Positions 1-48,307 of a stretch of DNA of 48,307 nt are shown in pieces; the stretch's first letter is position 1; every line of letters starts with the position of its first letter. The notes under the pieces are model-generated. The model saw only the letters and a list, made by a program, of their open reading frames with translations. It had not been told where the DNA came from and did not search any database. Source of the stretch: Bacteroidota bacterium (GTDB taxonomy: Bacteria > Bacteroidota > Bacteroidia > Bacteroidales > Prolixibacteraceae); the NCBI GenBank assembly GCA_029265715.1, contig JAJUGZ010000022.1:1-48307 (forward strand). The letters are read 5' to 3'. The position numbers and the translations under genes were made by a program.

Positions 1-402
1 TAAGAGGTATGCCCCCAGTCCTACCAGTCCGTTGCATAATCCGATAGCTGGTGGAAAACTATAAATCAGCGGCATCAGCCGTTTGTCAAATTCGTCCAGT
101 ACTTCATTGGTATCAGCTTCAATGAACTTATTTTGAACAAGGTATTCAATACCCCAACCAATACCTGCTAATCCGTTTTCAAAATCCAGCGGGGTAGCAG
201 TATTAATTTCATCATAAATTTCGTCAAGCAGCTCGCCCGCGTAGTCTTCATAAATGGAATCTCCGGTTTGCCGGGCTATATGATAGAAGCAAATGGCTAT
301 TCCCATTTTCCCGTTCAGTAGTCCCAGGTCGTCGATAAAGCTGGAATGGAGCAACAAGGCATTAATGAGCCTTTGGTTAATTGTGGTTTTTTCTTTTAGC
401 AT
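1..402 (-). CDS. LanC-like (lanthionine synthetase C family) protein, N-terminal part
   Basis: The open frame enters from the left edge and begins at an ATG at 402, so only the first 134 residues are present. The fragment has the repeated glycine-rich helices of the LanC (alpha/alpha)6 barrel: LNGKMGIAICFYHIAR near residue 29, ENGLAGIGWGIEYLV near residue 80 and GLCNGLVGLGAYLL at the end. In the family such Gly-rich turns cap the barrel, and zinc ligands lie in the C-terminal half, outside this window. LanC proteins add cysteine thiols to dehydrated Ser/Thr in lanthipeptides. In Bacteroidota, LanC-like proteins also sit in other peptide-maturation loci, so the substrate is not known. No dehydratase or clear precursor gene is seen inside the window. 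The family call is fairly sure, the pathway is not. Confidence 0.75.
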   Translation of the reverse strand, partial: MLKEKTTINQRLINALLLHSSFIDDLGLLNGKMGIAICFYHIARQTGDSIYEDYAGELLDEIYDEINTATPLDFENGLAGIGWGIEYLVQNKFIEADTNEVLDEFDKRLMPLIYSFPPAIGLCNGLVGLGAYLL

Positions 403-732
403 GAGCAGACATTATCAGATTGTACATCCTGTCCGTCAATTATTTATCTCTCTTTGTCGGGATGTTTTTCAATAATTATTTTATTAAAAATAGGACTGTT
501 GTTTTGTGTACGCAATATGCTGCTAAACATACCTGGGGGGGTAATTCCCGGTTGGGCCTTTAATGGCAAAGCTCTTGTTGTTGATTTGAGTTGCCGGGAT
601 TGCATTTTGTGTTTTAGGACACATCTGACAGTGGGTTACCTAAATCAGGTTTGGTGAATGCATGAAATGTCTATTTGTGAATCGGTGGACAATACAGGGG
701 GAAGGCGCCTCATTAGATAAAACGGACGAAGT

Positions 733-950
733 TGTGCCACCCATTTTAATTCAAGATGTGCCACCGAAAAGAGAAAAAGAATGATTTCTATCTTATGGCT
801 TTTTAACCAAAGCAAAGCGATATGACCGCCAAAAAGATAGATATCATGGATGTACGACAATTAATCCAGTTAAAAAGCAGGGGCGAAAGCAACCGTAGTT
901 GCTCGTCCATTTTTTTTATGAAATGGCTTGACAGTATCCCAATGAAATAG
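733..950 (+). mobile_element. Remnant of an IS21-family element: left-end repeats and first codons of istA
   Basis: Two copies of TGTGCCACC (733-741 and 757-765, 24 bases apart) precede an ATG at 846. The frame from 846 reads MDVRQLIQLKSRGESNRS, which resembles the first residues of IstA transposases of the IS21 family (pattern MDxRxLIxLKxxGxSNRxIA). Multiple short repeats near the left end ahead of istA are typical of IS21 elements. The similarity stops after about 18 residues and the frame ends at 950 after 34 residues, so the transposase is truncated and no istB is present. The element is dead. This is recognition by eye, not an alignment. Confidence 0.5.
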
Positions 951-1005
951 CCATGATTTGCAAACACCAGCAGATAATGAAAATAATAACCGGATCATGG
1001 CTATT
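946..1005. repeat. 12-base perfect inverted repeat
   Basis: AATAGCCATGAT at 946-957 is the exact reverse complement of ATCATGGCTATT at 994-1005, with a 36-base spacer. It starts just where the IstA-like frame stops, so it may mark the breakpoint or the end of another small element. It is too widely spaced for a normal terminator. Confidence 0.5.
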
Positions 1006-1032
1006 CCATCTTTTTAACAACAATATTTACTT

Positions 1033-1071
1033 ATGAAAGAACTTATAAATCTCGGCACTATTGCTGCTTAA
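1033..1071 (+). CDS. 12-residue micro-ORF resembling a peptide leader start
   Basis: ATG at 1033 followed by 11 sense codons and TAA gives MKELINLGTIAA. The MKxLxNLGxxL pattern is the usual beginning of leader peptides of Bacteroidota bacteriocin/lanthipeptide-type precursors, which would then continue to a Gly-Gly motif. Here a stop comes early and no core follows. It might be the relic of a precursor belonging to the LanC-like gene at the left edge, or chance. Low confidence that it is a gene. Confidence 0.15.
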   Translation: MKELINLGTIAA

Positions 1072-1244
1072 TTTTTTAACGAAGTATTGTTATTTCTGAT
1101 CAGTTGATGTTTTTTTGAAGTTAATGAATTGTTAAAATGACATTGTAAATCATGTTTTATTGTCTTTTTAGAGATAATAATCGTCATTTTTGAGAATAAA
1201 TACAAATTATTTGAGTTTATTATGTCGTAATGTAATTTACAGGT

Positions 1245-2804
1245 ATGGAGTTTCGATGCAAAAAAGGCGGAAATCAGTGCTATGGGTTGAAGGAGCTCTT
1301 GTTGCTTTTTGAAATCAGTCAGCGGCTCATTCAATCGAAAGAAGTAAAAATGGAACTTTCAGGGATTTTGGAGATCGTTGTTAAACACCTGGGGGCCGAG
1401 CGTAGTTTCCTGACCATTTTTAACCGCGAAAGCTCACAAATTTTTATTGAAGCTGCTTATGGCCTGAGTACAGCACAACAGGCCCGGGGAAAATATCAGT
1501 TGGGCGAAGGCGTCATTGGGCGGGTTGTCGAATTGGGCCGGCCGGTTGTGATTGACCAGATTTCGAAATCGAACCTTTTCCTGAACCGGACACAACAGGA
1601 ACTTACAAAAGACGGCGAGGAACTCACGTTCATTTGTGTGCCGATTGTCGAATCGGGGAAAGTAACGGGGGCGCTCAGCGTAATCCGGGTTTTCAATCCG
1701 CATATCATGTACGAGGAAGATATTCAGCTCATGTCGATTATTGGTTCGATGATCTCGAATGTGGTTCGTTCCAAACAGGAACGCCTGGAAGAAATTGAAC
1801 TCTTGAAACAGAAGAACCAGCAACTGGAAATCATGCTCTTGGAAAACCACCGCCCGGGCAATATGATTGGGAATTCGGCTAAGATGCAGGATGTGTATGC
1901 GCTGATGAACATGGTTGCCAAAACCAATTCGACGGTGTTGATTCGCGGGGAAAGCGGCATCGGGAAAGAACTGGTTGCCGACGCCATTCACTATTCAAGC
2001 AACCGAAAAGATAAAAACTTTATAAAAGTAAACTGTTCTGCATTGCCCGATTCGCTGATTGAGAGTGAATTGTTTGGTCATGAAAAAGGAGCCTTTACCG
2101 GAGCCGAATCGCGCCGGAAGGGCAGGTTTGAACTGGCCGATGGAGGAACCATCTTCCTGGATGAAATCGGGGATATCCCATTGTCGACGCAGGTGAAAAT
2201 TCTCCGGATTTTACAGCAGCGGCAGTTCGAACGGTTGGGAGGGACCGAAACAATTTCGGTGGATGTGCGCATTATCGCTGCGACGAACCGCAACCTGGAA
2301 GAATTGATTCAGCAGGATAAGTTTCGCGAGGACTTGTATTACCGGATCAATGTGTTCCCGATTTTTGTGCCGCCGCTGCGCGACCGCCGGGACGACATCC
2401 CGATCCTGGTCGATCATTTTATCGAGAAATTCAATAAAAGGAACAATGCCAAAATTAAGCGGATTACCACCTCTGCGCTGAATATGCTTATGATTTATTC
2501 TTGGCCGGGAAACGTTCGCGAACTGGAGAACTGTATTGAACGTGCTTGTATTTTAAGTCAGGATAACGTGATTCACAGCTATAATCTTCCGCCATCGTTG
2601 CAAACGGCCGATTCGACCAATACACAGGCTCACGGTGGACTGACTTTTTCGGTCGAGCAGGTCGAAAAGCAGTTGATCCGTGAGGCGTTGACTACAACCC
2701 AGGGAAATATTGCCAAGGCAGCCGATCTGCTGAAAGTTACCGAGCGGATGCTGGGCACCCGGGTAAAAAAATACAACATTGAACCCTGGCGGTTTAAAGT
2801 GTAA
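1245..2804 (+). CDS. nifA: NifA, sigma-54-dependent activator of nitrogen fixation genes
   Basis: 519 residues in the order GAF sensor domain (about 20-180), AAA+ domain (about 205-440) and Fis-type helix-turn-helix (about 485-511). Visible motifs are Walker A GESGIGKE at 235-242, the sigma-54-contacting GAFTGA loop at 282-287, Walker B GGTIFLDE at 300-307 and the arginine-finger region REDLYYR at 361-367. GAF-AAA-Fis architecture beside a nif cluster identifies NifA. It hydrolyses ATP to open sigma-54 RNA polymerase promoters, and a sigma-54 promoter lies 5' of nifH. The ATG at 1245 has no Shine-Dalgarno, and a TTG at 1287 is a less likely alternative. No cysteine cluster of the alpha-proteobacterial oxygen-sensing kind is seen between the AAA+ and Fis domains. 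The acetyltransferase downstream starts 41 bases after the stop. Confidence 0.92.
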   Translation: MEFRCKKGGNQCYGLKELLLLFEISQRLIQSKEVKMELSGILEIVVKHLGAERSFLTIFNRESSQIFIEAAYGLSTAQQARGKYQLGEGVIGRVVELGRPVVIDQISKSNLFLNRTQQELTKDGEELTFICVPIVESGKVTGALSVIRVFNPHIMYEEDIQLMSIIGSMISNVVRSKQERLEEIELLKQKNQQLEIMLLENHRPGNMIGNSAKMQDVYALMNMVAKTNSTVLIRGESGIGKELVADAIHYSSNRKDKNFIKVNCSALPDSLIESELFGHEKGAFTGAESRRKGRFELADGGTIFLDEIGDIPLSTQVKILRILQQRQFERLGGTETISVDVRIIAATNRNLEELIQQDKFREDLYYRINVFPIFVPPLRDRRDDIPILVDHFIEKFNKRNNAKIKRITTSALNMLMIYSWPGNVRELENCIERACILSQDNVIHSYNLPPSLQTADSTNTQAHGGLTFSVEQVEKQLIREALTTTQGNIAKAADLLKVTERMLGTRVKKYNIEPWRFKV

Positions 2805-2845
2805 TTATATACTTGGTTGCGATTAAAAAAAAGCACGACCAATCT

Positions 2846-3313
2846 ATGACGCTCGAAATATTGCCGGTTGATCTGTCTGACCCGTTTCATCAGCATGAGC
2901 TGATCCGCTTGCTGGATTTGTACATGTGCGATGAAATGGGCAGCGGGTCGCCAATGCCTGACGGATTAGCTCCCCGGATTATCGAAGGATTGAAGAATCA
3001 TCCGGCGTATCTCGGATTTTTTGCTTTGCTGGATGGGCAGTTCGCTGGTTTGGCCAATTGCAACCGGTGTTTCTCAACCTTCCGGGGAAAATTTTTGCTG
3101 AATATTCATGATTTGATTGTTGACCCGGTTTTCCGGAGAATGGGAGTGGGGCAATTTTTGCTCGATGAACTGGCCGCTTTTGCACGCAGGGAAGGTTATT
3201 GCCGGCTGAACCTGGAGGTCAGGAACGATAATTTGAACGCGCAGCAACTATATAAAAAAGCAGGTTACCATGATTGTAACCCGCCGATGTATTTTTGGGA
3301 AAAGGATTTGTAA
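2846..3313 (+). CDS. GNAT-family N-acetyltransferase
   Basis: 155 residues from the ATG at 2846. An in-frame TTG at 2813 would add 11 residues and is less likely. The acetyl-CoA binding motif A of the GNAT fold is visible as DPVFRRMGVGQFLLDEL around residues 105-120 (R/Q-x-x-G-x-G/A type). The C-terminal part NAQQLYKKAGY is motif B. The acceptor substrate cannot be told from sequence. It follows nifA by 41 bases on the same strand and could be co-transcribed with it, but nothing links it to nitrogen fixation. Confidence 0.85.
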   Translation: MTLEILPVDLSDPFHQHELIRLLDLYMCDEMGSGSPMPDGLAPRIIEGLKNHPAYLGFFALLDGQFAGLANCNRCFSTFRGKFLLNIHDLIVDPVFRRMGVGQFLLDELAAFARREGYCRLNLEVRNDNLNAQQLYKKAGYHDCNPPMYFWEKDL

Positions 3314-3541
3314 CCGACGTGAGTTTGATTTAACGGTTACTCACAACATCTTTTTTATCAGGATATTTTGCGTGCTTTTTTATAACAAGTAAGAACCTAT
3401 TTAGATTTTATTTGTCCCTCATAATCACCGGGTTTGGGGTGAGTCAACAATGATTGATAAAAAATACGGCATTTCTTTTTTCTTATTGCTTATGTCGGAT
3501 TCAGGTTAATTCTGATTTCCCCGGAGCCGAAGGCCCGTTTT
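3314..3541. other. Intergenic stretch with a partial dispersed repeat
   Basis: No gene seen. Around 3400-3446 the sequence TTTATTTGTCCCTCA, then GGGGTGAG, matches pieces of a longer folded repeat at 28,725-28,822, so this looks like a deletion copy. The first 40 bases contain TAACCG...CGGTTA and GTGAG...CTCAC pairs that could form a weak hairpin after the acetyltransferase gene. Confidence 0.4.
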
Positions 3542-3918
3542 TCAGACTTTAAAGTGAACACTGTGCATTAATTCCCTGCGGTTGTGTATCAGGCGCACAA
3601 TCAAGGTTGTCACCGTGATAATCCAACCAGCCGGATAAGGAAGGATGAGGATTGCCCACCACCATAAAAGCGCTGATTCGCCCCAAATCCTCCCAGCGAC
3701 GACAGGTAATTCATCAAAATAACCCCCAAAACAATCAGAACAGATGAGGCCAGGAATATTTTCCGGTGACGGTCATTCATGAGCAGAGTGGTAATGGCCA
3801 TTAACACACTCCCGATGGCTATAACGACTGATCCCTCCAGTAGATCAAACGAGCCAACAAAAAACGTTAAAACCCCGATATAATAAAGGGCGTCTGTCAA
3901 TTTATGCATGCGGTCCAT
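3542..3918 (-). pseudogene. Small multi-pass membrane protein, broken by a frameshift
   Basis: The frame starting at ATG 3918 gives three hydrophobic helices (for example VLTFFVGSFDLLEGSVVIAIG) and runs to LSSLGGFG near 3688, then continues as a short out-of-register tail ending at 3610. Shifted by one base, coding-like sequence resumes at once with WGESALLWWWAILILPYPAG and WIITVTTLIVRLIHNRREL and stops at 3542-3544. This adds another membrane helix and a basic end. The span is 377 bases, one short of a multiple of three, as expected for a single lost base near 3684-3690. The site ATTTGGGG is not a normal -1 slippery heptamer, so mutation or a base-call error is more likely than programmed shifting. 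Function unknown. Confidence 0.6.
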
Positions 3919-3990
3919 GGCTTTGTTGTTTTTATTGTTTTTTAAAACAGATCAAAAACGCATTGTAAACAGCGTGTTTAGAGCTTCTGT

Positions 3991-4018
3991 AAATAGGTTC
4001 CCGTGCAACTACCTATTT
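3991..4018. other. 8-base perfect inverted repeat (hairpin)
   Basis: AAATAGGT at 3991-3998 and ACCTATTT at 4011-4018 are perfect complements around a 12-base loop. It lies between two - strand genes. No T-run follows on either strand, so a terminator role is not supported. Confidence 0.35.
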
Positions 4019-4165
4019 GTCTTACAGTTCGATAGGAATAAAGGTTTCACGTAGCGCGAATTACTTTTGGGATGGCCATGATTGATCTGGTGACATCGAG
4101 CTCACAGGATTAATCATGCTGCCCGGAAAAACACGATTTCAGACTGATTATTTGTCGTTGCTCAT

Positions 4166-4423
4166 TCACTCGGACGAATAACCGATTACTAACCCAGCCC
4201 AAAGCTGAACTTTATCATAGTAAAATATATTTGGCGAAGAATAATCCCAGAGCGGGTCAAGGTTAAATTTTAACATGAATTCTTCTTTGTTTGGTTTTAT
4301 TCTAAAACCTATGGGTGTATATGAGACGAGTATTTTTTCTGAATGATGTTCGGTGGAATAATCAGGATTAAATAACCGAAAGCTTGAATTAAGTACAAAC
4401 AATAACAGGAGAGCTATTTTCAT
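4166..4423 (-). CDS. Short hypothetical exported protein, possible outer-membrane barrel remnant
   Basis: From the ATG at 4423 (preferred over 4489 because it begins a signal-like stretch MKIALLLLFVLNSS) the frame gives 85 residues. The end, KVQLWAGLVIGYSSE, and the middle, SYTPIGFRIKPNKEEFMLKF, resemble the last strands of Bacteroidota outer-membrane beta-barrel proteins, which close with an aromatic or hydrophobic strand. At 85 residues it is much shorter than such proteins, so it may be an internally deleted copy. No function can be assigned, and it may not be expressed. Confidence 0.4.
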   Translation of the reverse strand: MKIALLLLFVLNSSFRLFNPDYSTEHHSEKILVSYTPIGFRIKPNKEEFMLKFNLDPLWDYSSPNIFYYDKVQLWAGLVIGYSSE

Positions 4424-4499
4424 CCTCGAAAGTCGGATTTTTGCGCTCCGTCGTGTCCAAAATGACCATAAAAGAGCATGTGTCGGCAATTCCCTCAGG

Positions 4500-4614
4500 C
4501 TACCAAAATGTAGGTTAAGTTCGTGTTAATTTGCCGAAAACCCTTGTTTCTATTGGTTTTCTGCTAAAAAGCACATTTGGTGACTGCAATCCCCGATTCC
4601 TACCAAAAAGTAGG
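4500..4614. promoter_or_regulatory. Twin palindromes upstream of nifH, candidate activator sites
   Basis: CTACCAAAATGTAGG (4500-4514) and CTACCAAAAAGTAGG (4600-4614) differ at one position and begin exactly 100 bases apart. Each is a dyad of CTAC and GTAG around a six-base spacer. The second is extended by one base pair to CCTAC...GTAGG. They stand about 220 and 120 bases before the -24 element of the nifH promoter, the distance at which sigma-54 activators usually bind. The classic NifA site TGT-N10-ACA was not found between 4495 and 4727. A NifA site in this lineage is an inference. Confidence 0.4.
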
Positions 4615-4727
4615 ATTTTTTCGTCGTGCCAAAACCCCGCTCAAAAAAATACGATAACCGCAATGCGCTTATTGCCAGTGTTTTTAATTGTCTTTTGTCT
4701 TTTGTCCTTTGTTTTTTGTCTCGTGTT

Positions 4728-4743
4728 TGGCACCGTTTTGGCA
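4728..4743 (+). promoter_or_regulatory. Sigma-54 (-24/-12) promoter of the nif operon
   Basis: TGGCACCGTTTTGGCA matches the consensus TGGCAC-N5-TTGCA at all fixed positions except one (G for T). The invariant GG (4729-4730) and GC (4741-4742) are exactly 10 bases apart as required. Transcription would start near 4754, leaving a leader of about 36 bases before the nifH ATG. Presence of NifA in the same window supports it. Confidence 0.75.
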
Positions 4744-4783
4744 AAGCAGGGATCGAACGAAAACGTGTTTAACCCAAAAATAA

Positions 4784-5614
<831 letters not shown>

Positions 5615-5638
5615 TTTAACAAATAGGAGAACCAAAGT

Positions 5639-5965
5639 ATGTTAATGATCAGAGCTATTGTACGTCCTGAAAAATCAAGTAAAGTATTGAAAGCCTTATT
5701 CGAGGCAGGTTATGTAGCCGTAACCAAAATGTCGGTTGTAGGCCGCGGTAAACAGCGTGGTATCAAAATCGGAGATGTGACTTACGACGAGCTTCCGAAA
5801 GAAATGTTGATCATGGTTGTAAAAGATGAAGATAAAGACTTTGCCGTAACCACCATCATGGAAGCGGCCCGAACCGAGCCGAACGGTGTATTCGGCGACG
5901 GAAAAATCTTCATCTCTCCGGTCGACGAGGCTTACACCATCAGCCGCGGTACCAAAGAATTATAA
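5639..5965 (+). CDS. nifI1: NifI1, PII-like regulator of nitrogenase
   Basis: 108 residues of the GlnB/PII family. The N-terminus MLMIRAIVRPEK, the T-loop region with VVGRGKQRGIKIGD and the C-terminal GDGKIFISPVDEAYTISRG are typical of NifI1. In methanogens NifI1 and NifI2 form a complex that binds the MoFe protein and blocks NifH docking when fixed nitrogen is available, relieved by 2-oxoglutarate and ATP. The position between nifH and nifD is the hallmark of this subtype. A good Shine-Dalgarno AGGAGA sits at 5625-5630 before the ATG at 5639. The T-loop lacks the uridylylated Tyr51 motif of GlnB. Confidence 0.93.
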   Translation: MLMIRAIVRPEKSSKVLKALFEAGYVAVTKMSVVGRGKQRGIKIGDVTYDELPKEMLIMVVKDEDKDFAVTTIMEAARTEPNGVFGDGKIFISPVDEAYTISRGTKEL

Positions 5966-6124
5966 ACTGCCTAAACCATTCGAAGTATGAAATGAGCATG
6001 GATGAAGTAATCCGTCCAACGTGGGTTGGTTGTTGATCATACGAATTCCATCCGTTGAGAAATAGTTTGAAATGAATAGGCAGATACGAGAAATGTAAAA
6101 AAACAAATTTGAAAAGATAAACAG
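5966..6124 (+). other. Structured spacer between nifI1 and nifI2
   Basis: 159 bases, unusually long inside this operon. It contains nested complementary segments: TGCCTA (5968-5973) with TAGGCA (6077-6082), TTCGAAGTATGA (5979-5990) with TCATACGAA (6037-6045, two bases bulged), and CCAAC (6016-6020) with GTTGG (6025-6029, GTGG loop). GGATG near 6000 could alternatively pair with CATCC near 6049. This suggests a folded mRNA segment. No open reading frame of note. Confidence 0.4.
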
Positions 6125-6502
6125 ATGAAAATGATCATGGCAATTATCCGCATCGACAAAATGAACGAAACCAAACGCGCATTGACTGCAGCCGGCATCA
6201 CTTCGATGACTGCTACCGGACATGTGTTTGGCCGCGGAAAAGGTCTGTGGGATGCCAAAGTGCTCGAAGGGGTCAAAAAAGACCTTCCGGAGGCTCTGGC
6301 ACACCTGGGAAAGGAACCCCGCTTACGTCCTCAAAGGGTGATCAACGTTGTTGTTCCTGACGATAAAGTACAATTGGTTGTTGACACCATTATTGAAGCC
6401 AATCAAACTCCGGCTCCCGGCGACGGCAAAATTTTCGTAACCCCGATTTACGATTCAGTTCGGGTTCGTACCGGCGAAAGAGGCGATGTAACACTCGATT
6501 AA
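6125..6502 (+). CDS. nifI2: NifI2, PII-like regulator of nitrogenase
   Basis: 125 residues, PII fold. It starts MKMIMAIIRIDKMNET and has the longer T-loop of NifI2 (ATGHVFGRGKGLWDAK, then a central insertion GVKKDLPEALAHLG) and the ending APGDGKIFVTPIYDSVRVRTGERGD cut short by the usual family C-terminus. It partners NifI1 in nitrogenase switch-off. The stop lies 11 bases before the nifD ATG, so translation is probably coupled. Confidence 0.93.
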   Translation: MKMIMAIIRIDKMNETKRALTAAGITSMTATGHVFGRGKGLWDAKVLEGVKKDLPEALAHLGKEPRLRPQRVINVVVPDDKVQLVVDTIIEANQTPAPGDGKIFVTPIYDSVRVRTGERGDVTLD

Positions 6503-6513
6503 AACGTATCATT

Positions 6514-8145
6514 ATGCCAAAGAAAAAAGATTATATAAACGGACTTCCGGATCCTTCCGGACTGAAAGAAGAAATCCTGAAAAAATACCCGCCGAAAGTG
6601 GCCAAGAAACGCGCCAAATCAATGATCATCAACGATCCGGCCGTCGATCAGGAAATTCAGGCAAACGTTCGGACCATTCCGGGTATTATCACACAACGCG
6701 GTTGTACTTACGCCGGATGCAAAGGGGTCGTTTTGGGCCCGACCCGCGACATCATCAACTTGGTTCACGGGCCAATCGGCTGTAGCTTTTACGCCTGGCT
6801 AACCCGCCGCAACCAGACCCGTCCGGCCGAAAGCGATGAAAACTTCATGACCTACGCTTTCTCGACCGATATGCAGGACGAAAACATCGTGTTTGGTGGC
6901 GAGGCCAAACTGAAGGAAGCCATCCGCGAAGCTTACGAAATATTCAAACCAAAAGCAATCGGTATCTTTTCAACCTGTCCGGTTGGTTTGATCGGCGACG
7001 ATGTTCATGCCGTTGCCCGCGACATGAAAGCTGAGTTAGGCATCAATATCTTCGGGTTTAGTTGCGAAGGTTACCGCGGAGTTTCCCAGTCGGCCGGCCA
7101 CCACATTGCCAACAATGGCGTATTTAAAAATGTGGTTGGTTTGAACGACCGTCCGCGCGCCGGAAAATTCCAGGTGAACCTGTTGGGCGAATACAACATC
7201 GGCGGCGACGCGTTCGAAATCGAACGCCTGTTCGAAGAAGCCGGGATTACCCTGCTGTCAACCTTCTCCGGAAACTCAACCATCAAGAGCATGGAATATG
7301 CGCACACGGCCGACCTGAACATGGTTATGTGCCACCGCTCGATCAATTACATCGCCGAGATGATGGAAGAAAAATATGGCATTCCGTGGATCAAGGTAAA
7401 TTTCATTGGCGCCGAGGCTTCGGCCAAATCGCTCCGGAAAGTTGCCGAGTATTTCGACGATGCCGAACTCACAGCCAAAGTGGAAGAAATTGTTGCCCGC
7501 GAAATGGCTAAAGTAAAAGCGGTTGCCGATACGGTAAAACCCAAAGTAGAAGGCAAGCTGGCCATGATGTTTGTGGGTGGTTCACGTGCCCATCATTATC
7601 AGGAGTTATTTACCGAACTTGGGATACGTGTTGTTTCGGCCGGTTATGAGTTCGCTCACCGCGACGACTACGAAGGCCGTAAGGTAATCCCCAACATCAA
7701 GATCGACGCCGATACCCGCAATATCGAAGAACTTGAAGTGACTAAGGACGAAGCACACTTCCGTCCCGACCTGGTTGAGAAGAAGGCTAAACTGGAAGCA
7801 TCCGGATACGAGTTTAAAGACTACGCCGGAATGATGCCCGATATGGCCAAAAACTCGTTGGTGATCGATGATGTGAACCACTGGGAAACCGAAAAGCTCA
7901 TCGAGTTCTACAAACCCGATATATTTTGTGCCGGAATCAAAGAAAAATACGTGGTCCAGAAACTCGGGGTTCCGTTGAAACAGCTCCACAGCTACGACTA
8001 TGGCGGCCCTTATGCAGCCTTTGGCGGCGCTGTCAATTTCTACAGGGAAATGGAACGTATGCTGGCTACCAACATCTGGAAAAAGGTAGATGCTCCATGG
8101 AAACACGAGCCCGAAATTGTAGGAAGTATAACCATTGAAGCTTAA
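6514..8145 (+). CDS. nifD: Nitrogenase MoFe protein alpha chain NifD
   Basis: 543 residues. P-cluster ligands are Cys64 (GCTYAGCKG), Cys90 (GPIGC) and Cys155 (STCPVGLIGDD). FeMo-cofactor ligands are Cys273 (MCHRSINYI) and His492 (LHSYDYGGPY). The substrate-site residues matching Azotobacter Val70, Gln191 and His195 are Val72, Gln192 and His196. It is about 50 residues longer than proteobacterial NifD, and the extra segment falls around residues 380-440, as in clostridial and methanogen-type (group II/III) nitrogenases. This fits the nifI genes before it. All catalytic residues for a Mo enzyme are present. No vnf or anf signature (a delta subunit gene) was seen. Confidence 0.97.
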   Translation: MPKKKDYINGLPDPSGLKEEILKKYPPKVAKKRAKSMIINDPAVDQEIQANVRTIPGIITQRGCTYAGCKGVVLGPTRDIINLVHGPIGCSFYAWLTRRNQTRPAESDENFMTYAFSTDMQDENIVFGGEAKLKEAIREAYEIFKPKAIGIFSTCPVGLIGDDVHAVARDMKAELGINIFGFSCEGYRGVSQSAGHHIANNGVFKNVVGLNDRPRAGKFQVNLLGEYNIGGDAFEIERLFEEAGITLLSTFSGNSTIKSMEYAHTADLNMVMCHRSINYIAEMMEEKYGIPWIKVNFIGAEASAKSLRKVAEYFDDAELTAKVEEIVAREMAKVKAVADTVKPKVEGKLAMMFVGGSRAHHYQELFTELGIRVVSAGYEFAHRDDYEGRKVIPNIKIDADTRNIEELEVTKDEAHFRPDLVEKKAKLEASGYEFKDYAGMMPDMAKNSLVIDDVNHWETEKLIEFYKPDIFCAGIKEKYVVQKLGVPLKQLHSYDYGGPYAAFGGAVNFYREMERMLATNIWKKVDAPWKHEPEIVGSITIEA

Positions 8146-8165
8146 TTTAAAAAGGAGGACCAATT

Positions 8166-9548
8166 ATGTTATTACGACATACAACAAGCGCGGTAAAAGA
8201 GCGGAGTGCCTTAACAGTAAACCCGGCAAAAACCTGTCAGCCGGTAGGGGCCATGTACGCTGCCTTGGGTATCCACGGATGCCTTCCGCACAGCCACGGT
8301 TCGCAGGGATGTTGTTCGTATCACCGCAGTACCCTGACCCGTCACTACAAAGAGCCGGTCATGGCTTCAACCAGTTCGTTTACCGAAGGCGCTTCGGTAT
8401 TCGGCGGACAAGCCAACCTGTTACAGGCCGTCGATACCATTTTCTCGATCTACGATCCTGAAATTATCGCTGTTCATTCAACCTGCTTGTCTGAAACAAT
8501 CGGCGACGACCTCGGCCAGATCATCAACAAAGCCCGCGACGAGGGTAAGGTGCCGCTCGGGAAACACGTAATCTACGCTTCGACCCCAAGTTATGTAGGT
8601 TCGCATGTAACCGGTTATGCCAACATGCTCGAAGGGATTGTGAAATATTTTGCCGAGAAAACCGACGAGAAAAAGCGCCAGGTAAACCTGCTCTCCGGAT
8701 GGGTGGAGCCGTCAGATATGCGCGAATTGAAGCGTATTGCCAAACTGATGAAGATCAGTGCGGTGTTGGCTCCCGATACGTCGGATGTGCTCGATACCCC
8801 GATGACCGGAAAATTTGAGATGTACCCCAAAGGCGGGACTACGATCCCAGAATTGGTCAGTATGGGCGACAGCATGAAAACCATCGGGATGGGTTCGTGG
8901 GCAACCCGCAGTGCAGCAGTCATGCTTGACAACAAATGCAAAGTGCCTTTCGAAATTACCGACATTCCGGTTGGTCTCTCGGCAACCGACCGCTTCATTC
9001 AGGCTCTGGCCAACGCCGGACGGGTTTCAATCCCCGAATCCATCAACGAAGAACGAGGCCGGCTGGTCGATGTAATCACCGACATGCACCAGTACCTGTA
9101 CGGAAAACGTGTAGCCGTTTTTGGCGACCCGGACAACATCATCCCGTTGGTTGAATTTCTGGTTGATATCGACATGAAACCGGTGTATGTAGTTTCCGGA
9201 ACACCCGGCAAAGCGTTCGAAAAACGAATGGAGGCAATTCTTGCCGAGCGCGTACCGGAAGCTAAATATAAAAACGGGCCCCAGGCCGACATGTTCCTGA
9301 TGCACCAGTGGATCAAGGAAAATCCCGTTGACCTGATTATCGGTAACACCTACGGAAAATACATTTCACGCGACGAAAAAATCCCGTTCGTCCGGATGGG
9401 ATTCCCGATCCTCGACCGCGTTGGCCACAGCTACTTCCCGACAATTGGTTACATGGGTGGTATCCGCATCCTCGAAAAAATTCTGGGTGCGCTCATGGAT
9501 AACATCGATGCAACAGCTAAGGAGGAATCGTTTGAACTGACTATGTAA
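8166..9548 (+). CDS. nifK: Nitrogenase MoFe protein beta chain NifK
   Basis: 460 residues, about 60 shorter at the N-terminus than Azotobacter NifK, which is normal for anaerobe-type enzymes whose longer NifD fills that surface. P-cluster ligands are Cys24 (NPAKTCQPVGA), Cys49 (HGSQGC) and Cys107 (HSTCLSETIGDD). A strong Shine-Dalgarno GGAGG at 8154-8158 precedes the ATG at 8166, 20 bases after the nifD stop. NifK forms the alpha2beta2 MoFe protein with NifD. A 15-base perfect hairpin follows the stop by seven bases. Confidence 0.97.
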   Translation: MLLRHTTSAVKERSALTVNPAKTCQPVGAMYAALGIHGCLPHSHGSQGCCSYHRSTLTRHYKEPVMASTSSFTEGASVFGGQANLLQAVDTIFSIYDPEIIAVHSTCLSETIGDDLGQIINKARDEGKVPLGKHVIYASTPSYVGSHVTGYANMLEGIVKYFAEKTDEKKRQVNLLSGWVEPSDMRELKRIAKLMKISAVLAPDTSDVLDTPMTGKFEMYPKGGTTIPELVSMGDSMKTIGMGSWATRSAAVMLDNKCKVPFEITDIPVGLSATDRFIQALANAGRVSIPESINEERGRLVDVITDMHQYLYGKRVAVFGDPDNIIPLVEFLVDIDMKPVYVVSGTPGKAFEKRMEAILAERVPEAKYKNGPQADMFLMHQWIKENPVDLIIGNTYGKYISRDEKIPFVRMGFPILDRVGHSYFPTIGYMGGIRILEKILGALMDNIDATAKEESFELTM

Positions 9549-9555
9549 TTTATAC

Positions 9556-9588
9556 AATCCTGACAGGTTTTTTAAACCTGTCAGGATT
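9556..9588 (+). terminator. 15-bp palindrome after nifK (CTGACAGG repeat family)
   Basis: AATCCTGACAGGTTT (9556-9570) and AAACCTGTCAGGATT (9574-9588) are perfect complements around a TTT loop. It can fold in RNA as a very stable hairpin. There is no T-run after it, so it may act as an mRNA 3' stabiliser or partial terminator rather than a classic terminator. Relatives occur at 16091, 19738 and 24730. Confidence 0.55.
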
Positions 9589-9639
9589 AACGGATAAGAT
9601 TTTCTTTCCTTCAATATGTTCTTCATAATGTCAAAAACC

Positions 9640-9671
9640 GGGGGGAGGCAACCCGCAGCCTCCCCCTTCTT
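9640..9671 (+). terminator. GC-rich hairpin just before nifE, terminator/attenuator-like
   Basis: GGGGGAGGC (9641-9649) pairs perfectly with GCCTCCCCC (9658-9666) around an eight-base loop and is followed by TTCTT. It lies only about 20 bases before the nifE start, so it can reduce read-through from nifHDK or affect nifE translation. With the preceding hairpin it separates the enzyme genes from the cofactor genes. Confidence 0.5.
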
Positions 9672-9686
9672 AAAAAAACGAAAATT

Positions 9687-11069
9687 ATGGGCGAACTTTT
9701 AAAAGAACGAATGAAGCAGATCGTCACCAAACGGCAAGGCGACCATGCTGAAATTGCCTGCGGAAAAGCAAGTCTGGCCGGATCGGTCAGCCAGCGGGCA
9801 TGTGTGTTTTGCGGGTCACGGGTGGTTTTGTATCCCATTGCCGATGCATTGCACCTGATACACGGGCCGGTTGGGTGCGCTGCTTATACCTGGGATATTC
9901 GCGGGGCACTTTCGTCCGGGCCACAAATCCACCGCCTGAGTTTTACCACCGACCTGAAAGAAAAAGAAGTGGTATTTGGCGGCGAAACCCGGTTGTACAA
10001 TGCCCTTGTCAGTCTGATTGATACGTACAAACCGAAGGGCGCTTTTGTGTACGCTACCTGTATTGTAGGTGTAATTGGCGACGATGTGGAAGCCGTTTGC
10101 CGCCGGGTAACCAAAGAAAAAGGCATCGACGTGATCCCGGTCATGTCGGAAGGGTTTAACGGGACCAAAAAAGACGGCTACAAAATTGCCTGTAGCGCTT
10201 TATCGAAACTGATTGGCACCGATCCGGTTTACAAAGCTCCGGAATACAGCATCAACATTTTGGGCGACTTTAACCTGGCCGGCGAACTCTGGATGCTTTC
10301 TGAGTATTACCGGAAAATGGGCGTGAACCTGGTAGCCTGCATGACCGGCGATGGCCGAATCGACGATATCCGGAAAGCACACACTGCCCAGCTCAACGTG
10401 GTCCAATGCTCCGGATCGATGGTGCATCTGGCCAAAGAAATGAAAGAAAAGTACGGCATCCCGTTCATGAAGGTCTCCTATTTCGGGATCGAAGACATGT
10501 CGGACGCCTTGTATGAAGTAGCCCGTTTTTTCAAATCGGAAGAGATGATGGAAAAAGCCCGGGCGCTGGTGAAAGAAGAACTCAGCCGGTTGTTACCGGC
10601 CCTCCAACCTTATCGCGCGCAATTGGAAGGAAAGAAAGCTGCGATTTATGTGGGAGGGGCCTTTAAAGCGATTTCCCTGGTCAAGGCGCTTCGGCTCATC
10701 GGGATGAAAACCGTGGTTGTCGGCTCGCAAACGGGTAACACCGACGACTACAACCTGCTGAAAGAACTGTGTGACGAAGGTACCATCATTGTAGACGACT
10801 CCAATCCGAACGAACTTTCTGAATTTGTAAAACTTACGGGGGCTGACCTTTTCATCGGCGGGGTGAAAGAACGGCCAATAGCTTACAAGCTCGGACTCGG
10901 ATTTTGCGATCACAATCACGAACGGAAAGAAGCGCTGGCCGGCTACGAAGGCATGTTGAATTTTGCGAAGGAAGTTCATGCTTCGGTTTGCAGCCCGGTC
11001 TGGAAGTTTATGAGAGGCCCCACCCCGACCCTCCCCGAAGGGGAGGGAGAAAGAGGGAACCATATTTAA
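9687..11069 (+). CDS. nifE: FeMo-cofactor scaffold subunit NifE
   Basis: 460 residues, homologous to NifD. NifE and NifN form the scaffold on which the NifB product is matured to FeMo-cofactor. Cysteine motifs are RACVFCGSR (about 39-42), GPVGCAAY (about 64) and ATCIVGVIGDD (about 124). As expected for NifE, the FeMo-cofactor histidine motif of NifD is not kept. The family normally ends soon after SPVWKF. Here residues 442-460 (MRGPTPTLPEGEGERGNHI) are encoded by a GC-rich palindromic repeat that also supplies the last codons before the stop. The tail is therefore a recent insertion product, probably harmless because it is at the end. Confidence 0.95.
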   Translation: MGELLKERMKQIVTKRQGDHAEIACGKASLAGSVSQRACVFCGSRVVLYPIADALHLIHGPVGCAAYTWDIRGALSSGPQIHRLSFTTDLKEKEVVFGGETRLYNALVSLIDTYKPKGAFVYATCIVGVIGDDVEAVCRRVTKEKGIDVIPVMSEGFNGTKKDGYKIACSALSKLIGTDPVYKAPEYSINILGDFNLAGELWMLSEYYRKMGVNLVACMTGDGRIDDIRKAHTAQLNVVQCSGSMVHLAKEMKEKYGIPFMKVSYFGIEDMSDALYEVARFFKSEEMMEKARALVKEELSRLLPALQPYRAQLEGKKAAIYVGGAFKAISLVKALRLIGMKTVVVGSQTGNTDDYNLLKELCDEGTIIVDDSNPNELSEFVKLTGADLFIGGVKERPIAYKLGLGFCDHNHERKEALAGYEGMLNFAKEVHASVCSPVWKFMRGPTPTLPEGEGERGNHI

Positions 11070-11219
11070 TGAATACTTTGAAAGGCAGATATTAAAAAAG
11101 CAACCAATGGAGAGGACTCAGAAAATACAAAATACAGCAGGCTCAGAAGCCTCCCCTTCGGGGAGATTTAGAGGGGCTTCTTCTTTCTCCTACCCTTCGG
11201 GGGGATTAGGGGGGGCTGT
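11016..11219 (+). repeat. Paired palindromic element 1, at the nifE/nifN junction
   Basis: The left palindrome CCCTCCCC-GAA-GGGGAGGG (11029-11047) lies within a GGCCCCACCCCGAC flank. The right palindrome CTCCCC-TTC-GGGGAG (11151-11165) is followed by ATTTAGAGGGGCTTC. A second right-type unit, CCTACCCTTCGGGGGGATTAG, is at 11190-11210. Left and right ends are inverted relative to each other, like terminal inverted repeats of a miniature element. The roughly 100 bases between them contain the nifN start codon and resemble the interior of element 3 at 14,312-14,477. It overlaps the end of nifE and the beginning of nifN. Confidence 0.75.
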
Positions 11220-12585
11220 AGCAACGCGGAATGCCTGTAAACTGTGCGCTCCGCTTGGGGCCAGCGTGGCTTTTAAAGGGATCCGGGGCTGTGTCCCGAT
11301 CATCCACGGGTCGCAGGGATGTGCCACCTATATCCGGCGCTACCTGATCAGCCACTATAAAGAACCGGTCGATATTGCCTCGTCGAACTTTACCGAAGAA
11401 GCGACCATTTTCGGCGGGGGCGCCAACTGTCACACGGCCATCGATAATGTGATCAGCCAATACAAGCCCGAGGTTGTTGCGCTTACAACCACCTGTTTGA
11501 GCGAGACCATTGGCGACGACGTTAACCTCTATATCCACAATTATAAACTACATGCCAAAGACCGGGAGTTGCCGCATTTTATTGCGGCTTCTACTCCCAG
11601 TTACCAGGGCTCGCACATGGACGGCTTTCACGAAGCCGTTTCAGCCACGGTTAAGTCGATTGCCGAAGGTGGCGGGAAAGGTAGCCATATCAATCTTTTC
11701 CCCGGATTTGTTTCGACCGAAGATTTGCGGCAACTGAAAACCATCATGTCCGATTTCGGGATCGGGTACATTTTGCTGCCGGATTATTCCGAAACGCTCG
11801 ACAACCCGATGTGGGAAACTTACAGGCGGATCCCGGAAGGCGGAACGCCCATCGAGTCGGTTAAACGCTGTGGCTCGGCTTGCGCTTCGATCGAAATGGG
11901 AACCGTGCTGAATAAGGGCAGCCTCTCCGGAAGGGTTAAAAACAACAACCTGTCGACTACGGCGGCCGAATATCTGAAGGATCAGTTCGGTGTTGAAAAC
12001 CACCGGATACCAATTCCGGTTGGCGTTGAAATGAACGACCTGTTTTTCGAAACACTGAGCCGGGTTTCAGGAATCCCGATTCCGGAGAAATACCTGAAAG
12101 AACGGGGCCGGCTGATCGATTCGTATGCCGATGGCCACAAATACGTGTTTGGCAAACGGGCCGTGGTATATGGCGAAGAAGACTTTGTGGTGGCCATGAC
12201 CATTTTCCTGAGCGAAATCGGCATCGATGTGGCGCTGGCAGCAACCGGCGGCGAAAGCGGCAGGCTGGCAGAAGAAATCAGAAAATATTGCCCGGCCAAA
12301 GCCGGCACGATCCTGGCGAAAAATGCTTACGACTACGAAATGATACACGAATGGTGTACGGCCAACAAGCCCGACATCCTGATCGGAAACAGCAAGGGCT
12401 ACTATATTGCCCGCGATCTGAAAATACCAATTGTTCGTTGCGGGTTTCCCATCCACGACCGGATTGGCGGGCAACGCATCAAACACATCGGCTACACCGG
12501 GACTCAGGAATTGTTCGACCTGATTGTGAACACACTGATTCAGGACAAACAAGACAAATCGCCCGTCGGCTACAAATACATGTAA
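11107..12585 (+). CDS. nifN: FeMo-cofactor scaffold subunit NifN with repeat-encoded leader
   Basis: 492 residues, homologous to NifK. The conserved protein begins at ATRNACKLCAPLGAS (residue 39 on) with cysteine motifs NACKLC (44, 47), HGSQGC (about 73) and TTCLSETIGDD (about 130). NifN pairs with NifE to mature FeMo-cofactor. Residues 1-38 are not NifN-like: MERTQKIQNTAG plus two translations of the palindromic repeat (ASPSGRFRGA and YPSGGLGGA). Between the ATG at 11107 and the conserved part there is no other in-frame ATG, GTG or TTG, so the leader must be translated unless a rare start is used. The NifV leader is related in sequence. The stop lies 17 bases before nifB. Confidence 0.93.
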   Translation: MERTQKIQNTAGSEASPSGRFRGASSFSYPSGGLGGAVATRNACKLCAPLGASVAFKGIRGCVPIIHGSQGCATYIRRYLISHYKEPVDIASSNFTEEATIFGGGANCHTAIDNVISQYKPEVVALTTTCLSETIGDDVNLYIHNYKLHAKDRELPHFIAASTPSYQGSHMDGFHEAVSATVKSIAEGGGKGSHINLFPGFVSTEDLRQLKTIMSDFGIGYILLPDYSETLDNPMWETYRRIPEGGTPIESVKRCGSACASIEMGTVLNKGSLSGRVKNNNLSTTAAEYLKDQFGVENHRIPIPVGVEMNDLFFETLSRVSGIPIPEKYLKERGRLIDSYADGHKYVFGKRAVVYGEEDFVVAMTIFLSEIGIDVALAATGGESGRLAEEIRKYCPAKAGTILAKNAYDYEMIHEWCTANKPDILIGNSKGYYIARDLKIPIVRCGFPIHDRIGGQRIKHIGYTGTQELFDLIVNTLIQDKQDKSPVGYKYM

Positions 12586-12602
12586 CTCTAAATCGAACTG
12601 CT

Positions 12603-13859
12603 ATGATTGACCTCGAAAAACATCCGTGCTTCAACATCGAAGCGAAAGGGATCTATGCCCGGGTTCATTTACCGGTAGCTCCCAAATGCAATATTCAGTG
12701 CAACTATTGCAAGCGCGATTTCGATTGCGTGAACGAAAGCCGTCCGGGCGTAACCAGCGAAGTGCTTTCGCCGGAACAGGCTCTGGCTTACCTGATTAAG
12801 CTGGAAGAGAAAATGCCACACCTTTCGGTGGTTGGCATTGCCGGGCCGGGCGACCCGTTTGCCAATCCGGACGAAACGATGACCACCTTGCGGCTGGTAC
12901 GGAGCCATTTCCCCGACATGATTTTATGCCTGTCGTCGAACGGGTTGAATGTGGCTCCCTATGTCGAAGAGTTGGCTGAGTTGGGGGTCAGTCATGTCAC
13001 CATCACCCTGAATGCCCTCGATACCGGGGTCACAGAAAAAATATATAAATGGGCCCGCTGGAACAAACAGGGCTATTTCGGGAAAGCGGCTGCCGAACTG
13101 CTGCTTGAAAATCAGATCCTGGCCATCCGCATGCTCCGGAAATTCGGGATCACGGTAAAAATCAACACGATCGTTGTCCCCGGAATCAACGATCATCTGG
13201 TTGAGTCGGTCGCAGAAAAAGCCAAAGAGCTGGGCGCTGAACTGATGAATGCCATTCCGCTTTATCCGGTCGAAGGAACTCCTTTGGGGACTCTGAAGGA
13301 ACCGGATGTGCTGACCATGCGCGAAATCAGGCTGAAAATTGCCAGACACCTGAAGCCGATGACCCACTGTGCGCGTTGCCGTGCCGATGCCGTTGGCTTG
13401 CTGGGGCAGGACGATGCCGAAGCAAAAAAAATCATGTCGGAAGTTACGTCGATGAGCGCTGTGCCAGACGAAACCCGTCCGTTTGTGGCGGTGGCCAGTT
13501 ACGAAGGAATGCTGGTGAACCAACACCTGGGCGAGGCCGACCGGGTGTATGTTTTCCGTGAAACACCGAATGGTTACCGGTTGGTTGAACAGCGCAAAAC
13601 ACCGCCCGCCGGTACCGGAAATGCCCGATGGGAAACGCTTGGAAAGATGTTGGACGATTGCCGTGCGTTGCTGGTTGGGGGGATTGGCCCCAGTCCGTCG
13701 GCCATCATCGGGCGCAGCGGCATCCGGATTATCGAAATGACCGGCTTGATCGACGAAGGCCTGGATGCTGTTTACAAAGGCAAGGAATTGCGAACCGTGA
13801 AAAAGGCCGACGTTTTCAAATGTGGCGCCTCTTGCTCCGGGAAAGCAACCGGGTGCTGA
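12603..13859 (+). CDS. nifB: NifB, radical SAM FeMo-cofactor core synthase, fused to a NifX-like domain
   Basis: 418 residues from the ATG at 12603. An open frame extends upstream inside nifN but is not NifB-like. The radical SAM motif C-x3-C-x2-C is CNIQCNYC (Cys29, 33, 36), followed by the NifB signature GIAGPGDPFANP. The radical SAM part spans about 1-270, with further cysteines THCARCRADAVG. From about 300 to the end lies the dinitrogenase Fe-Mo cofactor-binding (NifX/NafY) domain, with MLVNQHLGEADRVYVF and GIGPSPSAII. NifB fuses two [4Fe-4S] units with a SAM-derived carbide to form the L-cluster/NifB-co. The C-terminal domain probably holds or passes on the product. The stop lies about six bases before palindromic element 2. 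Confidence 0.95.
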   Translation: MIDLEKHPCFNIEAKGIYARVHLPVAPKCNIQCNYCKRDFDCVNESRPGVTSEVLSPEQALAYLIKLEEKMPHLSVVGIAGPGDPFANPDETMTTLRLVRSHFPDMILCLSSNGLNVAPYVEELAELGVSHVTITLNALDTGVTEKIYKWARWNKQGYFGKAAAELLLENQILAIRMLRKFGITVKINTIVVPGINDHLVESVAEKAKELGAELMNAIPLYPVEGTPLGTLKEPDVLTMREIRLKIARHLKPMTHCARCRADAVGLLGQDDAEAKKIMSEVTSMSAVPDETRPFVAVASYEGMLVNQHLGEADRVYVFRETPNGYRLVEQRKTPPAGTGNARWETLGKMLDDCRALLVGGIGPSPSAIIGRSGIRIIEMTGLIDEGLDAVYKGKELRTVKKADVFKCGASCSGKATGC

Positions 13860-13864
13860 AAGAG

Positions 13865-13993
13865 AAAGCCCCTCTAAATCTCCCCGAAGGGGAAGACTTT
13901 TAAAAAACGTTCTTTTTATAATTGAAAGTGCATGATATTATTAACCAGCTCTTCTGACTCCCTCCCCAAAGGGGAGGGTTGGGGTGGGGCTTC
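13865..13993 (+). repeat. Paired palindromic element 2, between nifB and ferredoxin gene
   Basis: The left unit AAGCCCCTCTAAATCTCCCC-GAA-GGGGA (about 13866-13893) is the reverse complement of the right unit of element 1. The right unit CCCTCCCC-AAA-GGGGAGGG (13960-13978), followed by TTGGGGTGGGGCTTC, is the reverse complement of the left unit of element 1. The roughly 65-base interior is AT-rich. The element lies just after the nifB stop (13859) and ends about 12 bases before the ferredoxin start, so it is not translated. It fills almost the entire 145-base gap. Confidence 0.7.
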
Positions 13994-14004
13994 ATTTTTT
14001 AATC

Positions 14005-14310
14005 ATGAAAAAACCAGACTATCACATCCTGATTTGCAACTCGTACCGGGTTGCCGGCGACGCCAAAGGCTACTGCAACAAAAACGGCGGGGCCGAATTT
14101 ATTCAGTACGTAACTGAAGAGTGTGCTGATCGCGGCCTTGACGTAGCTGTTTCGTCAACCGCTTGTTTGAATGTTTGCTCGCAGGGGCCGGTTATGGTTA
14201 TTCAGCCCAATAACTGGTGGTATGGCGGCATCACAACCGACCGTATCGACGAAATCCTCGACGCCCTTGAAGAAGGAAATGCCGTGGACGAGTACCTGAT
14301 CAGCGAATAG
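14005..14310 (+). CDS. Thioredoxin-fold [2Fe-2S] ferredoxin of the nif cluster
   Basis: 101 residues from the ATG at 14005. Four cysteines at 11, 24, 54 and 58 (ILICNSY, GYCNKNG, STACLNVC) fit the ligand pattern of the thioredoxin-like [2Fe-2S] ferredoxins represented by the Clostridium pasteurianum protein (102 residues), which has been linked to the MoFe protein. SQGPVMVIQPNNWWYG is the family signature after the last ligand. The likely role is electron transfer connected with nitrogenase or cofactor assembly, an inference from location between nifB and nifV. A clostridial-type extra cysteine near position 14 is absent (Tyr here). Paired palindromic elements flank the gene on both sides. 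Confidence 0.85.
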   Translation: MKKPDYHILICNSYRVAGDAKGYCNKNGGAEFIQYVTEECADRGLDVAVSSTACLNVCSQGPVMVIQPNNWWYGGITTDRIDEILDALEEGNAVDEYLISE

Positions 14311-14311
14311 A

Positions 14312-14477
14312 AAGGGAGCCCCATTCCCCGCCCTTCCCCGAGGAGGAAAGGAGTTAGGGCAGCGAACACTTTAAAACGGCTAATCTTAAAAAGAAACGAC
14401 CAATGGAAAGAACACGGAAGAATCAAAATAAGGCAGGCCAAAAGTCCTCCTCCTCCGGAAGGGTTAGGGGAGGCTAT
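14312..14477 (+). repeat. Paired palindromic element 3, at the ferredoxin/nifV junction
   Basis: A degenerate relative of element 1. The left unit AGCCCCATTCCCCGCCC, then TTCCCCGAGGAGGAAAGG, is at about 14317-14352. The right unit CCTCCTCCTCCGGAAGGG, then TTAGGGGAGG, is at about 14446-14473. Between them the interior matches element 1 base by base over long stretches (GAAxACTTT, TTAAAAA, CCAATGGA, then AGGCAGGC). It contains the nifV start codon at 14403 and runs into its first 24 codons. Confidence 0.65.
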
Positions 14478-15596
14478 ATCATCGATACTACCCTTCGGGA
14501 CGGCGAGCAGGCCCCGGGGGTAGTTTTTACCCTTCCGGAGAAACTTCGCATAGCCGCGATGCTCGAAGAGTTGGGGATCAACGAAGTGGAAGTTGGTACG
14601 CCCGCCATGGGGCCCGATGAACAACAGGTGATCAGTGAGATCGTCAAAAGCGGGTTCCGGTTTGATAAGCTTTGCTGGGCGCGTGCCAGGGAGTCCGATG
14701 TTGAGGCATCGGCCCGGACCGGCGCTAACCGTATCAATATTTCGTTCCCGGTTTCCGATATCCAGTTGTCGGCCATTGGGCGGAACCGCGGGTGGGTACT
14801 CGGACACATGCCCCGGATGGTGGCGCTGGCCCGTCGTTTCTTCGGATTCGTGGCGATTGGCTTTCAGGATGCAAGCCGGGCCGATCGCGATTTCATGGAT
14901 GAGTTCATCACGGCTTGTCTGGCCGAAGGTGTTGACCGGATTCGGTTGGCCGATACGGTTGGAACACTCAACCCGTTTTCGGTGGCCGAGTTGTTTACCT
15001 CGGTGACCCAACGGTTCCCGTTTGTCGATTTTGAATTTCATGGGCACAACGACCTGGGCATGGCAACGGCCAATTCGCTTGCGGCATTTCTGTCGGGGGC
15101 CCGATCGGTCAGCGCGACCATCAACGGGTTAGGTGAGCGAGCCGGAAACGCTTGTCTGGAAGAACTGGCCATGGCAATGAAAGTGAGCGCCAACATGAAC
15201 CCCGGACTGAATATACCGATGGTGCAGAAAATATGCCGGTATGTGTCCGATGTTTCGTACCGGGCAATTCACGAGTCGAAACCGATTACCGGCGAGATGA
15301 TTTGCCGGCACGAGTCGGGCATTCATTGCCGGAGCCTGATGGAAAACGAGTTGGCCTACCAGCCTTTTCGTCCGGAGGAATTAGGCCGGGAAACCGAATT
15401 AGTTATTGGTAAGCATAGCGGATCGGGAGCAGTAAAACGGTATTTAAACAATCATGGCGTTTCGCTTCAACCCGGGCAAATAGACCAATTGATGAATCGG
15501 TTGAAATCAAAATCAGGTCGGGAGAGGCGGGTTATCGCTTTTGATGAGGTTCTGACAATGGTGAATGAAGATAAAAGGCATATTTCTATTTTTTGA
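14403..15596 (+). CDS. nifV: Homocitrate synthase NifV with repeat-encoded leader
   Basis: 397 residues. NifV condenses acetyl-CoA and 2-oxoglutarate to R-homocitrate, the organic ligand of FeMo-cofactor. Conserved parts are YIIDTTLRDGEQAPGV (residue 25 on, with the metal-binding Asp and the catalytic Arg), the metal ligands in FHGHNDLGMATANS (about 219-232) and HESGIHCRSL (about 304). Residues 1-24 (MERTRKNQNKAG, then QKSSSSGRVRGG) are not part of the family and resemble the NifN leader. No other in-frame ATG, GTG or TTG lies before the conserved core, so the palindromic element supplies the start. It completes the set needed for FeMo-cofactor synthesis. Confidence 0.95.
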   Translation: MERTRKNQNKAGQKSSSSGRVRGGYIIDTTLRDGEQAPGVVFTLPEKLRIAAMLEELGINEVEVGTPAMGPDEQQVISEIVKSGFRFDKLCWARARESDVEASARTGANRINISFPVSDIQLSAIGRNRGWVLGHMPRMVALARRFFGFVAIGFQDASRADRDFMDEFITACLAEGVDRIRLADTVGTLNPFSVAELFTSVTQRFPFVDFEFHGHNDLGMATANSLAAFLSGARSVSATINGLGERAGNACLEELAMAMKVSANMNPGLNIPMVQKICRYVSDVSYRAIHESKPITGEMICRHESGIHCRSLMENELAYQPFRPEELGRETELVIGKHSGSGAVKRYLNNHGVSLQPGQIDQLMNRLKSKSGRERRVIAFDEVLTMVNEDKRHISIF

Positions 15597-15700
15597 GATT
15601 GTTTCTCCTGCAGTTGCCGGATTGCAATGATGTTACGCTGAAGCATTATCTCGGGCAACGCGAAGCGATTTTCAGGTAGAACGTTAAAAAACCTACGAAT

Positions 15701-16129
15701 ATGGATGAAGAATGGGAAAAATACCGTGATGAGGCCGAAGCTTATTGCAAAACGGTAAATGGAATGGTTACAAAAAGGCGTAATCTGGGCAATGCCGTGT
15801 TGTATAACCTGATCGGGCTTTCGCTGGAAGCTTACCTGACCGCCGCCTTGATGAAGAATGACTTCATGCCGGTCCATTCGTCGGTTGGCAGCATGTTCCG
15901 CGAACTGAAACGATATTACGAAGTGCCGGAATCGTTTTTCGACGAAAGCCGCTTTTATAACAGGTTCATGAATTTCTGTGCGCTGGATGCAACCAGCAAT
16001 CAGCCAGACCCAAGCGATGAAGAAATTCTCCGGATGGTAGCTTTTCTGAATGAATTCCGGACATGGGGACAGGAAAAGGTATTTGTAAACTCCTTCTGTC
16101 AGGATTTTAAAACCAGACAGAAGGATTAG
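15701..16129 (+). CDS. Hypothetical HEPN-like helical protein downstream of nifV
   Basis: 142 residues, mostly helical and acidic. MDEEWEKYRDEAEAYCKTV, then NLIGLSLEAYLTAALMKNDF, then a region with MFRELKRYYEVPESFF, resembles small HEPN-type helical bundles. A confident assignment is not possible by eye, and the R-x4-6-H nuclease motif of toxic HEPN proteins is not evident. It starts 104 bases after nifV on the same strand and is the last gene of the direction block, so a nitrogen fixation link is possible but unproven. The final residues FCQDFKTRQKD and the stop codon are encoded by a CTGACAGG-type palindrome (16091-16125). Confidence 0.75.
   Translation: MDEEWEKYRDEAEAYCKTVNGMVTKRRNLGNAVLYNLIGLSLEAYLTAALMKNDFMPVHSSVGSMFRELKRYYEVPESFFDESRFYNRFMNFCALDATSNQPDPSDEEILRMVAFLNEFRTWGQEKVFVNSFCQDFKTRQKD
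16091..16125 (+). terminator. Palindrome overlapping a gene end (CTGACAGG repeat family)
   Basis: TCCTTCTGTCAGG (16091-16103) pairs with CCAGACAGAAGGA (16113-16125), one mismatch, around an AT loop. It overlaps the last codons and stop of the + strand gene and lies 16 bases from the stop of the convergent MscS-type gene, so it could end transcription from both sides. Confidence 0.5.
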
Positions 16130-16140
16130 TTGATGCGATA

Positions 16141-17397
16141 TTAATTCAGTCGTTTGCCCAACTCGCTGATATCGTGTCCGGAAGGTGATTGGAACACCCG
16201 CAGCCCAAATTCAGGAATTACGGCCAGCAGATGTTCGAAAATGTCGGCCTGGATTGCTTCGTAATTGGCCGAGGCTTTTTCTTTGCTGAATACGTAAATT
16301 TCGATGGGCAACCCGGTGTCGGTGGGTTGCAGGTGGCGTACCAACAGGCTCATGTCCTGGTTGATCATCGGGTTATTGCGCAGATAGGCTTCCAGGTATT
16401 TGCGGAACACACCCAGGTTTGTCTGATGGCGCCCGTTTACCAGCTTGTCGCCTTCGATGCCTAATTGCTTGTTGTACTCGGTAATTTCTTGTTCCTTCGA
16501 AATCACATAATCGCGGATCAGTACAATTTTTTTGAACTCTTCAAGCATTTCCGGAGTGCAGAATCGTACGCTTTTCATGTCGATGTTGATCGAACGTTTG
16601 ATGCGGCGGCCTTCTGCCTCTTCCATCCCCACCCAGTTGCTGAATGATTCGGAAACCAGTGCATAGGTCGGGATCGTCGTGATGGTTTTGTCGAAATTCT
16701 GCACTTTTACGGTGTTTAGCGAAATGTCGATCACATTTCCGTCGGCGCGGTGGCTGGGCATTTCAATCCAGTCGCCCGGCTTTAGCATTTTGTTGGCCGA
16801 AAGCTGAATGGAGGCAACCAAGCCAAGGATCGTGTCTTTGAACACCAATAGCAGCACGGCAGCCAGGGCGCTTAGTCCGGTGAGCAGGCCGGTGGGCGAT
16901 TGTTTGAAGATGATCGAGATAACCAGGATTCCGGCGATAAAATACACCAGGATCATCAACAGTTGGATGTATCCTTTTATGGAGCGTGTGGCGGCGTAGG
17001 GGGTAGTCAGATAAATGTCGTGCGATGCCTTAAGTACCCCGGAAATTACCGACACAGCTATGATCACAAAGTAAATCTTGATGATGATCAGCAACAGGCT
17101 GTTTACCGTCTCAAATTCGCAGAACTGGTAGCTGTAATACATCATGATGGCCGCCGTGATGTGCGACAGGCGGCTGAATACCTTTCGTTTCAGCAGGAAG
17201 TCATCCCATTCGGTTTCGGTTTTTTCAACTAATTTGTGAATGACGCGGACGACGATAAAATTGGTAATCCATTTAATGATGTAGGCTGCCAGAAACAGGG
17301 CGATGGCCGTAATGCCAACCGAAAAAATCTGCACGAACATTTTGTGCAGGTACATGTCGGTAAAAACCTGAACCAGTAGATTATATAGTTCCTTCAT
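16141..17397 (-). CDS. MscS-family mechanosensitive channel, YbdG-like
   Basis: 418 residues. About five membrane helices lie in the first 200 residues (for example IFSVGITAIALFLAAYIIKWI at about 24-45 and VISGVLKAS onwards). The pore helix and beta domain signature follow as GLSALAAVLLLVFKDTILGLVASIQLS and then MLKPGDWIEMPSHRADGNVIDISLNTVKVQNFDKT. This length and the large C-terminal domain match the YbdG (MscM) branch rather than small MscS. Inner membrane; it gives osmotic stress relief or sensing. It stands alone, convergent to the nif block and 152 bases from the next gene on its strand. Confidence 0.88.
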   Translation of the reverse strand: MKELYNLLVQVFTDMYLHKMFVQIFSVGITAIALFLAAYIIKWITNFIVVRVIHKLVEKTETEWDDFLLKRKVFSRLSHITAAIMMYYSYQFCEFETVNSLLLIIIKIYFVIIAVSVISGVLKASHDIYLTTPYAATRSIKGYIQLLMILVYFIAGILVISIIFKQSPTGLLTGLSALAAVLLLVFKDTILGLVASIQLSANKMLKPGDWIEMPSHRADGNVIDISLNTVKVQNFDKTITTIPTYALVSESFSNWVGMEEAEGRRIKRSINIDMKSVRFCTPEMLEEFKKIVLIRDYVISKEQEITEYNKQLGIEGDKLVNGRHQTNLGVFRKYLEAYLRNNPMINQDMSLLVRHLQPTDTGLPIEIYVFSKEKASANYEAIQADIFEHLLAVIPEFGLRVFQSPSGHDISELGKRLN

Positions 17398-17549
17398 GTT
17401 GTTGTTTGTTTTATGTCGAGGTTACTGCGAAAATAAAGAAAAGCCAACGGATTCAGTAATTCGTGATGTTAAACTTTTCATTAACAGTAAAAGTTCATTT
17501 CCCCGGAACAAAATTCCTTGTGTTTTTATTGCCATTTGTTTTGTCAGTA

Positions 17550-18932
17550 TTATCCGATAACTCTGATCTGCTTCCACTTGCCACTTCGGAAACGGAATGC
17601 CAGTACCGAGCAAAATAGCAGGAAGAAAACAACCAAGATCAACCAGCTGGTTGAGACTGGCAGATGAAGGATATTGAGTGCAAGGAATAACACCGGGACA
17701 AACAACCAGTGCATGGTAACCGAGGCAATCATGGTGAAATGGGTGTCGCCTGCGCCGCGCAGGGCGCCCACCAAGGCCACCATCAGGGCTTCGGCCAGCA
17801 CGTATAGCGAGGCTATCCGGATCATCGAGACGGCAATAGGCACTGCATTTTCGAAAATAGCGGTGGATGTTTCCGGATGAAAGATACGGACCAGTCCCTC
17901 CGGAATCAGGACAAAAAGAGCCAGTATTACAACCGAATAAAAGATCCCGGTTTTAATAGCAGAGATGGCCGCATGATTGGCGGTGTCTGGTTGTCCGGCT
18001 CCCATATAACGGCCAACCAGGCTCATCACGGCCATCTCGATGCCCAGCAGCGGGATGAGCGAAACCAAATCCCAGTTAAACATGATGGTCGTTGCCGTTG
18101 CGACCACGTCGCCCTGCGCGTGAAACAGCGAAATCATAATGGTGAATGCCAGGAAGTTCAGCGAAAATTCCAATCCGGCCGGGTACCCGTAGTAAAGTAG
18201 TCGCTTCATGATTGGCCAGTTGAAGCGGAAAGATTTCAACACGGCAAAATTCACCCGGTTTTCACGGCTCAGGTAAGCCGTAATCAGGACAAGCAGGGCA
18301 CAAAAAGCCCCGAAAATGGTAGCCAGCGCGGCTCCCCGTATCTCCATGGCCGGGAACCCCAGTTTGCCAAAAATCAGGATATAGTCGAGGCCAACGTTCA
18401 CGATCATGGCAACAATGGTGGCCTGCATCACGATTTGGGTTTTCCCGATGCCCGTAAAATAACATCCCATCGTGTAGCGCATCATGCTGAAAATGGCTCC
18501 CCAAATCAGGATGTTGAGGTATTCAATCTGGTATCCGATCTGCGATGCCGGAATGTGCATCAGGTCGAAGAACGCAATGGCCAGCGGTTTTAATAAAATA
18601 ATGACCGGCCAGGCCAGTAATGTAACCAGTATAGCCTGGGATGCAGCCTTGCTTGAATTGTGTTTCTCCCCGGCTCCAAAATATTGAGCGACCAGGGCGG
18701 TCGAGTAACCCGTCAACCCGAGAAAAAAGAACATCAGCATCTGCATGGCAACCCCGCCGCCCATTGCCGCGTTCATTTGCTCAGAACCAACCCGGGCCAG
18801 GAACAGCCGGTCGGTAAAAGTCATCACTCCGTCGCAGGCAGTAGAAATAATCATCGGGGTGGCTAAATCTAAAAGTTCTTTGATACCGCCAGGCTCCCGG
18901 TAGCCCGAAAAATAGTGTTTGAAAAATGTCAT
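17550..18932 (-). CDS. MATE-family efflux transporter
   Basis: 460 residues from the ATG at 18932 (MTFFKHYFSGYREPGG). An upstream in-frame start at 19073 would add 47 residues unlike the family, so the shorter form is preferred. Twelve membrane helices can be drawn in two homologous halves. Typical early motifs are LLDLATPMIISTACDGVMTFTD and LFLARVGSEQMNAAMGG, and MGAGQPDTANHAA opens the second half. MATE proteins export cationic drugs or metabolites using Na+ or H+ gradients. The substrate is unknown. No regulator is adjacent. Confidence 0.88.
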   Translation of the reverse strand: MTFFKHYFSGYREPGGIKELLDLATPMIISTACDGVMTFTDRLFLARVGSEQMNAAMGGGVAMQMLMFFFLGLTGYSTALVAQYFGAGEKHNSSKAASQAILVTLLAWPVIILLKPLAIAFFDLMHIPASQIGYQIEYLNILIWGAIFSMMRYTMGCYFTGIGKTQIVMQATIVAMIVNVGLDYILIFGKLGFPAMEIRGAALATIFGAFCALLVLITAYLSRENRVNFAVLKSFRFNWPIMKRLLYYGYPAGLEFSLNFLAFTIMISLFHAQGDVVATATTIMFNWDLVSLIPLLGIEMAVMSLVGRYMGAGQPDTANHAAISAIKTGIFYSVVILALFVLIPEGLVRIFHPETSTAIFENAVPIAVSMIRIASLYVLAEALMVALVGALRGAGDTHFTMIASVTMHWLFVPVLFLALNILHLPVSTSWLILVVFFLLFCSVLAFRFRSGKWKQIRVIG

Positions 18933-19366
18933 ACAATGTTGGTTGTTTTTGAATTTGGTAATTGTTTCTGGTAAGGCAAAGGTAAGGACACGAAAACTCA
19001 TTTGAGGATTGCGTTGGGGCATATTTAAATTTTCAGGAACAGATTGAATGAACCAGTTTGTGCGGGGCAACATGGTGCTAAAAACTGGTTCCGGTTTGTA
19101 CCGGATGAATGCTGATTTTTGATGAGTTCCTTAAGCTTGAATTACTTAAAATTGCTCTAAATAGAAAGGGAAACCCAATAAGAATAATTGTCGGGGTTGC
19201 AAAAAATTTTCTTTTCCGTTAACATTGTTTCGCGATTCAATGAACTGATTACTTAACATTTGCTGGTAATTTTGCGAGGGTGTGAGAACGGGAAATTCTA
19301 TCTTTCTGTGAGATTAAAAGCGGAGTCAGGGCAAGGAATACAATCCAAACATCAATTAACTTTTTT
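18933..19366. other. Divergent intergenic region
   Basis: 434 bases between divergently read genes. It must contain the promoters of the MATE gene (-) and of the small exported protein (+). TAATTTTG at about 19269 fits the Bacteroidota -7 element on the + strand, but no TTTG was found at the right distance upstream. No repeat or gene seen. Confidence 0.35.
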
Positions 19367-19732
19367 ATGAAAACACTTTTGGTGATAGCTATTGCTATGT
19401 CTTGTTTTTCATTCTGCCCCATTAACGAAAAAGAAGAACCGAACGGCCGTCCCGGATTTTATGTGCTGGTGGAGGATTATTCTGCCCGTACGTATCAGAA
19501 GTACTTGGTCGAGTCGAAAGATTCTGTAGATAAAATATTCAACAACTGTTTCAATTCGGAGCTTCGGCTTGGGGAGATCGACAGCCCGATCAGTATTTAT
19601 AATGTCAGGCACAATTTTTATGTGGCGCGTGTCACCATTTTTGATACACCCCGAGGTAAGAAAAAATTCAAAAACTTGAAATATCCCGAGGCTGATGTTA
19701 AACGCAAAGCGGGTGAGCCGGTTGTTTTTTAA
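19367..19732 (+). CDS. Small exported hypothetical protein
   Basis: 121 residues. The N-terminus MKTLLVIAIAMSCFSFC is a short signal sequence, and a cysteine at its end could be a lipoprotein site, although the preceding residues do not match the lipobox well. The mature part is mixed charged and aromatic (FYVLVEDYSARTYQKYLV...) without a family I recognise. It is an isolated gene between two - strand genes. The stop is followed within six bases by a palindrome serving it and the convergent GH28 gene. Confidence 0.6.
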   Translation: MKTLLVIAIAMSCFSFCPINEKEEPNGRPGFYVLVEDYSARTYQKYLVESKDSVDKIFNNCFNSELRLGEIDSPISIYNVRHNFYVARVTIFDTPRGKKKFKNLKYPEADVKRKAGEPVVF

Positions 19733-19737
19733 GACAA

Positions 19738-19774
19738 GCAATCCCGACAGATTTTCAAAACTTGTCGGGATTGC
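19738..19774. terminator. Palindrome between convergent genes (CTGACAGG repeat family)
   Basis: GCAATCCCGACA (19738-19749) pairs with TGTCGGGATTGC (19763-19774), extended inwards by G-T and A-T pairs. It lies between the stops of the small exported protein (+) and the GH28 gene (-), in position for a two-way terminator. Confidence 0.55.
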
Positions 19775-19794
19775 AAACACATCAGTCCGGTTTT

Positions 19795-21132
19795 TTATTC
19801 AATTGTTTTCCCGTTGACTACTACGTTTTTCAGGGTCAGCCCGTCGAAGAGCGACTGGTTCAGTTCGCCTTTTTCGGCCGTTGCCTGGATGTTCTCGAAG
19901 GTGAAGTTTTTCAGGCTGTCGGTCTCCGAAACATCGATGTCGGCAAAGATTTTACAAACCAGATCGATGTCTTTAAAGGTAATATGATTCGAAGTTGACA
20001 CGGGCGGCGTTTCGCGTCCCTGCAAGTCGAAGAACTGGCGCCACGGTTTGGCAAATACCAGCCGGTCGGCCGATCCGGTAATGTTTTCGACCCGGATGTA
20101 TTCGTACAATTGCGGGGTATCGGGGCGGTGTTTGAGCCACAGCACACGCGATGGCCCATTTACTTTACAGTTGCGGACCAGGATATTCCGGTTGTGGATA
20201 GCCTCGCTTCCGCAGGTCACCGCCGAGTGGCAGAACCCAAATGTGCAGTTTTGTACAATCACGTTCAGGTTGGGGCCGTTGGTGGTGTCTTTGTCGGCCC
20301 ACGGGCCTTTGCCGCCTTTCAGGGCCACGGCATCGTCGTTCACTTCCATGTAACAGCCGTTAATCAACACATTGGTGCAGGCATCCACGTCGATGGCATC
20401 GGTGCTGGGCGCCTTTACCGGTTCGGCCGGCGAGAAGATGTGAAGGCCGAGGGCTTTTACATTGTTGCATCGGTACAGGTGGGTAGTCCAGAAACCGGAA
20501 TTATGGAGCCTGACGTCCTGCAACTGCACGTTGTTGCTGTTTTGTATAAAGACCAGCCGGGGGCGCGATACTTCCAGGTTGGTACATTCCGGATTTTCGG
20601 CGCGCCTCTGCCAGAAGGCTTGCCAATATTTCAACCCATTGCCGTCAATTGTCCCTTTCCCGGAGATGGTAAAACCGTCAACCCCATTGGCGTTGATCAC
20701 GGCTGAAAAATAGTCGATGCTGCGGCCTTCCATGCGCGACGGGCCAAACGGGAAGTTGGCAATGTCGTCAGATCCCAGCAGGGTAGCGCCTTCGCGGACG
20801 TGCAGATGCGTGTGCGGCTTGAAAAACAAAGCCCCGGTCAGGAAGGTCCCTTCCGGAATGATGACCACGCCTCCGCCCTTGGCTGAGGCTTCGTCGATGG
20901 CCTTCTGAATGGCTTCGGTGTTCAGGGTTTGTCCGTCGCCCACCGCTCCAAAGTCGGTCACAACCAGCTGGACCCCCAGTGTGTCGGGATTAATTCTGGT
21001 CGTGTCGTTAAACCAAGCCGGGATCTCTGTACCGTCGGGGAAACGCTCTTCGGATTTTTTCTCCGGAACATTGCACGATGCCAGATAAAACAGGCAGGCA
21101 AAGATTGCTGCCCATAGTGATGGTTTTTTCAT
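19795..21132 (-). CDS. Glycoside hydrolase family 28 (polygalacturonase-like) lipoprotein
   Basis: 445 residues. The signal peptide MKKPSLWAAIFACLFYLASC ends in a lipobox with Cys20. The chain then shows the right-handed beta-helix opening FGAVGDGQTLNTEAIQKAID and the GH28 acid motifs PSTDAIDVD (Asp245) and NDDAVALKGG (Asp266, Asp267), with a histidine turn FCHSAVTCGSE (His302). These match the Asp triad and His of pectin-cleaving GH28 enzymes. The usual RIK motif is replaced by VLWLKHRPD, so the exact bond cleaved may differ (exo-acting or rhamnogalacturonan types are possible). A lipoprotein anchor suggests a cell-surface or periplasmic role. No SusC/D pair is nearby. Confidence 0.85.
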   Translation of the reverse strand: MKKPSLWAAIFACLFYLASCNVPEKKSEERFPDGTEIPAWFNDTTRINPDTLGVQLVVTDFGAVGDGQTLNTEAIQKAIDEASAKGGGVVIIPEGTFLTGALFFKPHTHLHVREGATLLGSDDIANFPFGPSRMEGRSIDYFSAVINANGVDGFTISGKGTIDGNGLKYWQAFWQRRAENPECTNLEVSRPRLVFIQNSNNVQLQDVRLHNSGFWTTHLYRCNNVKALGLHIFSPAEPVKAPSTDAIDVDACTNVLINGCYMEVNDDAVALKGGKGPWADKDTTNGPNLNVIVQNCTFGFCHSAVTCGSEAIHNRNILVRNCKVNGPSRVLWLKHRPDTPQLYEYIRVENITGSADRLVFAKPWRQFFDLQGRETPPVSTSNHITFKDIDLVCKIFADIDVSETDSLKNFTFENIQATAEKGELNQSLFDGLTLKNVVVNGKTIE

Positions 21133-21319
21133 TTTTAAAAGTTTTTAGCAGTATCCGACAAAAATAAGATTTATTGGGAGTATGCGAATTTTCAGGGCTG
21201 GAAAGGTTTTATGTTGGGGCCTTGATTTGACGTATCCACAGCCCGTTTCTCAGCCTGGGACAGAGTCCCCGTGTTTGCGAGGGGAAGGAGGGTTCTTCTT
21301 TTCCTCGCGGGAATGATTC

Positions 21320-21356
21320 AAAAAAAAAAAAGGCAGCCCGTTCGGGCAACCTTTTT
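21320..21356 (-). terminator. Rho-independent terminator of the ABC operon
   Basis: On the - strand AAAAAGG..GCCCG, an AA turn and CGGGC..CCTTTTT form a hairpin followed by a run of T's (the A-tract at 21320-21330 on the + strand). It lies 24 bases after the permease stop. Confidence 0.8.
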
Positions 21357-21379
21357 CTCCGGGAAATTATCGGGATCGC

Positions 21380-22378
21380 TTATCGCGACCGTATTTCTTT
21401 TCGCATAAAAGCCACATACGATAAGGCAAAACAAACAATGGTCCCGGCCAGCAAACCGGTTACCTGCGGCCAGACCAGCAACAGACTTTGTCCCAGAGGG
21501 AGCGGGCTGGGAATGGCTCCCTGAACTTGTTCCATGGTGAGTGGCCCTAAGCTGCGGACCGATGGCATCAGCAACGTGGTCGTCCCTTCGCTGAACAATT
21601 GGCTCGGGCTAATCCGCATCAGGTTGAGCAACATTTTCTGGTAGCCAATTACCTGATACTCGGTTGCCATGGGCGATGGCGAAAATGCTTTGGCTATCAG
21701 GTTAATGATCAGGTTGTAAAATACGCTGAAAAAAAGCCATACCGAAATGCCGGCCAATGCTGAGGTTGCAGCCTGACGGAACTTGACCGAGAACAGGATC
21801 GACAGGTTGAGCCAGAAGGCCACGTAAACGATACTGAGCGCAAGAAAAAATATCATGCGCAGAAATTCTTCGGCGGTAGGCGGTATGCCAATGGTAATTA
21901 GTCCGAGCCCAATAATCAGGAACCCCAGTGCAAAAAATAATACACTGATTACCGTCAGGGCAGCCACAAATTTGGCATTGATCAGGTAGTCGCGGTGGAT
22001 GGGCTGCGACATGACCCGGCTCAGTGTTCCGCGGTTTTGTTCCGAATTAATGGCGTCGAACCCCATGCTGATACCTAAAAGAGGCCCCAAAAAACTGATA
22101 AATACAAAAAACGAGGGCAGGGTTCCGTCGGTGATTGTGAACAGTTTCAGGAAAAAGAACGTACCTTCCGGGTCGTTCGGTTTAATGGCTTTGCTGAAGT
22201 TGGTCAGCGCGGTGTACATCGAGCCCGCGCATGTCAATACAATCAGGGCTACCAAAATCACGAAACGCCAGCTGCGCACATAATCGGCCACCTCTTTTTG
22301 TACGATTACCCAGAACGGGTGCGAAATTTTTCCGGAGTTACCCAACCATCCGGACGCATTTGTATGATGGATCTTCAT
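21380..22378 (-). CDS. ABC transporter permease (ABC-2 type)
   Basis: 332 residues with about six membrane helices: one early (WRFVILVALIVLTCAGSMYT, about 37-56), a block between 90 and 240, and a last helix near the C-terminus (VTGLLAGTIVCFALSYVAF). The segment DAINSEQNRGTLSRVMSQPI is typical of NosY/ABC-2 permeases working with a single ATPase. It overlaps the ATPase gene by four bases (ATGA), so the two are translationally coupled. The exported substrate is unknown. Confidence 0.85.
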   Translation of the reverse strand: MKIHHTNASGWLGNSGKISHPFWVIVQKEVADYVRSWRFVILVALIVLTCAGSMYTALTNFSKAIKPNDPEGTFFFLKLFTITDGTLPSFFVFISFLGPLLGISMGFDAINSEQNRGTLSRVMSQPIHRDYLINAKFVAALTVISVLFFALGFLIIGLGLITIGIPPTAEEFLRMIFFLALSIVYVAFWLNLSILFSVKFRQAATSALAGISVWLFFSVFYNLIINLIAKAFSPSPMATEYQVIGYQKMLLNLMRISPSQLFSEGTTTLLMPSVRSLGPLTMEQVQGAIPSPLPLGQSLLLVWPQVTGLLAGTIVCFALSYVAFMRKEIRSR

Positions 22379-23343
22379 GATTTTTCACCTCCTTCGAAAT
22401 AACGATAATAAATTTCATCGAGGCCGAATTCTTTCTTGTTCAGCGAAATCAGGCTGGCGCCCGAATGTACGATGGCACGTGCAATTTCGGCTGATAAGTT
22501 GCGGGAGCATTCGATACGGAAGACCCCGTTCTTGCGGCTTACCGACGATATGCCCTCAATCGGGTTCAGGATATTGGCCAGCCATTGGGTTTCTCCGGAT
22601 GCTCCGGAAAGTCCGTTCAACTCGACTCCGGCTTCGATTACATACAGGCTGTCGGTAAACAATTTCTTCGAGAGCGACGGGATATCGCCTTCTGCCTTCA
22701 GCCGTCCGTTTACAAAAATGCCGACCCGGTCGCATACCTCCTGAACCTGGTGCAAGTTGTGCGACGAGAACAGTACGGTAAGTCCCTGCTCGTCGCGCAG
22801 GCGGGCAATCAGGTCGAGAAATTCGCGGACGCCCTTGGGGTCGATTCCGGAGGTTGGCTCGTCGAGGATAATAACCTCCGGATTTTTGATCAGCACATCG
22901 GCCAGTCCCAGACGTTGACGCATCCCGCGCGAAAATTTCCCGGCTTTTTTGTTAATCACATCCGGAAGCCCGACGCGTACCAGCAGTTGTTGGGCTTTTT
23001 CGCGGGCTTCTTTCTCCGGAATGCGGTTCAGTCGGGCCGTGTACAAGAGGTTCTCAAGCGCGGTGCGGTCGTCGTAAAAACCGACATCTTCAGGCAGGTA
23101 GCCAACTTTTCGTTTTACTTCGATGGGGTTGGCCGTTGAATCGATACCGCATACGCTGACTGTTCCCGACGTAGGGTCTGTCAAACCGAGCATCATTAGG
23201 ATGGTGGTCGATTTCCCGGCGCCATTGGGCCCGAGCAGTCCGAAAATTTCACCCTTGTTGATGGTCAGGTTCAATTGGTCGACTGCGGTAAACGATCCGT
23301 ACTTCTTGGTCAGATCGACCAGTTCGATCATACGGTCAGTCAC
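22375..23343 (-). CDS. ABC transporter ATP-binding protein
   Basis: 322 residues. Walker A GPNGAGKST at 38-46, signature FSRGMRQRLGLADVL, Walker B VIILDEPTSGIDPKG and the switch histidine in SSHNL are all present, so it should be active. A C-terminal extension of about 90 residues follows the ABC domain, as in NosF/CcmA-type exporters. It is the middle gene of an operon with a NEW3-domain membrane protein before it and the permease after it. Its start is three bases from the stop of the upstream gene. Confidence 0.92.
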   Translation of the reverse strand: MTDRMIELVDLTKKYGSFTAVDQLNLTINKGEIFGLLGPNGAGKSTTILMMLGLTDPTSGTVSVCGIDSTANPIEVKRKVGYLPEDVGFYDDRTALENLLYTARLNRIPEKEAREKAQQLLVRVGLPDVINKKAGKFSRGMRQRLGLADVLIKNPEVIILDEPTSGIDPKGVREFLDLIARLRDEQGLTVLFSSHNLHQVQEVCDRVGIFVNGRLKAEGDIPSLSKKLFTDSLYVIEAGVELNGLSGASGETQWLANILNPIEGISSVSRKNGVFRIECSRNLSAEIARAIVHSGASLISLNKKEFGLDEIYYRYFEGGEKS

Positions 23344-23346
23344 GGG

Positions 23347-24501
23347 TTACCTCCTTCCGTATTTGCGGAACAACCAGAAAACACTACCCAGAGCGGCAGC
23401 AATAATTAACACGCCCACCCAGCCCCACAGCATCGATGTTTGTACCGAGATGCGGAACGTTGCTTTTGCGGTTACTTCCGGAGTTCGAGATTCGAGGTTC
23501 AGGACATAGTCGCCGGGAATAGCGTTCTTGTCGGCTTTGATGGTGGCCGTAACCTGGGCATCTTTTCCGGGAAGTAATTTATCGATTTTCTTCGGATCGA
23601 ATTCGACCTGCCATTTTGAAGGGGTTGACGAGCTGAGGGAAATATCAGAAAGAACCGATGTTCCGGTGTTGCGTACGGAAAGCTGTATTTTCTTTTGGGC
23701 GCCTGCGGTTATTTCAGCACTTAGTAAGCCGGTCGGAGTGGTCAATTCCATGCTGTACGATCCGGTGATGACTACTTCCAGCTCGAGTTTGGCCGAGGTT
23801 GAACTGGTTTCGGCGCTAACCGGGATTTTGTAAGTGCCGGCACCGATTTCGGCAGGCGGGGTTATTTCAACGGTAATATCTTTCGAACTGTTTGCTTCCA
23901 TTTCGACCGAGGTAACCGATTGTCCGGCCGATTTAAACGTGACTGTCCAGCCCCGGGTCGCATCGGCCATCAGGGCATATAGTTGTTGGTTTGCAGTTTG
24001 GTTTTTCAGGGTTGTCCGGAACGTAAAATTTTGTCCGGAGTGTCCCTGCATATTGGGCTGGTCGGTTGTAAATGAGGTTTCGTACGTACCTTGTTCTGCG
24101 ATATTGACTGTCAGGGCAAGTGGTTCGATGTTCGCGCCGGCCGTCAGTTTAAACCGGTAATTGCCTTTGTTTACCTGATAAGGCACCTCAATTTTGAGCG
24201 AAAAGCTTTTTTTCTCGCCCGGTAGGATTGAGAGTTGGCTGATGTTCCAGCCTCCGGATTGTATCTGATATTTCCAGCTTCGGGGTACACCCGACAGCGC
24301 AAGTTCGGCAGTTTGTTGTTCCTTGCTATTATTGATCACATCGATCGAGTAGTCGATCGACTGGCCGGGCGAAACAGAAATTTTGGTGTAAGGGGTGTAC
24401 AGGGTAACGCCGTTCGAGTCAGAGGCAGCGTAAGCGGTGGCCGTGCTCAGGCCTGTCAATACAGAAAGAAACAAGCAAAGTAGAATTCTCCGTACGTTCA
24501 T
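23347..24501 (-). CDS. Membrane-anchored NEW3-domain protein, first gene of the ABC operon
   Basis: 384 residues from the ATG at 24501, which has GGAGGA at the right distance. The ATG at 24516 overlaps that Shine-Dalgarno and is rejected. A signal peptide (LLCLFLSVLTGLSTATAYA) is followed by at least three immunoglobulin-like beta domains of the NEW3/COG1470 kind (SVSPGQSIDYSIDVINNS, GQNFTFRTTLKNQT, TAGAQKKIQLSVRNTG). The chain ends with one membrane helix (WVGVLIIAAALGSVFWLF) and a basic tail. It should sit outside the inner membrane and work with the ABC pair behind it, perhaps as an accessory or substrate-binding part. The role is inferred from gene order only. Confidence 0.82.
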   Translation of the reverse strand: MNVRRILLCLFLSVLTGLSTATAYAASDSNGVTLYTPYTKISVSPGQSIDYSIDVINNSKEQQTAELALSGVPRSWKYQIQSGGWNISQLSILPGEKKSFSLKIEVPYQVNKGNYRFKLTAGANIEPLALTVNIAEQGTYETSFTTDQPNMQGHSGQNFTFRTTLKNQTANQQLYALMADATRGWTVTFKSAGQSVTSVEMEANSSKDITVEITPPAEIGAGTYKIPVSAETSSTSAKLELEVVITGSYSMELTTPTGLLSAEITAGAQKKIQLSVRNTGTSVLSDISLSSSTPSKWQVEFDPKKIDKLLPGKDAQVTATIKADKNAIPGDYVLNLESRTPEVTAKATFRISVQTSMLWGWVGVLIIAAALGSVFWLFRKYGRR

Positions 24502-24800
24502 AAAATTTTCCTCCATAAATTTTAAGTTTGACTATACGGCCTGCAAGTTTAAATGATACCATAATTCACTGGCGGTTAAATAATGTCAAAAACTCTTAAT
24601 ATTTTTTTCTAAAATGTTAAAAAAAATTAATAGTAAAAGAAAGGGTATTGCTGAACCGGTTATTGCCCATTTCTCCTCCTTTTTAAGTAGTCTGCCTCAT
24701 CGCCGTCTAAGCTGGCGGGCCAGAAGCACAAACCCCTGACAGGATTCAAAATCCTGTCAGGGGTTTGGAGAACTGCGACTGTTTCCTGCGCTGCAAACTA
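24502..24800. other. Intergenic region with promoter side of ABC operon and a palindrome
   Basis: About 300 bases. The right part carries the palindrome at 24730-24766. The left part is AT-rich and must carry the promoter of the NEW3-ABC operon. No gene seen. Confidence 0.4.
24730..24766 (-). terminator. 16-bp perfect palindrome after the AsmA gene (CTGACAGG repeat family)
   Basis: AAACCCCTGACAGGAT (24730-24745) and ATCCTGTCAGGGGTTT (24751-24766) are perfect complements around TCAAA. It lies 34 bases after the stop of the asmA-like gene on the - strand. No T-run follows. Confidence 0.55.
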
Positions 24801-27284
24801 TTATTTCAGCAGTTTTTTCAGTTCTTTGCCCAGTTTTTTTGCCGAGTCTTTAATTTCTTCCATCGAGGCTTTTTTCACTTCTTCCTCGATTTGTGCTTTG
24901 GCCTTGCTCAGGTCGATTTTCACGTCCGGCTTTTTCAGTGGCCCGGACACAATCACCGAAACATCCAATTTCTGAATGTTCTGGCTTCCGGGCAAGATTC
25001 CCAATCCTTTATTGATATCGGCGCCCAGGTCGTCGCGGTTTACCAGGAAATCGAGGTTCAGGGCGATGTCGGCCGAGGGCGAGACACTTCCGGAGATGGT
25101 GGCCTGCTGGTCGGCAATCGTGGTCTGGAACGGTTTTAGTACCAGCCGTCCGTTGTCGATAGTAAAGTTGGCCGTGAAATCGTTCACCTTCACATTTTTC
25201 AGTTTTTCCTTTTTGATAAAGGCTTTGATTTGCTCGAAAGTCGGCGAATCGATGATCGCCAGGTTCTGGGTGTTAAACAATCCGGAGCCGTTCAGGCTGG
25301 CTGGCATCAGGCTCAGTTTCTCGTTCATTTTTCCGGAGAAACCAAGCTGGGTCGAGAACGTTCCCTGACTGCGCGAGGCGATTGGTAGATAGCTTTTAAC
25401 AGTGGATATCGACTGGTAGGCCGCCGGAATATCGAATTTGGTAATGTTCAGCTTGAAATCGAAATCCGGACGATTCTCCGCATTGTTTTTGTACGATCCG
25501 TTCAGGGCCATGTGCCCGTTCAGCATGTCCATGTTCAGATTGGTCAGCTCCATGCGCTCGTCTTTTACCTTGATCAGTCCGTCGATGTTGCTGATGTTCA
25601 GCTTATCGAACTGAGCCTTTTTAATGTCGGATTTAAAACTCAGGTCGAGTTTGGCAGGCACTTTAAAGGCCAGGACCGAATCGGCCGGGGCTGCCTGTTT
25701 CTCCGGACTTTGAGCCTGAAGGCTGGTCAGCTCGTTGAAATTCATAAAATCCGACGTCAGGTTGAAGCTGCCTTTCAGCGTACCGTTGCTGAAGAAATAG
25801 GGCAGATAGTCGTTCAGGGTTCCCTGCAGGGCAAAATCGCTTTGCCCGACCTTGGCTTTCAGGTTGGCCAGCTTGATTTGCGGCGTGGTGATATCTAATT
25901 GCCCGCTGCTGATTTCAACCGGTTTGGTCAGTTGCTTTCCGGAGACTTTCACATTCGAAAGTGTCATCTGTCCGTTCGATTTAAAGTTGCTGAAATCGTA
26001 TTTTTCGATGGCCGACAAGCGTCCGCTCATGCTCAGGCTGGCTTTCAGGATTCCCGAAAGGTCGAGGCTGTCGAGTGGAAGGGCCTGTTTCAGCGAAGTA
26101 AAGTCGATGGTCCCGGCGAATGTCCCGTCGATGTTCGGGTCGGTCATGGCATCGGTAACCAGCAACCGGGCGTCAACTGGGTTGTTTTTCACGCGGGCAT
26201 GCGCCTTGTCGATGGCAATTTTCAGCAGTTCCATCGGGCCTTCCGGCTTGCTGATGGTGGCCGACAGGTTGATGTCGCTGATTTTCTCCGGAAGGTCTTT
26301 GTACTGGAATGTTGCGTTGTCGATCCCGATAACCAGATCGAAAGCCGGGTATGTTTCGTTGTAGTACAAGCCTTTGAACGAGCCTTTCAACTCGGCCGAC
26401 CCTTTGGCGTCAACCTTCTCGAGGTAAGGCTGGTAGTCGCCCGGAACCATGGCCAGCAAGGTGGCAAAGTCGCTCTTTTCGGCGGCAAAACTCAGGTCGA
26501 ACAGCATGCTGTCGTTGGGCATCGAGAACGTACCGGCCACGGTCAGTGGCAGTTCGTTCAGCCACAGTTTGCCATTCTGAAAGGTGAAGTCCATTTTGTT
26601 GTAATCGACCGATAGCAGGGTGCTGGCTTTCAGTTTGGTTTTCGAGATGTATTTAACCGAGTCGTATTCGAGCACAAACTCATCGACGGTTCCCTGCATG
26701 TCGAAATGGGTGAGCGTTCCCACCACTTTGCCGGTTGAACTGAAGTTGGAATTCAGTGCCTGGATGGTCATCGGGAACGAATCGTCCTGATAGAGCAGGT
26801 TCAGCCCGTTTACCCGGATATCGTTGATGTCGATCTCCAGCGGTTTCGATTCGGCCGAAGCGCTTTCCGGAGCAGCCGGGCCTGTTGAGGGTTTGGCAAT
26901 ATCCCAGTTTACTTCGCCGGTTTTCAGGGCCAGCAGTTTCAGCGATGGCTGGTCGATGGTTAGTTCCTTAATAATAAAATCTTTCCGTATTAGGTCGGTC
27001 AGCGAAACGTTGGTCGCAATGGTTTTTATGGCCAGCAGGGTGTCGCCGGCAAACGGCCCTTTCCCGGTTACGGTCAGATCTTTCAGTGCCAGTTCCGCTT
27101 TCGGGAAATGCCTGAATACCGAAATTTCCAGATCGGAGAAATTGATGGTGGCTTCAACCTGTTCGTTCAGGGTGCGTTTTACTTTAGCCAGAATAGCGTC
27201 TTTGTAAATGAACGGGAGGGCTGCCAGGGCGCCAATCAGCACGATTAGCACGGCAACAACGATCAGGATTATTTTCTTTTTCAT
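24801..27284 (-). CDS. AsmA-family envelope protein
   Basis: 827 residues. A single N-terminal membrane helix (IILIVVAVLIVLIGALAALPFIY, about 5-27) is followed by the AsmA start, FSDLEISVFRHFPKAELALKDLTV. A long chain of repeating beta-strands characteristic of AsmA/TamB-like lipid-transfer bridge proteins follows. The charged, lysine-rich helical end (KKASMEEIKDSAKKLGKEL) is common in Bacteroidota versions. In other bacteria this family moves phospholipid between membranes or affects outer-membrane assembly. Its start overlaps the cinA stop by four bases (ATGA). Confidence 0.85.
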   Translation of the reverse strand: MKKKIILIVVAVLIVLIGALAALPFIYKDAILAKVKRTLNEQVEATINFSDLEISVFRHFPKAELALKDLTVTGKGPFAGDTLLAIKTIATNVSLTDLIRKDFIIKELTIDQPSLKLLALKTGEVNWDIAKPSTGPAAPESASAESKPLEIDINDIRVNGLNLLYQDDSFPMTIQALNSNFSSTGKVVGTLTHFDMQGTVDEFVLEYDSVKYISKTKLKASTLLSVDYNKMDFTFQNGKLWLNELPLTVAGTFSMPNDSMLFDLSFAAEKSDFATLLAMVPGDYQPYLEKVDAKGSAELKGSFKGLYYNETYPAFDLVIGIDNATFQYKDLPEKISDINLSATISKPEGPMELLKIAIDKAHARVKNNPVDARLLVTDAMTDPNIDGTFAGTIDFTSLKQALPLDSLDLSGILKASLSMSGRLSAIEKYDFSNFKSNGQMTLSNVKVSGKQLTKPVEISSGQLDITTPQIKLANLKAKVGQSDFALQGTLNDYLPYFFSNGTLKGSFNLTSDFMNFNELTSLQAQSPEKQAAPADSVLAFKVPAKLDLSFKSDIKKAQFDKLNISNIDGLIKVKDERMELTNLNMDMLNGHMALNGSYKNNAENRPDFDFKLNITKFDIPAAYQSISTVKSYLPIASRSQGTFSTQLGFSGKMNEKLSLMPASLNGSGLFNTQNLAIIDSPTFEQIKAFIKKEKLKNVKVNDFTANFTIDNGRLVLKPFQTTIADQQATISGSVSPSADIALNLDFLVNRDDLGADINKGLGILPGSQNIQKLDVSVIVSGPLKKPDVKIDLSKAKAQIEEEVKKASMEEIKDSAKKLGKELKKLLK

Positions 27285-28537
27285 ACGGCGATGGATTTTT
27301 CGGTTAAAATAAGTTGTCGTAACATATTTAGCGCAGCTTGGGCCGAGCGGATGATATTGCGTTCACGGTTATGCCTGAAGGTGAATTTTTGGCTGACGAC
27401 GCGGTTGTGACCGGCTACGGCAATCCAGACGGTGCCGACGGGTTTTTCCTGAGTTCCGCCATCGGGGCCCGCAATTCCGGTGGTAGCCACGGCAAAGTCG
27501 GCCTTCATCAGTTTCTGCACGCCCGAGGCCATTTCTTCGGCAACCTGCCGGCTCACGGCCCCAAACTGGTCGAGCGAGCTTTGGCTGACGCCCAGCACAT
27601 TTACTTTTACTTCGTTCGAATAAGCCGTTACCGATCCGTTGTAGTAGGCCGAGCACCCGGGAACTTCGGTAACCAGGTGCGATATATAGCCGCCTGTACA
27701 GCTTTCGGCCACGGCCATGGTCTGCTGCATTTCAATCAATAACTGACCAATCACTTCGGACATGCTTTGGTTGTCGTATCCGTAAATATACTCCGGAATA
27801 ATCTTCTGAAGTTCGGTTACCTGTTTTTCGGTCTCGGCACGCAGGGTAGCTTCGTCGGTCCCGTAAGCGCTCAGGCGCAGACGGACTCCGGTCGGGCTTG
27901 GCAGATAGGCCAGTTTGATGTATTCAGGCAGGTTTTCTTCCCACTTTGCAATGGTCTCGGCCAGCATCGATTCGGGAATGCCCTGTGTCAGGATCGTTTT
28001 GTGTACAATCGATTCGGCCAGGTTCATCTTTTTGAGTCGGGGCAGCACTTCGCCGCTCATGATGGCTTCCATTTCGAATGGTACGCCCGGCATCGAAACA
28101 TAAATGACCCCGTCTTTCTCGAACCACATTCCCGGAGCTGTTCCAACGGGGTTATGCAGGATTGTGCAACTGGCCGGCAGCAAAGCCTGGTCGCGGTTCA
28201 ACTGGTTGATGGCCACATTTCGCTGGGTGAGCAAAGTCTTGACATGCTCCAGGATTTCCGGATGAAATACCAGTTCGGTATTGAAATATTCGCATAGCAC
28301 TTTTTTGGTTATATCGTCTTTGGTGGGGCCCAGTCCGCCGGTAATCAGTACTAATTGAGCCCGCTGCGAGGCCTCTTTTAAGGCAGTTAAAATATGGTCG
28401 TGGTTGTCGTGCACCGAAGTGATCTGGAAAACCTCGACGCCGCACAGGTTTAGTTGTTCGCTCATCCAGGCCGAGTTGGTGTCAACCACCTGCCCGATCA
28501 GTATCTCGTCGCCAATGGTTATAATTTCTGCTTTCAT
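27281..28537 (-). CDS. cinA: CinA, competence/damage-inducible protein A with nicotinamide-nucleotide amidase domain
   Basis: 418 residues from the ATG at 28537 (MKAEIITIGDEILIGQ). A start at 28567 would add ten unrelated residues. The N-terminal MoCF-like/COG1058 domain (1-170, with LVITGGLGPTKDDIT) is followed by the C-terminal CinA amidase domain (about 255-415, with AVAESCTGGYISHLVT and ATTGIAGPDGGTQEKPVGTVW). In other species the C-terminal domain deamidates NMN and the N-terminal domain hydrolyses ADP-ribose-type compounds. It is co-transcribed with the AsmA gene through a four-base overlap. Confidence 0.93.
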   Translation of the reverse strand: MKAEIITIGDEILIGQVVDTNSAWMSEQLNLCGVEVFQITSVHDNHDHILTALKEASQRAQLVLITGGLGPTKDDITKKVLCEYFNTELVFHPEILEHVKTLLTQRNVAINQLNRDQALLPASCTILHNPVGTAPGMWFEKDGVIYVSMPGVPFEMEAIMSGEVLPRLKKMNLAESIVHKTILTQGIPESMLAETIAKWEENLPEYIKLAYLPSPTGVRLRLSAYGTDEATLRAETEKQVTELQKIIPEYIYGYDNQSMSEVIGQLLIEMQQTMAVAESCTGGYISHLVTEVPGCSAYYNGSVTAYSNEVKVNVLGVSQSSLDQFGAVSRQVAEEMASGVQKLMKADFAVATTGIAGPDGGTQEKPVGTVWIAVAGHNRVVSQKFTFRHNRERNIIRSAQAALNMLRQLILTEKSIAV

Positions 28538-29264
28538 ATTTCGTTTTTTTGAACCATATAGGCACATAGATCACATAGTTCTGTTTTTCTGTGCCAAGTT
28601 TTTTTCTGTTTTTTATTGATACTCCTTTTTAAACCACAAAGAACGTGACGTTGTTTCACCAAGAATCACAACGAATTATTTTGCCCGACGGCTTATTTTA
28701 AGTGCGATTCTTTCAGAGACTTAAATTTTATTTGTCTCCCTCACCCCTGTCGCATCTTCGATGCGCCGCCCCTCTTTATGCATAGAAGGGGAAAAGACCG
28801 GCTTACCGGGCTTGGGGTGAGTGAAAAATGATAAAATTGAGTTTAAAATTTTTCGATAACTTTTATTTGTCCTAAATACTCACCCCCCGTCGTCCGGCAA
28901 CTGCCGGATTGTTTCTTTTGATTTTTCGGGCTCCTTCAGGGTTCGGGGTAATCCGAGAAATCAAAATGAGTGAAATTTAAATAGTTTTTCATTCTTCACT
29001 CTTTCATTTTATGTTTCTGTATCGTTTAATCTTTTGAATTTATGCATCTAATAAAAATGAGATGCCGGGTTATAACCCCAAAGGTTTTAAATGTTTATAG
29101 AGAATTGATTGGGCAACTATATGCAACCCTGGATGGGAGTTGAACCCGACCTACGCTTAATAGCTATAAACAGTTGATGCCTCCGGCATTTTAAGGGTAT
29201 TTGCTAAATGCCTAATTCAATTAATCTTTTTTCTTACGACTTACGACTCATTACTCATATCTCG
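28538..29264. repeat. 727-base gene-free stretch filled with dispersed repeats
   Basis: No open frame looks coding. Three parts are visible. First, a folded unit at about 28725-28822: CTCACCCC (28740) pairs with GGGGTGAG (28814), enclosing CGCAT-CTTCG-ATGCG (28751-28765) and CCCCT...AGGGG. Second, a related unit at about 28857-28975 starting TTTTATTTGTCC. Third, an element with imperfect terminal inverted repeats at 29062-29189. The motif TTTATTTGTC also starts the partial copy near 3405. The cinA promoter must lie near the left end. Confidence 0.5.
29062..29189. repeat. REP/MITE-like element with inverted ends
   Basis: ATGCCGG (29062-29068) and CCGGCAT (29183-29189) form the ends. Inside, GGTTTTAAATGTTTATAG (29083-29100) is an imperfect reverse complement of CTATAAACAGTTGATGCC (29164-29181), sharing the perfect CTATAAAC core. 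The middle contains CAACCCTGGATGGGAGTTG, another imperfect dyad. About 128 bases, no coding capacity. It resembles palindromic elements often moved by REP-associated Y1 transposases, but no such transposase is in the window. Confidence 0.45.
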
Positions 29265-29284
29265 CTACTCGCATCTCGCTACTC
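29233..29284. repeat. Short tandem repeats at the end of the M48 protease gene
   Basis: TCTCGCTACTC occurs at 29260-29270 and 29274-29284 with a 14-base period. It is preceded by the similar TTACTCATA and by two copies of CTTACGA. The repeat codes for the last residues and stop of the protease on the - strand, so copy-number change would alter the C-terminus. Confidence 0.5.
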
Positions 29285-30509
29285 TTTTTAACGCTTCCAG
29301 CCGCTGCAAGAGGGTGGGGTGCGAGTAATGAAAAAACACATACGCCGGATGGGGCCTCAGGTTGCTCAGGTTGTTTACCGACAGCTTTTTCAGGGCTGAT
29401 GCGAGCGCCTCTCCGTTGAAATGTTCGGCTGCAAAAGCATCGGCTTCATACTCGTTTTTACGCGACAGCATGTTCATCCCGATACCGATCAGTGCGGAAA
29501 GTGGGGAGTATAAAATTCCGAAGGCAATCAACCCGATGTGGAAAGTTGGTTGCTCAACGCCCAGCGCCCGGGAGAGAATGGGGCTGCCCACAAACAGCGA
29601 GAAAATGAACAGCATCACCCCGGTCTGCAGAGTTCCGAGCGCCAAACTTCCGATGATGTGTTTCTTCTTATAGTGTCCGATTTCGTGGGCCAGTACGGCT
29701 ACCAGTTCGTCGGTGGTCAGATCGTTTATCAGCGTGTCGTACAGAACCACGCGCTTTTTGGCCCCCAGTCCGGTGAAATATGCATTGGCTTTGGTTGAGC
29801 GCTTCGATCCGTCGATCACGAAAATATGGTCGAGCTTAAATCCGGTTTTGGCTGCAAACCGGCTGATGGCCTCTTTTAGTTCGCCTTCTTCGAGCGGGGT
29901 TTGTTTGTTGAACAGAGGTACAATCAGGGTAGAGTAAAACAGCACCATGAACAGTGAAAAGCCGCTGATGATAATCCAGGCATAAATCCAGAATGAGGTG
30001 GTTGTTAATTGGTAAATCCAGATGATCAGCGATAGTAGTCCGCCGCCAATGATGGCCCCCAGCAACCAGCCTTTCAGCTTGTCGAGGATGAATGTTTTTG
30101 GGGTGGTTTTGTTAAACCCGAACCGTTCTTCGATCACAAAGGTGTCGTAAACAGAGAACGGCGTGGTTAATATATCGGAGGCCAGCAGCAGGATGCCAAA
30201 AAAGATCAGGGCCGATCCGATGGGCGACTGGCTGATTTGTGTGGCCCAACTGTTCACAAGGGCAAAACCGGCCAGTAAAAACATCAGCAGGACCAGGATA
30301 AAAGTGAAAGAAGAAGAGATCATCGAAAAGCGGTGGTTTGCTTTTTCGTAAGCCTGCTGCCTGCGGTATTTTTCCTCATCATAAATATCTTTTACCTCGT
30401 CGGGCAGCTGATCGCTCCAGCGGGTGGTATTCAGATAATCCAGAAAACGTTCCAGTGCAAATTCAAAAATCAGAATCCCGATAATCAGTCCCAAAATTGT
30501 TTGTTCCAT
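29265..30509 (-). CDS. M48-family metallopeptidase, Ste24/CAAX protease-like
   Basis: 414 residues. The zinc motif HEIGH is at 275-279 within VLAHEIGHYKKKH, and the third ligand is the Glu of NEYEADAFA near 354. Several membrane helices flank the site, as in Ste24 (about seven in all). The upstream segment YDTFVIEERFGFNKTTPKTFI is a strong family mark. Bacterial members probably degrade or process membrane proteins. The last codons (VARCE and stop) are built from a short tandem repeat that continues downstream. A single gene, read towards the repeat-rich gap. Confidence 0.92.
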   Translation of the reverse strand: MEQTILGLIIGILIFEFALERFLDYLNTTRWSDQLPDEVKDIYDEEKYRRQQAYEKANHRFSMISSSFTFILVLLMFLLAGFALVNSWATQISQSPIGSALIFFGILLLASDILTTPFSVYDTFVIEERFGFNKTTPKTFILDKLKGWLLGAIIGGGLLSLIIWIYQLTTTSFWIYAWIIISGFSLFMVLFYSTLIVPLFNKQTPLEEGELKEAISRFAAKTGFKLDHIFVIDGSKRSTKANAYFTGLGAKKRVVLYDTLINDLTTDELVAVLAHEIGHYKKKHIIGSLALGTLQTGVMLFIFSLFVGSPILSRALGVEQPTFHIGLIAFGILYSPLSALIGIGMNMLSRKNEYEADAFAAEHFNGEALASALKKLSVNNLSNLRPHPAYVFFHYSHPTLLQRLEALKRVARCE

Positions 30510-30610
30510 TCCGAATCAATTTGAGTTCAAAGGTATAAAAAAGCCTCATGTCTGATTGAACAAAGCAAAAGCAAAAAGGGTTGAGCCGGAATATGGGTTG
30601 TTGAAAAACA

Positions 30611-30638
30611 AAAGAGCCGCAATTTTTTGCAGCTCTTT
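30611..30638 (-). terminator. Terminator after the tRNA-Asp pair
   Basis: On the - strand AAAGAGC.GCAA, an A-rich loop and TTGC.GCTCTTT form a hairpin followed by TTGTTTTTC. It lies immediately after the second-transcribed tRNA gene. Confidence 0.7.
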
Positions 30639-30639
30639 G

Positions 30640-30713
30640 CGGTGCGGACGGGACTCGAACCCGCGACCCCCGGCGTGACAGGCCGGTATTCTAACCGACT
30701 GAACTACCGCACC
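30640..30713 (-). tRNA. tRNA-Asp (anticodon GTC), copy 2 of the transcript
   Basis: 74 bases. The acceptor arm GGTGCGG/CCGCACC has discriminator G. The D-loop is AGTTCAGTCGGTTAGAA, the anticodon stem CCGGC/GCCGG holds a loop with GTC, and the T-arm loop is GTTCGAGTC type. The 3' CCA is not encoded. It is identical to the copy at 30743-30816. Confidence 0.97.
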
Positions 30714-30742
30714 AAATGATGTGCTTTAAATATCGGAACTTG

Positions 30743-30816
30743 CGGTGCGGACGGGACTCGAACCCGCGACCCCCGGCGTGACAGGCCGGTATTCTAACCG
30801 ACTGAACTACCGCACC
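30743..30816 (-). tRNA. tRNA-Asp (anticodon GTC), copy 1 of the transcript
   Basis: 74 bases, identical to the following copy, with a 29-base spacer between them. Cloverleaf and anticodon GTC as for the other copy. The two are probably co-transcribed from a promoter in the AT-rich bases above 30820 and end at the hairpin at 30611-30638. Confidence 0.97.
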
Positions 30817-30986
30817 AGATTAGAATATTTTTGTTGTTTTTAGATTTTCTAAAAACCAAGCTTTACCCGATTTTTAAGCAAATTTTTTAAGAACAAACCT
30901 TCTGAAATCCGTTTCTCAAAAGGCTTTGCAAATATAGCCTTTCTTTTTCTATCTGCAATAGTAGGCAAAAAAAAAATCAAAAAACG

Positions 30987-31952
30987 CTATTTTTCTTTCT
31001 TTTGATTTTTAATTTCCTTTTTGTCAATTAGTTGTGGCGATTTATCAAAAGAAAAAAAGTTTTCTCGAATTGGCGATTTTTCGCCGTTCCATCTGTAAGC
31101 CACCAATTTCCCGGTTCGGGTCACGCATGAGTCAACGCAACATAAATTTTTTGTAAGAATGCTACAACATTGTTTTAAACAGTAGTGCCCGAAAAAAACC
31201 AATGGTGCTTTGGCCGGATATAATTCTCTGTGCTGAATTATTTCGTGTGGGATGGTATAGTCCGGAAGGCTAAAACGGCTTTCAAGAGAAATGTCCTTAA
31301 ATGTTTTTGAATGGTGATTTTCCCACCATTTCATGCGGAATGTACGGTGTGGAGTTCCGGTGTTGTCGTAAATCAGCAAATCTTTGGGCAGCTCAAAATC
31401 GATCCCTTTGGTGGTTTCCCAAAAACTGCGGGCAAGCGGCGAGTTGTTTACGGCAATTTGTCGCAAGATACTTTTTTTGAGTTTGCCTTCGGTAAAGGTA
31501 GATTTCAGGATTTCAATGTTGGCATCGTTCCAGCAGGCATGAACGACGCGGATGCCATTCAGTTCAAGAAAAAGAGGCAATGTTCTCATCCATTTCAGGT
31601 GCGATTTCCATTCGTCGGGATATGCTTTAAATTCATCGAGCGTTTGGTTGATGGCCAAACGGTATTTATTGCGCTTTTTGTAGAATTTTCCCTCGATATC
31701 TTTGAGCTGGTAGAATATGGCGTATAATTCATGATTTCCAAGAATGGCCAGTGCCGATCCTTTTTCGACCATGGAACGCACTATTTGCAGTGTTTCCCTG
31801 ATTTTTGGGCCCCGGTTAATGAAATCGCCTACAAAAACAGCTTTTCGCTGATTGTGTGTGAATACTCCGTTTTGTAGTTTGTAATCCATTGCCAGAAGCA
31901 GTTCTTTCAGCTTATCTGCTTCTCCGTGCACATCTCCGATAATGTCGTACAT
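30987..31952 (-). CDS. Metallophosphoesterase (serine/threonine phosphatase-like)
   Basis: 321 residues. The family motifs are in order: GDVHG (6-10), GDFINRG (about 42-48), GNHE (about 72-75), VHACW (about 136) and FFGHYC near 252. Together they supply the two-metal site. This PPP-like layout occurs in bacterial protein phosphatases and in diadenosine tetraphosphatase or PrpE-like enzymes, and the substrate cannot be decided. The C-terminus is lysine-rich (KKEIKNQKKEK). The start ATG lies just after the terminator of the upstream symporter gene. Confidence 0.87.
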   Translation of the reverse strand: MYDIIGDVHGEADKLKELLLAMDYKLQNGVFTHNQRKAVFVGDFINRGPKIRETLQIVRSMVEKGSALAILGNHELYAIFYQLKDIEGKFYKKRNKYRLAINQTLDEFKAYPDEWKSHLKWMRTLPLFLELNGIRVVHACWNDANIEILKSTFTEGKLKKSILRQIAVNNSPLARSFWETTKGIDFELPKDLLIYDNTGTPHRTFRMKWWENHHSKTFKDISLESRFSLPDYTIPHEIIQHRELYPAKAPLVFFGHYCLKQCCSILTKNLCCVDSCVTRTGKLVAYRWNGEKSPIRENFFSFDKSPQLIDKKEIKNQKKEK

Positions 31953-31958
31953 AGTTCA

Positions 31959-31993
31959 AAAAAAAATTGCCCGGGTAATGCCCAGGCAATTTA
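31959..31993 (-). terminator. Rho-independent terminator of the sugar symporter gene
   Basis: On the - strand AAATTGCC.GGG, loop CATTA and CCC.GGCAATTT are followed by a T-run. It lies about 50 bases after the symporter stop and directly before the phosphoesterase start. Confidence 0.85.
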
Positions 31994-32043
31994 ATTATTT
32001 TTCCGAAACGGTTGAATCGATTTACGGCTACATATTGGGTTTT

Positions 32044-33789
32044 CTACCAGAAATACATATAGAACAGGGCACATGCCAAAACGACACCCAATGACGCAAT
32101 TACATCCCATTTGTTCCAGCTTTTGCGGATCAGTGTTTTATAATCGCTTGTAAACGTGATATCCTCAATTTGTTGGGCACTTGGTTTTGGCGTGAAATAA
32201 GATACTACGTACATCATTATCACGATAAAGGCGAGCAACCATATCTCGAAAATAAGCCAATTGGTGTGCCAGAACCAACGGGTCGATTCCCAGAACCATC
32301 CAGTCATTTCGTTTTTGCCTGTGTTGGTGAAAATATTGGTCAGTAAGCGCATCATTCCGATGAAGAAGCCACCGATCATTCCGAATTCGCCTGCTTTAGG
32401 TGTAATTTTCCGGGAGAATATACCCAGAACAAAGACGGCAACCATGGCCGGGGCAAGTAGTGACTGAATTCCTTGGAGATAATCGTAAAGGCTGCCCAGG
32501 CTCATCATTACCGGGATCCAGATCATACCAAGTAACACAACCACCATTGTCGCAATACGGCCTACCAAAACGTATCGGGCTTCGCTTTTCCCTTTGAACA
32601 TGGGTTTGTAAAAATCTTCTGTAAACAGAGTAGCGCAAGAGTTGAAGAAGGCAGCCAGCGAAGCGACAAGGGCCGAAATAAAACCGATTGTCACAATCCC
32701 TTTCACACCGGCGGGCAATACAAATTTAACCATTGATCCAAATGCGGTATCCGGATTTTCTAATGTAAAGCCGCTGTCGGGGCGTGCTGCCAGCGCAGCA
32801 GCTATCATGCCTGGAATCAAGAACATAAATACAGGCAACAGTTTGAAATAACCGGCCGCGATGGTACCTCTGCGTGCTCGTTTCATCACAATGTCACTCG
32901 GTTCGCCTTTTTGTTGTCCGAGTACACGTTGAACAATGTGCTGGTCGGTAGCCCAGTACCACAAACCGATAATCGAGGCTCCGACAAACACCCAAAAACC
33001 AGGATATTCGTCATACAGGGGATCGCCTGTTTCAAAGTGGAACAAGTGGTTTGTGCCATACGCAACGCCGTCTTTACCAACGCCAAGTGTTTTGGAATAG
33101 TCGATCATGGCAGTCCAGCCATCGGCAATGCTACCGTGACCGAGTGCTGATAATCCTAAGAAAAGTACAAGAAATGAACCAATGATCAGGATGGGCGTTT
33201 GGATGGCCGACAGGGTCATCACACCTTTCATCCCGCCAAAAACGGTAAAGAGACCTGTTAAGACGATCAGCCCGATAGCACCATACCAGAAAGGCAACCC
33301 AAGAAGGCTCTCCATAAAGATCCCTCCGGTAAATGCGGTTACACTTACTTTGGTCAGCACATACGCAACCAGCGTAATAATCGACAGCCACGAACCGGTA
33401 GCTGGTGTGTAGCGGTTCTTCAGAAAGTCGGGCATCGTAATGATTTTGCCCAGCTTAACATTCATCAGTTGGTAGAATGGCACAAAGAGCCAGCCCAAGA
33501 TGAGTATCATCCAGCCTTGCATTTCCCAGTGTGCCATACCGACACCAGCTTTTGCACCTGTGCCGGCAAGTCCTACAAGGTGCTCAGATCCAATGTTTGC
33601 AGCAAATATAGCCGCGCCAATGATGTACCAGGGTTCGCCTTTCCCGAACAGGTAGTCTTCACTATCGGCGCCTTGTTGCGAGCGTTTGTGTTTTTGTATC
33701 GAATGATATACAGCCCACGCTACAGCTAAAATCCCAACTGCGATAATTACCCAGTCGAGCCAAATAAATTCATGTGTGTTCCAAATCAT
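32044..33789 (-). CDS. Sodium/solute symporter, SSS family, SGLT-like
   Basis: 581 residues with about 14 membrane helices. Typical features are AANIGSEHLVGLAGTGAKAG near residue 63, GGMKGVMTLSAIQT near 187, YWATDQHIVQRVLGQQ near 285 and ALVASLAAFFNSCATLFTEDFY near 385. These agree with the sodium/glucose (SglT) branch, so a sugar is the likely substrate. It lies 44 bases downstream of a Nudix-type regulator, in the same direction. In Bacteroidota such regulators are known for arabinose/xylose-type sugars, so a pentose or related sugar is possible (inference). Confidence 0.9.
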   Translation of the reverse strand: MIWNTHEFIWLDWVIIAVGILAVAWAVYHSIQKHKRSQQGADSEDYLFGKGEPWYIIGAAIFAANIGSEHLVGLAGTGAKAGVGMAHWEMQGWMILILGWLFVPFYQLMNVKLGKIITMPDFLKNRYTPATGSWLSIITLVAYVLTKVSVTAFTGGIFMESLLGLPFWYGAIGLIVLTGLFTVFGGMKGVMTLSAIQTPILIIGSFLVLFLGLSALGHGSIADGWTAMIDYSKTLGVGKDGVAYGTNHLFHFETGDPLYDEYPGFWVFVGASIIGLWYWATDQHIVQRVLGQQKGEPSDIVMKRARRGTIAAGYFKLLPVFMFLIPGMIAAALAARPDSGFTLENPDTAFGSMVKFVLPAGVKGIVTIGFISALVASLAAFFNSCATLFTEDFYKPMFKGKSEARYVLVGRIATMVVVLLGMIWIPVMMSLGSLYDYLQGIQSLLAPAMVAVFVLGIFSRKITPKAGEFGMIGGFFIGMMRLLTNIFTNTGKNEMTGWFWESTRWFWHTNWLIFEIWLLAFIVIMMYVVSYFTPKPSAQQIEDITFTSDYKTLIRKSWNKWDVIASLGVVLACALFYMYFW

Positions 33790-33833
33790 AAATTTTGTGT
33801 TTATTTATTTTAGTGTAATTGATTTTTATGTGG

Positions 33834-34514
33834 CTAAAGTTTGACGATCCGGTCTTTTCCGGTTTCATCGACGTTGTTTTTGACTTTATAATAAAAAGCT
33901 CCTTTTTTAGATTCTGAGGCGTTTTTTAGGTCAAGTCTTTCAAGTACTCCCAACGAAAGGATCTTTTTTCTGAAGTTTCCCGGGTCAAATTCACGCATAA
34001 AAATAGCATCGTAAACTTTCCGGAGTTGAATCAGTGTGAACATCTCCGGCAGGAGTTCACTTCCAATCAGGCTATATCCCGCTTTTTGCTGAAGTCGGCT
34101 TAAGGCTTTGTCAACCATGTCTTTGTGGTCGAAAAGCAAGGTGGGGAGGTTGTTGATGGGGTACCACTCAGCGCCTGTTTTTTTCAGAATTTCCTCGTCA
34201 TATAAGTCAATCCGGATTAATGCATAGTAGGCCAAACTAATAACACGTGCTTCCGGATCACGGTCGGGCTTTGAAAACACCTGGACCTGTTCCATGAAGA
34301 TTTCTTCCAAACCGGTAGTTTGCTTTAATATGCGGGCAGCTGCTTCGTCTGAAGATTCGTCGTTTTGAATAAATCCACCCGGCAGCGACCAATTTCCTTT
34401 CGATGGTTCGAAGCCACGAGGATAAAGCAGAAGCTTTAGCTGATCGTCCTGATAACCGAAAATCACACAGTCAACGGCCACATAATGCTTCGGATGGTTA
34501 ACGTACAATTCCAT
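33834..34514 (-). CDS. Nudix-domain transcriptional regulator (NrtR/AraR-like)
   Basis: 226 residues. The Nudix fold is at about 10-140. The Nudix box region (about 46-69, GGFIQNDESSDEAAARIL) has lost the catalytic REUxEE glutamates, which shows a sensor rather than a hydrolase. The C-terminal 70 residues (FTLIQLRKVYDAIF and onwards to VERLDLKN-like segments) are the winged helix of NrtR-type regulators. In Bacteroides the related AraR responds to arabinose. The symporter behind it is the probable target, and a perfect 9-base dyad in its own promoter (34546-34568) is a candidate operator. Confidence 0.85.
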   Translation of the reverse strand: MELYVNHPKHYVAVDCVIFGYQDDQLKLLLYPRGFEPSKGNWSLPGGFIQNDESSDEAAARILKQTTGLEEIFMEQVQVFSKPDRDPEARVISLAYYALIRIDLYDEEILKKTGAEWYPINNLPTLLFDHKDMVDKALSRLQQKAGYSLIGSELLPEMFTLIQLRKVYDAIFMREFDPGNFRKKILSLGVLERLDLKNASESKKGAFYYKVKNNVDETGKDRIVKL

Positions 34515-34545
34515 TTAGATGGTTAGTTAAATATGCGGCCAAATT

Positions 34546-34568
34546 ATAAAAGTATTTTTTACTTTTAT
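34546..34568. promoter_or_regulatory. Candidate operator of the Nudix regulator
   Basis: ATAAAAGTA (34546-34554), five T's, TACTTTTAT (34560-34568): a perfect 9-base inverted repeat, 32 bases before the regulator start. This is suited to a dimeric repressor. Autoregulation of the regulator-symporter operon is inferred. Confidence 0.5.
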
Positions 34569-34795
34569 TGTATTGCCGAAAATATTTTTGTTTTTCTGTT
34601 GGAGAACATTTAAAAACGACTTTTTCATTGGAGCCTTGAAATGAAGTTGTTGAAAGCTGACATGATGAAATCAGTCAGAATGACGGAACCGAATGGATTT
34701 TTGTCTGTTGCGCGACCGGATAAATTTCAGCAGGGAATCCGGTCGGTCATATACGGGGAAATAAGTATCTTCGGGGCAACTAATCCTAGTCTCTT

Positions 34796-35731
34796 ATGCC
34801 TGAATCGGTTGCCATCATCTTACCTTGCTACAACGAAGAAGCCGTTATTCTTCGGTTTCTGGGACTGCTTGAATCAAAAATCGGACAGCTCGGTGTCCGG
34901 TTTCAATTGGTGGTTGTGAACGACAGCTCGAACGACCAAACGCTGGACTTGCTGAAAACCTGGCAACCCCAATCGAAAAATATCGGGATCACGATTCTCG
35001 ACCTTTTTTTTAATCAGGGACATCAGGGCGCTATTTATCAGGGGCTTGTTTACGCTGAATCGTTGAATGCTGATCACCTGATTGTGATGGACTCTGATGG
35101 GGAAGACGATCCGGAGGCTATCGGAGAACTGCTCAAATACCGTCACTTTGACGTGGTAAAAGTGTATCGCGGTAAACGCAATGAAAACCTGCGTTTCCGT
35201 ATTGGTTATCAGCTTTATAAATCGGTATTCAGGCTTATCACCCGCGCCGAAATGAACTACGGAAACTTTGTGATGATCTCGCCCCGGATCTTAAAAAGTG
35301 CTGTGCATTTTTCGTTCATTCATTTTGCCGCTTTCCTGACCAAACAACGGTGCACCCAAACGGGTTTTGTCTGGGACAAATCGGAACGGCTGGGCGGCGA
35401 ATCGAAAATGAACCTGCCTTCGCTCATCGATCACGGGATTAAATCGTTTATCGAGCTTTCAAAAGAGTTGCTGTTCTCTATTTTCAGATTGTTTATCTTC
35501 TTTACCGTCGTTTTGCTGATCGGTATTTTTATTGTCTTGAAAAAGAAATACATATCCGGAGAAGCCATTATTGGCTGGACAAGTACCCTGCTGATGTTGA
35601 TTTTTATTGCCGGCTTGATTTGTCTGGGTGTTTTCATTATCGGCAATTTGCTGGTCAACATTTTGGAAAAGTACAAGCAATCGAACCGGGTTGTGTTGTA
35701 CCGGGTTGTTAAAGAAGTTTTCCCGGCGTAA
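34796..35731 (+). CDS. Family 2 glycosyltransferase with two C-terminal membrane helices
   Basis: 311 residues. The GT-A start VAIILPCYNEE (5-15) and the nucleotide-sugar metal motif VMDSDGEDDPEAI (about 97-109) are present. After the catalytic domain come two membrane helices (about 231-253 and 265-292). The layout matches DPM1/ArnC/GtrB-type enzymes, which transfer a sugar to undecaprenyl phosphate. The acceptor and sugar are not deducible. It is divergent from the Nudix gene and its stop is 13 bases from the stop of a small ORF on the other strand. Confidence 0.87.
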   Translation: MPESVAIILPCYNEEAVILRFLGLLESKIGQLGVRFQLVVVNDSSNDQTLDLLKTWQPQSKNIGITILDLFFNQGHQGAIYQGLVYAESLNADHLIVMDSDGEDDPEAIGELLKYRHFDVVKVYRGKRNENLRFRIGYQLYKSVFRLITRAEMNYGNFVMISPRILKSAVHFSFIHFAAFLTKQRCTQTGFVWDKSERLGGESKMNLPSLIDHGIKSFIELSKELLFSIFRLFIFFTVVLLIGIFIVLKKKYISGEAIIGWTSTLLMLIFIAGLICLGVFIIGNLLVNILEKYKQSNRVVLYRVVKEVFPA

Positions 35732-35743
35732 GGATTACTTTCA

Positions 35744-35959
35744 TCAGGCCGGGCAGCGGCAATAAAGCCGGTCGAACCAATTTGCACTTTCATCAAGCAG
35801 GGAACCTTGGCTCCAGTTTACATACACATTCATCTTTCCGGAAACGATTAGTTCACCACAGCCGGTAGCTTTAAGGGCCTGAATACACAACAACCCGATC
35901 ATGCCGAAGACTATTATCCCTGAATCCTTAATCGACTCATTTTTTTTGTTCAACAACAC
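35744..35959 (-). CDS. Possible small membrane-associated protein after the symporter gene
   Basis: A frame of up to 71 residues, starting with GTG at 35959 inside the end of the symporter gene, or with ATG at 35902. It has a hydrophobic stretch IIVFGMIGLLCIQAL and a polar, Trp- and Cys-containing tail (WSQGSLLDESANWFDRLY, then CRCPA). It exactly fills the space between the symporter and the convergent glycosyltransferase, and its codons look normal. No family recognised, and it may be chance. Confidence 0.35.
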   Translation of the reverse strand: MLLNKKNESIKDSGIIVFGMIGLLCIQALKATGCGELIVSGKMNVYVNWSQGSLLDESANWFDRLYCRCPA

Positions 35960-37298
35960 GTTCCATGTTAGATGTCGTTTCAGGAATGAAGATCAGAATG
36001 GCGTTGAGTAAAAAACCCAGCGCAATAACGAAATTTCCGGACGACAGGTTTGCCAGAGTCAGCATCAGCTTGCCAGTCAAGGCCAGTACGCCGCCGGTTA
36101 ACATCGCCGGGATGCCCAGTCTGCGATTGTAGGGCAGTTTAAACAAGGCGGCTGCCATGGGAACGATAAATGCTCCGGAGTAAAACGATAAGGCTAACAG
36201 CAGCGACGACACGATTGAGGTGATCTTCAGTGAAATAAGCATGCTTAGCAGGCCGACCAGCACAAGCAGGCCTTTGGTCAGGCGAAAAGCGCTTTGGTTG
36301 TTCAGGTCTTTGCTGAACAGTTCGCTCAAGATCATGGACGCTGTGAGCAACGTGGTGGATGCCGATGACAATACAGCTGATAACAAGGCGGCAACCATCA
36401 GTCCGGCTGCCCAGTCGGGCAAATAGTGGTTAATCAGGTCGACCAGCGCAGCCCCTTTTTCTCCGGATACCTGGTGTGCATAGGCAAACACGCCAATGTA
36501 AGCCAGCAGCAGGGCAAGCGGGATCAAGACCAGCAGTACGATCCACACGCTTTGGCGCGCGACTCGTTCGTCGCGGGCACAAAAAACGCGCGAATAAATA
36601 TCGGGGCCTACCACGAATGTGGTTGAGAACGTGAGCATCAGGATCAGCAGGTCGACAGGTGAGAACTGTGGGTTAAACGGGAAGGCTTTGGCAAAAACGG
36701 GCATTTGTCCGCTTCCTTCGGACGGCAGTAACCAGGCAGTAATAACGACGCCCAGCAGGATGACGATCGATTGAAAAAAATCGGTTTTTAGTACAGAGAT
36801 TTGTCCTCCAACGTAAGTGTACACAATAAAAATAACGCCCGAAAGCACCACGCCTGTTTCGTAGCTGACAGCAAAAAAACTGACCAAAATTTGGCCCGAA
36901 GCAATGATTTGCGCTGCGATGATGCCCAGCCAGGCAACCGGGATGATCAGCGAAGTGACTTTGCGGGCCGTTTCGCCGTAGAAATTGCCCATCAGCCCCG
37001 GTAGTGTGAACTTGCCTTGTTGGTGCACTTTACGCACAATAGGCAGCAATCCGGCCAACCCGATACTGATGGCTAGAATATACCAGGAAGCCGCCCACGA
37101 CTGTTTTTCGCACAGGTTAATGGTTCCCAGTATTGCCGAACCACCCAGAATGGTGGCCAGCAGGCTCCCCGAAATTTGCAGGGCCCCGTTGCGTTTCCCG
37201 GCCAGTAAATAGTCGAGTGGCGACTTAATCCGGAGGGCCGAAACAATACCGATAACCAGCAATACAAGGGCGTAAACAATCAAAATAGCAAGCTTCAT
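35937..37298 (-). CDS. Sodium:solute symporter (SSS family)
   Basis: 453 residues with about 12-13 membrane helices. It starts MKLAILIVYALVLLVIGIVS, followed by SPLDYLLAGKRNG, the usual SSS N-terminus. GSLLATILGGSAILGTINLCEKQ (helix 2) and AALLSAVLSSASTTLLTASM (helix 9, with the Ser/Thr sodium site) are typical. It is shorter than the sugar symporter at 32044 and more like PutP/pantothenate types, with unknown substrate. A small ORF overlaps its last codons. Confidence 0.87.
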   Translation of the reverse strand: MKLAILIVYALVLLVIGIVSALRIKSPLDYLLAGKRNGALQISGSLLATILGGSAILGTINLCEKQSWAASWYILAISIGLAGLLPIVRKVHQQGKFTLPGLMGNFYGETARKVTSLIIPVAWLGIIAAQIIASGQILVSFFAVSYETGVVLSGVIFIVYTYVGGQISVLKTDFFQSIVILLGVVITAWLLPSEGSGQMPVFAKAFPFNPQFSPVDLLILMLTFSTTFVVGPDIYSRVFCARDERVARQSVWIVLLVLIPLALLLAYIGVFAYAHQVSGEKGAALVDLINHYLPDWAAGLMVAALLSAVLSSASTTLLTASMILSELFSKDLNNQSAFRLTKGLLVLVGLLSMLISLKITSIVSSLLLALSFYSGAFIVPMAAALFKLPYNRRLGIPAMLTGGVLALTGKLMLTLANLSSGNFVIALGFLLNAILIFIPETTSNMERVVEQKK

Positions 37299-37362
37299 GG
37301 GTCGAATCTAAGGTTTGCTGAAAACGATCAGGGGCAAAAATACCGAAGATTTGGGCCCCAGA

Positions 37363-37390
37363 GAAAAAACAGCCCGGGGAAAAGGCTGTT
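37363..37390 (-). terminator. Terminator of the secreted protease gene
   Basis: On the - strand AACAGCC (37390-37384), loop, GGCTGTT and six T's, starting 13 bases after the protease stop. A standard rho-independent terminator. Confidence 0.8.
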
Positions 37391-37402
37391 ATCCCGTTAT
37401 TT

Positions 37403-39580
37403 TTAGCGAAGATATGATACTTTTTGAGAATAACTTTTTCCTGCAATTTGATATTTTACCACATAGATACCCGAGCGCAATCCGGAAAAATCTAACCGGA
37501 CCACGTTGGGCTGAGCGCTTACTGTAGCAACTTTAACCGACCTGCCCAATAAATCATAAACGTTAAATTGTTCCGGAAGATCGAATTCTTCGGAGGTAAT
37601 AATTGTTAATATCCCATTAGAGCCAACCGGATTGGGATAGGCTTTAACTAATTGACCTTCGTCGAGTTTTTCACTAATGGTATCGGTATCGAATCCGCAG
37701 GCAACAATTTCCATCAGTATCGAAGAACCTTTTCCGGAGTTTAGATCGGCAAAAGTTGTCCAATTGCCGTTTTGTTTCAGGTACATTGTGTTGACCCGGC
37801 CGGCAAGCGGGCTGGCAATATACATCGAAAGCGAATCTTTTGCCCCCAGGTTCTCCAGCGAAAAAGCAACAAAGAAATTGCCCGAGGTTTCAATCGGATA
37901 TGTGAACGGGATATAATTCATGGCGTCCACATAAAAACCGTTGATGTCAACCTGGCTGGAGTATAGCAAGTTTCCCGGATAGTCTGTTCCGTCAAACACC
38001 TGAACTTTTAACATCGAGGTCTTGCCCGCTATGGCCGGTTTCACTTTGGCTATGCCCACAGAAACTCCTTCCAAGGTACAGGCATCGGCAAACGAGAACT
38101 TTTCTGCAAAACTGGTAATGCCACTCGGATTGGTCCCGGCCCAGTAGCCTGATCCAGTCATCCCGTTGGTGTGGGTATCGGTATTCAAAAAATTTGTTTC
38201 GGCCAGGCAAACTTCGGCCCCCGAGTACGGGCTATATCCCTGAATCGACGTCTGCCCGGTGTTTCCCGGATCAAGCCAGGCTTTTAATTGTTTGGCCGGC
38301 TCGGAACGGTAATCCCATTGTTTGCTGAACTTCGAGAAATAATCATTTGTCGGGCTCGAACAGTTGGCTGATCCTCCGGTTAAGGTGCCAATCAAAAGTT
38401 TCTTCGGGTTGAATAATGGCCCGCCCGACGAACCGGCTTCGGTGGTTCCATATTCCCACTTATAAATTTTCCAGAAAGAATTGCTCAGATATTGGGTCCG
38501 AAAAGATGCCGTACCTGGTTTTTCATTATCGACTGAAATTTTTTTGATATCGCCCTGAGGATGATGAATGGTCAGGGTCGATGCAGGGGCGGTTGTGGCA
38601 AGGTCCCAGCCGACATAATAGGGCCGGTATGGATAGGGTGGTTTGTCTGACAATCGGACCAACGCAAAATCGAGGCTGTCGAAATTTGCCTTTAGCGAAC
38701 TACCGCTGATACTCCGGCTGTCGTCGCCATCGAACGCGCTGCAATAAGGCGATTCGTAGTTAAAAAGAAAGACGGTTTGCTGGGCCGATGTTTCTGTCGA
38801 GATGCAGTGATTGGCGGTTAAAAGATAAGGTGTTCCGTCCAAACTGGTATTATTTATCAGCGTTCCGGTGCAAAGTTCAGTTCCGTTTATAACTAACCGG
38901 CAAACAGCGTCGCGCTGATTTTCGTAGCCGTTTCCCAAGTCGCAATTAACATCGACATTGCAACTTTCGGATAATCCTTTGGGGCGACGGCCAACAACTC
39001 CGGAAGCCGACTTGATCCCCACAAAATCATGTGCAATCCGCCCAATCTGGATATCGCCCCTGAAGTCTGAATTTTCCGGTTCTTCATATTGTATCAGCAC
39101 ATCGTCGCCGGTAACCGGTTCAATGGCTAATTTCCGGTACTCTTTGTTGTTGAATGAGGTAAAAGCGCCTTTTATATCCTGACAATCAGTTCCGACTACA
39201 AACAAGCGGGCGCCTTCGGGAAGATAGTAGCGATCAAAAATCAGGTTTAACGAATAAGCCCCTGCTGAATGGATTCTCAGCTGCCAGATGTTGTAGCCGT
39301 CCCAGTTGGTCCATTGACCGGAGTTATCCGGGTTCAGCGCCACATCGAATGCGAAGGCAAAACGGAACGGCTTCAGTTCGTTGGCAGCCATTTCTTTTTC
39401 GAGGTCGCGCAGTAACGCATTGTTGTCGACCGCAGGAAGCTCAATGACATTTGTCGTTTGGGCCGATTTTTCAACCGGGAACTCCATCGGTTTTCCACCT
39501 TCTGAAATTTGTGCGGCTGATACCTGATAGATGAACAAGAATCCTGCAACCCCTAAGGCTTGAATCCAGCTTTTATTCAT
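37403..39580 (-). CDS. Secreted trypsin-like (lysyl endopeptidase-type) serine protease with T9SS sorting domain
   Basis: 725 residues. A signal peptide (1-23) is followed by an N-terminal region of about 200 residues. The protease domain has His258 (TANHC), Asp304 (DSLDFALVRL) and Ser385 (GTTEAGSSGGPLF), the usual set for lysyl-endopeptidase-like S1 proteases. Multiple cysteines suggest disulfides. A beta-rich domain (about 460-640) follows. The chain ends in a type A T9SS sorting domain (about 650-725) with VKAYPNPVGSNGILTI, VYDLLGRSV and LRSGIYVVKY. It should be exported across the outer membrane by the type IX system and then released or anchored. This is strong evidence for Bacteroidota. 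Confidence 0.92.
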   Translation of the reverse strand: MNKSWIQALGVAGFLFIYQVSAAQISEGGKPMEFPVEKSAQTTNVIELPAVDNNALLRDLEKEMAANELKPFRFAFAFDVALNPDNSGQWTNWDGYNIWQLRIHSAGAYSLNLIFDRYYLPEGARLFVVGTDCQDIKGAFTSFNNKEYRKLAIEPVTGDDVLIQYEEPENSDFRGDIQIGRIAHDFVGIKSASGVVGRRPKGLSESCNVDVNCDLGNGYENQRDAVCRLVINGTELCTGTLINNTSLDGTPYLLTANHCISTETSAQQTVFLFNYESPYCSAFDGDDSRSISGSSLKANFDSLDFALVRLSDKPPYPYRPYYVGWDLATTAPASTLTIHHPQGDIKKISVDNEKPGTASFRTQYLSNSFWKIYKWEYGTTEAGSSGGPLFNPKKLLIGTLTGGSANCSSPTNDYFSKFSKQWDYRSEPAKQLKAWLDPGNTGQTSIQGYSPYSGAEVCLAETNFLNTDTHTNGMTGSGYWAGTNPSGITSFAEKFSFADACTLEGVSVGIAKVKPAIAGKTSMLKVQVFDGTDYPGNLLYSSQVDINGFYVDAMNYIPFTYPIETSGNFFVAFSLENLGAKDSLSMYIASPLAGRVNTMYLKQNGNWTTFADLNSGKGSSILMEIVACGFDTDTISEKLDEGQLVKAYPNPVGSNGILTIITSEEFDLPEQFNVYDLLGRSVKVATVSAQPNVVRLDFSGLRSGIYVVKYQIAGKSYSQKVSYLR

Positions 39581-39673
39581 AGTTGAAAGTCAATAATAAA
39601 CCAAAAATACAATATTTTAGCAGAACAAGCGGGAATAAGCTTGGTTCAAATACGAACAGTAATACAAATCGGG

Positions 39674-40087
39674 ATGAAGGTTTTGGTGATGTACGTAAAC
39701 AAGTTTAGTTATCGTCCGGCTGAAAAGAACCTGGAGGGAGCTGATGACTGTTTGGAAGGGAAAAGCTTTGAAAAAGCCATCCTGGCCTTTATCCAGGTTG
39801 AGGAAACAGACGAAGAAAAGGATGTGGCCAGCCGTGAAAAGAAATTGGTCAATCATCTGAAATGGACAGCTCGGAAGAACCATGCCGGCACAGTCATCTT
39901 GCATTCGTTTGCCCATCTGTCCGATTCAAAAGCATCGACCGAATTTACAAAGGCAGTATTCGACCAGGCCGAAAAGCGGCTGCAAAATGCCGGCTATGTT
40001 ACGGCACAAACCCCTTTTGGTTATTTTCTTGACTTGCAAATCGATGCGCCTGGTTTTTCGCTGGCACGGATATGGGCCAGCTTGTAG
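39674..40087 (+). CDS. Free-standing threonyl-tRNA synthetase editing domain protein
   Basis: 137 residues from the ATG at 39674 (MKVLVMYVNKFSY). The in-frame start at 39641 adds residues unlike the family. The sequence resembles the archaeal ThrRS N-terminal editing domain, a D-aminoacyl-tRNA deacylase fold: KVLVMYVNKFSYRPAEKN at the start, GTVILHSFAHLSDSKAS in the middle and TPFGYFLDLQIDAPG near the end. As a separate protein it would hydrolyse mischarged tRNA, possibly Ser-tRNA(Thr), in trans. Bacterial ThrRS normally carries a different editing domain, so the need for it here is unclear. The following tatD-like gene starts about 90 bases later. Confidence 0.72.
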   Translation: MKVLVMYVNKFSYRPAEKNLEGADDCLEGKSFEKAILAFIQVEETDEEKDVASREKKLVNHLKWTARKNHAGTVILHSFAHLSDSKASTEFTKAVFDQAEKRLQNAGYVTAQTPFGYFLDLQIDAPGFSLARIWASL

Positions 40088-40177
40088 TGTTTGCTACAAA
40101 ACACACCAGATACGACACAAGGAAAAAGATAATAGACAATGGGCATAAGATTATAGACATTAATACGTTTGACTTTC

Positions 40178-40831
40178 GTGACTCTAATTAATTTTCATAC
40201 TCATCAACGGCGCTGCGATACAGAGATTGAAGTCCTGAATATCTTTGCGCAGGACCTGCCTTCCGAACAGAATCAACAATCTTGTTCGTCTGGCCTGCAT
40301 CCCTGGCACATTGACCGGGTGAATGTAGAACAAACGCTTTCCCGGCTTAAAGAAGCTTGCCGACAGAAACACATTATTGCAATCGGCGAATGCGGGATTG
40401 ACCGTGCCTGCCCTGTCAACTTTCAGGTTCAGGAAGAAATTTTCAAAAAACAAATCAGATTTTCCGAAACATTCATGTTGCCGTTAGTCATTCATTGTGT
40501 TCGGGCTTATCCTGATTTAATCCGTATCCGAAAAACGACCAAAGCGGTACAACCCTGGATTATTCACGGATACTCCGGGAACCAACAGCAAACACAACAA
40601 CTAACCGGCCATAACTTTTACTTTTCAATCGGAGAAAAAGGTATGTTGGGCAAATCGGCTAAAGATAGGTTAGGACAGATTCCTCTTGACCATCTTTTTT
40701 TGGAAACTGATGAAAGCGACTGGTCTATTGCAAAAATTTATTTCTTTGCAGCGCAAATATTGGAGATCGGAGAGGAGACCCTTGTCGATCAGATTTTCAG
40801 GAACTATAAACACATTTTTCAGAATGGCTGA
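40178..40831 (+). CDS. TatD-family metal-dependent hydrolase
   Basis: 217 residues if GTG at 40178 is the start (giving MTLINFHTH). A TTG at 40169 is possible and adds three residues. No ATG is available near the conserved start. Metal ligands of the family are visible: FHTH near 6-9, Glu in IGECGID (about 70), His in LVIHC, His in IIHGYSG (about 129) and Asp in ETDES (about 178). It is shorter than E. coli TatD (260), as in many Bacteroidota. The likely role is DNA/nucleotide-related hydrolase. It overlaps the tcdA start by eight bases, so the two are coupled. Confidence 0.83.
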   Translation: MTLINFHTHQRRCDTEIEVLNIFAQDLPSEQNQQSCSSGLHPWHIDRVNVEQTLSRLKEACRQKHIIAIGECGIDRACPVNFQVQEEIFKKQIRFSETFMLPLVIHCVRAYPDLIRIRKTTKAVQPWIIHGYSGNQQQTQQLTGHNFYFSIGEKGMLGKSAKDRLGQIPLDHLFLETDESDWSIAKIYFFAAQILEIGEETLVDQIFRNYKHIFQNG

Positions 40832-41570
40832 TTGGTTGCAACGGACCCGCCTGTTGGTGGGCGATGAAGGATTGGAACGATTGAAAAAAGCTCATGTTTT
40901 GGTTGTTGGACTGGGCGGTGTTGGGGCTTATGCTGCCGAACAGATTTGCCGGGCCGGAGTGGGTCGGATGACCATCGTGGATGGCGATGTGGTGGAAGAA
41001 ACCAACCGGAACCGTCAGCTTCCCGCATTAATCAGCAACGATGGTCAGCCCAAGGCTGAAATTCTGGCTGCCCGTTTTCGTGACATCAATCCGGATATTG
41101 AACTCACCGTAATCAATGAATACCTGAAAGATGAGCGGCTTTGGGAAGTTGTTGATGCTCATCCGTACGATTATGTCGTTGATGCCATCGACACGCTTGC
41201 CCCCAAAATTTTTCTGATCCAGCGATGTCTCCAAAATAAACTACCCTTGGTTAGCTCGATGGGTGCCGGCGGGAAGTTTGATCCGTCGATGGTAAAAGTC
41301 TCGGATATCTCAAAATCATACAATTGCACACTGGCGCGAATGCTCCGGAAAAGATTGCACAATCTGGGCATTTACAAAGGCTTCAACGTGGTATTTTCTC
41401 CGGAAGCGGTGGATAAAGAGAAGGTGATAGCCGAAGATGGCCGGAACAAGGCCTCGGTGGTTGGAACCATTTCGTATATGCCCCCGGTTTTTGGTTGTTT
41501 TTGTGCATCGGTTGTGCTACGCGGAATTCTTGAAGGTAATCCGAAATTCAGCAAAAATCAGGAGCAATAG
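40824..41570 (+). CDS. tcdA: tRNA threonylcarbamoyladenosine dehydratase, ThiF/E1-like
   Basis: 248 residues from the ATG at 40824. An earlier start inside the tatD-like gene is rejected. The family begins WLQRTRLLVGDEGLERLK, then the dinucleotide fold LVVGLGGVGAYAAEQICRAG (30-49) and the E1 motif DGDVVEETNRNRQLPAL with the arginine pair that contacts ATP. DYVVDAIDTLAPK is the second conserved patch. TcdA/CsdL cyclises t6A37 to ct6A in tRNAs that read ANN codons. The substrate fits with a tRNA-editing protein gene two genes upstream. Confidence 0.9.
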   Translation: MADWLQRTRLLVGDEGLERLKKAHVLVVGLGGVGAYAAEQICRAGVGRMTIVDGDVVEETNRNRQLPALISNDGQPKAEILAARFRDINPDIELTVINEYLKDERLWEVVDAHPYDYVVDAIDTLAPKIFLIQRCLQNKLPLVSSMGAGGKFDPSMVKVSDISKSYNCTLARMLRKRLHNLGIYKGFNVVFSPEAVDKEKVIAEDGRNKASVVGTISYMPPVFGCFCASVVLRGILEGNPKFSKNQEQ

Positions 41571-41642
41571 TTTTTCGATTTTCTGTTTTTCTATCGTGGA
41601 GCTGGCACAAAAATTGTTCAAATTCCGGAAAATCAAAAAACA

Positions 41643-42368
41643 ATGAAACAACGAGCCATCTCTTATCCGGTAATCGTTATGGCGGCACTTTTGGCTGCCT
41701 GTGCAACTCCCCGGGAAATCTTAAAATTGAAACCCCAGTCGTCTGACACGAGTTGGTTTTATGGTCAGGAATTTACCGGAGACTCGCTTTACGGAATCAT
41801 TGCCCATGCTGCATTTGATGAAGTGAGTTATCCTTATTATATTTTCGATGTGGAAATTATTAATCGTTCAAATTTGCCGATCCTGATTGACCCGGCAACC
41901 TTCTTTTGTCTTCCGCTCGACGGTAAAAGTCAGGTAATGAACGGCGACACCATCTATGCCCGCGACCCGGAGCTGGAAATACTCGATATCGACCGTAAAC
42001 TTTCTGTAAACGAGGCCCGTTCGAAAAACCAGTTGGGCTTGGCTCTTTTAGCTGCAGGCGTAGATATTGCCACGGGCGTGGCTGTTTTGTCGGACGATAA
42101 TCCGCATAACGACTGGCTAAGAACCGATTTGCTCGATGCAACCATTATTGATGGAGAAGCCAACCACTTTGAAACACAAAATCTCATGCAATTGCGCGAC
42201 TCATGGAAATCGACCACCCTGCGCAAAACGACATTAAATACTGGGGATATTCTTCAGGGAAAAGTATTGGTGCCGGTTTATAAAAATGCCTCATATATCC
42301 AGTTAAATATTCCGGTCGACAATGAACTTATCCGGATCAATTTCATGCAGATCCGCTTTTTGCCTTAA
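41643..42368 (+). CDS. Hypothetical lipoprotein
   Basis: 241 residues. The signal MKQRAISYPVIVMAALLAAC ends in a lipobox (LAAC, Cys20), so it is expected to be a lipoprotein. The rest is soluble, mixed alpha/beta, with a DVEIINRSNLPILIDPATF beta-strand section, like an immunoglobulin-type fold, and an alanine-rich helix (LGLALLAAGVDIATGVAVL) in the middle. No family recognised. It is 72 bases after tcdA on the same strand and convergent with aroE. Confidence 0.7.
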   Translation: MKQRAISYPVIVMAALLAACATPREILKLKPQSSDTSWFYGQEFTGDSLYGIIAHAAFDEVSYPYYIFDVEIINRSNLPILIDPATFFCLPLDGKSQVMNGDTIYARDPELEILDIDRKLSVNEARSKNQLGLALLAAGVDIATGVAVLSDDNPHNDWLRTDLLDATIIDGEANHFETQNLMQLRDSWKSTTLRKTTLNTGDILQGKVLVPVYKNASYIQLNIPVDNELIRINFMQIRFLP

Positions 42369-42413
42369 CTGTGTCTTTGTGGAAACTGCGACTGAAAACT
42401 GGTAATTCCACGT

Positions 42414-43166
42414 TTATCGGTTCCAGATCTCCCAAGCTTTGAGCGCTTGTAAATGGAGCATTTCCAATCCATTTTTAACCTGGGCTCCCCGGGCTTTCCC
42501 TTTCTGCATAAACAATGTTTCTTCCGGGTTATAAACTAGGTCGAACAAAACATGGTCCGGGTTTATCAATTCGTATGGGATATTCGGACAGGTGTCGTTT
42601 TTGGGGAACATACCCAGGGGGGTTGTATTGACGATGATAAGATGATCTGACATCAACGCCTGATCGATTTGATTGTAATGCAGCTCGTTTTCGCCTAACT
42701 GTTCGCGTGTGGTAGCCGACAGATATTCGATCTGCAGTTTGTCGAAAACAAATCGCACGGCTTTCGAAGCACCTCCTGTTCCTAAAATCAAGGCTTTCCG
42801 GTGTTTGTTGGTAAGCAGTGGTTTTATCGATTGTTCAAAACCATAGGTGTCGGTATTGAACCCTTTGAGCTTGCGGACACCGCCTTCTTCGATAATTTTA
42901 ATGGTATTTACGGCGCCGATCTGTTTGGCTTCCGGATCTATTTCATCCAGAAACTGCATGACCTGCTGTTTATAAGGGATGGTACAATTTAAACCGCCGA
43001 TCTGGGCGTCGCCTCCGAAAATCCGGGGAAATTCGTCGATGGAATCCAGTTCAAAATTGACATATTCATAGTCTGAAAGATTTTCGGTCTTGAATTTTTC
43101 AGTAAAAAAACGTCGGGAGAACGAATGCCCGAGCCGATATCCAATTAAGCCAAAGGTTTTCTTCAT
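42414..43166 (-). CDS. aroE: Shikimate dehydrogenase
   Basis: 250 residues, the usual short Bacteroidota form. The shikimate site is seen in GYRLGHSFSRRFF (8-20) and LNCTIPYKQQ with the catalytic Lys near residue 66. The NADP-binding loop is LILGTGGASKAVR (about 126-138), and NTTPLGM with KNGLEMLHLQALKAWEIW at the end are family marks. It reduces 3-dehydroshikimate to shikimate in aromatic amino acid synthesis. A 75-base gap separates it from cdsA, so it may be the end of that operon. Confidence 0.95.
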   Translation of the reverse strand: MKKTFGLIGYRLGHSFSRRFFTEKFKTENLSDYEYVNFELDSIDEFPRIFGGDAQIGGLNCTIPYKQQVMQFLDEIDPEAKQIGAVNTIKIIEEGGVRKLKGFNTDTYGFEQSIKPLLTNKHRKALILGTGGASKAVRFVFDKLQIEYLSATTREQLGENELHYNQIDQALMSDHLIIVNTTPLGMFPKNDTCPNIPYELINPDHVLFDLVYNPEETLFMQKGKARGAQVKNGLEMLHLQALKAWEIWNR

Positions 43167-43241
43167 AAGCAGCGAGGTTTATACGCAATCGGGTTTCCGG
43201 AAGACAATACTCCCGGAATATCCGGATAATACATAGATAAA

Positions 43242-44066
43242 CTAACTTAATACGATTTTTAGGTAAAAAACCACTACCGGTACAACAAAAAGCAACGAGT
43301 CGAAGCGGTCTAATATTCCACCATGTCCCGGAAGAATATTTCCGCTGTCTTTTACTCCGGAAGCCCTTTTCAGCATCGACTCGCTCAAATCGCCAAACGT
43401 GGCAGATATAACCACCAGTATACTGATAGCCAACCAATGCCTCCAGGCTATTTCGGGAATGAAATACCATGCGCTACGCGAAGCAGCCATTGTAAACACA
43501 GCTCCGCCCAGAGCACCCTCCCACGATTTTTTTGGCGAAATGCGCTCAAACAACCGGTGCCGGCCGAAACTCACGCCAAACAAATAGGCGCCTGAATCAT
43601 AAATCCAGATGAACGACAGCAGGGCAACCAAAATATGGGGCGTATATTCCGTGATGCCAATTTCTTCGGGGAAAACCAGGAACCCGGCCAGACCGAGAGG
43701 AAGCGCCAGGTACAATGCCCCAAACACGGTTATTGCAATGTTCCCGGCCGGATATTCTTTCGCCCGGGACAGCTCGGCTCCAAAAACTACCAGCAATAAA
43801 ACCGGAACTGCCAACAACCATACGGGCTCCAATATTGACGCGGCGATTGCCAAAAGGACCCAGAAAACCGCAAGACCTAAAACATAGCCGGCAAGCCGGT
43901 GCGGAGTTACCAGCGAGTTTTTGAAAAGCTGATAAAATTCGTGAAGGCCTAAAATCAAGATTAGTGCAAAAAGGAATGCAAATGTATATTCGTTATAGAG
44001 AATACTGCCCAAAACAACCCCGACAACTGCAAGTCCTGTCAAAGTCCGGATAATCAGATTTTTCAA
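43242..44066 (-). CDS. cdsA: Phosphatidate cytidylyltransferase
   Basis: 274 residues with about eight membrane helices. It contains the CDP-alcohol-forming signature near the C-terminus: KDSGNILPGHGGILDRFDSL, with the expected Asp and Gly residues, preceded by SPKKSWEGALGGAVF. It makes CDP-diacylglycerol from phosphatidate and CTP for all phospholipids. Its ATG overlaps the stop of the DUF2007 gene by four bases (ATGA). Confidence 0.95.
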   Translation of the reverse strand: MKNLIIRTLTGLAVVGVVLGSILYNEYTFAFLFALILILGLHEFYQLFKNSLVTPHRLAGYVLGLAVFWVLLAIAASILEPVWLLAVPVLLLVVFGAELSRAKEYPAGNIAITVFGALYLALPLGLAGFLVFPEEIGITEYTPHILVALLSFIWIYDSGAYLFGVSFGRHRLFERISPKKSWEGALGGAVFTMAASRSAWYFIPEIAWRHWLAISILVVISATFGDLSESMLKRASGVKDSGNILPGHGGILDRFDSLLFVVPVVVFYLKIVLS

Positions 44067-44269
44067 TTTTTCAGTTTTTTTAAGAGTTCGGAAGCTTGTA
44101 ATTCGTCGTTGCGGTTCACATAAACCGAGATTGATCCAAACGTTAAGTACGAAGAATCGGCCTGGTTCAGGATAACTGTTTTTATCCCGCTGTTTTCCAG
44201 AATATCGCGTGCAATTTCAGCCTGATAACTCTGTGTCGTGTCATAAACTACGACCCAATCTTTTTCCAT
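44063..44269 (-). CDS. DUF2007 small protein
   Basis: 68 residues. VVYDTTQSYQAEIARDILENSGI and then ISVYVNRNDELQASELLKKL match the DUF2007 (putative signal transducing protein) family, small ferredoxin-like folds fused or adjacent to other domains. Molecular role unknown. It lies nine bases after the LUD gene and overlaps cdsA, in the conserved ftsH-cdsA cluster of Bacteroidota. Confidence 0.8.
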   Translation of the reverse strand: MEKDWVVVYDTTQSYQAEIARDILENSGIKTVILNQADSSYLTFGSISVYVNRNDELQASELLKKLKN

Positions 44270-44278
44270 ATCGATGGT

Positions 44279-44911
44279 TTAAAATGGTTGTTCTGTTACT
44301 ACAACTATCAGGTTTTTCGGGCCATGCATTCCCATTACCAATGTCTTCTCGATATCAGCCGTACGGCTTGGCCCTGTAATATTGGTAATTAACGATGGTA
44401 ATCCATCCTTGTATTTTTCCTGAAGTTTCACGATGGCTTCATCCAGATAACCCGTCAGCTGGTTGCTGTGCGCTACTACAATATGCGTTTCAGGATAAAC
44501 ATTTAGCCGGCGGCCTGAAACCTGTCCGGAACTAATGATAACCGATCCCAGGTGAGCCACCAAAAATTCGCAACGGGTCATTCCAACATTCAGGCTCAGA
44601 AAATTTTCTTCTCCGGATTCGATTTTTACTGAGTTGATGGCGGCTGTTAAAACCGGATCGGTACAATAAACCCGATCTTTCTCCTTTTTCTTCAAGATCG
44701 ATCCGACTAATTCATCAACTTCTGCCAGCGATTTAACAGCATACACGTTGCCGGCTACCAGCTCGAGGTTTTTTTTAAAATCATCCAGCAACGAATTGCC
44801 CAGCGGATGATAAATTGGTGTCTCTTGATCAAGTTCTGGAACAGCCACATGCTCCCGGCGGTCCTGAGTTGCCTTTAGTTTGGATAATATTTCTTCTCTT
44901 GCAGTAATCAT
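44279..44911 (-). CDS. LUD-domain protein (LutC/YkgG-like)
   Basis: 210 residues. The LUD domain (about 60-208) is recognised by GMTRCEFLVAHLGSVIISSGQ, YPETHIVVAHSNQL and the ending TGPSRTADIEKTLVMGMHGP. LutC takes part in L-lactate oxidation with LutA and LutB, which are not in the window. In Bacteroidota a LUD protein between ftsH and cdsA is usual and its role there is unknown. Its ATG overlaps the ftsH stop by one base (TGATG). Confidence 0.85.
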   Translation of the reverse strand: MITAREEILSKLKATQDRREHVAVPELDQETPIYHPLGNSLLDDFKKNLELVAGNVYAVKSLAEVDELVGSILKKKEKDRVYCTDPVLTAAINSVKIESGEENFLSLNVGMTRCEFLVAHLGSVIISSGQVSGRRLNVYPETHIVVAHSNQLTGYLDEAIVKLQEKYKDGLPSLITNITGPSRTADIEKTLVMGMHGPKNLIVVVTEQPF

Positions 44912-46938
44912 CAGGCTGAAATCGGTCCGTCTGTATTTTCTTCACGTTCAGGTTGGGGCGCTTTTGTCTCGCTTTTTATTTCGTTATTCATCAGGGCCGG
45001 TTTTTCAAACGGGCGCTTCCCAAAGATTTTTTCAAGGTCTTCGCTGAAAATAACCTCTTTTTCTAACAACCGTTCTGCCAGTTGTGCATGGCCGTCCTTA
45101 TGGTCTGTCAGCACTTTGATAGCCCGGGCATATTGATCATCGATCATTTGTTTTGCTTCCTGGTCGATCAACTCAGCTGTTTTTTCGCTGTAAGGTTTAC
45201 TGAATGCAAAGTCGGTCTGGCCGGTTGAATCGTAATAGCTAACATTCCCAACTTTATCGCTCATTCCGAAAATGCTAACCATGGCATACGCTTGCTTGGT
45301 TACTTTTTCAAGGTCGTTTTGGGCCCCCGACGAAATACTTCCGAACGCCAGTTGTTCGGCAGCACGCCCGCCTAAAGCAGAACACATTTCGTCGAGTAAT
45401 TGTTCTTTGGTTGTAATCGAACGTTCTTCGGGTAAATACCAAGCAGCGCCCAACGCTTTCCCGCGCGGGACTATGGTAACTTTTACCAGCGGATGGGCAT
45501 GTTCCAGTAGCCAGCTGATTGTTGCATGGCCTGCTTCGTGATAAGCAATCCGGCGTTTTTCATCCACCGAAATAATTTTATTTTTCTTTTCCAGTCCACC
45601 AATGATACGGTCAACCGCATCCAGAAAATCCTGTTTTTCAACAATGTCTTTGTTTTTGCGGGCGGCAATTAAGGCTGCTTCATTACACACGTTGGCGATG
45701 TCGGCGCCTGAGAAGCCAGGTGTTTGTTTCGCCAGGAAAGCAACTTCAACTTCTTTTGACAGCTTGATGGGTTTCAGGTGCACGTTGAAAATTTGTTCCC
45801 GTTCGATCAGGTCGGGCAATTCAACATGAATCTGGCGGTCGAAACGCCCGGCGCGCATTAGGGCCCGGTCCAGAATATCGGCGCGGTTCGTGGCGGCCAA
45901 AATGATAACTCCTGAATTGGTATCGAACCCATCCATCTCGGTCAGCAATTGGTTCAGCGTATTTTCGCGTTCGTCGTTCGAACCGAAATTCGGGTTTTTA
46001 CCGCGGGCGCGGCCAATGGCGTCGATTTCGTCGATAAATACGATGCATGGGGCTTTTTCCTTAGCCTGTTTAAACAGGTCGCGGACGCGGGAAGCACCTA
46101 CACCCACAAACATCTCGACAAAGTCGGACCCCGACATTGAGAAGAACGGAACGTTAGCTTCGCCGGCAACTGCTTTGGCAAGCAATGTTTTTCCGGTTCC
46201 CGGAGGGCCAACCAGTAATGCACCCTTCGGTATTTTACCTCCCAACTTGGTGTATTTGGCCGGGCTCTTCAGGAACTCGACAATTTCTTCAACCTCCTGC
46301 TTGGCTTCCGACAATCCGGCAACATCTTTAAATGTTGTAGAAACCCGGGAATCTTTATCGAATACCTTGGCCTGGGATTTACCGACATTAAAGATATTTC
46401 CGGCGCCGCCACCGCCAGCACCTTTGCTCATGCGACGGAATATCCACCACCAAATCAGTACAATAATTGCGAATGGCAAAATCCATCCCAGGATTTCTCC
46501 CATGTAGTTGTGTACCGTTTTGTATTCAACACTGATTTTGTCACCTTCAGGGAATTGTTCTTGAGCAGCCTGCAGGTTTGATTCGAACGATTCGACTGAG
46601 CCGATGGTGAAAAAGAAATGCGGGCCATATTTCGATGGCGATGAAAAGCCGGTGTTCAGCTTGTCGGCATATTTTTCGTAGCTCGATTCTTTCAGGTATA
46701 TCTGTGCTTCTTCGCGGTTGACAACCACAATCTTTTTGATGTCGTGGTTTTGAAGCATCGTATTTTTTACGTCCATCCAGTTGGTTTCAACCGGACCTCC
46801 GCCCAAACTAAACCATTGGACAACCAGAAAGATAATAATCCCTAATCCGTAGATCCAGTATGGACTAATACGCGGTCCTTTGTTGTTGCTTGGTTTATAA
46901 TTCCCAAAGTTTGGCTTATTGTTATTGTTTTCTGCCAT
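44911..46938 (-). CDS. ftsH: ATP-dependent zinc metalloprotease FtsH
   Basis: 675 residues. A polar Asn-rich start is followed by TM1 (about 27-44), a periplasmic domain, TM2 (about 148-167, [16 protein letters not shown]), the AAA domain with Walker A GPPGTGKT (244-251), Walker [10 protein letters not shown] (301-309) and SRH arginines (RAGRFDRQI), and a zinc protease domain with HEAGH (467-471). It degrades membrane and regulatory proteins. The C-terminus is long and charged. Its start is 11 bases after the rsfS stop, the usual pair in the phylum. Confidence 0.97.
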
Positions 46939-46949
46939 TTGTATTTAAT

Positions 46950-47327
46950 CTAATTTTTATCCTCAATCGTTTCCATTGGTGCATCGGCCCACAGATTTTC
47001 AAGGTCGTAAAAATTACGCGCATCCCGTTGGAAAACATGGACCATAATGTCTGCATAATCAAGCAAAATCCAAATCGAATTGGCGTATCCGTCTTTGTGC
47101 CAGGCCTTTTCTCCTGTAAGCTCTTCAACGGTATCTTCAACCGAATGGGCAATTGCATCAACTTGTGTATTTGAATTCCCATGGCAAATGATGAAGTAAC
47201 TGCATTCGCTATGGTTTATCTTGGTTAAATCTATTTTGACGATGTCTAATCCTTTCTTCCTATGAATCCCTTCAACAATAGCATCGATTAATTGTTCAGT
47301 CTCCGTTCCTTTCAAGCCTTTGTTCAT
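46950..47327 (-). CDS. rsfS: Ribosome silencing factor RsfS
   Basis: 125 residues. KIDLTKINHSECSYFIICHGNS, then the conserved AHSVEDTVEE and YADIMVHVFQRDARNFYDLENLWADA, identify the RsfS/YbeB/DUF143 family. It binds ribosomal protein L14 and blocks subunit joining under starvation. It is the first gene of the ftsH cluster, divergent from birA by 103 bases. Confidence 0.95.
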   Translation of the reverse strand: MNKGLKGTETEQLIDAIVEGIHRKKGLDIVKIDLTKINHSECSYFIICHGNSNTQVDAIAHSVEDTVEELTGEKAWHKDGYANSIWILLDYADIMVHVFQRDARNFYDLENLWADAPMETIEDKN

Positions 47328-47430
47328 TAAAATTTGTGAATTACAAAGATAAATTTTTTAGTTTATTTTAAGTGATTAAACTTGTGCCGGCAAAACTCCC
47401 TTGCCCGATAATTAATGACTTTTTTACGCT

Positions 47431-48201
47431 ATGGACAATCTTATTGGAAATACGATCATCCGGCTTCAGGAAACCGAATCTACCAACAACTATGCCAACA
47501 ACCAGGTTCAGACAAACGACTACCCCGAAGGAACTGTCTTTTTGGCATATTCCCAAACAGCCGGACGGGGCCAAATCAACAACAAATGGGAAAGCGAGCC
47601 TGGCAAAAATCTGACTTTCTCCATCCTTTTTTATCCTGATTTTCTGGAGATCAGAGATCAGTTTATGCTTTCCAAGGTTGTATCCCTGGGTATTCGCAGA
47701 ACGCTTGCGCAATATATTGATGATGTTTCAATTAAGTGGCCAAACGATATTTATGCCGGGAACAGAAAAATCTGCGGGATCCTGATCGAAAACTCGATCC
47801 TGTACGGGCAAATAAAAAATTCAATTGCAGGCATCGGGTTGAACGTGAATCAGGAAATTTTCCGGAGCAATGCGCCCAATCCGGTTTCCTTGTCAATTCT
47901 GACAAAAAAGCAATTTGACCTGGATGCTTTGCTGGCTCAATTGCTTGACGGAATAGACCATTATTATAAACTCCTCTGTTCTGGCAACAACAAGGCCATT
48001 AATCAGGAATTTGAAAGTCATCTTTTCCGGATAGGGAAGATATATTCGTTTAACGACGAGACCGGCCCGTTTGATGGAACCATCTTGGGTGTCAATGATA
48101 TTGGCCAGTTGCTCATTCGCAAAGAATCGGGAGAAATTAGAGCCTATCATTTTAAAGAAGTTGAATATATCAATACTCCGTTAAATTTTAAGCGGCAATA
48201 G
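47431..48201 (+). CDS. birA: Biotin-[acetyl-CoA-carboxylase] ligase
   Basis: 256 residues. There is no N-terminal DNA-binding domain, so it is a ligase only. Biotinyl-AMP site motifs are RLQETESTNNYA (11-22), AGRGQINNKWES (about 48-59), KWPNDIYAGNRKICGILIE (about 102-120) and GIGLNVNQ (about 133-140). It attaches biotin to carboxylase carrier domains. It is divergent from rsfS, the usual arrangement in Bacteroidota. Confidence 0.95.
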   Translation: MDNLIGNTIIRLQETESTNNYANNQVQTNDYPEGTVFLAYSQTAGRGQINNKWESEPGKNLTFSILFYPDFLEIRDQFMLSKVVSLGIRRTLAQYIDDVSIKWPNDIYAGNRKICGILIENSILYGQIKNSIAGIGLNVNQEIFRSNAPNPVSLSILTKKQFDLDALLAQLLDGIDHYYKLLCSGNNKAINQEFESHLFRIGKIYSFNDETGPFDGTILGVNDIGQLLIRKESGEIRAYHFKEVEYINTPLNFKRQ

Positions 48202-48307
48202 TGCCGAAATATATAAGTTCTTTGACAATATCTTGATTTTTTAGTTTGTTTGGGTTTACAGCGAACACGCCAATAAATCGTTCGATGAGTAACATATTGT
48301 GGTACAA
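48202..48307 (+). other. Non-coding right edge, leader-like sequence
   Basis: 106 bases after birA without a gene. It contains AAGTTCTTTGACAATATC (48214-48231) and TTAGTTTG (48241-48248). It ends in ATTGTGGTACAA at the window edge, which has TTGT/ACAA half-dyads. A TTCTTTGACA motif followed by such a sequence resembles leaders of rRNA operons or CRISPR arrays in this phylum, but no repeat can be verified because the window stops here. Confidence 0.25.

Follow-up and report, generated by a model that had tools for sequence, protein, structure and literature searches.

The junctions of the nif operon in this DNA raise the question of what the palindromes lying between its genes are and what they do to the proteins encoded on either side. 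In the window (the whole 48,307-nucleotide stretch that was analyzed), inverted palindrome pairs had been described in an earlier note at the nifE/nifN, nifB/ferredoxin, and ferredoxin/nifV junctions. All three intervals were confirmed by a palindrome count and by searches with a model, R1, that represents one palindrome unit with its GGGGC tail and was built partly from the nif-element units themselves. Matches to CTCCCC-NNN-GGGGAG with at most two mismatches lie at positions 11031, 11151, 11190, 13880, and 13962, five in total; shuffling gives an expectation of 1.26, and five are attained in 1 of 100 shuffles. Element 1 comprises a left end unit at 11016–11046 (−; R1 match 11017–11046, 33.7 bits), which forms a hairpin with its GGGGC tail pointing leftward, an interior (11047–11149, +), and two right end units at 11150–11179 (+; 37.3 bits) and 11189–11218 (+; 34.9 bits), both in frame as parts of NifN. 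The left end unit of element 2 (13866–13895, −; 35.1 bits) directly follows the nifB stop codon (13857–13859), and its right end unit (13961–13990, +; 27.8 bits) lies 5′ of a thioredoxin-like [2Fe-2S] ferredoxin gene, called by PF01257. Directly after the ferredoxin stop codon (14308–14310), element 3 begins with a degenerate left end unit at 14319–14346 (−), a weak R1 match (14.3 bits, E 0.12), and continues through its interior (14347–14446, +) to a right end unit at 14447–14476 (+; 34.1 bits) that is in frame as part of NifV. R1 found no unit elsewhere in the window at E values up to 1, two further weak matches overlapping the units already given.

End-to-end spacing in the nif elements is about 65–110 bases, and the tails, with units read by eye, follow GGGG(A)GGC or GGGGCT. 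Element 1 departs from the earlier description in having three units rather than two, and element 3 in having degenerate palindromes, which are absent from the matches with up to two mismatches. Element 2 does have the reverse orientation first ascribed to it, and elements 1 and 3 do share an interior: approximately 80 bases align with a score of 57, compared with 34 for the best of 500 shuffles (0/500 attain the observed score). Element 2 has an unrelated interior, its alignment scores against elements 1 and 3 being attained by 204/500 and 41/500 shuffles, respectively. The interior that elements 1 and 3 have in common was rejected as a genome-wide repeat; elsewhere in the same genome, queries with these two elements yielded only end units plus one weak 41-base match.

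The earlier note had also anticipated an effect on protein ends, and this was borne out: the starts of NifN and NifV lie inside elements, and the C terminus of NifE is rewritten by element 1. Native NifE of relatives ends in SPVWKFMK followed by the stop codon, and the left end unit of element 1 sits where that stop would be. Here, the reading frame continues into the element, which encodes a C-terminal tail, GPTPTLPEGEGERGNHI, and a stop codon (11016–11069, +); alignment with NifE from element-free relatives reaches residue 442–443 only. The earlier note had missed that the elements carry translation starts. Because the interiors of elements 1 and 3 hold such starts, they appear to have replaced those of nifN and nifV. 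The nifN gene (11107–12585, +) takes its first ~38 codons from element 1, whose interior holds the ATG (11107), the sole in-frame ATG, GTG, or TTG ahead of the conserved CKLCAPLG motif. Element 3 likewise contributes the ATG (14403) and the first ~24 codons of nifV (14403–15596, +; homocitrate synthase), in which the next ATG, GTG, or TTG is found only 27 codons beyond the end unit and the HMGL-like domain extends from residue 25. The ATGs within the elements are probably the ones actually used. An element-borne NifN start is found in 6 of 10 nif clusters of the genus. With the next ATG required to be at least 24 codons past the unit, there are 20 candidate start-donation genes, namely nifN, nifV, and 18 more in six genomes, including a TrpG-type GATase in three genomes; 10 of the 20 have a GTG or TTG within 24 codons past the unit that could be the true start, and in nifN such a GTG lies behind CKLCAPLG. 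A related leader opens four unrelated genes. A fifth non-nif match to this start module, in genome G066, lacks an R1 unit and was discounted as a chance match.

Related nif clusters provide a view of the same junctions with and without elements. The junctions of 10 congeneric clusters differ, and element-free versions of those occupied here exist; because relatives carry the elements at other junctions or not at all, the elements look mobile. Genomes with the nifE/nifN element do not form a clade in the nif protein tree (in which G073 is represented by NifE and NifN only; the tree was also built without it), and the presence of this element could result partly from recombination of nif segments between species. 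A comparable polymorphism is seen in the valyl-tRNA synthetase (ValRS) gene, where the site is filled in 8, retains one end in 2, and is empty in 10 of 20 readable genomes. Filled ValRS sites are missing 4–5 native codons and no target-site duplication is visible there by eye, so the event was not a clean simple insertion. Collectively, these sequence comparisons support the proposal that a miniature, apparently mobile family with inverted paired ends has repeatedly entered one operon.

The family is dispersed well beyond nif. The same 4.2-Mb genome contains at least 62 R1 units, and matches were obtained in 21 of 23 genomes of the genus at 0 to 90 per genome, all of which are lower bounds because just the best 150 of 203–525 first-look candidates per genome were scored. 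Copies with the same paired ends proved to be numerous: 51 of 107 clusters are paired with tails outward (−+, −−+, or −++) and none with tails inward, yet 54 are single units. Six weak matches of 70 (15.0–16.3 bits; four overlapping stronger opposite-strand matches) were omitted from the cluster set, to which the unit at 14319 was added, and the last 2 of 106 in a second match set, both overlapping stronger matches, were also omitted; the omitted weak matches would create no tail-inward pair. One of the 40 loci (L178) is absent from the cluster statistics and was searched separately. With ORFs defined by simple longest-ORF calling rather than annotation, the 93 classified clusters comprise 82 at junctions between co-directional ORFs, 9 at convergent, and 2 at divergent junctions; among 126 other gene pairs at the same loci whose gaps measure at least 100 bases, the corresponding numbers are 80, 15, and 31 (divergent versus the rest, Fisher p 1.5e-6; clusters are not independent, because loci of different genomes can be orthologous). 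The co-directional excess is modest when set against all gene pairs whatever their gap (82/93 versus 201/262, p 0.024). Clustering in nif had been singled out as the notable feature, but clustering is general and other operons are equally loaded. In the same genome, 23 of 41 element groups have a neighbor within 5 kb (random mean 3.7), and a leucine-type operon in genome G075 has an element at all four internal junctions; on these grounds, nif-specific targeting was rejected. Three of the seven exact palindromes of the whole genome fall in the 3-kb nif stretch.

Two alternatives concern the palindromes themselves. The hairpins could be fixed regulatory RNA structures (attenuators, RNase barriers, or translational coupling) whose evolution took place at these nif junctions. 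Consistent with this, they sit inside an operon, elements 1 and 3 are each predicted to fold as one long hairpin (−52.1 and −55.9 versus means of −35.2 and −35.8, sd 4.2, for 50 single-base shuffles), and element 2 has a predicted fold of −42.4 (shuffle mean −29.1, sd 3.3). This explanation is largely refuted by the variable positions of the elements: relatives have the junctions without hairpins or with hairpins elsewhere, and the units recur at unrelated genes as well as within ValRS. A known RNA family was also rejected, since a search of the window at Rfam gathering scores returned two tRNAs and no other family. Fixed RNA structures are thus highly improbable, but a regulatory side effect of the elements is possible, and the folding comparison predicts an influence on the folding or stability of the mRNA. 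The other explanation invokes classical REPINs, doublets of REP sequences moved by a genome-encoded RAYT (TnpA-REP, a Y1 transposase). As characterized in PMC3733652, REP units are dispersed palindromes of 20–40 bases with a directional tail, and families include inverted doublets with spacers of mostly 20–100 bp, singletons, and intragenic copies; PMC6006769 places TnpA-REP subclass 2.6, flanked by atypical structures, mainly in Bacteroidetes. REPINs, BIMEs, and REP dimers (GTAG and CGTC superfamilies) share with the elements their inverted doublets of tailed palindromes, their dispersal, and their occasional intragenic location. However, GTAG or CGTC tails were absent from the units on inspection, and a start of translation or a DUF559 domain can lie in the spacer here. 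The single Y1_Tnp match in the same genome is flanked by other palindromes, and its 3.3-kb locus contains no R1 unit at E values up to 0.1. A resident RAYT with R1-type ends was accordingly rejected for this genome, and the classical REPIN explanation is rather unlikely.

A candidate for the mobilizing activity came from longer members of the family, also missed in the earlier note, which have the same ends and carry an endonuclease-like DUF559 domain in frame inside aminoacyl-tRNA synthetases. Within the genus, 14 of 28 DUF559 matches are in frames of at least 600 amino acids; R1 units with tails outward (E up to 1) bracket 11 of these 14 and none of the other 14. Inteins and homing endonuclease genes likewise place a nuclease-like domain in frame in essential proteins, with the insertion site shared by several lineages and with empty alleles, and the long forms resemble them in these in-frame domains and empty alleles. 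They differ in that no splicing (Hint) domain was detected by Pfam (E 1e-5) in 11 DUF559-carrying host proteins, and the palindrome-bounded insert appears to stay in the protein. When PADLOC was applied to three DUF559 proteins, the ValRS host received no assignment, a standalone protein a weak mREase_II one, and an HsdR host that of type I restriction. Across the phylum, 171 of 296 sampled genomes have a DUF559 match, and Pfam still describes the family as having unknown function. DUF559 may plausibly move the palindromic elements. The DUF559 genes could, however, be passengers, an independent selfish nuclease family landing preferentially in existing palindromes moved by something else. In-frame DUF559 was not found in the element-rich genomes G047, G063, G074, and G077, and half of the DUF559 matches in the genus have no bracketing R1 units, both as expected of passengers. 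Against this, C/T-armed hairpins flank DUF559 on both sides at 32 of 51 loci and in 0 of 1,020 control windows (7 of 58 loci, shorter than 3,200 bases, were omitted, and the phylum loci were the 30 best-placed ones). In-frame DUF559 also tracks element abundance, being present in 9 of the 13 genomes that reach 25 units, a threshold of our own choosing, and in 1 of the 10 that have fewer (p 0.0097, uncorrected for kinship). The passenger explanation is a serious one that nevertheless falls somewhat short of probable.

The reading we favor, and consider very probable from the sequences, is a small mobile family of Bacteroidota, akin to REPINs and Rickettsia palindromic elements, that rewrites protein ends. 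Its computed basis is a family that is dispersed, tail-outward when paired, present or absent at the same junctions, and often in frame with a neighboring gene. Family members would have palindromic ends, two per element, in which a C-rich/G-rich hairpin bears an outward-pointing GGGGC tail; copies like elements 1 and 3 contain, 5′ of their right end, a start codon with a short leader. The element probably inserts immediately 3′ of stop codons within operons; where its frame runs into the following gene, that gene would lose its native start by decay and come to need the element. Nearby copies such as elements 1 and 3 may have arisen by local copying or ectopic recombination. Less certainly, the long, DUF559-carrying members may encode a product that moves the family in trans. 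Rickettsia palindromic elements, described in the review PMC10969869 as ~150 bp and encoding a peptide in frame inside unrelated genes, are alike in their in-frame, peptide-encoding insertion. By that description, the elements here differ in phylum, in appearing to supply starts at operon junctions, in often being two-ended, and in having a long form with an endonuclease-like domain. Bacterial MITEs, which the same source describes as short, with terminal inverted ends and some in-frame fusions with host ORFs (PMC10969869), share these ends and the empty sites in relatives; in contrast, the elements end in tailed hairpins instead of plain inverted repeats, inspection by eye showed no target-site duplication, and there is no known parent insertion sequence; the DUF559 long forms have the same ends. 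Among the open-access titles and opening lines of abstracts listed, there is no description of these elements, their start donation, or palindrome-bracketed DUF559.

We tentatively extend this reading to a palindrome-bounded mobile element new in Bacteroidota, whose long form may place a DUF559 endonuclease in frame in essential genes (ValRS, IleRS, LeuRS, and MetH), where it is kept unspliced. The nuclease would spread both long and short forms, the latter acting as portable gene starts, including those of nifN and nifV. If true, the DUF559 link would assign a role to that family, and it opens the matter of how the palindromes are moved to direct testing. By donating start codons and leader peptides, such an element would offer operons a simple means of altering the termini of their proteins, and the nitrogenase assembly genes seem to have been caught in the middle of this process.

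The window corresponds to contig C75 in the draft genome G000 (4.2 Mb; completeness 99.94%), whose named relatives matched through NifN include Sunxiuqinia, Mangrovibacterium, and Draconibacterium. Protein family and gene order were used to assign nifH, nifD, nifK, nifE, nifN, nifB, a thioredoxin-like [2Fe-2S] ferredoxin gene, and nifV, in that order. Palindrome-bounded elements are present where the earlier note had placed them, at nifE/nifN (11016–11219; element 1), nifB/ferredoxin (13865–13993; element 2), and ferredoxin/nifV (14312–14477; element 3), with the refinements that element 1 contains a third unit (one hairpin with a GGGGC tail) and that element 3 is degenerate. The common interior claimed for elements 1 and 3 was borne out: ~80 bases are alike, and the nifN ATG (11107) and nifV ATG (14403) occupy an equivalent place within them. 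Element 2 has an interior unrelated to that of elements 1 and 3. At the RNA level, elements 1 and 3 are each predicted to form a single long hairpin enclosing the start codon; that this hairpin affects translation would be a guess. Two tandem tRNA genes with equal scores were also noted in the window (30640–30816, minus strand).

In NifN of G000, the element ATG is the sole in-frame ATG, GTG, or TTG upstream of the conserved CKLCAPLG. The native NifN start in genus genomes free of the element is MIENTPIIKSTPEYT.. or alike (G058 and G066) or MKDTI.. (G070 and G061), and NifN in six element-carrying genomes begins with an element-encoded leader: MERTQKIQNTAGSEASPSGRFRGASSFSYPSGGLGGAVATRNACKLC in G000, METPISKDKSTH.. 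in G018, G035, and G073, and similar sequences in G071 and G074. The NifE C-terminus is ..SPVWKFMK in five genus genomes and has an extra tail in G000; NifV starts within element 3, with its HMGL-like domain running from residue 25. The METPISKDKSTH-type leader also begins NifB in G018, and a search of the genus with it gave 11 matches, six at nif and five elsewhere. Units were detected at four of these five by R1, a hairpin-plus-tail covariance model built from 22 hand-picked aligned units. Non-nif genes opened by this leader encode a Gfo/Idh oxidoreductase (G074), an ABC-2 transporter protein (G077), and a methylpurine-DNA glycosylase (G063), all assigned by Pfam, and a HAD-like protein (G018; named by reading) whose start codon is likely TTG. 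Altogether, 43 readings put a unit in a frame that has a start upstream and continues for 120 or more codons downstream. Among them, candidate start donation was scored where the unit was sense, not internal, and followed by the next ATG at least 24 codons beyond it; 20 genes qualified, including nifN and nifV, from G000, G018, G035, G047, G075, and G076. One of them begins with GTG, and 10 also lack GTG or TTG in those 24 codons. The motif IDNYDSFTYN sits at the extreme N-terminus of TrpG; in three genomes, an element is followed directly by this motif in a GATase that looks like TrpG.

A sample of 60 family genomes yielded NifN in 17 besides our own, 3 of which belong to the genus, and each of these 17 loci was examined; a search of 23 genus genomes added 6 more with NifN. 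The resulting 10 genus clusters, including our own and some ending at contig ends, were scored by R1 and by reading of the junction sequence. Elements occur at nifK/nifE in G074, G066 (under the R1 threshold, by pattern), and G071 (a single unit, by pattern); at nifE/nifN in G000, G018, G035, G074, G071, and G073; at nifN/nifB in G018, G074, G071, and G073 (left unit, at a contig end); at nifB/ferredoxin in G000, G035, G074, and G066; and at ferredoxin/nifV in G000 and G035. The nif loci examined in G058, G070, and G061 contained zero R1 units. Outside the genus (14 family genomes, R1 E ≤ 0.1), one unit was found in G014, at nifB/ferredoxin and readable by eye as a pair, and one weak unit in G004 (E 0.074). 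Carriers of the nifE/nifN element are not a clade in the nif protein tree, where G035 nests with G066, G058, and G070, which have native NifN starts. Either gain on several occasions or recombination of nif segments is needed. A second palindrome family (AGCCCCGGCTTTCAAGCCGGGG .. TTTTAGCGCCGGA) was seen at nifE/nifN and nifN/nifB of G058, G066, and G035 (L067, L068, and L099), and a third type of element, built as a pair (CCCGAACTTGTTTCGGGATCT .. AGATCCTGAAACAAGTTCAGGATGAC, with variants), turned up repeatedly at nifB/ferredoxin in several genomes (L069, L074, L100, L101, and L088).

The R1 search of our own genome, with the best 150 of 403 candidates scored, returned at least 62 units at E ≤ 1. 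Units at E ≤ 0.01 occur in 21 of 23 genus genomes, at 3 to 90 each (lower bounds); G062 (5.0 Mb) and G065 (3.8 Mb) have none at this threshold, which suggests that R1 does not fire at random. Unit arrangement was assessed in 107 clusters from 24 own-genome regions, the window, and 39 regions of ten other genus genomes chosen around the best-scoring R1 matches. With unit strands written as signs, the tail-outward clusters comprised 42 -+, 5 --+, and 4 -++; the remainder were 54 single units, one --, and one ++, and no tail-inward pair was present among the 107. Ninety-three clusters lay between two ORFs (82 co-directional, 9 convergent, and 2 divergent), 9 within an ORF, and 5 at a locus edge. 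Relative to other gene pairs separated by 100 bases or more in these loci (80 co-directional, 15 convergent, and 31 divergent), clusters were rarer at divergent junctions (divergent vs. rest, Fisher p 1.5e-6). The co-directional excess vs. the rest gave p 4e-5 against these pairs but only p 0.024 when pairs with any gap served as the reference (201 of 262 co-directional). Units also cluster locally in our own genome, where 23 of 41 groups have a neighbor group within 5 kb, vs. a random mean of 3.7. One operon of G075 (L181) carries units at all four internal junctions and on both outer sides; its Pfam order (HMGL-like with LeuA_dimer, Aconitase, Aconitase_C, HMGL-like with LeuA_dimer, and Iso_dh) looks like the leucine biosynthesis type. 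At L206:4502–4531 (G064), an element apparently links an ORF that, by reading, is aldolase-like to the ORF upstream of it, giving one frame of 922 codons.

Within the ValRS gene of our own genome, units flank a DUF559 domain. DUF559 has 28 matches in 14 of the 23 genus genomes, and 14 of the matches fall in frames 600 aa or longer; the hosts of these are eight ValRS, three class I aminoacyl-tRNA synthetases (class by Pfam; L218, L220, and L221, presumably IleRS from their motifs), and three Type ISP restriction-methylases (L223, L238, and L239). Tail-outward R1 units ~400 bases apart bracket 11 of these 14 matches (E 1e-6 to 0.04). The three Type ISP hosts have no bracketing R1 units, and none of the other 14 genus matches is bracketed by tail-outward R1 units, some having other hairpins nearby. 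Among 20 genomes with a readable ValRS site (G073, G074, and G077 were unreadable and left out of the count), 8 contain DUF559, 2 the right-end unit only, and 10 are empty, as is the site in the ValRS paralogue of G075. At filled sites, 4–5 native codons are missing and no duplication is visible by eye. Purifying selection acts on the inserts (dN/dS 0.06–0.26 where computable; in many pairs, dS was either high or could not be computed), and the adjoining ValRS codons are under stronger constraint (0.01–0.07). Two distinct insert types are found at one ValRS site, which fits separate acquisition or replacement there; between G076 and G075, 130 adjoining ValRS codons gave dN 0.00 and dS 0.40, and the insert gave dN 0.38 and dS 2.84.

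Across the phylum, DUF559 matched 171 of 296 sampled genomes, and of the best 150 matches, our own among them, 35 fall in frames 600 aa or longer; hosts by Pfam include LeuRS (L281), MetH (L285), HsdR (L298), and Type ISP (L276). The HsdR protein of L298 contains a GIY-YIG domain together with the DUF559 insert. C/T-armed hairpins were counted model-free at 51 DUF559 loci with full flanks (24 genus and 27 other) and were present on both sides at 32 (13 of 24 genus and 19 of 27 other) and on at least one side at 44, vs. 0 and 77, respectively, of 1020 off-center control windows in the same loci. DUF559 is similar in sequence to the solved endonuclease-like protein 3hrl (E 7e-19), and its resemblance to the REase_MTES_1575 family falls under that family's cut-off.

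The element family works like REPINs and Rickettsia palindromic elements; it was not classed as a REPIN because its tails differ and no cognate RAYT, the Y1 transposase partner of REPINs, was found in our own genome. The sole Y1 transposase match of that genome (L031:1300–2200) is flanked by another palindrome type (CCCAAGGCG..CCTTGGG and GCCCTTTCAGGGC). The long form, in which DUF559 lies between the same ends in frame inside a host gene, is similar to homing endonuclease insertions, and Pfam scans of 11 host proteins gave no splicing domain. No prior description of the family was found in the open-access literature among the titles and abstract starts of the matches listed.

The analysis shows that the family is dispersed, with palindromic ends in pairs, that its copies are present in some genomes and absent from others, and that it forms in-frame fusions; its DUF559 inserts are under selection. 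Transposition or homing could proceed through a nuclease acting on the hairpins or on the empty site. In-frame DUF559 occurs in 9 of 13 element-rich genomes vs. 1 of 10 others (p 0.0097, genomes counted regardless of kinship), and standalone DUF559 has no link to element richness (5 of 13 vs. 3 of 10). No in-frame DUF559 was found in the element-rich G047, G063, G074, and G077, so the mobilizer may have been lost or be other than DUF559. Local copying would have carried one interior to both nifN and nifV, and the native starts would have decayed. Because of the reading frames, we infer that element ATGs are used as translation starts.
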